Part shown: piece after piece, positions 1 through 37,561 of the stretch
Numbering within the stretch: the first letter of the stretch is position 1
How the letters are laid out: each line of letters opens with the position of its first letter
Source: Actinotalea endophytica
Lineage (GTDB): Bacteria; Actinomycetota; Actinomycetes; Actinomycetales; Cellulomonadaceae
DNA length: 37,561 nucleotides
Direction: 5' to 3'
Assembly (NCBI RefSeq): GCF_025717005.1
Contig: NZ_JAOVZU010000016.1
Span: forward strand, 18,844-56,404
The notes under the pieces: generated by a model
The model's database searches: none
Told to the model about the DNA's origin: nothing
The model's input: the letters and a program-made list of their open reading frames with translations, nothing else
Made by a program: the position numbers and the translations under genes

Positions 1-126
1 GCGCCCGGCGCCCGGGGCGCGGCGCCCCCGCCGCGGGGGCGGGCCCCCCCCCCCCCCCCGGCCCCCCCCCCCCCACGTCCGGCCCGCATCGTCCCCCAGG
101 CCCCCGAGGCCAGTCAGGATCCACCC
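1..126. other. A/T-free poly-C stretch and leader before the permease gene
   Basis: The first 74 bases contain no A or T. They include a run of 16 C (44-59), GG, then a run of 13 C (62-74). This is unlike the rest of the window, which is GC-rich but codon-structured. I see no gene in it. From 75 on the sequence becomes normal and leads to the permease start at 127. The long homopolymers suggest a contig end, a sequencing-error zone or low-quality consensus rather than biology. The gene normally placed upstream of such permeases, the solute-binding lipoprotein, would lie to the left of the window. Confidence 0.6.
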
Positions 127-1200
127 ATGAGCACGACCCTCGAGCAGGAGACCCCCGAGACCAGCACCAAGGAGTCCGGAGGGTCGCTCGGCCGCTACAT
201 CGTCGTGCGAGCCCTGCTCATCATCCCGACGGTGTTCATCCTGGTCACCACCGTGTTCCTGCTGATGCGGACCACGGGTGACCCGATCACGGCGTCCCAG
301 GGTGGCCGGCTGCCACCCGACCAGCTGGCCGAGCGGATCCACGCCGCCGGCTACGACCGCCCGCTGATCACCCAGTACCTGGAGTACCTCGGCGGCATCC
401 TGCGCGGTGACTTCGGCACGACGCTGTCCGACCATCGCCCGGTCACCGAGGTGCTGCTCACCTTCGGCACCGCGACGCTCGAGCTCGCGTTCTACGCGCT
501 GATCGTCGCGTTCGCGATCGGCATCCCGCTCGGCCGGCTCGCCGCGTACCACCGGGACAAGGCGCCCGACGCCGTGCTGCGCGTCTCGGCGATCCTGGCC
601 TACGCGACGCCGGTGTTCTTCGCCGGCCTGATCCTCAAGCTGATCTTCTCGGTCTGGCTCGACGTGCTCCCGGTCGCCGGTCGAGCCTCGACCAGGGCCG
701 AGCTGACCATGCAGAAGGTCGACAACCCGACAGGCATCTACCTCATCGACGCGATCCGCACCGGTGACCCGGCAGTGGTCGGTGACGTGCTCACGCACGC
801 GATCCTGCCGGCGCTCACGCTCGGCCTGCTGACCGCAGGTGTGTTCCTCCGGCTCGTGCGCACCAACGTGATCTCGACGTTCGGCGCCGGCTTCGTCGAC
901 GCGGCACGGTCGCGAGGCGTCGCCGAGCGCCGGCTGCTGCGCAAGCACGCCTACCGGCCGGCCCTGATCCCGATCATCACCGTGATCGGCCTGCAGATCG
1001 CGCTGCTGCTCGGCGGCGCGGTGCTGACCGAGTCGACGTTCGAGTGGAAGGGGCTGGGCTTCCAGCTCGCGCAGTACCTGCAGGCCCGCGACTTCGTGGC
1101 CGTCCAGGGCATCGTCGTGATGCTCGCGGTGATCGTCGCCCTGACCAACTTCATCGTCGACGTCATCGCCGCGCTCATCGACCCGAGGGTGAGGTACTGA
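127..1200 (+). CDS. Peptide-type ABC transporter permease (DppB/OppB family)
   Basis: This 357-residue integral membrane protein is one of the two channel subunits of an oligopeptide/dipeptide/nickel-type importer. A cytoplasmic N-terminus of about 25 residues precedes the first membrane segment (about residues 26-47), followed by the large external loop typical of DppB with a GDFGTTL-like motif near residue 96. The C-terminal half carries the conserved cytoplasmic coupling loop (about residues 255-275, DAARSRGV followed by an HAYRPALIP stretch) that docks on the ATPase. Length matches the family. The start is ATG 127 with a weak AGGA upstream. The gene is separated by one base from the second permease, and ATPases follow, so this is a classic operon. 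The substrate cannot be told without the binding protein, which is outside the window. Confidence 0.93.
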   Translation: MSTTLEQETPETSTKESGGSLGRYIVVRALLIIPTVFILVTTVFLLMRTTGDPITASQGGRLPPDQLAERIHAAGYDRPLITQYLEYLGGILRGDFGTTLSDHRPVTEVLLTFGTATLELAFYALIVAFAIGIPLGRLAAYHRDKAPDAVLRVSAILAYATPVFFAGLILKLIFSVWLDVLPVAGRASTRAELTMQKVDNPTGIYLIDAIRTGDPAVVGDVLTHAILPALTLGLLTAGVFLRLVRTNVISTFGAGFVDAARSRGVAERRLLRKHAYRPALIPIITVIGLQIALLLGGAVLTESTFEWKGLGFQLAQYLQARDFVAVQGIVVMLAVIVALTNFIVDVIAALIDPRVRY

Positions 1201-1201
1201 C

Positions 1202-2218
1202 ATGGCCGCGACCACCCCCACCACCGGCGACGCCGTGCAGCGGCGCTCGCGCTGGAGCCGGCTGCCGATCGTCACCCAGCTGCGCCAGAGCGTCGGCCTG
1301 CAGCGCGGCATGCTCATCGGCGGCCTCGTGCTGACCGCGTTCTTCCTGTTCACCGCTGCCTTCGCACCGCTGCTCGCGCCGTACGGCTACGCACAGCTCC
1401 GCTCGGACTCCGGGCCGTTCGGCGCGCAGCAGCCGCCGTCCGCCGAGCACTGGCTCGGCACCACCGTCGGCGGGTACGACGTGCTCTCCCGGGTGATCTG
1501 GGGCTCGCGCACCGCGCTGCTGGTGATCATCGTCGCGGTGACCGCATCGATCCTCGTCGGTGTGCTGCTCGGCCTGATCTCCGGCTACTTCGGCGGCTGG
1601 CTCGACCGGATCATGGTGATGATCGCGGACGCGATCTACGCGTTCCCGTCCCTGCTGCTGGCGATCGTGCTCGCGATCGTGATCAGCGGTGGGCAGTCGA
1701 GCATGTGGGGCGGCATCTTCGCGGCGGCCCTGTCGATCACGGTGATCTTCATCCCGCAGTACCTGCGGGTGACCCGGTCCGAGGTGATCCGGATCAAGGC
1801 CGAGGCGTTCGTGGAGTCCGCGCGGGTGATCGGCGCCGGGCACGTCCGGATCATGACCCGCCACGTGCTGCGCAACGCGACCCGGACGCTGCCGCTGATC
1901 CTCACGCTCAACGCGTCCGAGGCGATCCTCACGCTCGCCGGCCTGGGCTTCCTGGGTTTCGGTATCGAGCCGACGGCCGCGGCCGAGTGGGGCTATGACC
2001 TGAACAAGTCGCTCTCGGACGTCACGGCCGGGATCTGGTGGACGTCGATCTTCCCCGGCCTCGCGATCGTGCTGGTGGTGCTCGGCCTGACACTGGTCGG
2101 CGAGAGCCTCAACGACCTGGCCGACCCGCGGCTGCGCAAGCGCGCCGCCGGCCCCGAGCCCGTCGAGGACCTCGGCGTGGAGCTGCCCGACGCGCAGCAG
2201 GAGGGCGAGCAGCGATGA
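1202..2218 (+). CDS. Peptide-type ABC transporter permease (DppC/OppC family)
   Basis: This 338-residue second channel subunit pairs with the upstream DppB-like permease. It shows the DppC pattern: an N-terminal cytoplasmic tail, one membrane helix near residues 37-58, a periplasmic segment containing HWLGTT (a hallmark of OppC/DppC proteins), then a five-helix core with the coupling loop around residues 198-225 (EAFVESARVIGAG). The C-terminal tail of about 30 residues is polar and acidic. The start is ATG 1202, one base after the upstream stop, with a GAGG-like site inside the end of the previous gene. Its stop overlaps the ATG of the ATPase gene by the ATGA arrangement, which indicates translational coupling. 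Confidence 0.93.
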   Translation: MAATTPTTGDAVQRRSRWSRLPIVTQLRQSVGLQRGMLIGGLVLTAFFLFTAAFAPLLAPYGYAQLRSDSGPFGAQQPPSAEHWLGTTVGGYDVLSRVIWGSRTALLVIIVAVTASILVGVLLGLISGYFGGWLDRIMVMIADAIYAFPSLLLAIVLAIVISGGQSSMWGGIFAAALSITVIFIPQYLRVTRSEVIRIKAEAFVESARVIGAGHVRIMTRHVLRNATRTLPLILTLNASEAILTLAGLGFLGFGIEPTAAAEWGYDLNKSLSDVTAGIWWTSIFPGLAIVLVVLGLTLVGESLNDLADPRLRKRAAGPEPVEDLGVELPDAQQEGEQR

Positions 2219-3912
2219 GCGACGTCGTCGAGATCCGCGACCTCGCGGTCAGCTTCGCGACCGACGCAGGCCAGGTGCAGGCCGTGGACGGCGTGACCCT
2301 GTCGGTGCACCCGGGTGAGGTGCTCGCCGTGGTCGGCGAGTCCGGCAGCGGCAAGACGGTCACCGCCAAGACCATCCTCGGCCTGCTCCCGGAGACCGCG
2401 AGGATCCGCGGCGCGGTCATGCTGACCAGCAAGGACGGCGCCAGCGAGGGTGACGTCGTGCAGATGTCCGGCCAGCGGCTCCGGCAGGTGCGTGGCCGGG
2501 ACGTCGCGATGGTGTTCCAGGAGCCCTCGACCGCCCTGAACCCGGTGTACCCGGTCGGCTGGCAGATCATCGAAGGACTGCGCGCGCACGGCAAGTACAC
2601 CAAGGCCGAGGCTCGGGCCAAGGCGATCGACGTGCTGCGCCGGGTCGGCATCCCCGACCCGGAGGAGCGGATCGACCACTACCCGCACCAGTTCTCCGGC
2701 GGGCAGAAGCAGCGCATCGTGATCGCGCAGGCGCTCGTGCTGGACCCCGGCGTGATCGTCGCGGACGAGCCGACCACCGCCCTCGACGTCACCGTGCAGG
2801 CCGAGATCCTCGACCTGCTGCGTCGTTGCCGGGACGAGTTCGGCGCCGCGATCGTGCTGATCACGCACAACATGGGCGTGGTCGCGGACCTCGCAGACCG
2901 GGTCGCGGTGATGTACCAGGGCAAGCTCGTCGAGCAGGCGCCGGTCCGCGAGCTGTTCGCGAACCCCCGCGAGCCGTACACGCAGCAGCTGCTCGCGGCG
3001 GTGCCGCGGATCGGTGAGGGCCTCGCCCGCGCGCACGAGCGGGCCGCGCGCCGCAGCGACGGCTGGGCCGAGCAGACCCCCGTGGTCGAGGCCAAGGGAC
3101 TGCGGATCAGCTACCCGGGTCGGTTCCGTCAGCCGGACTTCCTGGCCGTCGACGGCGTCGACCTGGCCATCCGGCCGGGCGAGGTGCTCGGCCTGGTCGG
3201 CGAGTCGGGCAGCGGCAAGACCACGATCGGCCGCGCGATCGCCGGCCTGACGAAGGTCACCGGCGGGTCGCTCGAGGTGCTCGGCGTGCAGATGCACGGC
3301 GTGCACGAGCGCGACTTCCGGCCGGTCCGCAGCAAGATCGGGTTCGTCTTCCAGGACCCGGCGACCAGCTTCAACCCGCTGCTCACGATCGCCGAGTGCG
3401 TCGCCGAGCCGCTCGTCGTGCACGGCCGCGCGGCGGACGCCCAGGACGCCCGCACCCGGGTCGACGAGCTCCTCGAGGCCGTGCAGCTGCCGCGCGCGTT
3501 CGGGGCGCGGTTCCCGCACGAGCTGTCCGGCGGTCAGCGTCAGCGTGCGAGCCTCGCGCGGGCCCTCGCGCTGGACCCCGAGCTGCTGATCGCCGACGAG
3601 CCGACGTCCGCGCTCGACGTGTCCGTGCAGGCCCGGGTGCTCGACCTGTTCGACGAGCTGCACCGCGAGCTGGGCTTCGCCGCGCTGTTCATCAGCCACG
3701 ACCTGGCCGTCGTGGACATGCTCGCCGACCGGATCGCCGTCCTGTGGCGCGGTCGCCTCGTCGAGGAAGGCACCGGCGACGAGGTCCTCGGCTCACCGAA
3801 GCACCCGTACACCCAGCGGCTGCTCGCCTCGCTGCCCGTGCCGGACCCGGTCGAGCAGGCCGAGCGGCGTGCCGAGCTGGAGCGGCTGCGTCAGGCGGAC
3901 CGGGCGAGCTAG
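2215..3912 (+). CDS. Fused double ATPase of peptide-type ABC transporter (DppD-DppF-like)
   Basis: This 565-residue cytoplasmic protein has two complete ABC ATPase domains in one chain, equivalent to separate DppD and DppF. The first domain has Walker A GESGSGKT at residues 41-48, signature FSGGQKQR near 161-168 and Walker B/D-loop VADEPTTALD just after. The second has Walker A GESGSGKTT near 329-337, signature LSGGQRQR near 437-444 and IADEPTSALD. Each half ends with the oligopeptide-transporter C-terminal signature (NPREPYTQQLL and SPKHPYTQRLL). I place the start at ATG 2215, which overlaps the permease stop and begins directly before the first beta strand. The frame is open further upstream, but that part is a shadow of the permease. 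Fused double ATPases of this type are common in actinobacteria. Confidence 0.94.
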   Translation: MSDVVEIRDLAVSFATDAGQVQAVDGVTLSVHPGEVLAVVGESGSGKTVTAKTILGLLPETARIRGAVMLTSKDGASEGDVVQMSGQRLRQVRGRDVAMVFQEPSTALNPVYPVGWQIIEGLRAHGKYTKAEARAKAIDVLRRVGIPDPEERIDHYPHQFSGGQKQRIVIAQALVLDPGVIVADEPTTALDVTVQAEILDLLRRCRDEFGAAIVLITHNMGVVADLADRVAVMYQGKLVEQAPVRELFANPREPYTQQLLAAVPRIGEGLARAHERAARRSDGWAEQTPVVEAKGLRISYPGRFRQPDFLAVDGVDLAIRPGEVLGLVGESGSGKTTIGRAIAGLTKVTGGSLEVLGVQMHGVHERDFRPVRSKIGFVFQDPATSFNPLLTIAECVAEPLVVHGRAADAQDARTRVDELLEAVQLPRAFGARFPHELSGGQRQRASLARALALDPELLIADEPTSALDVSVQARVLDLFDELHRELGFAALFISHDLAVVDMLADRIAVLWRGRLVEEGTGDEVLGSPKHPYTQRLLASLPVPDPVEQAERRAELERLRQADRAS

Positions 3913-3916
3913 CCGC

Positions 3917-3983
3917 GCTCGCCGCACCCCGACCCGGCCGCCCTGCGGCAGCTCGCCGCACCCGACCCGGTCGCCCGCGGCAG
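3917..3983. repeat. Two tandem ~33-nt imperfect copies after the ATPase gene
   Basis: Immediately after the ATPase stop there are two adjacent copies of about 33 nt (3917-3950 and 3951-3983). Both begin GCTCGCCGCACC and both contain GACCCGG followed by a CGCCC...GCGGCA end. They differ by small indels and substitutions. The repeat fills the short gap between two convergent genes. No clear hairpin with a T-run is present. Confidence 0.6.
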
Positions 3984-3994
3984 GTGGACTCGGG

Positions 3995-5011
3995 CTAGGC
4001 GCGGTCGCGGCCGCCCGAGCCCGGGACCGCGGCCACGTCCGCCGCGACGTGCACCGCGGCACCGTAGGGCCCGTGGACGGCCACGTGCCCCGGACCGGCG
4101 TCGGCCGCGGCCCGCAGCGCGCGGCGCGCGCGGCGCAGCAGCACGTCCGTGGTGTCCGCGGCGTCGCTCATGGTGCCGACCCCCGCGACCACGCCGTCGG
4201 GCAGCCCTTCCGCGGCATCCGCGGCGAGGGTCACCCGTGCCGCATAGACGATGGCGTCGGCCGGCCGGGCACCGGGCAGCACGACGGCCACGCCCTCCGG
4301 GAGCAGGGCGACCAGGTCGTCCGAGCGAGAGCGCTCGGCCAGGACGCGCACCGTGGCACGCAGCTGGTCGGGGCCGCCCGCCCCGGCGGGAGCGACCAGT
4401 GCGACCGCGAGCTGGTCCCCCGCCGCGATCGCGGCCTCCGCGAGGGTCTCGAGGCGGGGCCGGAGCCGCGCGAGATCCAGTGGGGCACCGTCGCCGTCGG
4501 GCGACCCGGCACCGGGGCCGGCGCGCAGCATCCGCACGCCCAGTGCGAGCAGCAGCGCCCCCACGGTCGGACCGACCAGCAGGTCGAGCCGCACGAGGGC
4601 GAGGTCCCGCAGCGCGATGCCGCACCCGATCGCGACGACCATCACGACCAGTCCGGTGACGAGTGCCGGTGTGCCGGAGAACGCCGCGAGCAGCAGCACC
4701 GGGCCGAGCGCGAGCCACGGCTCGATCCCGACCGGCTCGGACAGCCACACCAGCACGCCGACCAGGCCGAGGCTCGCGACGGCGAGCACCTCGATGCTCG
4801 CCCGCGACGCACGGCCGTTGACCACGAGCGTCGCCGCACACGCCAGCAGCGCGACGCCTGCAGCGCGGTGCGCCACGGCGGAAGCGGTGGAGTGGGGCAC
4901 GAAGACCGGCAGGGCGACCGTCATGACGCCGACCGCGGCGAAGTAGGCGATCGCGACCCGGCGCATGACGGCGAGCCCGCTCGGGCTCGTCGGCCGGACC
5001 GGGATCAGCAC
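3995..5011 (-). CDS. Membrane protein with degenerate GGDEF-like domain
   Basis: This 338-residue protein has a hydrophobic N-terminal half with about six membrane segments (roughly residues 18-160). After a GAGSPDGDG linker, a cytoplasmic C-terminal domain follows the order of a GGDEF (diguanylate cyclase) fold: a strand VALVAP, a helix, then RSDDLVALLPEGVAVVLPG where active enzymes read RxxDLVARYGGDEFAVLLPG, and finally VLLRRARRALRAA, which matches the usual C-terminal LLRRADxALYxAK. The GGDEF signature is replaced by LPEGV, and the metal- and GTP-binding residues are absent, so catalysis is unlikely. A receptor or regulatory role is inference. The start is GTG 5009-5011; an alternative ATG at 4964-4966 (residue 16) would still keep the first helix. 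It is convergent with the peptide transporter. Confidence 0.6.
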   Translation of the reverse strand: MLIPVRPTSPSGLAVMRRVAIAYFAAVGVMTVALPVFVPHSTASAVAHRAAGVALLACAATLVVNGRASRASIEVLAVASLGLVGVLVWLSEPVGIEPWLALGPVLLLAAFSGTPALVTGLVVMVVAIGCGIALRDLALVRLDLLVGPTVGALLLALGVRMLRAGPGAGSPDGDGAPLDLARLRPRLETLAEAAIAAGDQLAVALVAPAGAGGPDQLRATVRVLAERSRSDDLVALLPEGVAVVLPGARPADAIVYAARVTLAADAAEGLPDGVVAGVGTMSDAADTTDVLLRRARRALRAAADAGPGHVAVHGPYGAAVHVAADVAAVPGSGGRDRA

Positions 5012-5176
5012 ACCCCGGTATCGGCGCGGGCGAGCAAGGAAGTGAGCAGGTTCGCCCGCTCGGCGGCGCGCCGGTGGTGGCCACGGGGCGGCCGCGGCGA
5101 AGGCCGCCCGTGCGTGCGGTCCCGCGGGCTGAGATGGGCCGTTCCACGGCGACGCAGGGTGCTCAACCCGAGCCGA

Positions 5177-5213
5177 TCAAGCACCGATACTTGAAGGGTC
5201 GGGCACCCCCGAC
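5177..5213. promoter_or_regulatory. Inverted repeats upstream of the small membrane protein gene
   Basis: Two small inverted repeats lie in the divergent gap before the GTG at 5247. One is TCAAG (5177-5181) with CTTGA (5190-5194), and GATACT, a possible -10 element, overlaps it. The other is GTCGGG (5198-5203) with CCCGAC (5208-5213), spacer four bases. They may mark a promoter or operator or a 5' leader hairpin. Evidence is limited to the symmetry. Confidence 0.3.
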
Positions 5214-5246
5214 GCCTTTGGCACGCCCACACCCCAGGAGCGCACC

Positions 5247-5465
5247 GTGGCCACGATCCAGGCCCCTGTCCACCAGCCCGCAGCCGTCAACCAGGAATGG
5301 CACGCACTGAACACCGTGCGTTGGGCCCCGGCACCGCGCTGGGAGGGCTCCGCGGCGAAGAAGACTCGCTTCGCGGCGTACCTCGTCGGCAGCATGCTCG
5401 CCTGGATCGCGATCGGCCTCGGCGCCTCTGCCGCGCTCGGCGGCCTGGTGGGCCTCGGCGGCTGA
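5247..5465 (+). CDS. Small single-pass membrane protein, unknown function
   Basis: This 72-residue protein has a polar N-terminal half rich in H, W and P (including NQEWHALNTVRWAP), a basic patch AAKKTR near residue 37, and one hydrophobic alanine/glycine-rich helix at about residues 43-70 that ends the protein. The GTG start at 5247 is supported by CAGGAG about 8 nt upstream. The positive patch before the helix predicts a cytoplasmic N-terminus. I do not recognise a family. It stands alone, divergent from the degenerate-GGDEF gene, and a hairpin lies just downstream. Confidence 0.65.
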   Translation: MATIQAPVHQPAAVNQEWHALNTVRWAPAPRWEGSAAKKTRFAAYLVGSMLAWIAIGLGASAALGGLVGLGG

Positions 5466-5484
5466 GCCGCCCCCTGGCGCCTCG

Positions 5485-5519
5485 GCCGGCCCGGGTACCT
5501 CGGCTGAGCCGGGGCCGGC
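5485..5519 (+). terminator. Possible hairpin terminator after small membrane protein gene
   Basis: Arms GCCGGCCC (5485-5492) and GGGCCGGC (5512-5519) are perfectly complementary, with a 19-nt loop, 20 nt after the stop of the small membrane protein gene. There is no T-run. The position and GC stem fit an actinobacterial terminator, but this could be chance in such GC-rich DNA. Confidence 0.35.
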
Positions 5520-5663
5520 ACGTCGGCTGACACGTCGCCCCTGGTGTCGGCCGCCCCGCCGCTCCCAGCACCTCGACAGCACCGCTCGGCACTGCCGGTG
5601 CGGTGCTGCGTGCTGTCCGCGCGCCTCCGCGGTGGCACGCGGCGGTCCCGGCACGCTGGCTCC

Positions 5664-5999
5664 ATGCGTGAGAGCCACAGCAAGGACCTTCGCGACGTCG
5701 ACCGCGTACACCTGTCGGTCATCCTCGACGCGCAGAACCAGCGCCACCGCGGAGAGATCATCCTCTACGGCGCGGGTCGGCCCATCCTGTACGGCCCCGT
5801 CGGGCCGGCGGTGTGGGACCACGTGTTCGGCGACCCGAACATCTGGCACGAGCGGGACGACCTCATGCGGCTGATCGCGTCGTTCGAGCTCGAGGCGCTG
5901 GGTCTCACGCTCACCGGCGACACCTCGACCGAGGACTTCACACCGTCCGCGGGGGGCGGTCCGATGCTCTACCGCGGCACCGTCGAGCGGCTCTGGTAG
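5664..5999 (+). CDS. Soluble hypothetical protein
   Basis: This 111-residue protein begins MRESHSKDLRDVDRVHLSV. There are no membrane segments or signal peptide. It looks like a mixed alpha/beta domain with a charged N-terminus, a GRPILYGPVGPAVWDHVFG stretch near residues 38-56, and an acidic DTSTEDF segment near the end. I do not recognise the family. I chose ATG 5664 because the 120 nt of open frame before it looks non-coding (proline/arginine-rich, with a CysCys), although the ribosome site is weak. A gap of 198 nt separates it from the previous gene. Confidence 0.6.
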   Translation: MRESHSKDLRDVDRVHLSVILDAQNQRHRGEIILYGAGRPILYGPVGPAVWDHVFGDPNIWHERDDLMRLIASFELEALGLTLTGDTSTEDFTPSAGGGPMLYRGTVERLW

Positions 6000-6066
6000 C
6001 CACCGCCGGGTTCGCCCCGCACGCTCCTCGCGCAAGAACGACCCCCGGTCGCGACACAGACCAGGT

Positions 6067-6564
6067 GTGATCACGACACGTGCGCAGACGCTGGTCGGCG
6101 CGCTCGCCGTGGTGGGCACGATCACCGTCGCCGCGTGCGCCGGTGCGGGCCTGGGACGCGGCGCGAGCGACGCGGGAGCGGTCGACGCCTACCTGTGCGT
6201 GGGCAGATCCGTCCCGGTCGCGGCGCTCGCCGACCCCACGACCGCCGAGGCCCTCGGTGCGGACCGACGTGCCGCGCTCGACGAGGCCGAGCAGCGGTCC
6301 GGCATGGACCTCGGCGACCTCGCGGGGTGGTGGGTGCTGTCCGCCTCGGCGTCGCAGATCGTGCTGCTGCGCCCGCTGCCCGTGCCCGAGGTCCTGGGCT
6401 CGGGCGACGTGCTCACGCACGAGGTGGTCGCGGCGGAGCACGTCGGCTCTGCCACGGGTTGGACGGTCACCCAGCGCAGCGGCTGCGCGCTGACGCCGCC
6501 CCGAACCGGCACCGCCGCGGTGGGCACGCCCGAACGTACGCCGCCCATGCTGACGACGCCGTAG
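6067..6564 (+). CDS. Putative lipoprotein, unknown function
   Basis: This 165-residue protein has a type II signal peptide: arginine at residue 5, a hydrophobic core (residues 8-20) and a lipobox VAAC, giving Cys24 as the lipidated residue. The mature part contains a region around residues 45-100 with conserved-looking LDEAEQRSGMDLGDLAGWWVL and a Pro/Thr-rich tail. It is expected to sit on the outer face of the cytoplasmic membrane. The start is GTG 6067, just upstream of the signal. The ribosome site is poor. No family is recognised, and it lies 45 nt before the J-domain gene. Confidence 0.65.
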   Translation: MITTRAQTLVGALAVVGTITVAACAGAGLGRGASDAGAVDAYLCVGRSVPVAALADPTTAEALGADRRAALDEAEQRSGMDLGDLAGWWVLSASASQIVLLRPLPVPEVLGSGDVLTHEVVAAEHVGSATGWTVTQRSGCALTPPRTGTAAVGTPERTPPMLTTP

Positions 6565-6609
6565 CCCCCGCAGCGTTCTACGCTCGTCTCACCGCGCGGA
6601 GGGGACGGG

Positions 6610-7479
6610 ATGCTGCCGGACACGTCGTACACGCACTACGAGGTGCTCGACGTGCCCCCGGACGCGTCCGCCGAGGAGCTCCGGACCGCGTACCGCCGGG
6701 CGCTGCGGCGCGCGCACCCGGACCGCGACGGGCACCCGGTGCTGTTCCGGATGGTGCAGGCCGCCTGGCAGGTGCTGTCCGACCCCGGCTCCCGGGCGCG
6801 CTACGACGCCGAGCTCGCGGCGGGCAGGACCAGCGCGGGCAGCGGGGCTCGGGGCGCGAGCGCCCACAGTCCGGCCGGCTCCTCGTGGGGACCAGGCACC
6901 CGCCCGGGCCCGTCCGGTGCGGCCGGCTCGCAGCCGGGCGACGCCGGTGCACCCCGCCACGCCGGCCCACCGCCGCGCACCGAGCGGCGGGAGGCACCGG
7001 CGCCGCACGTGTGGCTGGCCGACCACCCGCACGCCCGCTCCGGGCTGCCGTTCGGCCGGGTGGCCGACGCGCCCGACCCCGCGCGGCTCCGACCGGGTGC
7101 GTGGGTGGTCACCGGGCACGGCACGTCGCGGTCGGTCGGCTACGTGCGGCGCACCGACGGCGTGCACGTCGAGCTCGACCTGCCACCTGCGCCGCTGGAC
7201 GGCACCACGCTGCTCGCGGCCCCGTTCGACGGCCCCGAGTCGATCCCGCTGCTGCACGGCCACGTCGCGTCCGACGGACGCCTGGCCACCGTGCCGCTCG
7301 AAGGGATCACCACGGTCCAGACGCCCGACCCCGGTCAGCGTGCCGTGGTCGCGACCCAGGCCTCGTGGATCCCCGGCACCGTCAGCGACGTGCTCGACAT
7401 GCCCAGTGGCACGCTGGTCTGGGCGGTGCGGCTGTGGACCTGGGACCTGGGCCGGCCCGGGCGACACCGCGCAGACTGA
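6610..7479 (+). CDS. J-domain protein with uncharacterised C-terminal region
   Basis: This 289-residue protein has an N-terminal J-domain (residues about 7-68): HYEVLDVPPDASAEELRTAY, then the HPD tripeptide at residues 36-38, then AWQVLSDPGSRARYD. The HPD motif stimulates the ATPase of an Hsp70 partner. A Gly/Ser/Pro-rich disordered linker (about 75-125) follows. The C-terminal domain (about 130-285) is not the zinc-finger or peptide-binding domain of DnaJ. It contains short beta-like segments such as LRPGAWVVTGHG and VHVELDLPPAPL and looks like a small beta-rich domain I cannot name. The start is ATG 6610 with GGAGGGG upstream. It is probably a dedicated Hsp70 co-chaperone of type III. Confidence 0.85.
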   Translation: MLPDTSYTHYEVLDVPPDASAEELRTAYRRALRRAHPDRDGHPVLFRMVQAAWQVLSDPGSRARYDAELAAGRTSAGSGARGASAHSPAGSSWGPGTRPGPSGAAGSQPGDAGAPRHAGPPPRTERREAPAPHVWLADHPHARSGLPFGRVADAPDPARLRPGAWVVTGHGTSRSVGYVRRTDGVHVELDLPPAPLDGTTLLAAPFDGPESIPLLHGHVASDGRLATVPLEGITTVQTPDPGQRAVVATQASWIPGTVSDVLDMPSGTLVWAVRLWTWDLGRPGRHRAD

Positions 7480-7522
7480 CCATCGGTGGGCGACCCGCCC
7501 GCCCCGCACCAGGAGGCAAGCC

Positions 7523-8662
7523 GTGTTCACGTTCAGCACCGCGAGCAGGATCGTCGTCGGTGCGGGCACCGCGCAGCAGGTGCCCGGGCTGGTCGAGCGC
7601 CTCGGCGAGCGGGTGCTCGTCGTCCACGGGCATCACTCGGACCCCGGCACGGGCCCACTGGCCGAGCTCGCGTCTCCCACGTTGGTGCCGTGGACCGGCG
7701 AGCCGACCGTCGAGGGCCTGCAGCACGCGGTCGAGTCAGCGCGGGCGGCCCGCCCCGACGTCGTGGTGGCCTGGGGCGGGGGCTCGGTGATCGACCTGGC
7801 CAAGTCGATCGCGGTGCTCCTGGCGAGCGGCCACGACGTGCTGGACCACCTCGAGGTGATCGGCGCCGGGGTGCCGCTGCCCACCACATCGGTGCCGGTG
7901 GTCGCGGTGCCGACCACGGCCGGTACCGGCGCGGAGGTCACCGCGAACGCCCCGATCCTGTCGCCCGAGCACGGCGTCAAGGCCAGCCTGCGCTCGCCCG
8001 CGATGCTTCCGGCGCTCGCCCTGGTGGACCCCGAGCTGACCCTGACCTGCCCGCCGGGGGTCACCGCGTCGGCCGGCCTGGACGCCCTGACCCAGTGCCT
8101 CGAGCCGCTCACGTCGATCAAGGCGAACCCGATCACCGACGCTCTCGCCCGGGAGGGCCTGGGCCGCGCGTCGCGCGGGCTGCGGCACGCGTTCGCCGAC
8201 GGCGGCGACCTGGCGGCGCGCACCGACATGAGCCTGGCCGCGCTGCTGTCCGGGATGGCGCTCGCGAACAGCAAGCTCGGCGCCGTGCACGGTCTGGCGG
8301 CTCCGCTCGGTGGCGCGACCGGCGCGGCGCACGGCGCGCTGTGCGCGGCGGTCCTGGCCACCACCACCGAGGTCAACGTGCGCGCCCTGGAGGAGCGCGA
8401 GCCGGACTCCCCCGCGCTCGCCCGGTACCTCGAGGCCGCGCGGATCATGACGGGGCAGCGGTCGGCGAGCGTGGCCGACGGCGTTGCCTGGATCCGGGAG
8501 ACCGTCGAGCTGCTCGGCGTCCCCGGGCTGGCGAGCCTCGGGCTGGACCCCGACGAGCACGAGCGCACCGCGGACGCTGCGCTCGCCGCGAGCAGCATGG
8601 CGGGCAACCCGATCCGGCTGACCCGGGACGAGGTGCTGGAGATCCTGGAACGCTCGTCCTGA
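7523..8662 (+). CDS. Iron-containing alcohol dehydrogenase family protein
   Basis: This 379-residue NAD(P)-dependent dehydrogenase belongs to the group III (FucO/maleylacetate reductase/glycerol dehydrogenase) superfamily. The N-terminal nucleotide-binding part contains the GGGS motif near residue 87 (WGGGSVIDLAKS) and a PTTAGTGAE-type turn near residue 131. Of the metal ligands, Asp187, His256 and His270 are present, with the usual 14-residue spacing between the two His. The His expected four residues after the Asp is Gln191 (DALTQ). Some family branches do carry DALTQ, so this may mark a subfamily with altered metal use. The start is GTG 7523, chosen for the AGGAGG at 7511-7516. It is followed 45 nt later by an LLM oxidoreductase. 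The substrate is unknown. Confidence 0.9.
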   Translation: MFTFSTASRIVVGAGTAQQVPGLVERLGERVLVVHGHHSDPGTGPLAELASPTLVPWTGEPTVEGLQHAVESARAARPDVVVAWGGGSVIDLAKSIAVLLASGHDVLDHLEVIGAGVPLPTTSVPVVAVPTTAGTGAEVTANAPILSPEHGVKASLRSPAMLPALALVDPELTLTCPPGVTASAGLDALTQCLEPLTSIKANPITDALAREGLGRASRGLRHAFADGGDLAARTDMSLAALLSGMALANSKLGAVHGLAAPLGGATGAAHGALCAAVLATTTEVNVRALEEREPDSPALARYLEAARIMTGQRSASVADGVAWIRETVELLGVPGLASLGLDPDEHERTADAALAASSMAGNPIRLTRDEVLEILERSS

Positions 8663-8707
8663 GACAGGCCTGCCGCTGGCCCGAGGTCGAGTGGTTGGAT
8701 TTGTGAC

Positions 8708-9754
8708 GTGATCTCGCCCACGTTCGGCCTCGGCACGTTCGGTGATGTCTCGACCGATCCGAGCGGTGCACCGGTCCCCATGCACCGCGTGCTGCGCGCG
8801 GTCGTCGAGCAGGGCACGCTCGCCGACCGGGTCGGCGTCGACCACTTCGTCCTCGGCGAGCACCACCGCGACGACTACGCGATCTCCTCGCCGGACGTGG
8901 TGCTCGCGGCCGTCGCCGCGCGCACCGAGCGGATCACCCTGGCCTCCGGCGTCACGGTGCTGTCCACCGACGACCCGGTGCGGGTCTACGAACGGTTCGC
9001 GACGCTCGACGCGCTGAGCGCGGGCCGCGCCGAGATCCAGGTCGGGCGGGGCTCGTTCACCGAGAGCTTCGACCTGTTCGGCTACGACCTCGCCGACTAC
9101 GTGGTGCTGTTCGAGGACAAGCTCGGGCTGCTGGCCGAGCTCCGCACCGAGCGGGGCGTGACCTGGAGCGGTCGGACCCGCCCGGCGCTGCACGGCGAGC
9201 AGGCCTACCCGCCCACCGAGCGCGGGTCGTTGCCGGTGTGGGTCGGCGTGGGCGGCAGCGGCGAGTCGGTGGTCCGCACCGCGCGCTACGGGCTGCCGAT
9301 GATGCTCGCGATCATCGGCGGGCCGCCGCAGCGCTTCAGCTCGTTCGTCGAGCTCTTCCACACCTCGGTGGCCGAGCTCGGCACCGCACCGAACGGCCGG
9401 CTGCCGGTCGGGGTGCACTCCCCGGGATTCGTCGCCGAGTCCGACGCGATGGCGCGCGACCTGCTCTTCCCGCACTTCAAGGCGAACCGGGACCGGATCG
9501 GCAAGGAACGCGGCTGGGGCGAGATGACCCGCGAGCAGTTCGAGACCGAGGCGGACACCGGCTCGCTGTACGTGGGGTCCCCCGAGACCGTCGCACAGCG
9601 GATCGCCGAGACCGTCCGGACCCTGGGGATCGACCGGTTCGACCTCAAGTACGCCAACGGCCCGCAGCCCCACGCCGAGCTGATGGGCGCGATCGAGCTC
9701 TACGGCACCGAGGTGGTACCGCGAGTGCGGGAGCTGCTGGGCACGGAGGGCTAG
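8708..9754 (+). CDS. LLM-class flavin-dependent oxidoreductase (luciferase-like)
   Basis: This 348-residue bacterial-luciferase-like protein is predicted to use reduced FMN or F420 for oxidation or monooxygenation of an unknown organic substrate in the cytoplasm. Family features are HFVLGEHHRDDYAISSPDVVLAA with EHH near residue 51, the RITLASGVTVLSTDDPVRVYERFATLD stretch, GRAEIQVGRGS near residue 107, and the C-terminal GSPETVAQRIAE motif shared by most LLM enzymes. Length fits. The start is GTG 8708 with a weak GAGTGG site. It lies between an alcohol dehydrogenase and a flavin dehydrogenase, which suggests a catabolic group. Confidence 0.9.
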   Translation: MISPTFGLGTFGDVSTDPSGAPVPMHRVLRAVVEQGTLADRVGVDHFVLGEHHRDDYAISSPDVVLAAVAARTERITLASGVTVLSTDDPVRVYERFATLDALSAGRAEIQVGRGSFTESFDLFGYDLADYVVLFEDKLGLLAELRTERGVTWSGRTRPALHGEQAYPPTERGSLPVWVGVGGSGESVVRTARYGLPMMLAIIGGPPQRFSSFVELFHTSVAELGTAPNGRLPVGVHSPGFVAESDAMARDLLFPHFKANRDRIGKERGWGEMTREQFETEADTGSLYVGSPETVAQRIAETVRTLGIDRFDLKYANGPQPHAELMGAIELYGTEVVPRVRELLGTEG

Positions 9755-9815
9755 CCAGGCCTGCGACCATCGCCCGTTGCGCACCTGCTGCGCGCAGGGC
9801 AGGCTTACCTCAGAG

Positions 9816-9837
9816 AAACGGACTCGGGTGTCCGTTT
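9816..9837. promoter_or_regulatory. Perfect 8-bp inverted repeat, candidate TetR-type operator
   Basis: Arms AAACGGAC (9816-9823) and GTCCGTTT (9830-9837) are perfect reverse complements with a 6-nt spacer. They sit directly between the LLM gene and the GAGGAGG ribosome site (9842-9848) of the ketosteroid-dehydrogenase-like gene. A palindrome of this size and A/T-flanked GGAC/GTCC core is typical of TetR-family operators. No TetR gene is in the window, so the regulator would be encoded elsewhere. Confidence 0.5.
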
Positions 9838-9854
9838 TACTCGAGGAGGCCCCC

Positions 9855-11501
9855 ATGACCACGTTCGACCACACCTACGACGTCGTCGTCATCGGCTCCG
9901 GCGGCGGCGCGTTCGCCGCCGCACTCGGTGCCGCCGACTCCGGGCTCAGCGTCCTGATGCTCGAGTCCACCGACAAGTGGGGCGGCAACACCGCCATGTC
10001 CGGCGGCGGCCTGTGGCTGCCCAACAACCCGCTCATGCGCCGCGACCGCGCCGGGGACTCGCGCGACGAGGCGCTCACCTACATGGAGGAGACGATCGGT
10101 GACGTCGGCCGGGCGACGTCACCCGAGCGCAAGGAGGCGTTCGTCGACGGCATCGACGACCTGATCCTGACCGCCGAGAAGTACGGCATGCAGTTCTCCC
10201 GCGCCACCGACTACCCCGACTACTACCCCGAGCTGCCCGGCGGGAAGATCGGCCGCGCGATCGAGCACGTCCCGTTCGACAGCAAGCGGATCGGCGAGTG
10301 GTGGACGACCTGCCGCGCGCTGATGCCGCTGCCTGCGAAGACCGACGACGTGTGGCTGCTGGAGCGCGCGTGGTCGACGGCGGGCGGGTTCGCGCGCGGC
10401 GCGCAGTTCGCCGGCCGGGTCGTCGGTGGACTGGTGCGCGGCAAGCGGCTGGTCGGTATCGGCGGGGCGCTGGCAGGGTCGTTCCTGGACGTCGTGGTGC
10501 AGCAGCTCGGCGTGCCGTTGTGGCTCAGCTCGCCGGCCGAGGAGCTGATCGTCGAGGACGGCCGCGTGGTCGGAGTCCGCGCCCAGCACGAGGGTCGGCC
10601 CGTGACGATCGGCGCGACCCGCGGCGTCGTCCTGGCCGGCGGCGGCTTCGACCACAACAAGGACTGGCGGCAGAAGTACCACCACATCGACGGCGCACCG
10701 TCCGGCAGCCCCGGCAGCCTCGGCGGCCCGATCGCCATGGCGCAGGAGGTCGGCGCGGCGCTCGAGCTGATGGACGACGCGTGGTGGGGCGCGTCGACGA
10801 TGGCCCTGCCCGGTGCCGACCCCGGCTTCCTGGTCGGCGAGCGTTCGCTGCCCTACTCGATCATGATCGACGCGAAGGGCGACCGGTTCGCCAACGAGTC
10901 CGAGTCCTACGTCGATCTCGGGCATCACATGCTCGCGCACGACAAGGACGGCACGTACTGGCTGGTCGCCGACGTCCGCCACGCGCGCCGCTACCTGCGT
11001 AGCTGGGCGATGGACCCGCGCGCGTCCAAGGCGATGGCCGAGCGGGGCATCATCCGCAAGGCCGGCACGCTGGCCGAGCTCGCCCGGGCGATCGACGTCG
11101 AGCCCACCCGGCTGCAGGCCACCGTCGACCGGTTCAACGGCTTCGCGCGGACCGGCGTGGACGGCGACTTCGGCCGCGGCAACTCCGCGTACGACCGGTA
11201 CTACGGCGACCCGACCGTGCACCCGAACCCGAACCTCGGCCCGCTCGAGAAGGGCCCGTTCAGCGCGGTGCGCGTGGTGATCGGCGACCTGGGCACCAAG
11301 GGCGGCGTTCTCACCGACGCGGACGGCTGCGCGCTGCGCGAGGACGGCTCGGTGATCGAGGGCCTCTACGCGACGGGGAACAGCTCGGCGTCGGTCATGG
11401 GCCACACCTACCCGGGTCCCGGCTCGACCATCGGCCCGGCGACGGTGTTCGGCATGCGGGCGGCGCGGCACATCGCGCGGGAGGCGAAGGCTGCGGTCTG
11501 A
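9855..11501 (+). CDS. FAD-dependent dehydrogenase, 3-ketosteroid delta-1-dehydrogenase-like
   Basis: This 548-residue flavoprotein belongs to the succinate dehydrogenase/fumarate reductase flavoprotein superfamily, closest in motif to KstD. The FAD-binding GSGGGAFAAALGAA lies near residues 15-28, followed by the KWGGNTAMSGGGLWLPNN segment typical of KstD-like enzymes. An SDYYPE-like motif (DYPDYYPELPGG) lies near residue 120. The C-terminal FAD/substrate motif YPGPGSTIGPA has its Tyr at residue 519, equivalent to the catalytic Tyr/Gly pair of KstD. It would dehydrogenate a cyclic ketone or steroid ring. I chose ATG 9855 because GAGGAGG (9842-9848) precedes it. A candidate operator and a downstream hairpin frame the gene as its own unit. 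No other steroid-degradation genes are nearby. Confidence 0.85.
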   Translation: MTTFDHTYDVVVIGSGGGAFAAALGAADSGLSVLMLESTDKWGGNTAMSGGGLWLPNNPLMRRDRAGDSRDEALTYMEETIGDVGRATSPERKEAFVDGIDDLILTAEKYGMQFSRATDYPDYYPELPGGKIGRAIEHVPFDSKRIGEWWTTCRALMPLPAKTDDVWLLERAWSTAGGFARGAQFAGRVVGGLVRGKRLVGIGGALAGSFLDVVVQQLGVPLWLSSPAEELIVEDGRVVGVRAQHEGRPVTIGATRGVVLAGGGFDHNKDWRQKYHHIDGAPSGSPGSLGGPIAMAQEVGAALELMDDAWWGASTMALPGADPGFLVGERSLPYSIMIDAKGDRFANESESYVDLGHHMLAHDKDGTYWLVADVRHARRYLRSWAMDPRASKAMAERGIIRKAGTLAELARAIDVEPTRLQATVDRFNGFARTGVDGDFGRGNSAYDRYYGDPTVHPNPNLGPLEKGPFSAVRVVIGDLGTKGGVLTDADGCALREDGSVIEGLYATGNSSASVMGHTYPGPGSTIGPATVFGMRAARHIAREAKAAV

Positions 11502-11514
11502 CGGGGTGGCGGTA

Positions 11515-11543
11515 CGGCCCGGCGCGCCGTGCGCTCCGGGCCG
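11515..11543 (+). terminator. Hairpin after the KstD-like gene
   Basis: Arms CGGCCCGG (11515-11522) and CCGGGCCG (11536-11543) lie 14 nt after the stop. Inside the loop GCGC (11524-11527) can also pair with GCGC (11531-11534). It is a strong stem followed by GATTG but not by a real T-run. It is a likely rho-independent-like terminator. Confidence 0.5.
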
Positions 11544-11619
11544 GATTGCGGCATGGCACCCGAACGCGTCCACGGGTCCGGGTGACCTTGGCTCCCGGCT
11601 GGAGCGGTTCGCATCCACG

Positions 11620-11644
11620 CATGCATCCCAGAATGGGATGCATG
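11620..11644. promoter_or_regulatory. Operator of the toxin-antitoxin operon (11-bp arms)
   Basis: Perfect inverted repeat: CATGCATCCCA (11620-11630), spacer GAA, TGGGATGCATG (11634-11644). It ends 5 nt before the probable -10 element and 17 nt before the antitoxin ATG. A ribbon-helix-helix antitoxin binding here would cover the promoter, which fits the usual autoregulation of such operons. Confidence 0.65.
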
Positions 11645-11648
11645 TCGG

Positions 11649-11654
11649 TATGAT
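11649..11654 (+). promoter_or_regulatory. Probable -10 element, leaderless antitoxin mRNA
   Basis: TATGAT at 11649-11654 is followed by GTCGAC and then the ATG at 11661. Transcription would start about at the A of the ATG, so the mRNA would be leaderless. This agrees with the absence of a ribosome binding site. No good -35 is visible because the operator occupies that region. Confidence 0.5.
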
Positions 11655-11660
11655 GTCGAC

Positions 11661-11894
11661 ATGAGCACGCAGATCGCGGTCCGGCTTCCCGACGAGATGG
11701 TGGCCTTCCTCGACCGCGAGGTCGCCGAAGGCAGGGCGCCGAGCCGCGCCGCGCTCGTCGCATCGGCGGTGGAACGCGAGATGCGCCGGCTCCTGGCGGA
11801 GCACGACTCCCAGACGCTCCGGCGTCAGGGGCCGGCCGACGACCTGGACGACCTCGTCCGGTGGACGACGACCCACGTCGAGCTCGGAGACTGA
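11661..11894 (+). CDS. Ribbon-helix-helix antitoxin (MazE-like)
   Basis: This 77-residue protein has an N-terminal ribbon-helix-helix DNA-binding motif: the strand TQIAVRLPDEMVAFLD (residues 3-18), then an RAPSRAALVASAVEREMRRL helix-turn-helix (about 24-44). The C-terminal part (LDDLVRWTTTHVELGD) is acidic and is expected to wrap the toxin. It binds its own operator and neutralises the following MazF-like toxin. The ATG at 11661 has no ribosome site but sits 6 nt after a -10 element, so leaderless translation is likely. The toxin gene begins 4 nt after its stop. Confidence 0.85.
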   Translation: MSTQIAVRLPDEMVAFLDREVAEGRAPSRAALVASAVEREMRRLLAEHDSQTLRRQGPADDLDDLVRWTTTHVELGD

Positions 11895-11897
11895 GCG

Positions 11898-12212
11898 GTG
11901 CGGGAGATCTGCCTGGTCCACCTGGACAAGACGCGACCAGCCCTGGTCCTGACCCGGCAAGCATCCCGGAGCGCGATGACCAAGGTCACGGTCGCGCCCG
12001 TCACCAGCACGGTCAAAGGACTGACCAGCGAGGTCCGGGTCGGCCCGGACAACGGCCTGGATCACGAGTGCGCGATCGCGCTCGACAACGTCGTCACCGT
12101 CCCGACCGCGCTGCTCGGCCGAACCGTCGGCTACCTCAGCGCCGCCCAGGAGCTCGAGCTGGCCCGAGCCGTCGTCCTGGCCTACGACCTGGAGCTGCCG
12201 CTCCTCGACTGA
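11898..12212 (+). CDS. MazF/PemK-family endoribonuclease toxin
   Basis: This 104-residue protein has the PemK/MazF fold signatures: an N-terminal ICLVHLDKTRPALVLTRQ (the family consensus is W.VDLDPT.G.E....RP.LVVS), the middle VTVAPVTSTVKGLTSEV (consensus V.V.P.TS......P.EV), then GLDHECAIALDNVVTVPTALLGRTVGYLS, which matches the C-terminal consensus (SVALLDQIRTVDKSRL...IG.L). It is a sequence-specific mRNA-cleaving toxin acting in the cytoplasm. The start is GTG 11898, 3 nt after the antitoxin stop, so translation is coupled. Glycine replaces some residues of the consensus, but the fold looks complete. Confidence 0.88.
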   Translation: MREICLVHLDKTRPALVLTRQASRSAMTKVTVAPVTSTVKGLTSEVRVGPDNGLDHECAIALDNVVTVPTALLGRTVGYLSAAQELELARAVVLAYDLELPLLD

Positions 12213-12272
12213 CGCCCGCGCGCCGCCCGGCAGCGGCACGAGCAGACGATCTCCGACCTCGGGCCGCGGACT

Positions 12273-12320
12273 CGAGGCAGGGTCTCCTGCCCGAGGCAGG
12301 GTCTCCTGCCCGAGGCAGGG
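12273..12320. repeat. 19-nt direct repeats, each forming a hairpin
   Basis: CGAGGCAGGGTCTCCTGCC occurs at 12273-12291 and again at 12292-12310, and a third partial copy begins at 12311. Each full copy contains GGCAGG/CCTGCC arms around GTCT, so the array folds into tandem hairpins. It lies 60 nt after the toxin stop. Confidence 0.7.
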
Positions 12321-12360
12321 GTTTCGGCGCGAGACAGAGGCCAAGACACCCCTACCTCGG
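12310..12360. terminator. 13-bp imperfect stem-loop between toxin and hybrid dehydrogenase genes
   Basis: CCGAGG-C-AGGGGT (12310-12322) pairs with ACCCCT-A-CCTCGG (12348-12360), with a single internal mismatch and a 25-nt loop. It overlaps the end of the 19-nt repeats, so alternative pairings are possible. It could terminate the toxin-antitoxin transcript or be part of a structured leader for the next gene. Confidence 0.45.
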
Positions 12361-12398
12361 CCTAGAACCCCTCGCTCGACGCCCGAGCGGTGACAACC

Positions 12399-12443
12399 AC
12401 GCCCGGGGGCACGCCGCTTGCGCACTTCGGCAGGCCCGGGCGT
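12399..12443 (+). promoter_or_regulatory. Second large stem-loop upstream of the hybrid dehydrogenase
   Basis: ACGCCCGGG (12399-12407) and CCCGGGCGT (12435-12443) are perfect 9-bp arms. Within the loop GCCG (12413-12416) can pair with CGGC (12428-12431). The rest of the 339-nt gap 12213-12551 holds no gene. The only sign of start signals is GGGGAGGTG at 12537-12545 before the ATG at 12552. The promoter is not obvious. Confidence 0.35.
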
Positions 12444-12551
12444 CGCGGCGCCGGCGAGCGCTCCTCCTGACCAAGGACAATCGGCCCTCGCCGCACCCGG
12501 CGCCGGGAATAGCCTGGAAGCGCTGCGCACCTCGTCGGGGAGGTGGGGACC

Positions 12552-14810
12552 ATGTCGGCAGCGCCCCTCTCGGATCGTCCGCACGTCGTGGTGATCGGGG
12601 GTGGGGGCACCGGCGGCGCGGTCGCGCACGACCTGGCCCTGCGGGGCATGCGGGTCACCGTGCTGGAGCGTGGCGAGATCACCTCCGGCACGACGGGACG
12701 CCACCACGGGCTGCTGCACAGCGGCGGTCGCTACGCGGTCTCCGACACCGAGTCGGCCGTGGAGTGCATCGAGGAGAACCGGATCCTGCGCCGGATCGCG
12801 CCCGGGTCGTTCGAGGAGAACGACGGCCTGTTCGCGGCGATCACCGACGAGGACATGGACTACCTGCCGCTGTTCGTCGACGGCTGCCGCGCGTGCGGCA
12901 TCCCGGCTGAGGTGCTCACCGGCGACGAGGCGCGCCGCCGCGAGCCCGGCCTGAGCGACGCCGTGCGGGCGGCCGTCCAGGTGCCCGACGGGACGATGGA
13001 CGCGATGCGGCTGCCGCTGCGGTTCTTCGCGACCGCGCAGGCGAACGGCGCGACGATCCGGCCGTGGACCGAGGTGGTCGGCCTGACCCGCACCGACGGC
13101 ACGGTCACCGGCGTGCTGCTGCGCGACGACCTGACCGGCGAGGAGGACGAGCTCGCCGCGGACCTCGTGGTCAACGCGGCCGGGCCGTGGGCCCAGCACG
13201 TGGCGGCGTTCGCCGGCGTCGAGGTGCCGTTGCGGTGCTCGCCCGGCGTGCTGGTCGCGGTGCGGGGCCGGCTGTGCGACATGGTGGTCAACCGCCTGCA
13301 CAAGTCCGGTGACGGCGACATCGTGCTGCCGCAGCGTGGGCTGTCCGTGATCGGCACGAGCTCGTGGGTGGTCGAGGACCCGGACGACCTGCACCTTCCG
13401 GTCGACCACGTGCACACCATGCTCCGGGAGGGCACCCGGCTGGTGCCCGCCGTTGCGGACGTCGAGGTGCGGGCCGCGTGGTCGGCGGTCCGGCCGCTGA
13501 TCGGCGACGCCGGCAGCACGACCGGCCGTGAGCTGTCCCGCACGTTCAAGTGCTTCGACCACGCCGAGCGGGACGGCGTCGAGGGCTTCGTGACGATCTC
13601 CGGCGGCAAGGCGACCACGCTGCGTGCGATGGCCGAGGCCACGGCGGACGTGGTGTGCACGCGGCTCGGGATCCTGGCCACCTGCCGGACCCGCGACACC
13701 CTCCTGCTGCCGCACACCGCGTACCGGACCGAGATCGACTCGCGCAGCGCCCGGAGCGGCCCCGCTGGCACCTCCCGCACGCCGCAGACCGCCGCGGACC
13801 GGACCGGCCGCCGGATGGCGCTCAGCGCGACAGCGACCGCACCGGCCCACCCCCAGCCCGCCGCTGCGGAGGTCGCGAGCGGTGCGGGGCCCGGTGGCGC
13901 GTCGACACCGAGCGGTGCAGGGCCCGGTGGCGCGTCGACACCGAGCGGTGCGGGGCCCGGTGGCGCGTCGACACCGAGCGGTGCAGGGCCCGGTGGCGCG
14001 TCGACACCGAGCGGTGCAGGCCAGGGCGCCGCAGCCGGGACGACGAGCGCGGCGCACGGCGCCGGCGTCCCGAGCGCCACGGAGCTGGTCCCGCGGATCC
14101 TGCGGGTGCAGCGGTGGAAGCCCGGCTGGGACCGCCCGGAGACCGTCGAGTACGACGTCGCGGTGGAACCCGGGACGACGGTGCTCGACGCGCTGCGCTC
14201 GGTGCGCTGGCACAGCGACCCGACGCTGATGCTGCGGCACTCGTGCTGCCACTCGTCGTGCGGGACCTGCGGGGTCCGGGTCAACGGCGCCGAGGTGCTC
14301 GGCTGCGTCACGCAGCTCGACGACCTGCCGGCCGGCCCGGTGACCGTGGCACCGCTGCTCAACGCACCGCTCGTGGGCGACCTCGTGGTGGACATGGCGC
14401 CGCTGAACGACGTGCTCGCGGAGATCGGCCGCCCGCTGATCCGGGTCAGCCGAGCCTCGGCCGCCGACCTGCCGACCCCGCTGCGCCTCGAGGACTGCGT
14501 GGAGTGCGGGCTGTGCGTGTCGGCCTGCCCGATCTGCGCGACCGACCCGTCCTACCTGGGGCCGGCCGCGCTCGGCGCCGCGTGGCGGCTGGTCGCCGAA
14601 CCCCGTGGGGCCGACCCGGGCTCGGTGCTCGACCTGGTCGACTCGCACGAGGGCTGCTGGCGGTGCCACCTGAGCTTCGCGTGCACCGAGGTCTGCCCCA
14701 CCGGGGCCGACCCGGGCGAGGGGATCATGCACCTGCGTGGTGCGCTGACTCGTCGGCAGCTCGCCGGGCCGGGACGCCGGCGCGAGCGGGCCGCCGCAGG
14801 ACGGGGGTGA
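12552..14810 (+). CDS. GlpA-type FAD dehydrogenase fused to SdhB-type iron-sulfur subunit
   Basis: This is a 752-residue fusion. Residues about 10-395 are a DAO-fold flavin domain strikingly like the anaerobic glycerol-3-phosphate dehydrogenase GlpA: Rossmann GGGGTG at 16-21, then TGRHHGLLHSGGRYAVSD (about 49-66), the VVNAAGPWAQH strand, and HAERDGVEGFVTISGGK near 340. The C-terminal [2Fe-2S] BFD domain of GlpA is absent. A disordered linker (about 396-510) includes four 11-residue repeats. Residues about 512-752 are a complete SdhB/FrdB subunit: [2Fe-2S] Cys565-x4-570-x2-573-x11-585; Cys649, 652, 655, 659-Pro; and Cys705-x5-711-x3-715-Pro for the [4Fe-4S] and [3Fe-4S] clusters. SdhC- and SdhD-like anchors follow. 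Electrons from FAD should reach quinone. ATG 12552 is chosen for GGGGAGGTG upstream. I infer the substrate is glycerol 3-phosphate or a similar 2-hydroxy acid. Confidence 0.9.
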   Translation: MSAAPLSDRPHVVVIGGGGTGGAVAHDLALRGMRVTVLERGEITSGTTGRHHGLLHSGGRYAVSDTESAVECIEENRILRRIAPGSFEENDGLFAAITDEDMDYLPLFVDGCRACGIPAEVLTGDEARRREPGLSDAVRAAVQVPDGTMDAMRLPLRFFATAQANGATIRPWTEVVGLTRTDGTVTGVLLRDDLTGEEDELAADLVVNAAGPWAQHVAAFAGVEVPLRCSPGVLVAVRGRLCDMVVNRLHKSGDGDIVLPQRGLSVIGTSSWVVEDPDDLHLPVDHVHTMLREGTRLVPAVADVEVRAAWSAVRPLIGDAGSTTGRELSRTFKCFDHAERDGVEGFVTISGGKATTLRAMAEATADVVCTRLGILATCRTRDTLLLPHTAYRTEIDSRSARSGPAGTSRTPQTAADRTGRRMALSATATAPAHPQPAAAEVASGAGPGGASTPSGAGPGGASTPSGAGPGGASTPSGAGPGGASTPSGAGQGAAAGTTSAAHGAGVPSATELVPRILRVQRWKPGWDRPETVEYDVAVEPGTTVLDALRSVRWHSDPTLMLRHSCCHSSCGTCGVRVNGAEVLGCVTQLDDLPAGPVTVAPLLNAPLVGDLVVDMAPLNDVLAEIGRPLIRVSRASAADLPTPLRLEDCVECGLCVSACPICATDPSYLGPAALGAAWRLVAEPRGADPGSVLDLVDSHEGCWRCHLSFACTEVCPTGADPGEGIMHLRGALTRRQLAGPGRRRERAAAGRG
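13878..14009 (+). repeat. Four in-frame 33-nt tandem repeats in the linker
   Basis: Units at 13878-13910, 13911-13943, 13944-13976 and 13977-14009 encode SGAGPGGASTP four times, and a partial fifth unit starts at 14010. The only difference is one base, GCG versus GCA in the third codon, alternating GCG/GCA/GCG/GCA. This means a 66-nt pair was duplicated recently. The unit length is a multiple of three, so copy-number change keeps the reading frame. Confidence 0.95.
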
Positions 14811-14814
14811 CCCG

Positions 14815-15213
14815 ATGACCGTGCGCAACGACCGGACGGCCAACCGAGGCGGCGTCCGCGGCTGGCTGGCCCGACCCGGCGGCGGGCCCGGGACGTGGGC
14901 GTTCCTCGCCAACCGGGTCTCCGCACTCGTGCTGGTCGGCTACCTGTTCCTGCACCTGGGGGTGCTGTCCCTGCTGGCTCGCGGCCCGGCCTCCTGGGAG
15001 ACCTTCCTCTCGCTGGCCGGCCACCCCGCGTTCATCGCGGTCGACCTGGTGCTCTTCGCCGCGGTGCTGTGGCACGCGGCCAACGGCGTCCGGGTCGCGG
15101 CCGTGGGAACCGGGCTGGCGGTGACCCGGCAGCGGGTCCTGGCGGCGTGGGCCGTCGTGGCCTGCGTCGTGGTGCTGGTGGCCGCGGGCGTCCTGCTGCT
15201 CGGGGAGGTGTGA
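14815..15213 (+). CDS. SdhC-like cytochrome b membrane anchor of the hybrid dehydrogenase
   Basis: This 132-residue protein has three membrane helices at about residues 30-55, 72-93 and 105-130. Asn33-Arg34-Val35-Ser36 at the start of helix 1 corresponds to the HRxSG quinone-site motif of SdhC. His47 in helix 1 and His87 in WHAANGVR of helix 2 match the heme-b ligand positions (the family reads FHxxNGIRHL). It anchors the iron-sulfur domain to the cytoplasmic membrane and forms part of the quinone site. The start is ATG 14815, 4 nt after the upstream stop, which makes coupling likely. The next gene starts 3 nt after its end. Confidence 0.85.
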   Translation: MTVRNDRTANRGGVRGWLARPGGGPGTWAFLANRVSALVLVGYLFLHLGVLSLLARGPASWETFLSLAGHPAFIAVDLVLFAAVLWHAANGVRVAAVGTGLAVTRQRVLAAWAVVACVVVLVAAGVLLLGEV

Positions 15214-15216
15214 GCG

Positions 15217-15681
15217 ATGAGCGTCGACCTGCGCGGCTGGAAGGAGATCCGGCGCCACCCCGAGGCACCCGAGGACCTCAAGCACCCGCAGCACGACGGG
15301 CGCGGGCCCGCCCACGCGTCCCCGCCGGCCCACCGCTCGACCGGTGGCGGCTGGGGCTGGATCCTGCAGGTGGTCACCGGCGCGGCGCTGCTGGTGCTCG
15401 TGGTCGTGCACCTCGTCGCGCAGCACTTCGTGGTCGACGCCCCCGGCGGGCTGCGCGACTACGAGTCGGTGCTCGACTACCTCGGCAACCCGGTGCTGCT
15501 GACCGTGGAGATCCTGTTCCTGGTCGCCGTGGTCTGGCACGCGATGCTCGGGCTGCGCTCGATCCTGCTGGACCTCGGGCTCGGCGCGACCGGCCGCCGG
15601 CGGGTGACGATCGGGGTGAGCGTGCTCGGTTCGGCGACCCTCGCCTACGGCGTCGGGCTGCTCGTGGTGCTCGTGACGTAG
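15217..15681 (+). CDS. SdhD-like cytochrome b membrane anchor of the hybrid dehydrogenase
   Basis: This 154-residue protein has a polar, His/Pro-rich N-terminus of about 45 residues, then three membrane helices (about 48-70, 93-113 and 128-152). His65 and His70 in helix 1 and His108 in the WHAMLGLRSILLD motif of helix 2 match SdhD heme-ligand positions; HAMLGLRxILLD is characteristic of actinobacterial SdhD. The two anchors together offer four or more membrane histidines, enough for two b hemes. The start is ATG 15217 with GGGGAGGTG at 15201-15209. It ends the operon and is followed by the convergent response regulator gene. Confidence 0.85.
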   Translation: MSVDLRGWKEIRRHPEAPEDLKHPQHDGRGPAHASPPAHRSTGGGWGWILQVVTGAALLVLVVVHLVAQHFVVDAPGGLRDYESVLDYLGNPVLLTVEILFLVAVVWHAMLGLRSILLDLGLGATGRRRVTIGVSVLGSATLAYGVGLLVVLVT

Positions 15682-15703
15682 CGGCGCGGGCCGGACGTGT
15701 CGC

Positions 15704-15782
15704 GAGCCCGACCCGCCGACCGGCGAGGCACAGAACGCCGGGAGCCCCGGCCGGACCCGCCGACCGCGAGGCGCGGAACGCT
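15704..15782. repeat. Degenerate duplicated segment at convergent gene ends
   Basis: Two imperfect copies of about 33 nt (about 15704-15737 and 15749-15782) share GACCCGCCGACC and then a GCGAGGCxxxGAACGC end. The second copy runs into the stop codon of the response regulator. The gap 15682-15780 otherwise holds nothing I recognise. Confidence 0.5.
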
Positions 15783-16461
15783 AGCGGCCGACCAGGCCGG
15801 TCTCGTAGGCGACGATCACGGCCTGCACGCGGTCCCGCACGCCGAGCTTGGCCAGGACCCGGCCGACGTGCGTCTTGACGGTCGCCTCGGTGACGAAGAG
15901 CCGCTCGGCCACCTCGGCGTTGGACAGGCCCTCGGCGACCGCGCGGAGCACCTCGACCTCGCGGGGCGAGAGCTCGGCGAGCCGGGGGTCGCCCGGTGCG
16001 GGGCTCGGTCGGCTCTGGTCGGGCAGGTGGGCGGCGAACATCTCGAGCATCCGGCGGGTCACCCGCGGCGACATCACGGCGTCGCCCGCCGCGACCGAGC
16101 GGACCGCGGCCACCAGCTCGGTGGGCTCGGCGTCCTTGAGCAGGAAGCCGCTGGCGCCCGCGCGCAGCGCCGCGAAGGCGTACTCGTCGAGGTCGAACGT
16201 CGTCAGGACGAGCACGCGGGTCCTCGGGTGCTCGGCGGTGATGTGCCCGGTCGCCTCGATGCCGTTCATGCCCGGCATCCGCACATCCATGATCACGACG
16301 TCCGGGTCGAGCGCGCGGACCTGCGCGAGCGCGGAGCTGCCGTCCGCCGCCTCACCGACCACCTCGATGCCGTCGGCGGCGTCGAGCACCATCGCGAACC
16401 CGAGGCGCATGAGGGCCTGGTCGTCGACGAGGACCACCCGGACCGCGCCCTCCGGGTTCAT
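15781..16461 (-). CDS. NarL/LuxR-type response regulator
   Basis: This 226-residue protein has a receiver domain (about 7-122) with the acidic pair Asp13-Asp14, phospho-acceptor Asp59 in IMDVRMPG, and LLKDAEPTEL containing the conserved Lys. The C-terminal LuxR-type helix-turn-helix (about 158-222) reads LSPREVEVLRAVAEGLSN...VKTHVGRVLAKLG. It is a DNA-binding transcription factor activated by the adjacent kinase. The start is ATG 16459-16461, overlapping the kinase stop (ATGA). The frame is open further upstream, but the extra residues are Arg/Gly shadow sequence. A likely target is the ABC transporter of the same operon. Confidence 0.95.
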   Translation of the reverse strand: MNPEGAVRVVLVDDQALMRLGFAMVLDAADGIEVVGEAADGSSALAQVRALDPDVVIMDVRMPGMNGIEATGHITAEHPRTRVLVLTTFDLDEYAFAALRAGASGFLLKDAEPTELVAAVRSVAAGDAVMSPRVTRRMLEMFAAHLPDQSRPSPAPGDPRLAELSPREVEVLRAVAEGLSNAEVAERLFVTEATVKTHVGRVLAKLGVRDRVQAVIVAYETGLVGR

Positions 16462-17702
16462 CGCCGACCCCCCGCCGGCAGCTCGACGTGCACCCGCCAG
16501 CCGCGCCCGGACGCGCCCGCCTCGACGGTCCCGCCGAGGACCTCGACCCGCTCGCGCATCCCGATCAGGCCCAGGCCGGCCCCACCGGCGTCGCCGACCG
16601 GGAGCACCGCGCCCTGGTCCACGATCTCGATCTCCCAACGGTCGGGGTACGGGCGCACGGCGAGGTCGACCCGCTCGGTGCCCGGAGCGTGCCGCAGCAC
16701 GTTGGTCAGAGCCTCCTGCACCACGCGGTAGACCGCCAGCCTCAGGCCGGTGTCGTCCGGCATCGGCTCACGGACACCTTCGGCGCGGACGGGCAGCCCG
16801 GCAGCGCGGAACCGTTCGACGAGCGTGTCGAGGTCCTGGCCCTCCCCCGTCGGCTCGAGCGGCGCGTCGCCGTCGGAGAGCGCCCCGAGCACGCGGCGCA
16901 TGTCCCCGAGGGCCGCACGGCCGGTGGCCGACAGCTCCCCCAGGGCTGCGCGGGACCGGTCCGGCGCTCGGTCGAGGGCTGCGGTCGCGCCGTCGGCCAG
17001 GGTGATCATCACCGACAGGCTGTGCGCGACCACGTCGTGCATCTCGCGCGCGATCCGGCTGCGCTCCTCAGCACGCGCGAGCTGCGCCTGGCGGTCCCGG
17101 TCCCGCGCGATCGCGTTGGCCCGCTCGAGCAGGTCCGCGAGGTGCTCGCGCCGGTTGCGCACGCCGATGCCGATCGCGATCGCGGCGAGCGTGACGATGA
17201 CCAGCCCGGTGATGCTGCTCACGCGGTCGTCGGTGACGACCGACGAGCCGACCTCGATCGTGGCGGTCGGGTCGAGGCTCGGCTCCTCCCACAGCGCCAC
17301 GGCGAGCGCGGTGAGGACCAGGATCGCCCCCGCGGCGATCCAGGTGGTGCGCTGCGGACGCGCGACCGCGACCGCGTAGAGCGCGAACCCGATCCCGAGC
17401 TCGAGCCCGGCGAGCCCCCCGGTCCACGCGAGCGCGACGACGGCCAGGCCGGCCAGCACCCCGGCGACCAGCAGCGGCCGGTCCCGCCGCAGCAGGAGGG
17501 CGGCCGACCCCACGACGGCGATCAGCGCCGTGGCCCCCGGGTTCCCGGCCTGCGCCGGGTCGATCTCCGAGGCCAGGACGGCGATCGCGAACAGCGCCAC
17601 GACGACGGCGTCCATGGCCCGCGGGCGGCGGACGAAGAACCGGCGGACCGGGCCCAGCCGACGCGAGTTCAGCTCGGTGAAGGGCCCGGTCTGCGGTGTC
17701 AC
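16458..17702 (-). CDS. NarX/DesK-type sensor histidine kinase
   Basis: This 414-residue membrane kinase has an N-terminal region with about five to six membrane helices (residues 28-175), including one split by an EEPSLDPTATIEV loop. The HisKA_3 dimerisation helix carries the phospho-acceptor His222 in REMHDVVAHSL. The C-terminal ATPase domain has the N box ALTNVLRHAPG near residue 325 and the G box GGAGLGLIGMRERV near 375. There is no large extracellular domain, so it probably senses membrane or envelope stress through its helices. The start is GTG 17700-17702, 21 nt after the permease stop on the same strand. Confidence 0.93.
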   Translation of the reverse strand: MTPQTGPFTELNSRRLGPVRRFFVRRPRAMDAVVVALFAIAVLASEIDPAQAGNPGATALIAVVGSAALLLRRDRPLLVAGVLAGLAVVALAWTGGLAGLELGIGFALYAVAVARPQRTTWIAAGAILVLTALAVALWEEPSLDPTATIEVGSSVVTDDRVSSITGLVIVTLAAIAIGIGVRNRREHLADLLERANAIARDRDRQAQLARAEERSRIAREMHDVVAHSLSVMITLADGATAALDRAPDRSRAALGELSATGRAALGDMRRVLGALSDGDAPLEPTGEGQDLDTLVERFRAAGLPVRAEGVREPMPDDTGLRLAVYRVVQEALTNVLRHAPGTERVDLAVRPYPDRWEIEIVDQGAVLPVGDAGGAGLGLIGMRERVEVLGGTVEAGASGRGWRVHVELPAGGRR

Positions 17703-17723
17703 GACGCCACTCTCCCATCCGGC

Positions 17724-18599
17724 CTAGGCGTCCCGTCGGCGCAGCAGCCACGCGCCGAGGACCAGGAGCCCGGCGACCCAGGCGAGCAGCACGCCGTAGC
17801 CCTGCCACGGGGTGAGGTGCGCACCGCTGGTGGCGGCGTCGACGGCCGTGAGGGTCTCCTGGTCGAACAGCAGCCGGCGGCCCGCGGTCGAGGGCAGGAA
17901 CGGGCTGATCAGCTCGATCACCCGCAGCGGGATGAGCATCAGGACGTTCTCGACCACCAGCAGGAGCGCGATCACGGCGGTCAAGGCACCCGCGCTGTGG
18001 CGCACCAGGACGCCGACCCCGAAGGCGAGCAGGGAGATCGCGACCAGGTACAGCGGCACGCCCAGGGTGAGCCGCAGGGTCTCGGGGTCCCCGAGGTCGA
18101 GCCGCGCGCCGAGCGCGTCGTGGAACGGCATCGTCGCGAGGTAGGACAGCGCCAGCGAGACGAGCGACGTGAGCGCGACGACGCCGGCCAGCACGAGCGC
18201 CTTCGCACCCAGCACCGGCACGCGCCGCGGCACGGCGGCGAACGTCGAGCGGATCATCCCGGTGGAGTACTCGCCGGTGATGGTGAGGACGCCGAGCACG
18301 GCGACCGAGAGCTGGCCGAGCTGGTAGCCCGCGCCGAGGAACTGCGCGAGGTTCATCGGGCCGGTACCGGCGTCGACCGCGTCGATCGTGGTGCCCCAGG
18401 CGGCGAGCACGCTGACGCCGACCATCGCCACGACGGTGGCGACGAGCGTCCAGGTCGTCGAGCGCAACGAGGTGAACTTGGCCCACTCGGCGACGACGAC
18501 GCGCGCGAACGTCACGCCGTCGCCGGAGCGCGTCCGGTTCGTGCGGGACGTGCGGGCCTCGGGCAGAGCGGGGAGGGCGGTCCGGGTCGTGGTGGTCAT
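17724..18599 (-). CDS. ABC-2-type transporter permease
   Basis: This 291-residue protein has about six membrane helices. A cytoplasmic N-terminus of about 45 residues precedes helix 1 (TWTLVATVVAMVGVSVLAAWG). The middle contains AQFLGAGYQLGQLSVAVLGVLTITGEYSTGMIRSTFAAVP, a segment very typical of actinobacterial ABC-2 permeases of drug or antibiotic exporters. It pairs with the ATPase of the next gene upstream in the operon to export or flip a substrate. The start is ATG 18597-18599, overlapping the ATPase stop. Confidence 0.92.
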   Translation of the reverse strand: MTTTTRTALPALPEARTSRTNRTRSGDGVTFARVVVAEWAKFTSLRSTTWTLVATVVAMVGVSVLAAWGTTIDAVDAGTGPMNLAQFLGAGYQLGQLSVAVLGVLTITGEYSTGMIRSTFAAVPRRVPVLGAKALVLAGVVALTSLVSLALSYLATMPFHDALGARLDLGDPETLRLTLGVPLYLVAISLLAFGVGVLVRHSAGALTAVIALLLVVENVLMLIPLRVIELISPFLPSTAGRRLLFDQETLTAVDAATSGAHLTPWQGYGVLLAWVAGLLVLGAWLLRRRDA

Positions 18600-19552
18600 C
18601 GCAGTGCACCTTCGGTCGTCGGCGCGAACGCACCGGTGGTCTGGTCGAGGGCCGAGGACTGGTACTCCAGCTCCTCGGCGGTCAGCTGGAGGTAGGCGTC
18701 CTCGAGGGAACCGCCCACCTCGGTGAGCTCGTGCAGGGGAAGTCCGGCGTCGGCCGCGGCGTCCCCGACCTGCGAGCGCGATCGGCCGGTGACCTCGAGC
18801 AGCCCGGGCTCGGTCGTCACGACGCCGGCGCCCGCGCGGCGCAGCAGGTCCTCGAGCTCGGTGGCCCGAGGACTGCGCACCCGGACGACCTTTCCGGTCG
18901 CTCCCGCGACGACGTCGGCGACCGGTGCGTCGGCCAGCACCTTGCCGCGGCCGACGACGATGAGGTGGTCCGCCGTGAGAGCCATCTCGCTCATCAGGTG
19001 GGAGGACAGGAACACCGTGCGGCCCTGGGAGGCGAGGTGCCGGGCGAGCGTCCGCACCCACAGCACGCCCTCGGGGTCCAGGCCGTTGACCGGCTCGTCG
19101 AGGATCAGGACCTGCGGGTCGCCCAGCAACGCCGCGGCGATCCCGAGCCGCTGGCCCATCCCGAGGGAGAAGCCGCCGACCCGCTTGTCGGCGACCGGCG
19201 CCAGCCCGGTCATGTCGATCACCTCGTCGACCCGGGATCGACCGATCCCGTGGGTCGCGGCCATGGCGCGCAGGTGGTTGCGGGCGCTCCGGCCGGTGTG
19301 CACGGCCTTGGCGTCCAGCAGGGCCCCGACCTCGTGGAGCGGGGCGTGGTGCTCGGCGTAGCGGCGGCCGTTGACCGTCGCGGTCCCGGCGCTCGGGTGG
19401 TCCAGGCCGACGATCATCCGCATCGTCGTGGACTTCCCGGCGCCGTTCGGCCCGAGGAAGCCGGTGACCCGGCCCGGGTGGACGGTGAAGGACATGCCGT
19501 CCACGGCTGTCTTGGGGCCGTACCGCTTGGTCAGGCCCTGAACCTCGATCAT
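18596..19552 (-). CDS. ABC transporter ATP-binding protein (drug-export type)
   Basis: This 318-residue cytoplasmic ATPase has Walker A GPNGAGKST near residue 39, the signature FSLGMGQRLGIAAAL near 137 and Walker B LILDEPVNGLDPEG near 158. The extended C-terminal part (about 220-315) is of the DrrA/CcmA class. It energises the following ABC-2 permease. The start is ATG 19550-19552 with GGAGACG upstream. It is the first gene of a four-gene operon (ATPase, permease, kinase, regulator), the usual layout of a self-regulated envelope-stress or antibiotic-resistance module. Confidence 0.93.
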   Translation of the reverse strand: MIEVQGLTKRYGPKTAVDGMSFTVHPGRVTGFLGPNGAGKSTTMRMIVGLDHPSAGTATVNGRRYAEHHAPLHEVGALLDAKAVHTGRSARNHLRAMAATHGIGRSRVDEVIDMTGLAPVADKRVGGFSLGMGQRLGIAAALLGDPQVLILDEPVNGLDPEGVLWVRTLARHLASQGRTVFLSSHLMSEMALTADHLIVVGRGKVLADAPVADVVAGATGKVVRVRSPRATELEDLLRRAGAGVVTTEPGLLEVTGRSRSQVGDAAADAGLPLHELTEVGGSLEDAYLQLTAEELEYQSSALDQTTGAFAPTTEGALR

Positions 19553-19615
19553 GGTCGTCTCCTCGTCATCGGATGAGACGAACCTAGGAATCGGGCACCC
19601 CGGCGACGACCGTCC

Positions 19616-19629
19616 CAGGATCGATCCTG
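19616..19629. promoter_or_regulatory. 14-bp palindrome upstream of the ABC/two-component operon
   Basis: CAGGATCGATCCTG is perfectly self-complementary and lies 64 nt upstream of the ATPase start on the minus strand, a normal distance for an operator or regulator site. It is a candidate binding site for the operon's own NarL-type regulator. Confidence 0.4.
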
Positions 19630-19963
19630 CGCCCCCCGTCCGGTACGACTCAGGTATGACCGCCTCGGCCGCACGGGGGAGAACGGATCCCGTGCGGGAG
19701 GGCGCGCCCGCTCGCGGCGGGGCGTCGCAGCGGCCCGGCCCGGGTGCGCCGGATGGCTGACAGTGCTTCATACCCCGGGCCGATCGCCCGATGTGACAGG
19801 TGGACCCGCATCCCCCCAGAACACCTGCGGGCCAGGAGGTGCGCCCCGGCGCGCGTCCGACCACTGATCCGTACCGCTGCGACTCGCGGCCGACCTGGTG
19901 TGATATGCGACGTGGGCGCGCGAGCGTCCACGCCACGGACTCACACGATCGGATGACGCAGGA

Positions 19964-19977
19964 ACCATGATCATGGT
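19964..19977. promoter_or_regulatory. 14-bp palindrome upstream of the diguanylate cyclase
   Basis: ACCATGATCATGGT is perfectly self-complementary and comparatively A/T-rich, and ends 53 nt upstream of the GTG start. It is a possible operator for the cyclase gene. No regulator is adjacent. Confidence 0.35.
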
Positions 19978-20030
19978 GTCGTCGTCCACCTGACAGCAGC
20001 ACCGAGGCATGACCCGGACCGAGGAGGCAG

Positions 20031-21185
20031 GTGGACGCCCAGCGCACCAGCCGCCGCCCTCGCGCGGACCTCGGTCTGCCGCGCGGTGAGGACCTTGCCG
20101 CGCTCGCGCGCCGCGTCGTGGTGCTGGGCATCGCGGTCTGCGCGCCGGTGGTCGCGGCGATCTGGCTGATCGAGGGCCGTCACGACCCGTGGGTGCGGTG
20201 GGGCTACCCGCCGATGAGCGTGCTGCTCCTGATCTTCACCTGGGTCCTCGTGCGCCGGCCCGCCTGGGCGCAGCGCGCGGCCGTCGTCGGGCTCGTGCTG
20301 CTCGAGGGCTGGTGGTTGGCGTTCGCGCTCGGCCGGGTCACCGAGGCCCCGGACGCGCAGGCCGCCTGGGCGTCGCTCATGCCCACACCGCTGATCGACG
20401 TGATCGTCTGCATCATGGTCGGCTTCCTGTTCCAGCGGACCAGGACGGCGCTCGCGCACGGCGCGGCGTACTCGACCCTCGTCACCGTCACCCTCGCGGT
20501 GGCGCTGGCCCGGATGCCCGGCGGCGAGTCGTACGGATGGTCGGCGGCCAGGTACGGGGTCTACCTGTGGGTGCTGCTCGTGCTGCTGCTCGCGCTGTCC
20601 AGGGCCAAGGAGCGGGTCGCCTCCGCGGTCGCCCGAGCGGCACGGGCCGACGCGCACGCCTCGCAGATGCGGGACATGGCGTACCTCGACGAGCTGACCG
20701 GTGTCGCCAACCGTCGACGGGTGATCGAGGAGATCGGGCACCAGGCCGAGCTCGTCGACCCGGCGAACACGGTCTGCATCGTCTACTTCGACCTCGACCA
20801 CTTCAAGGGCGTCAACGACACGCTCGGGCACCACGTCGGCGACGTCGCGCTGCGGGTCGTCGCGCAGACCGCGGGCACCCTGGTCCGCGAGGGCGACCTG
20901 CTCGGCCGGATCGGCGGCGAGGAGTTCGTGGTCGTCGCACCCGCCACCACGCGCGAGCAGGCACGCCAGCTCGCCGAGCGGCTGCGTGCGGCCCTGCCCG
21001 AGGCCCTCGCGGACGAGATCGGCACCGCGGTCACGGCGAGCTTCGGCGTCGTCGAGCTCGCTGCCGGCGAGTCCGCTGCGGCCGTGCTGCGGCGCGTGGA
21101 CGCCCTGATGTACCGGGCGAAGGCCGCCGGCCGCGACCAGGTGCACGCCGCGGAGGCGCACACGCCCGAGGTTTCGCCGGGCTGA
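20031..21185 (+). CDS. Membrane diguanylate cyclase (GGDEF)
   Basis: This 384-residue protein has about six membrane helices (residues about 28-195) and no recognised extracellular sensor domain. A short helix MRDMAYLDELTGVANRRR (a standard GGDEF lead-in) begins the catalytic domain at about residue 217. The active-site loop is GGEEF at residues 295-299. DLDHFKGVND supplies the metal-binding Asp. Arg286-x-x-Asp289, five residues before GGEEF, is the RxxD product-inhibition site. The domain ends with VDALMYRAKAAGRD. It should synthesise cyclic di-GMP at the membrane, with feedback inhibition. The start is GTG 20031 with GAGGAGG just upstream. A nearby ATG (20009) is in another frame. Confidence 0.92.
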   Translation: MDAQRTSRRPRADLGLPRGEDLAALARRVVVLGIAVCAPVVAAIWLIEGRHDPWVRWGYPPMSVLLLIFTWVLVRRPAWAQRAAVVGLVLLEGWWLAFALGRVTEAPDAQAAWASLMPTPLIDVIVCIMVGFLFQRTRTALAHGAAYSTLVTVTLAVALARMPGGESYGWSAARYGVYLWVLLVLLLALSRAKERVASAVARAARADAHASQMRDMAYLDELTGVANRRRVIEEIGHQAELVDPANTVCIVYFDLDHFKGVNDTLGHHVGDVALRVVAQTAGTLVREGDLLGRIGGEEFVVVAPATTREQARQLAERLRAALPEALADEIGTAVTASFGVVELAAGESAAAVLRRVDALMYRAKAAGRDQVHAAEAHTPEVSPG

Positions 21186-21200
21186 GCCCGCGACCGACCA

Positions 21201-21227
21201 CCGGCGCCGGGCGCGAGCCGGCGCCGG
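21201..21227. terminator. GC hairpin between convergent genes
   Basis: CCGGCGCCGG occurs at 21201-21210 and 21218-21227. Each copy is itself palindromic, so the two can pair as a 10-bp stem with a 7-nt loop. It lies between the ends of the diguanylate cyclase and sugar-permease genes and could work in both directions. There is no T-run. Confidence 0.5.
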
Positions 21228-21240
21228 GACGGGAGCCGCG

Positions 21241-22473
21241 TCAGCCTGTCGGGCGTCGCCGCCGGGCGAGCGCGTCGATCGTCACGGCGACCAGCAGCAC
21301 GACGGCCGTGACCACGTACTTCGCGGCTGCGCTGAACCCGAGCAGGCCCATGCCGTTGTCGATCGCGGCGATGACCAGCCCGCCGAGCACGCCGTGCAGC
21401 GCCTTGCCGCGCCCGCCGAACAGGCTCGTGCCGCCGATCACGGCGCCGGCCACGGCGTAGAGCACCAGGGTGCCGCCGTCCAGCGACGTGGAGATGGACC
21501 GCAGCCGGGACGCGTACACGATCCCGGCGATCCCGGCGGTCAGCGACGCGAGCATGAACGACAGCGTGCGGATCCGGGCGAGGCTGATGCCGGCTCGGCG
21601 TGCGGCCTCGGCGTTGCCGCCGACCGCGTAGACGTACAGACCGAACCGCCGTCGGCCGAGCAGGTACGCCCAGACCACCAGCACGGCCAGCACCAGGAGC
21701 ACGACCCACGGCAGGCCGTACACCGGCGCGAGCACGCCGCGGTCGACGTTGGCCAGCAGGATGAGTGCGGAGCCGCCGGCCAGGCTCGCGATGATCTTCG
21801 CGGCGCTCAGTGCGGCGGGTGGCGCCGCGAGGCCCGAGCTGCGGCGCCTGGCGTCCCGGCGCCAGATCACCACGCCGGAGACGCCCACCACCACGAGCAT
21901 GATCACCCAGCCGGCCAGCCGGGGCACGGTCGCGCTCGCGATCCCGGTCAGCACCGGGTCGGAGATCAGGATCGACCCGCCGTTGCCGAGCACGAACAGC
22001 ATGACGCCCTGCCAGAACAGCAGGCCGGCGAGGGTCACCACGAACGAGGGCAGCCCGATCCGGGTGATCAGCGTGCCTTGCAGCAGCCCGATCAGCGCCG
22101 TGATCACCAGGGCCGCCAGGATCGCCACCCACCACGGCCAGCCGAGCTGCGGTCGCGCGAGCCAGGCGAGGACGACCGCACCGATGCCGGCGACGAACCC
22201 GACCGACAGGTCGATCTCGCCGAGCAGCAGCACGAACACCTCGGCCATCCCGAGCAGCGCGAACACGGCCGCCTGGACCAGCAGGTTGATCAGGTTGCCG
22301 GGCGTGAGGAAGTGGCTGTCGAGTGCCTGGAAGAGGACCGAGACGAGGAGCAGGCCGCCCACGACGGGGAGTACCCCGGTCTCGCCGCCCTTGATCCGGC
22401 TCCAGGTCAGGCTCAGGTAGCTCCGGACGTCGCTGGTTCCCGTCGTCGGCGCGACGGCGGTGTCGGTGCTCAC
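21241..22473 (-). CDS. Sugar ABC transporter permease (XylH/RbsC type)
   Basis: This 410-residue protein has about ten or more membrane helices, of the BPD_transp_2 family that imports pentoses and other monosaccharides. Family features are LLGEIDLSVGFVAGIGAV near residue 95, with the ExDLS motif, and GNAEAARRAGISLARIRTLSFMLASL near 290, the loop that meets the ATPase. The C-terminus has GGTSLFGGRGKALHGVLGGLVIAAIDNGMGLLG, highly typical of XylH/RbsC. The start is GTG 22471-22473, overlapping the ATPase stop by 4 nt. The frame is open further upstream but only as a shadow of the ATPase gene. Confidence 0.94.
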   Translation of the reverse strand: MSTDTAVAPTTGTSDVRSYLSLTWSRIKGGETGVLPVVGGLLLVSVLFQALDSHFLTPGNLINLLVQAAVFALLGMAEVFVLLLGEIDLSVGFVAGIGAVVLAWLARPQLGWPWWVAILAALVITALIGLLQGTLITRIGLPSFVVTLAGLLFWQGVMLFVLGNGGSILISDPVLTGIASATVPRLAGWVIMLVVVGVSGVVIWRRDARRRSSGLAAPPAALSAAKIIASLAGGSALILLANVDRGVLAPVYGLPWVVLLVLAVLVVWAYLLGRRRFGLYVYAVGGNAEAARRAGISLARIRTLSFMLASLTAGIAGIVYASRLRSISTSLDGGTLVLYAVAGAVIGGTSLFGGRGKALHGVLGGLVIAAIDNGMGLLGFSAAAKYVVTAVVLLVAVTIDALARRRRPTG

Positions 22474-23255
22474 GAGCCCACCTCCCGGTCGGACGTGCCG
22501 GTGGTCATCAGGTCCACGACGATCCGCTGGTCGATCTGGTCGATCGGGCGGATGTCGACCATCCGGCCCTGGCGCATCACTGCGACCCGGTCGGCGACCT
22601 GGAACACGTCGGTCATGTTGTGCGAGATGAGGAGGACGCCGTGGCCACGTTCCGCGAGCCGCCGGACGAGGTCGAGCACCATGCGGGTCTGCGCGACGCC
22701 GAGCGCCGCGGTCGGCTCGTCCATGATCACGAGCTTCGACTCCCACAGCACGGCCTTGGCGATCGCGACGGACTGCCGCTGGCCGCCGGAGAGCGACGCC
22801 ACCGGCTGGCGGACCGAGCGCACGGTGGTCACCGCGAGCTCCTTCAGGGTCTCGGCGGCGGCCTGCTCCATCGACACGTCGTCGAGCTGCCCGCGGCGCA
22901 GCCGCTCGCGGCCGAGGAACATGTTCTGCACGATGTCGAGGTTGTCGCACAAGGCGAGGTCCTGGTACACCGTCTGGATGCCCAGGGCCGCGGCGTCAGC
23001 CGGGCCGTGCAGACGGGCCTGCTGACCCTCCCAGAAGAGCTCGCCGGAGTCCGGGGGATGGATCCCGGCGACGCACTTGATCAGTGTCGACTTGCCGGCC
23101 CCGTTGTCCCCGGCGAGCGCGGTGACCGCGCCGCCGGGGACGTCGAGGTCGACGTCGACGAGCGCCTGGACCGGACCGAACGACTTGGAGACCCCCCGCA
23201 GCCGCAGCAGCGGGGTCGCCGTCGAGTCCGGGGCGCTCGCAACGTCGGCGGACAT
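22470..23255 (-). CDS. Sugar ABC transporter ATP-binding protein, single domain
   Basis: This 261-residue cytoplasmic ATPase has Walker A GDNGAGKST near residue 49, a Q-loop IQTVYQDLALCDNLDIVQN, the signature LSGGQRQSVAIAKAV near 150 and Walker B LVIMDEPTAALG. It is closest to the first half of XylG/RbsA. The monosaccharide family usually has two fused ATPase domains of about 500 residues; this one has a single domain, as in FrcA-like systems, so it must act as a homodimer. The start is ATG 23253-23255. Its signal sits at the 3' end of the binding-protein gene, one base after that stop. Confidence 0.92.
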   Translation of the reverse strand: MSADVASAPDSTATPLLRLRGVSKSFGPVQALVDVDLDVPGGAVTALAGDNGAGKSTLIKCVAGIHPPDSGELFWEGQQARLHGPADAAALGIQTVYQDLALCDNLDIVQNMFLGRERLRRGQLDDVSMEQAAAETLKELAVTTVRSVRQPVASLSGGQRQSVAIAKAVLWESKLVIMDEPTAALGVAQTRMVLDLVRRLAERGHGVLLISHNMTDVFQVADRVAVMRQGRMVDIRPIDQIDQRIVVDLMTTGTSDREVGS

Positions 23256-23256
23256 C

Positions 23257-24489
23257 TCAGCTGATGCCCGCGTCGGTGCACGCCTGGGCGACGTCACCGG
23301 CACACAGGTCGGCGACCGTCACGGCGCCGTCCTTGACCACGGTGTCGGCCATGTTCGACGGGGTGACCCAGATCGGCGTGGTGTACACCGACGGGATGTC
23401 CGCGTTGAGCGTGGTGTCCGTCGTGGTCGAGTTCACCAGCGAGTCAGGCGGGGTCACGCCGGCGCGCAGGTAGATCGCCAGCGCCGCGGCCGCCTGGGCC
23501 TCGAGGTAGATCGGCTTGTAGACCGTGCCGCACTGGTAGCCGGTCAGCACGTTCTGCAGACCCGGCAGCGACGCGTCCTGGCCGGTGGTCGGGAACGTCT
23601 TGGCCGCGACCCCGTTGCTCTTCAGGATCGAGATCACCGCGTTGGCGTTGTCGTCGTTCGGGGTGATCGCAGCGTTGATCTCCGGGTGGGCGGTCAGCTG
23701 CTGCTCGAACGTCGTGGCAGCGGTCTGCGGGTCCCACGTACCGGCCGGCTCGGCGACCTTGGTGTACGTGCCGTTGTCGAACTCGGTCTTCAGGACGTCG
23801 GTGTAGCCCTGGGCGAACAGCGTGGCGTTGTTGTCCGTGGGGTCACCGTCCATGATCAGGACCTGCGGGCTCTGAACTCCCCAGTCCTGCACGCACTGCA
23901 CGAACCCCTGGCCGATGAGCGTGCCGACCTTCACGTTGTCGAAGCTCACGTAGTAGCGGTCCGCCGGCCCGCCGGTGACGAGACGGTCGTAGTCGATGAC
24001 CGCGACACCCGCGTCCTTGGCGGCGTTCTCGATCGCGGCACCACTGCCCGGGTCGAGCGGGTCGACGAGCAGCACCGAGGCGCCGGCGTTGATGTCCGCC
24101 TCGGCCTGGGTCTGCATCGTGGAGGCGCTGCCGTTCGCGTTGTCGATCTTGAACTGGTCGGCGCTGAGACCCGCGGCTTCGAAGGCCTGCTTCAGGTACG
24201 GCGCGTCGTACTGGACGTACCGCGTCGAGGTCGTGGTGTCGGGCAGCAGGACGCCGACCAGCCCGCTGCCCTGCGCGGCGAGGTCGGTCAGCTGCTTCAT
24301 CACGGAGAAGTCGGCGGTGAACGAGCCTGCGTCGATCGCGGGCGCGCTCGCCGACATCGACGGCGACTCGGACATCGACGACGAGGTCGAGGACGACGAG
24401 CCTCCGCTGCTCGATGAGCTGCACGCCGTGAGGGCCAGGCCTGAGACGGCGAGGACCGCCGCGGTGGAGACCAATCGGCGACGAGACAT
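23257..24489 (-). CDS. Sugar-binding lipoprotein of ABC importer (XylF-like)
   Basis: This 410-residue protein has an N-terminal lipoprotein signal (MSRRRLVSTAAVLAVSGLAL) with lipobox LTAC, giving lipidated Cys23, then a Ser-rich spacer (about 24-60) and a periplasmic-binding-protein type I domain. Characteristic stretches are GSGLVGVLLPDTTTSTRYVQYDAPYLKQAF, AEADINAGASVLLVDPLDPG, and ITPNDDNANAVISILKSNGV with TGQDASLPGLQNVLTGYQCGTVYK, as in D-xylose-binding XylF. It is expected to capture a pentose outside the cell for the downstream ATPase and permease. The start is ATG 24487-24489 with GGAGTG upstream. It is the first gene of the operon. Confidence 0.92.
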   Translation of the reverse strand: MSRRRLVSTAAVLAVSGLALTACSSSSSGGSSSSTSSSMSESPSMSASAPAIDAGSFTADFSVMKQLTDLAAQGSGLVGVLLPDTTTSTRYVQYDAPYLKQAFEAAGLSADQFKIDNANGSASTMQTQAEADINAGASVLLVDPLDPGSGAAIENAAKDAGVAVIDYDRLVTGGPADRYYVSFDNVKVGTLIGQGFVQCVQDWGVQSPQVLIMDGDPTDNNATLFAQGYTDVLKTEFDNGTYTKVAEPAGTWDPQTAATTFEQQLTAHPEINAAITPNDDNANAVISILKSNGVAAKTFPTTGQDASLPGLQNVLTGYQCGTVYKPIYLEAQAAAALAIYLRAGVTPPDSLVNSTTTDTTLNADIPSVYTTPIWVTPSNMADTVVKDGAVTVADLCAGDVAQACTDAGIS

Positions 24490-24591
24490 AAGCACTCCTT
24501 CCGGATGGCAGCCGCGATTGCGGCACATTCCATGCTCAGCCCGCGCCAAGGTTGTGGAGCCACCTTCGAGCACATTCCCACCACATTGTGA

Positions 24592-24601
24592 GGGAATTCC
24601 C
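24592..24601. promoter_or_regulatory. GGGAATTCCC palindrome in the importer promoter region
   Basis: GGGAATTCCC at 24592-24601 is a perfect 10-bp palindrome. Its left half also pairs with ATTCCC at 24573-24578. It lies about 100 nt upstream of the binding-protein start and may be part of an operator for a sugar-responsive repressor. The regulator is not in the window. Confidence 0.4.
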
Positions 24602-24610
24602 AGATTGACA

Positions 24611-24626
24611 TTCAGAAAACTCTGAA
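24611..24626. promoter_or_regulatory. TTCAGA-N4-TCTGAA inverted repeat, candidate operator
   Basis: TTCAGA (24611-24616) and TCTGAA (24621-24626) are perfect arms around AAAC, in the A/T-rich island upstream of the sugar importer. The site is 122 nt from the gene start, a normal distance for LacI/ROK regulation. Identity of the regulator is unknown. Confidence 0.4.
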
Positions 24627-24851
24627 GAGGGAACAGGAGGCACCGAGGGGGGACTCGACGCTAGGACGTGTGCGCCGCTCGTCCGGCGGCGACGTCGACG
24701 CTGGCGCCGCCAGGAGGGGCGGACCGGGCGCAGTGTGACCCACCCGCAGAGTAGGCACGTCGACGCCGGCCGCGCATGGCGAACGGGGCAGCGCCTCGCC
24801 GGACGCGTTCGCCGGCGGGCCGCCGGCCATGCGACCGCTCGCGCGCGGTCC

Positions 24852-24966
24852 GTCGCGACGGCCCGGCGGCTACCCGCGAGCGTTGCGCGGCGACCGCTCG
24901 CCCGTCGCGCGTCGCGAGGACGCCCCGGCGGCTACCCCGCGAGCGCCGCGCGGCGCCACTCGCGCC
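24852..24966. repeat. Duplicated 3' end of the small membrane protein gene
   Basis: About 50 nt is present twice, at 24852-24900 and 24911-24966. Both copies contain GGCGGCTACCC(C)GCGAGCG flanked by GTCGCGA and by a GCGCGGCG block. The right copy includes the stop codon of the gene starting at 25216. The left copy lies outside the gene and is diverged. Confidence 0.65.
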
Positions 24967-25216
24967 CGGCCAGCGCGGCGCTGCCGACAGCGACCAGCGC
25001 GAGCACCACGACGACCAGCCACTCCAGCTCGCCGCTGCCGCCGTCCGGCTCGACGCCGAACACCGCCTCGATCCAGGTCGGGACCGCGATCGTGACGACG
25101 GCGAGCGCCGCGGCCAGCGCGGCCAGCGCGGACTCCGCCCAGAACCTCGTGCGCAGCGTGCGGGACGGCATCTGGCCTCCAGGGAACTCGTTGGGCGGAC
25201 CGGGCGGGCGGGTCAT
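24932..25216 (-). CDS. Small two-helix membrane protein at the operon end
   Basis: This 94-residue protein has a polar Pro-rich N-terminus (MTRPPGPPNEFPGGQMPSR), membrane helix 1 at about residues 29-54, a short acidic loop (EPDGGSGELE) and helix 2 at about 63-85, ending in a basic tail. The start is ATG 25214-25216, overlapping the stop of the 1608-residue gene (ATGA), so translation is coupled. I do not recognise a family. It is the last gene of the right-hand operon and could attach the larger products to the membrane, or act as a holin-like or anchor protein. Both are inference. Confidence 0.7.
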   Translation of the reverse strand: MTRPPGPPNEFPGGQMPSRTLRTRFWAESALAALAAALAVVTIAVPTWIEAVFGVEPDGGSGELEWLVVVVLALVAVGSAALAGREWRRAALAG

Positions 25217-28200
25217 GCGACGGCCTCCGGCGGGCCGCCCACACCCAGGACGTCGAACAGCACGGCGACCATGCCGGCGGCCGTGGTGGTCCCGGTCCCG
25301 AGGAGCGTCACCACCTGGCCCTGCGTGCCGCCGGCGACCACCAGACCACCCCGCACGGTGCCGTTGGCCGTCGGGTCGAACCGGACGGTGACCGGCACGG
25401 CACCGCTGGGTGGCACCGTGAACGGCACGGCCGGCGGCGCGACGAGGCTGAACCTCGCGCTGCCGTGGGCGTCCAGCGCGAGCGTCGTGACCTGCAGCGG
25501 TGCGTCGCCGACGTTCCGGATCGCCAGCGGCAGGTCGCCCGGCGAGCCGGAGCGCACGACCCCGAACTCGAGGAAGGCCCGGACGGCGAGCCGTGGCGTG
25601 CCCGCGGCCACGCCGAACCCGGTGACCTTGACCTCGACCGCCGGGTGGGCGGGGTCGTCGGACGCGACGAGCAGGAAGGCCCCGCGGTTGCCGGTCGCCG
25701 ACGGCGCGAAGACCACGTCGAACGGCCGGTGCTCCCCGGGGGCCAGGGTCACCGGGAAGGCCGTGCCCGGCGGGATCGACGCGACCGTCACGTCGCCCGT
25801 CGCCCCCGAGATGTCCGACACGTGCACCGGGGCGTCGCCGACGCTGTGCAGCACCAGCCGCCGCCGCACCGTGGTCCCGACCTGCTGGTCCCCGAAGCCC
25901 AGGTCGGCCTCGACGTGCAGGCTCGGACCGGTGGGCACCCGCAGCTCCCAGGCGCTGCGCCCGTACGTGCCGATCCGGACCACCGACGGGTTCACCGAGG
26001 TGTCCGACGCGATCGCCTGGACCCCGACCTTCGGCAGGTTCGGCCCGACGCGCTTCCAGCTCGGCGCACCCAGGTCGAGCTGCAGCACACCCGCGTCCGT
26101 GGCGACCAGCAGGTCGGACGGCGCCGCAGGGTGGGTGACCCAGGTCGCGCCCATCACCGGGACGTCCGGCAGGTTCCCGCTCGCGGCGTTGAACACGCCG
26201 CCGACCTCGTGCCACGGCACCGCGCCACCGGTGTTCGTGCCGCCGGTCGTGGTGAGGAACACGTGGCGGCTGCGCCGCTGCGTCGCCGTGCCGCTGTACC
26301 CGGCCGTCACGACGGCGACCCGCTGACCGCCCGCGACCGCGGGGTCCTCGACGATCTGCGAGACGAAGCTGCGCGCGCCGATGTCACTCACGAAGTGCTG
26401 CGCGGCGCCGGCCCAGTGCGCGCCGCCGTCGGCGGAGAACCGGACGCGGAACCGGCGGACGCCGGAGAGGCTGGACGTGCCCACCCACAGCCGGTTCGCG
26501 GCGGGCGCGTGCAACGCCGTGATGATCTCGGTGAAGTTCGCCATCGGCACGAAGGTGATCCCGCCGTTCACGCTGCGGAACAGGGTGAAGTCCTGGGAGA
26601 AGAACACCGTGGTCGCCGGGTTGGCCCCGTTCGGCACCACGGCGATCCGCTCCACGTGGTCGAACGCCGGGTTCGGCGCCGGCAGGCCCCGGCCGACCGT
26701 GCCGCCGCGCACCCGTGGCATCGCCCCGGGGTTGGCGTTGCCGGCCACACCGACCAGCTCGAAGCTGTTCGCGTCGAGGACCCGGATCGCCCGGCCGGCG
26801 ACGTTCGCCGCGGTGTTGCCCAGCACCCCGACGATCGTCACCTGGTCACCGCTGGCCAGCTCGTGGCCCTGGGCCGTCACGACCAGCGGGTTGCCGTTCA
26901 CCGTGCCGAAGACCGGCACGCTGCCGGCCGTCCCCGGGCCCCGCATCCGGCCGGTCCCGGGCACGTAGGGCGGGGACAGGCTCCCGTCCGAACCCTGGAG
27001 CGACAGCCGCGTCGGGGAGATCACCGTGACCTGCCAGGTGGGCCGCGCAGCCGTGCTGTTGGCCGCGACGTTGCCCTCGACCGCCTCGATGACGACCTTG
27101 TCGTTCGTGGCGCACCCGTGCGGCGCCGCGGTCTCGATCTCGATCGGCGCGCTCAACGTCGCCGCGACGACGTCGTGGCGGCCGAGGAACCGCGTGCCGG
27201 TCACGGTCGGCAGCTGGCCCAGCGCGAGGCCGGTGCCGTTCTTGCCGTTGAGGGTGAAGCTCGTCGGGCTGGTCACGGTGATCGTGGAGACGCCGTTGGC
27301 CACACCTCCGCCCGGGATCCCGGAGACCGTGACGGTGTCGCCGGTGCGGAACGAGTGGCCCGCCGTGGTGATGCCGACCGGGTTCGTGGCGGTGACCGCC
27401 TGGACGGGGATCGGGTCCACGACGCCGGCCATGAACCAGGTCGCGCCGCCGTTGGTGGAGCGGATCAGGTTGTGGTTGTCCGTGCCGAACACGATCGCCG
27501 GGTTCGCCGGGTCCACCGCGACCGGCCCGCCGTCGCCGTCGATGCCCTCCAGCCAGGTGCGGGCCGCGTCGCCCGCCCGGTGCCCGGCGGTACCGGTGTC
27601 CTGCATCCCGGCGAACGTCGCGGCGTTGTTCGCCGCGCCGCGCCCCATGTCGAGCGAGACCAGCAGCGACGTGGCGATGCCTTCGTTGAGGTCGGTGAAC
27701 GTCATCGCGCCGGCCGCGTCCACCCCGCTGCGCGAGATCCCGCCGTCGGTGCCGTGGTACGCCGGGGTCGGCCGGACGGGGTCCGCGCCCGCCCAGTCCC
27801 ACCAGGTCGGAGGCGCGAACACCAGCTCGTGGTGGTCCCAGTGCAGCAGCGTGGTGGACGGCGACCGCCCGAACCCGGCGATCCGGTCCACCCCGCCACG
27901 GGTCGCGGGGTTCACGGTCGGCCAGGTCGCCCCGCCGTCGACCGAGCGCCACAGCTGCTGCTGGGCCGCGTACAGCCGGGTCGGGTCCTGCGGGTCGACC
28001 GCGACGACCAGGTCGTACGCGGTCTGGCCCGCGCCGTCGACGTTCACCCGTGGCGCCAGGCCGGGGCGCACCTGCCAGGTCGCACCCGCGTTGGTGCTGC
28101 GGAACAGCCCGACGAAGATCCCGCCCGCGGCGGTCTGGTCCTGGACCGAGACGACCAGGGTCCGGGTGCGGGGCAGCAGCGACTGGGTGAACGCGACGCG

Positions 28201-30039
28201 GCCGAACACGCCCGGCGGCCCGCCGGTGTGCCGCAGCAGGTTGTCCGACAGGACGACCTCGCCGGTCGACGTGATCGCGAGCCGGAAGAGCCCCCGGTCC
28301 GGGTTCACCGTCGTGCCGCCGAGCAGGCGTCCGGCGGCCGCGACGTACGCCGTGTTGTAGGCGTCGGCCGGGCCCAGCAAGGTCGCGCCGGGTGGGGCGT
28401 ACGCGGCGTTGAGGTGCAGGCCGGCGAGCCGGACCGTGTTCGCGTCGACCACGTGCGCGGTCGCCGAGTTGCGCGGCGCGGCGACGCCCGGCAGCCCGAG
28501 CACGCTGACCAGGTCACCCTCGACCAGCCCGTGGCCGGCAGCGGTCACCGTGATCCCGGCACCGGCGTTGGCCGCCGCCGTGATCGGCCGCGGCGCGGGG
28601 TGCCGAGGTCCGTCGACCACACCGCCGTTGGTGTAGGCCCCGGTCCCCCGCGAACCCACCAGCTCGAACGTGTCCGGCGTGCGGACCCGGATCTGCCACG
28701 ACCCGTTGGCCCCGGTGTTGCCACCGACTCCGCTCACCGCGACCACGTCACCCGTGACGAAGCCGTGCGCGGCGCAGGTCAGCACCACCGGGTTGGGTGC
28801 GGCGGGGTTCGTCGCCGCGGTGACCGGGTGGGTGACCGGGTGGGTCGGACCCACCGCGAAGCCGGTCACCGCACCCGTGCCGTTGCCGGTCGACCCGCGC
28901 AGCGTGATGTGGTCGGCGTCGACGACGTCCAGGGTCCAGGTGCCGTTCGCCTCCCGATTCGTCGTCACGCCGCCGAGCAGCACGGGGTCACCCGAGACGA
29001 ACCCGTGGCCGGGCAGGGTGACCCGGATCGGGCTGGTCGGCGTCGCGTCCTGGACCCGCATGGTCCGGGTCCAGCCCTGGTCGATCTCGAGCGCCGAGAT
29101 CAGCCCGGTGCGCAGCGGGCGCCCATCGTCGTACGCCGGGTGGTTCGCGCCGAACGAGCGGCCACCGTCCGCGGAGTAGTACAGCCCGGTCTCCGAGGCG
29201 ACCAGGAGCGCGCCGCCGGCCGGGCACACCATCCGGATCACACCCCGGTCGGACAGGAACGGTGCCTGACGCGCGTCGTACAGGGTCGCGCCGGCGCCGC
29301 CGTAGGCGCCGGTCATCGTCACACCGCCGATCCGCAGCCGGTCGGCGTCGATCCGGCGGACCGGGCCCTCGCCCCTGGCCCCGATCACGCCCGGGAGCCC
29401 GACCGCGACCACCCGGTCCAGGCTCGCGTACCCGTGCCCGGCGACGGTCACCCGCACCCCGCCGGCGACGTTGGCGGCGGCGGTGATCGGCTGCGGTGGG
29501 CGGCCCGCCGGTGAGGTGAGCCGCGACCAGCTGCGGCCGCCGTCGACGGACTTGAACAGGCCCGCGGCCTTCGCCATGCCGTTCGCGCCGTTGAACAGGT
29601 TGCCGGTGCCGACGTAGACCACGTCGGGGTCCACCGGGTCCAGCGCGACCGCGCCGATCGAGGTGGCCGGCAGCTGGTCGGTCATCGGCCGCCAGGAGAC
29701 GCCGCCGTCGGTGGTCTTCCAGACCCCGCCGTTGCCCGCCGCGGCGTACATCGTGCGGGTGTCGGAGCGCGGGTCGATCGCGATGTCGACGACCTCCCCG
29801 GAGTCCGGGCCGATGCCCTGGAAGATCTGCTGGTTGCCGACCAGCAGCGGTGCGGGGCCGATCTGCTGCCACACGCCGGGCCCGGTGTGGTCCATCGCGT
29901 CGAGGTCGTGCACGGCGTACCGCCAGCGCCGGTTGTCCGCCTGGCCGGACGTGTCGCGCTCGCGGTGGATGAGCGCCTCGGGCCCGTGCTCGGACTCGCC
30001 GACGTTCGCGTCGTTGACCCGCTGGTCGGACTCGGTCAC
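25213..30039 (-). CDS. Giant Asp-box beta-propeller protein with inserted repeats and ASH domains
   Basis: This 1608-residue protein has no signal peptide. At least eight Asp-box (BNR/sialidase-like) motifs are spread along it, for example KTTDGGVSW, KSVDGGRSW, RSTNAGATW, RSVDGGATW, RSTNGGATW and RSVNGGITF, which predict one or two seven-bladed beta-propellers. Two blocks of ~65-residue repeats are inserted between blades, at about 180-566 (four copies) and 876-1113 (three copies). Each reads like AAGHGFxxGDxVxVxGVxGNTxANG followed by VxDxxTFxLxG, as in phage tail-fibre proteins labelled E1 FCCH-like. Two ASH/choice-of-anchor-D domains (about 1371-1478 and 1480-1583) end the protein. It probably binds polymers or partners; catalysis is not shown. 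The start is GTG 30037-30039 with GGGAGGTG upstream. The following small membrane gene overlaps its stop. Confidence 0.85.
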   Translation of the reverse strand: MTESDQRVNDANVGESEHGPEALIHRERDTSGQADNRRWRYAVHDLDAMDHTGPGVWQQIGPAPLLVGNQQIFQGIGPDSGEVVDIAIDPRSDTRTMYAAAGNGGVWKTTDGGVSWRPMTDQLPATSIGAVALDPVDPDVVYVGTGNLFNGANGMAKAAGLFKSVDGGRSWSRLTSPAGRPPQPITAAANVAGGVRVTVAGHGYASLDRVVAVGLPGVIGARGEGPVRRIDADRLRIGGVTMTGAYGGAGATLYDARQAPFLSDRGVIRMVCPAGGALLVASETGLYYSADGGRSFGANHPAYDDGRPLRTGLISALEIDQGWTRTMRVQDATPTSPIRVTLPGHGFVSGDPVLLGGVTTNREANGTWTLDVVDADHITLRGSTGNGTGAVTGFAVGPTHPVTHPVTAATNPAAPNPVVLTCAAHGFVTGDVVAVSGVGGNTGANGSWQIRVRTPDTFELVGSRGTGAYTNGGVVDGPRHPAPRPITAAANAGAGITVTAAGHGLVEGDLVSVLGLPGVAAPRNSATAHVVDANTVRLAGLHLNAAYAPPGATLLGPADAYNTAYVAAAGRLLGGTTVNPDRGLFRLAITSTGEVVLSDNLLRHTGGPPGVFGRVAFTQSLLPRTRTLVVSVQDQTAAGGIFVGLFRSTNAGATWQVRPGLAPRVNVDGAGQTAYDLVVAVDPQDPTRLYAAQQQLWRSVDGGATWPTVNPATRGGVDRIAGFGRSPSTTLLHWDHHELVFAPPTWWDWAGADPVRPTPAYHGTDGGISRSGVDAAGAMTFTDLNEGIATSLLVSLDMGRGAANNAATFAGMQDTGTAGHRAGDAARTWLEGIDGDGGPVAVDPANPAIVFGTDNHNLIRSTNGGATWFMAGVVDPIPVQAVTATNPVGITTAGHSFRTGDTVTVSGIPGGGVANGVSTITVTSPTSFTLNGKNGTGLALGQLPTVTGTRFLGRHDVVAATLSAPIEIETAAPHGCATNDKVVIEAVEGNVAANSTAARPTWQVTVISPTRLSLQGSDGSLSPPYVPGTGRMRGPGTAGSVPVFGTVNGNPLVVTAQGHELASGDQVTIVGVLGNTAANVAGRAIRVLDANSFELVGVAGNANPGAMPRVRGGTVGRGLPAPNPAFDHVERIAVVPNGANPATTVFFSQDFTLFRSVNGGITFVPMANFTEIITALHAPAANRLWVGTSSLSGVRRFRVRFSADGGAHWAGAAQHFVSDIGARSFVSQIVEDPAVAGGQRVAVVTAGYSGTATQRRSRHVFLTTTGGTNTGGAVPWHEVGGVFNAASGNLPDVPVMGATWVTHPAAPSDLLVATDAGVLQLDLGAPSWKRVGPNLPKVGVQAIASDTSVNPSVVRIGTYGRSAWELRVPTGPSLHVEADLGFGDQQVGTTVRRRLVLHSVGDAPVHVSDISGATGDVTVASIPPGTAFPVTLAPGEHRPFDVVFAPSATGNRGAFLLVASDDPAHPAVEVKVTGFGVAAGTPRLAVRAFLEFGVVRSGSPGDLPLAIRNVGDAPLQVTTLALDAHGSARFSLVAPPAVPFTVPPSGAVPVTVRFDPTANGTVRGGLVVAGGTQGQVVTLLGTGTTTAAGMVAVLFDVLGVGGPPEAVA

Positions 30040-30094
30040 GCGGCACCTCCCTCGTCGGCGCGGGGCGCTCGGCGGCTCGTGGCGGGCACGGCGC

Positions 30095-33000
30095 TCACGG
30101 CAGCGGCTCGTCGGGCGTGAGGCGGAGCCAGCCCTCCTGGCCCTCGGACGGGTCGGGTGGCAGGCGCGCGTCGCCGAGACTGTTGGTGACCGGCTCGTCG
30201 GCCCAGGTGGTCGCGTCCTTGCGGTGGCTCCAGCTCCACGTGCCGCGGATGTCCGAGGCCACCGGCATCCGGATCAGGTTCGGGTCCAGCAGCACGGGAC
30301 CGAACCGGAACAACGGCGCGAGCCGCGCCAGACCCGGCGCCACCCAGGCCCGCCGCATGCCGATCTGCTTGCGCGGCAGGAACCCGGTGGTCGCGCTCAC
30401 CACGCCGTGCGGCTCCACCAGCATCGTCACGTGCACGTCCTGGCCGGGCTGCACCCACAGCACGCCACTGGTGTCGACGTACGGGTGGTCCACCGGCGTG
30501 GCACCGGGGTCGGCGACCACGCCCAGGTCGTCGGCGAACCGGTCGTAGTAGCCCGACGTGGTGGTGGCCTGGCCGTTGAAGCCCTGGTGCGGGCCGATCG
30601 GCCGGGCGAAGTCCGTCACCGCCGGGTCCGGCACGTGCAGCGTGTGCGCGTCGTCCCCCACGAGGTACGCGAGCAGGCCGTCCTGCCAGTGCGCGAGCGC
30701 GCCGATCCGCACCGGCACGCGCAACCCGGCGACCCGGGCGGGGTCCACCGGTTCGGCGACCTCGACGCGGACCAGACCGCGCAGCACCGCGAGCGGGTGG
30801 CCGACCAGGAGGGCCAGGTGCTCCTCGCCGACGTGACCGAACGGGTCGACGCTCCACAGCGAGGTGTCGATGATCCGCAGCAGCGAGGACAGCGCGGTGT
30901 CGAGCTGGGGGGTGTCCGGCGTCGAGTCGAGGGCGCCCCAGTCCAGCAGGCCCTGCGCGAGGCCCGCGAGGTGCCGGTTCGGCACGATCGACGCGGGCGA
31001 CGCACCGATGGTGGACGGCTGGCCGGGCGACTCCTCCCACACCACGCCCGCATCGGCGTCGAACCGCACCGCGCCGAGCGCCGTGCCGTCCGCGGCGTAC
31101 AGCTGCAGGTCGCCGTCGAGGTGGTTGGGCAGCACGAACCCGCACACCGGCGACGCGGCATCGCTGGCGTCGACCGCGTCGTCGTCGGCCGAGACGAACC
31201 GGAACCACAGCCGGGTCGGTGCGGTGAACCGCGGCGCCAGCTCGACGAGGTCGGCGCGGTCGGCCACGGTCAGCGGCTCCGAGCGGAGCACCTGCTCGGC
31301 GGCCGCCGGGGTGCCCGGACCAGAGCCGAGCAGGTCGAGGGTCTGGCCGAACGCGTCGACCAGGCGCAGCCGGGTCACCTTCAGGAAGCCCGAGCGCACC
31401 GGCCAGAACCCGGGCGGCACGGCGCCGTCCTCGGGGGCGTCGGTGCCGTCGGCGACGAACCCGGAGCGCAGCATCGAGGTGAACCGGTCCATCGCGCCGA
31501 CCAGGACGTCCATCTTCTCGAGCTCGTCGGCGACGTGGTCCAGGTCGGCGGCGGTCGCGGCCGCCTCGGCCTCGGCCCCGCCGCCCGCCGCGTGCACCGC
31601 CGAGCGGAACGCCTTCTCGGCGTAGACCGACCGCATCGCGGTGATCTGCTCCAGCGCGGCCTTCGCGGCCGGCGAGTTGAAGGCGTGCACGATCCCCGGC
31701 TTGAGGGGCGCCGACCCGCCGGTCAGCTGGGCCTGCTCGAGGACCCTGCGCACGGTCGCGGCGGCGACCCGGGCCGCGCCGCCGCCGAGCAGCGCGCGGC
31801 CGCTGAGGGTCTGCACGGGCGCGGCGTCCGGCGCGGGCACGGTCGCGGCCAGCGCGTCGAAGTCGACCTCCTCGAGGTCCCAGCCGGCCAGGTCGGTCGC
31901 GGCGTAGAGGTCGACCTGCCAGTCCAGGTGCAGCGGGACCCACGGGGCCACCGGCAGGGCGACCGCGACCGGCGACGGCAGCGTCCCGTCGAAGCCCGAG
32001 AACGCGAGCAGCGGCGCGGCGTCGCGCCGCTCGTCCCGCGCGATCCACCACGCGGTCTGCTCGACGGCGTAGACCCGCGCGTTGACCTGCAGCCGCTCGG
32101 CGTTCAGCCCGCGGCCCACCGAGCTGACCGCCGCGGCGGTCTCGGCGCCACCGGGGTCGAGCAGCGCGAGCTCGCGCAGCAGGTCCTCGCACTCGGGCGG
32201 GATGCCGCCGTGGTCCAGGCCCCGGGCGAGTAGGTCCTCGCCGCGCACCGCACCGCCCGCACCCTCCGAGAGCGTGAACGGCGACAGGCTCCGCACGGTG
32301 TGCCCGCTGAGCCGGCAGACCAGCGACCCGGTCTCGGAGTGCAGGTCGTCGAAGCCGTGCTTGTAGGACCGCCCGGCGCCCTCGAGCAGGAACACCGGGT
32401 CCGACGGGACGAAGAACCGGGGCAGCGGCCGCTCGGACGCGACGGTCTCGGCGGGGGCGTCCGCACCGGGCGGGCGCGGCACCCCGACCCGCACGGGCGA
32501 GTCCACCCGAAGACCGTCCTTGACCTGACGCAGCACGCTGTCCATCGCGCCGTGCCTGAGCTGCGGCGAGATGCGCAGCTGGGCGGCGTCCTGCACCCGG
32601 CCGGCGAGCGTGCCGGCGGTGCCGCCCGCGGCGGGCGAGGTCGCGGCCCGCACCGGTGGCGTGGCCTGGCCCGCGAACACCCCCGGGGCGGTGCGGGATG
32701 GGTCGGGGACGACCGAGGTCGGCGGGACGACGGCGTGCTGGGTCACGGGCTCGGTGCGCGTCCCGCCGGGCAGGCCGGCGAACCCGGCCGCGTGCAGCAG
32801 CGCGTCGATCCGGGCCGGCGCGTCCGGCGCGTCGAGCTCGGCGGTGCCGCCGAGCAGCACGGCCTCGAGGATCCGCGACTCCTCCTCCTTGCCGGTGTTG
32901 TGCGCGAGCCGCGCCGCGAGCGCCTCGACGAGCGTGTTCCCGACCGTGACCGTGACGGACCCGGCCGCCGGTGGGCCGCCCGCGTCCCCGCCGAGCAGCC

Positions 33001-34021
33001 CGTCCGGCGCGACCCCGATCCCGGGTCCGGGCCAGCCGAGACCCACGACGGCGCCGTGGTACAGGGTCAGCTCCGGCCAGGACACCGCACGAGCCGCCCA
33101 CCGCCTCAGCACGGCGCTGCCGTCGCGCTCGAGCAGCGTGGGCTTCTCCTCACGGACGCCGACCGGCTTGACCGTGGCGCCGGCGTCGGCCGTGGCGACC
33201 CGTTCGAAGGTCGCTTCGCGGACCGCGAGACCCAGCTTCGTGGCCGCGGTCACCCGGGTGTCGGCGTAGACGAACGCGGCCGCGACGTCCGCGGGGTCGA
33301 TCTCCCAGCCGAGCGCGTCCAGGCGCGCGCCGAACGCCGTGGGCGAGGAGAGGTTCTCGCCGATCGGGTCGTCGACGTGCCGGCTGTGCCAGCCGCACAC
33401 GAGGTAGGCGACCGGGCCGCGCGCGTCCGACAGGTCGTCGTAGAACGCGAGCCGGTTCTCGACGTTGTCGTAGTACGCGGACCACACGGCGTCGCCGTGG
33501 CCGAGCGCGGTCAGCGGCTCGGCGCCGGGCGTGGTGGTCCGGTCCGGGTCCTCCGGCTCGAACCAGGCGTCCAGCGGCGTCACCACGGGCTCGGCCCCGC
33601 CGGACTCGAGCACCCACGCGGTCAGGGCGCGGCGGGCACCGACCTTCGGCGTCGAGACCCGCACCACGAGCCATCGGTCCGGCACCGGCGGGAACGACAC
33701 GTCGCCGCCGTGCGCGGTGCCTGCGCCGCGGGTCAGGGCGTCCGGGAGCGCCCAGTGCAGGTACGCGCCGGGCGGGCGGGCCTCCCGCTCGGCGAACGGC
33801 TCGGCGAGCAGCGTGTGGGCGGCCGGGGTGGTGCCGGCGTCCGGCGCCTGCATCGCGGTCTTCGCCCACGTCCCGCCCTCCTTGCGGACCATCAGCACGT
33901 CGAGCTGGATCGGGACCAGCACGCGCGGGGTCCGGGCGATCCGGGAGTCCCAGGTGGCCAGCACGCCGGGCGTCAGGCCGTGCGCGATCGAGGCGGAGAT
34001 CAGGTTGTCGTCGAGCTTCAT
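30095..34021 (-). CDS. Large protein of unknown function, right-hand operon
   Basis: This 1308-residue soluble protein has no signal peptide or clear membrane helix. Recognisable stretches are RVLVPIQLDVLMV near residue 32, GAYLHWALPDALT near 83 and FPPVPDRWLVVRV near 109, then a central Pro/Ala-rich linker (about 450-540), an alpha-rich region near 840-930 with AAKAALEQI and ELEKMDVLVGAMDRF, and a C-terminal beta-rich part. I have the impression that the HWALPDAL and DRWLVVR motifs recur in large hypothetical proteins of other bacteria, but I cannot confirm this here. The start is ATG 34019-34021, one base after the upstream stop. A 55-nt gap separates it from the propeller gene. No function is assigned. 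Confidence 0.8.
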   Translation of the reverse strand: MKLDDNLISASIAHGLTPGVLATWDSRIARTPRVLVPIQLDVLMVRKEGGTWAKTAMQAPDAGTTPAAHTLLAEPFAEREARPPGAYLHWALPDALTRGAGTAHGGDVSFPPVPDRWLVVRVSTPKVGARRALTAWVLESGGAEPVVTPLDAWFEPEDPDRTTTPGAEPLTALGHGDAVWSAYYDNVENRLAFYDDLSDARGPVAYLVCGWHSRHVDDPIGENLSSPTAFGARLDALGWEIDPADVAAAFVYADTRVTAATKLGLAVREATFERVATADAGATVKPVGVREEKPTLLERDGSAVLRRWAARAVSWPELTLYHGAVVGLGWPGPGIGVAPDGLLGGDAGGPPAAGSVTVTVGNTLVEALAARLAHNTGKEEESRILEAVLLGGTAELDAPDAPARIDALLHAAGFAGLPGGTRTEPVTQHAVVPPTSVVPDPSRTAPGVFAGQATPPVRAATSPAAGGTAGTLAGRVQDAAQLRISPQLRHGAMDSVLRQVKDGLRVDSPVRVGVPRPPGADAPAETVASERPLPRFFVPSDPVFLLEGAGRSYKHGFDDLHSETGSLVCRLSGHTVRSLSPFTLSEGAGGAVRGEDLLARGLDHGGIPPECEDLLRELALLDPGGAETAAAVSSVGRGLNAERLQVNARVYAVEQTAWWIARDERRDAAPLLAFSGFDGTLPSPVAVALPVAPWVPLHLDWQVDLYAATDLAGWDLEEVDFDALAATVPAPDAAPVQTLSGRALLGGGAARVAAATVRRVLEQAQLTGGSAPLKPGIVHAFNSPAAKAALEQITAMRSVYAEKAFRSAVHAAGGGAEAEAAATAADLDHVADELEKMDVLVGAMDRFTSMLRSGFVADGTDAPEDGAVPPGFWPVRSGFLKVTRLRLVDAFGQTLDLLGSGPGTPAAAEQVLRSEPLTVADRADLVELAPRFTAPTRLWFRFVSADDDAVDASDAASPVCGFVLPNHLDGDLQLYAADGTALGAVRFDADAGVVWEESPGQPSTIGASPASIVPNRHLAGLAQGLLDWGALDSTPDTPQLDTALSSLLRIIDTSLWSVDPFGHVGEEHLALLVGHPLAVLRGLVRVEVAEPVDPARVAGLRVPVRIGALAHWQDGLLAYLVGDDAHTLHVPDPAVTDFARPIGPHQGFNGQATTTSGYYDRFADDLGVVADPGATPVDHPYVDTSGVLWVQPGQDVHVTMLVEPHGVVSATTGFLPRKQIGMRRAWVAPGLARLAPLFRFGPVLLDPNLIRMPVASDIRGTWSWSHRKDATTWADEPVTNSLGDARLPPDPSEGQEGWLRLTPDEPLP

Positions 34022-34022
34022 C

Positions 34023-35033
34023 TCAGCCCCCCAGTCCCAGCACGGTGGTGACGCCGGTGAGCACGAGCGGCTGCTGGACGGCGTCGGCGACGTGGATGAA
34101 CACGCGGTCGAGCGGGACGCCGGTGTCGGCGTGGTCCTCGGTGCCCTGGAAGTGCTGGCGCCACGGCGGGTCGAGCACCGAGATCGCGAACGCGCCTGAG
34201 CCGGTCTGCGGCACACCGCGCGGGTCGGCGGCGAGCGCGTCGCGCAGGGCCTTGACCCGCACGACGTCGGTGCGGCCCGGCCGGGTCGGCACGGTCACCG
34301 GCACGGCGTCGTCGCCGACCTTGACCTGCTCCCCCTTGCCGTTCCGCAACGGCACGGCCAGCCCGGCACCCCGGTGCCGCACGCCGAACTGCACGCCGTG
34401 GTGCGGCTCCTCGAGGAGCACCATCTGCGGCTCGCCCTGGAACAGCGCGATCATCACCGACGGTGCGAGCAGCTCGAGACGGAGCAGCGGGAGCTGGTGC
34501 GCGACGATCTCGGGGTCGGCGGTCTTGAACGGCTCGCCGATCGTGCGGTCGTAGGCCCGGACGTCCATGTGCGGCCAGTTCCGCACCGCGCTGGACCGCA
34601 GCAGGAAGCCGGTCACCACGCCGGCCGGGGTGCGGTCCGCGTCGCTCGCCTTCTTCGCGTCGACGAAGTCGGTGCCGCGCTGGAGCGGGCGGACCATCCG
34701 CTCGCTCTGGTCGAGCCGCTGGCTCAGCACCGCGGCACGCGCCTGGTAGTGCGCCTCCTCGCGCGAGCCGATCTGGCCGACGGCGACCGCGCCGTCGACC
34801 ACGCGGTCGGTCCAGGACCGGTCGAGGTAGAAGAACCGGATCGACTCGGGCGGCAGCAGCCGGTCGTCCGGGACGAGGTACTCGAACGGCACGCCGACCA
34901 GCAGGCGCAGGTGCGCGAGGAACGACTCCATGTACGGCGGCAGCGCACCCTCGGGCTGCAGCGGCGCCTCCTGCGCGGGATGGGTCAGCCTGGCGTGCAG
35001 CGCCAGGCGGGCCGTGGTCGCCGGGACCCTCAT
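34023..35033 (-). CDS. Protein of unknown function, right-hand operon
   Basis: This 336-residue soluble protein has no signal peptide. The N-terminus contains PAQEAPLQPEGALPPYMESFLAHLRLLVGVPFEYLVPDDRLLPPESIRFFYLDRSW-type segments. The middle has RTPAGVVTGFLLRSSAVRNWPHMDVRAYDR, and the C-terminus has QHFQGTEDHADTGVPLDRVFIHVADAVQQPLVL. Aromatic and Pro-rich beta-like stretches suggest a structural domain. The start is ATG 35031-35033, overlapping the previous stop (ATGA). The next gene starts one base after its end. I do not recognise the family. Its tight coupling implies a fixed ratio with its neighbours. Confidence 0.78.
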   Translation of the reverse strand: MRVPATTARLALHARLTHPAQEAPLQPEGALPPYMESFLAHLRLLVGVPFEYLVPDDRLLPPESIRFFYLDRSWTDRVVDGAVAVGQIGSREEAHYQARAAVLSQRLDQSERMVRPLQRGTDFVDAKKASDADRTPAGVVTGFLLRSSAVRNWPHMDVRAYDRTIGEPFKTADPEIVAHQLPLLRLELLAPSVMIALFQGEPQMVLLEEPHHGVQFGVRHRGAGLAVPLRNGKGEQVKVGDDAVPVTVPTRPGRTDVVRVKALRDALAADPRGVPQTGSGAFAISVLDPPWRQHFQGTEDHADTGVPLDRVFIHVADAVQQPLVLTGVTTVLGLGG

Positions 35034-36790
35034 CGCAGCTCCCCCTCACCCTGGATGCGGACCGCGTCGATCGCGGCGGCGCGCACGTCGGCGAGCGCCG
35101 CCAGCCCCACCTCGTCGCCGAGCACGTCGTCGACGGTGCCGAGCACCCGGTCCTGCGCCCGGACGGTCACGGGGGCCGCGAGCCCCGGCTCCTCGCCGAG
35201 CAGCACGCGCGCGTCGGCGACCGACTCGAGACCGAACGCCTGGGCGATCACCTCGGGCTGCAGCAGCGGGCTGCCGAGCACCCGCTCGATGCCGAACGGG
35301 TCCACCGGCGCGACGATCCCGGCGGTGATCTTGTCGAGCACGTCGACCGTGTAGCGCAGCGCGACGGGCTCGCGCGGGTCGGTGATCGCGGTGAGGTGCA
35401 TCGCGTCCTTCAGCGTGACCACGCTGCCCTGCCGCGAGCTGGCCCGGAACGCTCCGCGCCGCCAGCGCATCAGCTCCTGGGCGAGCCGCGCGTCCGCCGC
35501 GGCGAGCAGGCGGCCGACCTCGAACGCGCTCGCGTAGGAGATGTTCTCGGCGCCGGTCTCGGCGACGACCCGGCGGGCCTGGTCCGCCGAGTGGTACGGC
35601 CCGAGGGCGTCGCGGGTCAGCGGCTCGGACACCAGCGGCCCGCGGTACCAGGACTGCTCGGGCGCACCGAGCCGGTCGGTCACGTCGATGGTGATGTGCC
35701 CGGTGTCGGTCACCGCGAGCTTCGACGCCGGGTCGACGTCGCCCATCATGCCGACGTCCAGGGCCTGCATGAGCTGGCGGAACGTGCCGTCGCCCTCGCA
35801 GACGAACGTCCAGCTGTGCAGCAGCACGAGGCGCGCCTTGGGGTGCAGCACCACCGCGCCCAGCCCGAGGCGCTGCCGGTCGAGGAGCTTGCCCACCTGG
35901 AGCTGCGTGCCGCTCGTCGCGGCGACCGGGGCGGAGACGGCGGCGGTGGCGGCGTGCGCCGCGGTGGCGGGCGACGCGACCAGGCGCATCGCGTCGGCCT
36001 GCGGCGCGGTGACGCTCGTCCCGAGCGCGCTGGGCGCGAGCTCGGACGACTCGGCGATCTGGGCGACCAGGACGCCGTCGAGGACACCGCCGTGGAAGGC
36101 GCCGTCCGGGTCGGTGGTCGGCAGCAGGTCGGTGCGTTCCTCGACGGACACCAGGCAGGCCACGTACGACCCGCCGGCGCGCGGCACCCGGTTGCTCATC
36201 ACGACCGCGAAGTACCCGTCCGAGTCGCCGGCGGCGAGCTCGCGGTCGTTCACGTTGACCTGGCGCACGTGGGTGAGGAGCTGGAGCTCCTCGGGCATCG
36301 GGAGGATCCCGCGGAGCAGCTGCTCGTCGGCCTCGACGGCGTCGCAGCGGATCCCGGCCGGGCTGCCCAGCCGGGTGAACACGGCACCGGGCACCACGTC
36401 GGTCAGCGCCTGGTCGTGCAGGATCTCGCACTCGTCCTGCTCGAGGAGGACGAGCGCGAGGAACGGGTACGGCGTCTGGCCGGGGGGCGCGGTGTAGGCG
36501 TCGCCGAGCGCGCGCTCCCACGGCAGGGTGCGCCGGCCGAGGGCGACGTGCGGCAGCGCCGAGTCGAACGGGCCGTGCCCGTTGCGCGGCGGGAAGACCC
36601 CGGCGACCTCGGACGGTGCGAGCGAGAACCGCGGGCCCTCGACGTCGAAGTGGAAGTCCTCGCCCGGCAGGGGCGTCGCGGTCGTGGTGACCGTGACGTC
36701 GGTCTGCACCCGCATGCGGTACTGCCCGGCGAGCAGGGAGGGGCGGATGTAGTCGTAGAGGACCATCTCGCCGATCTGCGGGTCAGCCAT
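35030..36790 (-). CDS. Protein of unknown function with LPWER motif, right-hand operon
   Basis: This 586-residue soluble protein has no signal peptide. The conserved-looking core is FHFDVEGPRFSLAPSEVAGVFPP (about 45-67), then LPHVALGRRTLPWER and PYPFLALVLLEQDECE. The middle contains LLDRQRLGLGAVVLHPKARLVLLHSWTFVCEGDGTFRQLMQ, and the C-terminal half has SYASAFEVGRLLAAADARLAQELMRWRRGAFR. The N-terminal stretch recalls large hypothetical proteins of other bacteria, but I cannot place it in a named family. The start is ATG 36788-36790, 8 nt inside the upstream gene. The strong coupling on both sides suggests subunits of one assembly. Confidence 0.78.
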   Translation of the reverse strand: MADPQIGEMVLYDYIRPSLLAGQYRMRVQTDVTVTTTATPLPGEDFHFDVEGPRFSLAPSEVAGVFPPRNGHGPFDSALPHVALGRRTLPWERALGDAYTAPPGQTPYPFLALVLLEQDECEILHDQALTDVVPGAVFTRLGSPAGIRCDAVEADEQLLRGILPMPEELQLLTHVRQVNVNDRELAAGDSDGYFAVVMSNRVPRAGGSYVACLVSVEERTDLLPTTDPDGAFHGGVLDGVLVAQIAESSELAPSALGTSVTAPQADAMRLVASPATAAHAATAAVSAPVAATSGTQLQVGKLLDRQRLGLGAVVLHPKARLVLLHSWTFVCEGDGTFRQLMQALDVGMMGDVDPASKLAVTDTGHITIDVTDRLGAPEQSWYRGPLVSEPLTRDALGPYHSADQARRVVAETGAENISYASAFEVGRLLAAADARLAQELMRWRRGAFRASSRQGSVVTLKDAMHLTAITDPREPVALRYTVDVLDKITAGIVAPVDPFGIERVLGSPLLQPEVIAQAFGLESVADARVLLGEEPGLAAPVTVRAQDRVLGTVDDVLGDEVGLAALADVRAAAIDAVRIQGEGELR

Positions 36791-37561
36791 CGGTGCCGCC
36801 TCCCTTCGTCAGGCGCACCCGCACGGTGCCGTCGGGCGTGAGCTGTTCGTCCGGGACGAGCTGGGTCAGGGTCGTGCCGGCCAGGGTGGCGGCCCACTCG
36901 TCGGCCGAGCCGTCGGAGGCGACCACGCCGGCCAGCGCGGCGTCCGGGGCACCGACGGTCACGGTGATCGTCTCGGCGCCGTCGTCGAGCTCGGTGACGT
37001 CGTACAGGAAGGCGGTGCGACGTCCGGCGGCGACCTGCGTGGGGACCGGCGCGAGGCTCGCCCCACCGACGTGCACCACGACGTCCTCGGGGCCGAGCAG
37101 CGCGTCGGTCGGCGCGTCGAGCAGCACGCCCACCACGGTGACGTGCGCCGGCAGGTCGGTCTGCACGGCGGCCTGGTCCAGCATCGCGCGGGACACCGTG
37201 GCGATGCCGGACGCGGCGACGTGCGAGCGCACCCGGGTGCCGGTCGGGGCGCCGAGACGGACCACCGCGCCGCGGGCGAGGAGTGCGGTCGGCCCGACCT
37301 GGACCACCGAGGTGCCGACCTGCCAGCCGAGCACTGCCGTGCCACGCGAGGCGAGCGCTCCGGTGATCGCGCCCGGCCGGGCGGGCCGGTCGGCCCGGTC
37401 CTTCGGCAAGGCCGACCGGCCGAGGGCCGTCACGGCGACCATCCCGCAGCCGGGTCGCAGGTCCATCGGGCCCGGGGCCAGCTCACGGTCGGACAGGACC
37501 GTGCCTGCGGTGGAGAGCTCGGTGACCCGCACGGCGCTGTCGCCGGCGAGCTCGAGCCGCC
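36783..37561 (-). CDS. Partial protein of unknown function, continues past the right edge
   Basis: 258 residues of the C-terminal part are visible. The reading frame stays open to the window edge, and the residues before the GTG at 37530-37532 (RLELAGDSAVRVTELS) read as normal coding sequence, so the true start is probably outside. The visible part is beta-rich and Val/Gly/Thr-rich, for example CGMVAVTALG, GWQVGTSVVQVGPTALLARGAVVRLG and FLYDVTELDDGAETITVTVG, and ends TVRVRLTKGGGTDG. This resembles a structural or adhesin-like beta-sandwich without a recognised motif. It overlaps the next gene by 8 nt. Confidence 0.65.
   Translation of the reverse strand, partial: RLELAGDSAVRVTELSTAGTVLSDRELAPGPMDLRPGCGMVAVTALGRSALPKDRADRPARPGAITGALASRGTAVLGWQVGTSVVQVGPTALLARGAVVRLGAPTGTRVRSHVAASGIATVSRAMLDQAAVQTDLPAHVTVVGVLLDAPTDALLGPEDVVVHVGGASLAPVPTQVAAGRRTAFLYDVTELDDGAETITVTVGAPDAALAGVVASDGSADEWAATLAGTTLTQLVPDEQLTPDGTVRVRLTKGGGTDG

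What the first reader, a model, noticed from the sequence alone, without database searches (positions are those of the whole stretch)
12552..15681. Complex II with its flavoprotein swapped: GlpA flavin domain fused to SdhB, with SdhC and SdhD anchors
Seen: the N-terminal ~395 residues carry GlpA-specific motifs (TGRHHGLLHSGGRYAVSD, HAERDGVEGFVTISGGK). The C-terminal ~240 residues carry the exact SdhB cysteine spacing for three clusters (Cys565/570/573/585; 649/652/655/659; 705/711/715). Two three-helix anchors with heme-type histidines follow at 4 and 3 nt. Known: GlpA normally works with GlpB and GlpC, and SdhB normally works with the SdhA flavoprotein, a different flavin fold. Inferred: a single-chain dehydrogenase that feeds electrons from a GlpA-type substrate through an SdhB relay into a cytochrome b quinone site. 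No glpF, glpK or regulator is adjacent, so the substrate could also be another 2-hydroxy compound.
Basis: partly seen in the sequence, partly recalled or inferred. Interest (0 to 1): 0.92.

Follow-up and report, generated by a model that had tools for sequence, protein, structure and literature searches.

The report
Single-chain glycerol-phosphate dehydrogenase with complex-II tail
In an actinobacterium the enzyme part that oxidises glycerol phosphate is fused to the electron-wiring part of respiratory complex II and followed by complex II's two membrane anchors, most likely making a membrane enzyme that sends electrons from glycerol phosphate straight into the respiratory chain.

Summary
One 752-codon frame (12552-14810) joins a GlpA-type flavin domain to a complete SdhB, followed at 4 and 3 nt by SdhC and SdhD. 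It is not an assembly error: five other actinobacterial assemblies carry the same fusion. In Chloroflexota and other Actinomycetota the parts are separate neighbouring genes glpA-sdhB-sdhC-sdhD, usually behind glycerol kinase (14 of 21 genomes; 15 of 18 further loci). That points to glycerol 3-phosphate as substrate. The GlpA lacks the C-terminal [2Fe-2S] domain of canonical GlpA; no GlpB passes cut-off in 27 genomes. Six recalled G3P-site residues, all 11 cluster cysteines and the four histidines matching the heme ligands of M. smegmatis Sdh2 are conserved. Best explanation: a G3P:menaquinone oxidoreductase, FAD to three Fe-S clusters to a diheme SdhCD anchor. GlpA-SdhBCD was already proposed from synteny in archaeal Thermofilum (PMC11962113). 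New here: the single-chain fusion, its bacterial spread and the diheme prediction. AlphaFold did not settle docking. The fused genomes lack glpK beside the fusion; this genome also has a GlpD-type enzyme and normal SDH.

The parts
12552..14810 (+). glpA-sdhB fusion gene, 752 aa (P0001)
   Evidence: single open frame; Pfam and NCBIfam domains
12552..13736 (+). GlpA-type FAD/G3P oxidoreductase domain (residues 1-395), without the C-terminal [2Fe-2S] domain of canonical GlpA
   Evidence: DAO 11-365; TIGR03377 positions 1-409 of 530; R60, Y61, R314, R330, K353, R358 invariant (the roles of the aligned GlpD residues are recalled)
13737..14084 (+). low-complexity linker (residues 396-511)
   Evidence: the stretch between window residues 400 and 511 corresponds to 23-54 residues in the five fused relatives and is not conserved; pLDDT < 50 at 404-507
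13876..14020 (+). 33-nt tandem repeat, 4.4 copies, coding GAGPGGASTPS units in the linker
14085..14807 (+). SdhB domain (residues 512-752)
   Evidence: Fer2_3, Fer4_8; TIGR00384 155.9 bits; 6lum_B E 3.7e-32
14244..14306 (+). [2Fe-2S] cysteines 565, 570, 573, 585
   Evidence: 27 of 27; cluster assignment from the known SdhB pattern (recalled)
14496..14528 (+). cysteines 649, 652, 655, 659 of the [4Fe-4S]/[3Fe-4S] module
   Evidence: 27 of 27; cluster assignment recalled
14664..14696 (+). cysteines 705, 711, 715 of the [3Fe-4S]/[4Fe-4S] module
   Evidence: 27 of 27; cluster assignment recalled
14815..15213 (+). sdhC, 132 aa anchor, heme-type histidines H47 and H87
   Evidence: Sdh_cyt 3.3e-12; both His 27 of 27; align to heme ligands His C47 and His C87 of M. 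smegmatis Sdh2
15217..15681 (+). sdhD, 154 aa anchor, heme-type histidines H65 and H108 (and invariant H70)
   Evidence: Sdh_cyt 1.9e-15; three His 24 of 24; H65 and H108 align to His D65 and His D107 of M. smegmatis Sdh2

Best explanation
The three genes encode a membrane-bound sn-glycerol-3-phosphate:quinone (most likely menaquinone) oxidoreductase. Shown by sequence: a GlpA-type FAD domain with the G3P site intact is on one chain, through a low-complexity linker, with an SdhB that has the ligands for [2Fe-2S], [4Fe-4S] and [3Fe-4S] clusters, and is encoded with SdhC and SdhD, which carry the four histidines of a diheme (type A) complex II anchor. Inferred: G3P is oxidised to dihydroxyacetone phosphate at the FAD on the cytoplasmic side. 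Electrons pass FAD to [2Fe-2S] to [4Fe-4S] to [3Fe-4S] to heme bP to heme bD to quinone. SdhB with SdhCD stands in for the lost GlpA [2Fe-2S] domain and for GlpB/GlpC. The fusion arose in the Cellulomonadaceae-type lineage from a widespread four-gene form. In this genome it adds to a GlpD-type enzyme and a normal SDH and does not replace them.
For: Domains and motifs. The same fusion in five other assemblies. Separate genes in the order glpA-sdhB-sdhC in 21 of 21 unfused loci that hold glpA and sdhB, with sdhD detected in 18 of 21; in L026, L027 and L030 SdhB is instead fused to SdhC. glpK within 1 kb upstream in 14 of 21 unfused genomes. L031 has a MIP channel, Dak1, Dak2, glycerol kinase, glpA, sdhB, sdhC, sdhD. 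No GlpB over cut-off in 27 of 27 genomes. Partner rule in a second sample: 18 of 28 short GlpA have sdhB next (18 of 20 at 50% identity or more); of 12 GlpA with the C-terminal domain none has sdhC or sdhD and 8 have glpB. GlpA and SdhB distances correlate, r 0.88 over 351 pairs. Six recalled G3P-site residues 25 of 25 to 27 of 27. Heme ligands. The model's flavin part matches GlpD/GlpO structures first.
Against: None of the six fused genomes has glpK near the fusion (0 of 6); in G000-G005 a GlpD-type match lies about 1.3 kb from glpK on another place (read in full only for G000), so the substrate of the fused form rests on homology. AlphaFold gave no confident relative placement of the two halves (pTM 0.65 and 0.61; cluster loops below pLDDT 50). 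GlpD H233, which I also looked at, is not kept (Asp in the window, Gln in E. coli GlpA). One short GlpA at 53% identity (L111) has no sdhB next to it, and short GlpA below 50% identity never does (0 of 8). sdhD was not detected in L015, L017 and L018 (in L018 the contig ends). Within the genus only 3 of 19 genomes, the own one included, have it. No expression or biochemical data.
Confidence: 0.82

Rival explanations
1. Same electron path but a different substrate in the fused form (another polyol phosphate, or a 2-hydroxy acid): the Cellulomonadaceae copy was freed by the GlpD-type enzyme and changed specificity.
For: No glpK next to the fusion in 6 of 6 fused genomes; the own genome has a GlpD-type enzyme, a MIP channel and glpK elsewhere. 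More distant short GlpA relatives sit beside other sugar genes (L081: an RpiB-type isomerase that also scores 182 bits with D-erythrulose-4-phosphate isomerase, cut-off 240, and a kinase only 23% identical to glycerol kinase).
Against: The six recalled G3P-site residues are identical to GlpD, GlpA and the glpK-linked relatives; 64-69% identity to most unfused relatives' GlpA (L033 45%).
Confidence: 0.13
2. The fusion or gene cluster is a decayed or inactive relic.
For: Patchy: 3 of 19 genomes of the genus; the genome already has a GlpD-type enzyme and SDH; repeat-expanded linker.
Against: All ligand residues kept; 72-74% identity to five fused relatives with conservation concentrated in the domains; third-position GC 0.965 and 0.946 in the two domains against 0.819 in the linker.
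Confidence: 0.04
3. The join is a sequencing or assembly artefact between two loci.
For: None found; the tandem repeat in the linker could slip in copy number only.
Against: Five other assemblies carry the join with different linkers, and unfused neighbours keep the same order.
Confidence: 0.01

Closest known systems
GlpA-SdhBCD of Thermofilum pendens and relatives (Archaea), proposed from synteny, PMC11962113
   Same: A GlpA followed by counterparts of SdhB, SdhC and SdhD, read as membrane anchoring and electron transfer (section 11 read in full).
   Different: Archaeal, and described as following genes, not as a fusion; [quoted passage not shown] I did not have Thermofilum sequences, so direct homology was not tested.
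Anaerobic GlpABC of E. coli
   Same: GlpA catalytic domain, 43% identity over the flavin part.
   Different: GlpA here lacks the C-terminal [2Fe-2S] domain; no GlpB over cut-off in 27 of 27 genomes; SdhB and SdhCD stand where GlpB and GlpC would.
Type A diheme complex II, M. smegmatis Sdh2 (6LUM, PMC7447783)
   Same: SdhB (E 3.7e-32); SdhC/SdhD with the four heme-ligand histidines at aligned positions.
   Different: No SdhA; the flavoprotein is of the GlpA/DAO family and is on the same chain as SdhB.
GlpD (aerobic G3P dehydrogenase, 2QCU/2R4E)
   Same: Flavin fold and six recalled G3P-site residues.
   Different: GlpD is monotopic (PMC11962113 passage) and has no Fe-S relay or cytochrome (recalled).

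Membership tests
FAD-dependent G3P dehydrogenase, GlpA branch | DAO-type FAD domain scoring with GlpA above GlpD/GlpO | tested here: met
   TIGR03377 452.2 bits against at most 97.9 for GlpD and 76.6 for GlpO models; below the whole-protein cut-off 552.8, the C-terminal part of the profile being unmatched
FAD-dependent G3P dehydrogenase, GlpA branch | G3P/DHAP-site residues | tested here: met
   R60, Y61, R314, R330, K353, R358 align with E. coli GlpD R54, Y55, R317, R332, K354, R359; H233 is not kept, nor is it in E. coli GlpA. Which GlpD residues bind substrate is recalled, not from a call
FAD-dependent G3P dehydrogenase, GlpA branch | G3P oxidation activity | not testable with these tools
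   -
GlpABC | GlpA C-terminal [2Fe-2S] domain | tested here: not met
   profile match ends at 409 of 530; alignment to E. coli GlpA ends there
GlpABC | GlpB partner | tested here: not met
   0 of 27 genomes over cut-off; 20 of 27 have weak hits of at most 68 profile positions at the N-terminal FAD motif
GlpABC | GlpC partner | not tested
   no genome-wide GlpC search was made; in the fusion the GlpC model covers only the Fe-S stretch (645-736, 33.5 bits)
Complex II (SQR/QFR) | SdhA-type flavoprotein | tested here: not met
   flavin part is DAO/GlpA; the genome's SdhA (TIGR01816 915.5 bits) lies on another contig beside SdhB and SdhC
Complex II (SQR/QFR) | SdhB with three clusters | tested here: met
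   TIGR00384 155.9 over cut-off 88; 11 Cys 27 of 27
Complex II type A | two anchors with two bis-histidine heme sites | tested here: met
   by sequence only: His pairs conserved and aligned to the M. smegmatis Sdh2 ligands; heme content itself not testable
GlpA-SdhBCD (Thermofilum) | glpA followed by sdhB, sdhC, sdhD | tested here: met
   this order in the window, with glpA and sdhB fused
GlpA-SdhBCD (Thermofilum) | sequence relationship to the archaeal proteins | not tested
   no archaeal sequence obtained
GlpA-SdhBCD as a physical complex | FAD within electron-transfer distance of [2Fe-2S] | tested here: inconclusive
   AlphaFold pTM 0.65 (P0001) and 0.61 (L010), cluster loops of low confidence, no coordinates or PAE returned

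The most novel reading that the evidence does not exclude
The enzyme is a G3P dehydrogenase that carries electrons across the membrane through a diheme cytochrome b to a quinone site on the outer side, so that G3P oxidation is coupled to the proton motive force (consuming it to pull the reaction forward, or running as a DHAP reductase under electron excess), with catalysis and relay on a single chain. I know of no described G3P dehydrogenase that does this.
Probability: 0.3. Interest if true: 0.8.

Novelty: new variant of a known kind. Interest (0 to 1): 0.62.

Why it matters
It shows the complex II relay (SdhB plus SdhCD) as a portable electron module that a different flavoprotein can plug into. 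The fusion is strong evidence that the GlpA and SdhB parts work together, which synteny alone could only suggest for archaea. It goes against the published generalisation that bacterial glpA consistently goes with glpB and glpC. It also offers a single-chain construct for testing where quinone is reduced in a diheme anchor when the substrate reaction is downhill.

Tried and rejected
Assembly artefact: rejected (five further assemblies). L009 ('Proteobacteria' MAG) carries an 82% identical GlpA part cut by the contig end and bears the same sample label (BP9) as L005; I take it as probable mis-binning and left it out of all counts, as with L021 and L024 (contig ends, no sdhB to judge). L034-L037 are other DAO proteins (25-32% identity) and were dropped. 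L015 looked fused in the table, but the longer frame lies over glpA in another reading frame; its genes are separate.

Docking: two AlphaFold runs gave no answer. The second model was not searched.

The anchor profiles A4 and A5 contained the E. coli and own SDH rows, so their PDB hits are partly circular. They were repeated without these rows (A7 and A8, 18 rows each, of the 24 SdhD and 27 SdhC at hand).

Literature: seven searches bear on whether this is in print; by listing only PMC11962113 was relevant. One search (GlpD site residues) returned nothing; one search found the M. smegmatis structure. Of PMC11962113 I saw sections 10 and 11 in full and passages of the rest; of PMC7447783 and PMC10238741 passages; the latter, a 2023 complex II review, does not contain the term glycerol-3-phosphate (0 occurrences). 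All others were seen as listing only. Most subscription journals are not in that library.
Full report
Observation. The frame 12552-14810 is uninterrupted and codes for 752 residues; a GGAGG-like ribosome site lies just upstream. Residues 11-365 are a DAO-type flavin domain whose best NCBIfam relative is GlpA; residues about 512-736 are a full SdhB. Two Sdh_cyt anchors follow at 4 and 3 nt. The linker is rich in Gly, Ala, Pro, Ser and Thr, with a 33-nt repeat in 4.4 copies.

Not an artefact. A scan of one genome per 84,980 species with six short exact peptide patterns returned 33 loci. I dropped four other flavoproteins (L034-L037) and three loci cut by contig ends before sdhB could be judged (L009, L021, L024). 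Of the remaining 26, five (L005, L006, L007, L008, L010) carry the same fusion with different linkers; 21 carry separate genes in the order glpA, sdhB, sdhC, with sdhD detected in 18 (not in L015, L017, L018). The five fused relatives are 72-74% identical to the window's protein, the linker differing in length and sequence. Three unfused loci (L026, L027, L030) instead fuse SdhB to SdhC. GlpA-SdhB in one lineage and SdhB-SdhC in another tie the parts together. Distances of the GlpA and SdhB parts correlate (r 0.88, 351 pairs; 0.91, 325 pairs, without L033), as expected for parts inherited together, though shared ancestry alone also raises this number.

What GlpA lost and what came instead. E. 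coli GlpA carries a C-terminal [2Fe-2S] domain; here the GlpA match stops at profile position 409 of 530, and the unfused relatives end there. No GlpB: 0 of 27 genomes over cut-off, with weak FAD-motif hits in 20. I did not search for GlpC genome-wide. I tested the link between the missing domain and the partner on a second sample from the phylum scans (26 of 246 Actinomycetota and 65 of 251 Chloroflexota genomes have a GlpA match at E 1e-90 or better). I fetched 40 stretches: all 30 short-GlpA hits of the two lists except two already in the first sample, and 10 full-length controls of about 63 by my count. Two of the 30 (L095, L113) proved to have the C-terminal domain and were counted with the controls. 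Of the 28 short GlpA, 18 are followed by sdhB. At 50% or more identity it is 18 of 20, one of the two misses (L097) being cut by the contig end and the other (L111) a real exception; below 50% it is 0 of 8 (two of them, L082 and L090, close to contig ends). Of the 12 with the C-terminal domain, none has sdhC or sdhD and 8 have glpB; eight of the 12 show weak sdhB hits (39-55 bits), by my reading the Fe-S part of a GlpC, which they overlap. So SdhBCD stands where the C-terminal domain plus GlpB and GlpC stand in the canonical enzyme.

Substrate. The relatives do: glpK lies within 1 kb upstream, same strand, in 14 of the 21 unfused genomes of the first sample (two of these glpK matches, G008 and G011, are partial; four of the other seven have glpA cut at a contig start) and in 15 of the 18 short-GlpA-plus-sdhB loci of the second. 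In L031 the order is MIP channel, Dak1, Dak2, glycerol kinase, glpA, sdhB, sdhC, a 160-codon frame without Pfam hit, sdhD. Against this, none of the six fused genomes has glpK near the fusion. The own genome has a GlpD-type enzyme (GlpD model NF008899 326 bits, cut-off 360), a MIP-family channel and glpK together on another contig, and a separate SDH set with SdhA (915.5 bits, cut-off 727), SdhB and SdhC over cut-off; its SdhD is named by position. Six residues that I recall as the G3P site of GlpD are all kept (25 of 25 to 27 of 27 rows); H233 of GlpD is not, nor is it in E. coli GlpA. I conclude that G3P is the substrate, with the fused branch supported by homology only.

Electron path. The SdhB part has every ligand for [2Fe-2S], [4Fe-4S] and [3Fe-4S] (27 of 27). 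The anchors keep SdhC H47 and H87 in 27 of 27 and SdhD H65, H70 and H108 in 24 of 24. In M. [quoted passage not shown] Profile alignments made without any SDH rows put the window's histidines at those positions (SdhC E 1e-21 to 6lum_C; SdhD E 9.6e-7 to 6lum_D, although the SdhD profile hits 6lum_C better, 8.2e-11). E. coli SdhC and SdhD lack the TM1 histidines; the own SDH anchors have them. A diheme anchor is therefore predicted, not shown. From recalled textbook potentials (DHAP/G3P about -190 mV, menaquinone about -74 mV) the reaction is downhill, unlike succinate to menaquinone, so a transmembrane path is not needed as driving force; why it is kept is an open question. Menaquinone as acceptor is inferred from the phylum, not tested.

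Structure. AlphaFold on P0001 with 48 rows gave mean pLDDT 72.5 and pTM 0.65, on L010 74.3 and 0.61; the linker and cluster-binding loops are low. The flavin part matches GlpD and GlpO structures first. The scores do not establish how the halves dock, and no coordinates were available to measure the FAD-cluster distance. This test remains inconclusive.

Distribution. In a sample of 39 genomes, 3 of 19 of the own genus (own included) have the short GlpA in a long frame; the other two have the same coordinates as the genomes of L006 and L010, the latter Actinotalea lenta, Cellulomonadaceae. None of six genomes from six other genera of the family has it. Of 501 plasmid records with a match none covers 80% of the fusion. 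In some searches I saw no further fusion. It thus looks lineage-specific and patchy, the four-gene form widespread. These are samples, not a census: the peptide scan finds close relatives only.

Compared with what is known. [quoted passage not shown] The present finding is a bacterial and partly fused version. I found no report of it in seven full-text searches of the open-licence library, which lacks most subscription journals.

Noticed in passing
L026:4629-5762, L027:9164-10291, L030:8134-9270: In three Chloroflexota loci SdhB is fused to SdhC in one frame (375-378 aa), a second kind of fusion in the same complex.
   Followed up: partly
L081, L084, L086, L094, L096, L108: A second group of short GlpA proteins (about 40-44% identity) without SdhBCD. 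In L081 it sits beside an RpiB-type isomerase, near in score to D-erythrulose-4-phosphate isomerase, and a sugar-kinase homologue, suggesting other polyol phosphates.
   Followed up: partly
L031:10736-11218: A 160-codon frame between sdhC and sdhD without Pfam hit; whether it is a gene is not known.
   Followed up: no
window 11898-12212: PemK/MazF-like protein (PF02452, E 1.1e-10) ends 339 nt upstream of the fusion; its antitoxin was not looked for.
   Followed up: no
window 9777-11501: FAD protein of the 3-ketosteroid delta-1-dehydrogenase type (NF009478, 587 bits, below cut-off 789).
   Followed up: no
window 21241-24573: ABC transporter genes (BPD_transp_2, ABC_tran, Peripla_BP_4) whose homologues (71-89% identity) lie upstream of the fusion in L006 and L010 although they are about 5.6 kb downstream of it here.
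   Followed up: partly
L009: MAG labelled Proteobacteria with an 82% identical GlpA part at a contig end, probably a mis-binned actinobacterial contig.
   Followed up: no
window 10119-14912, minus strand: A 1597-codon antisense open frame across the fusion, most likely a by-product of 74% GC rather than a gene.
   Followed up: no
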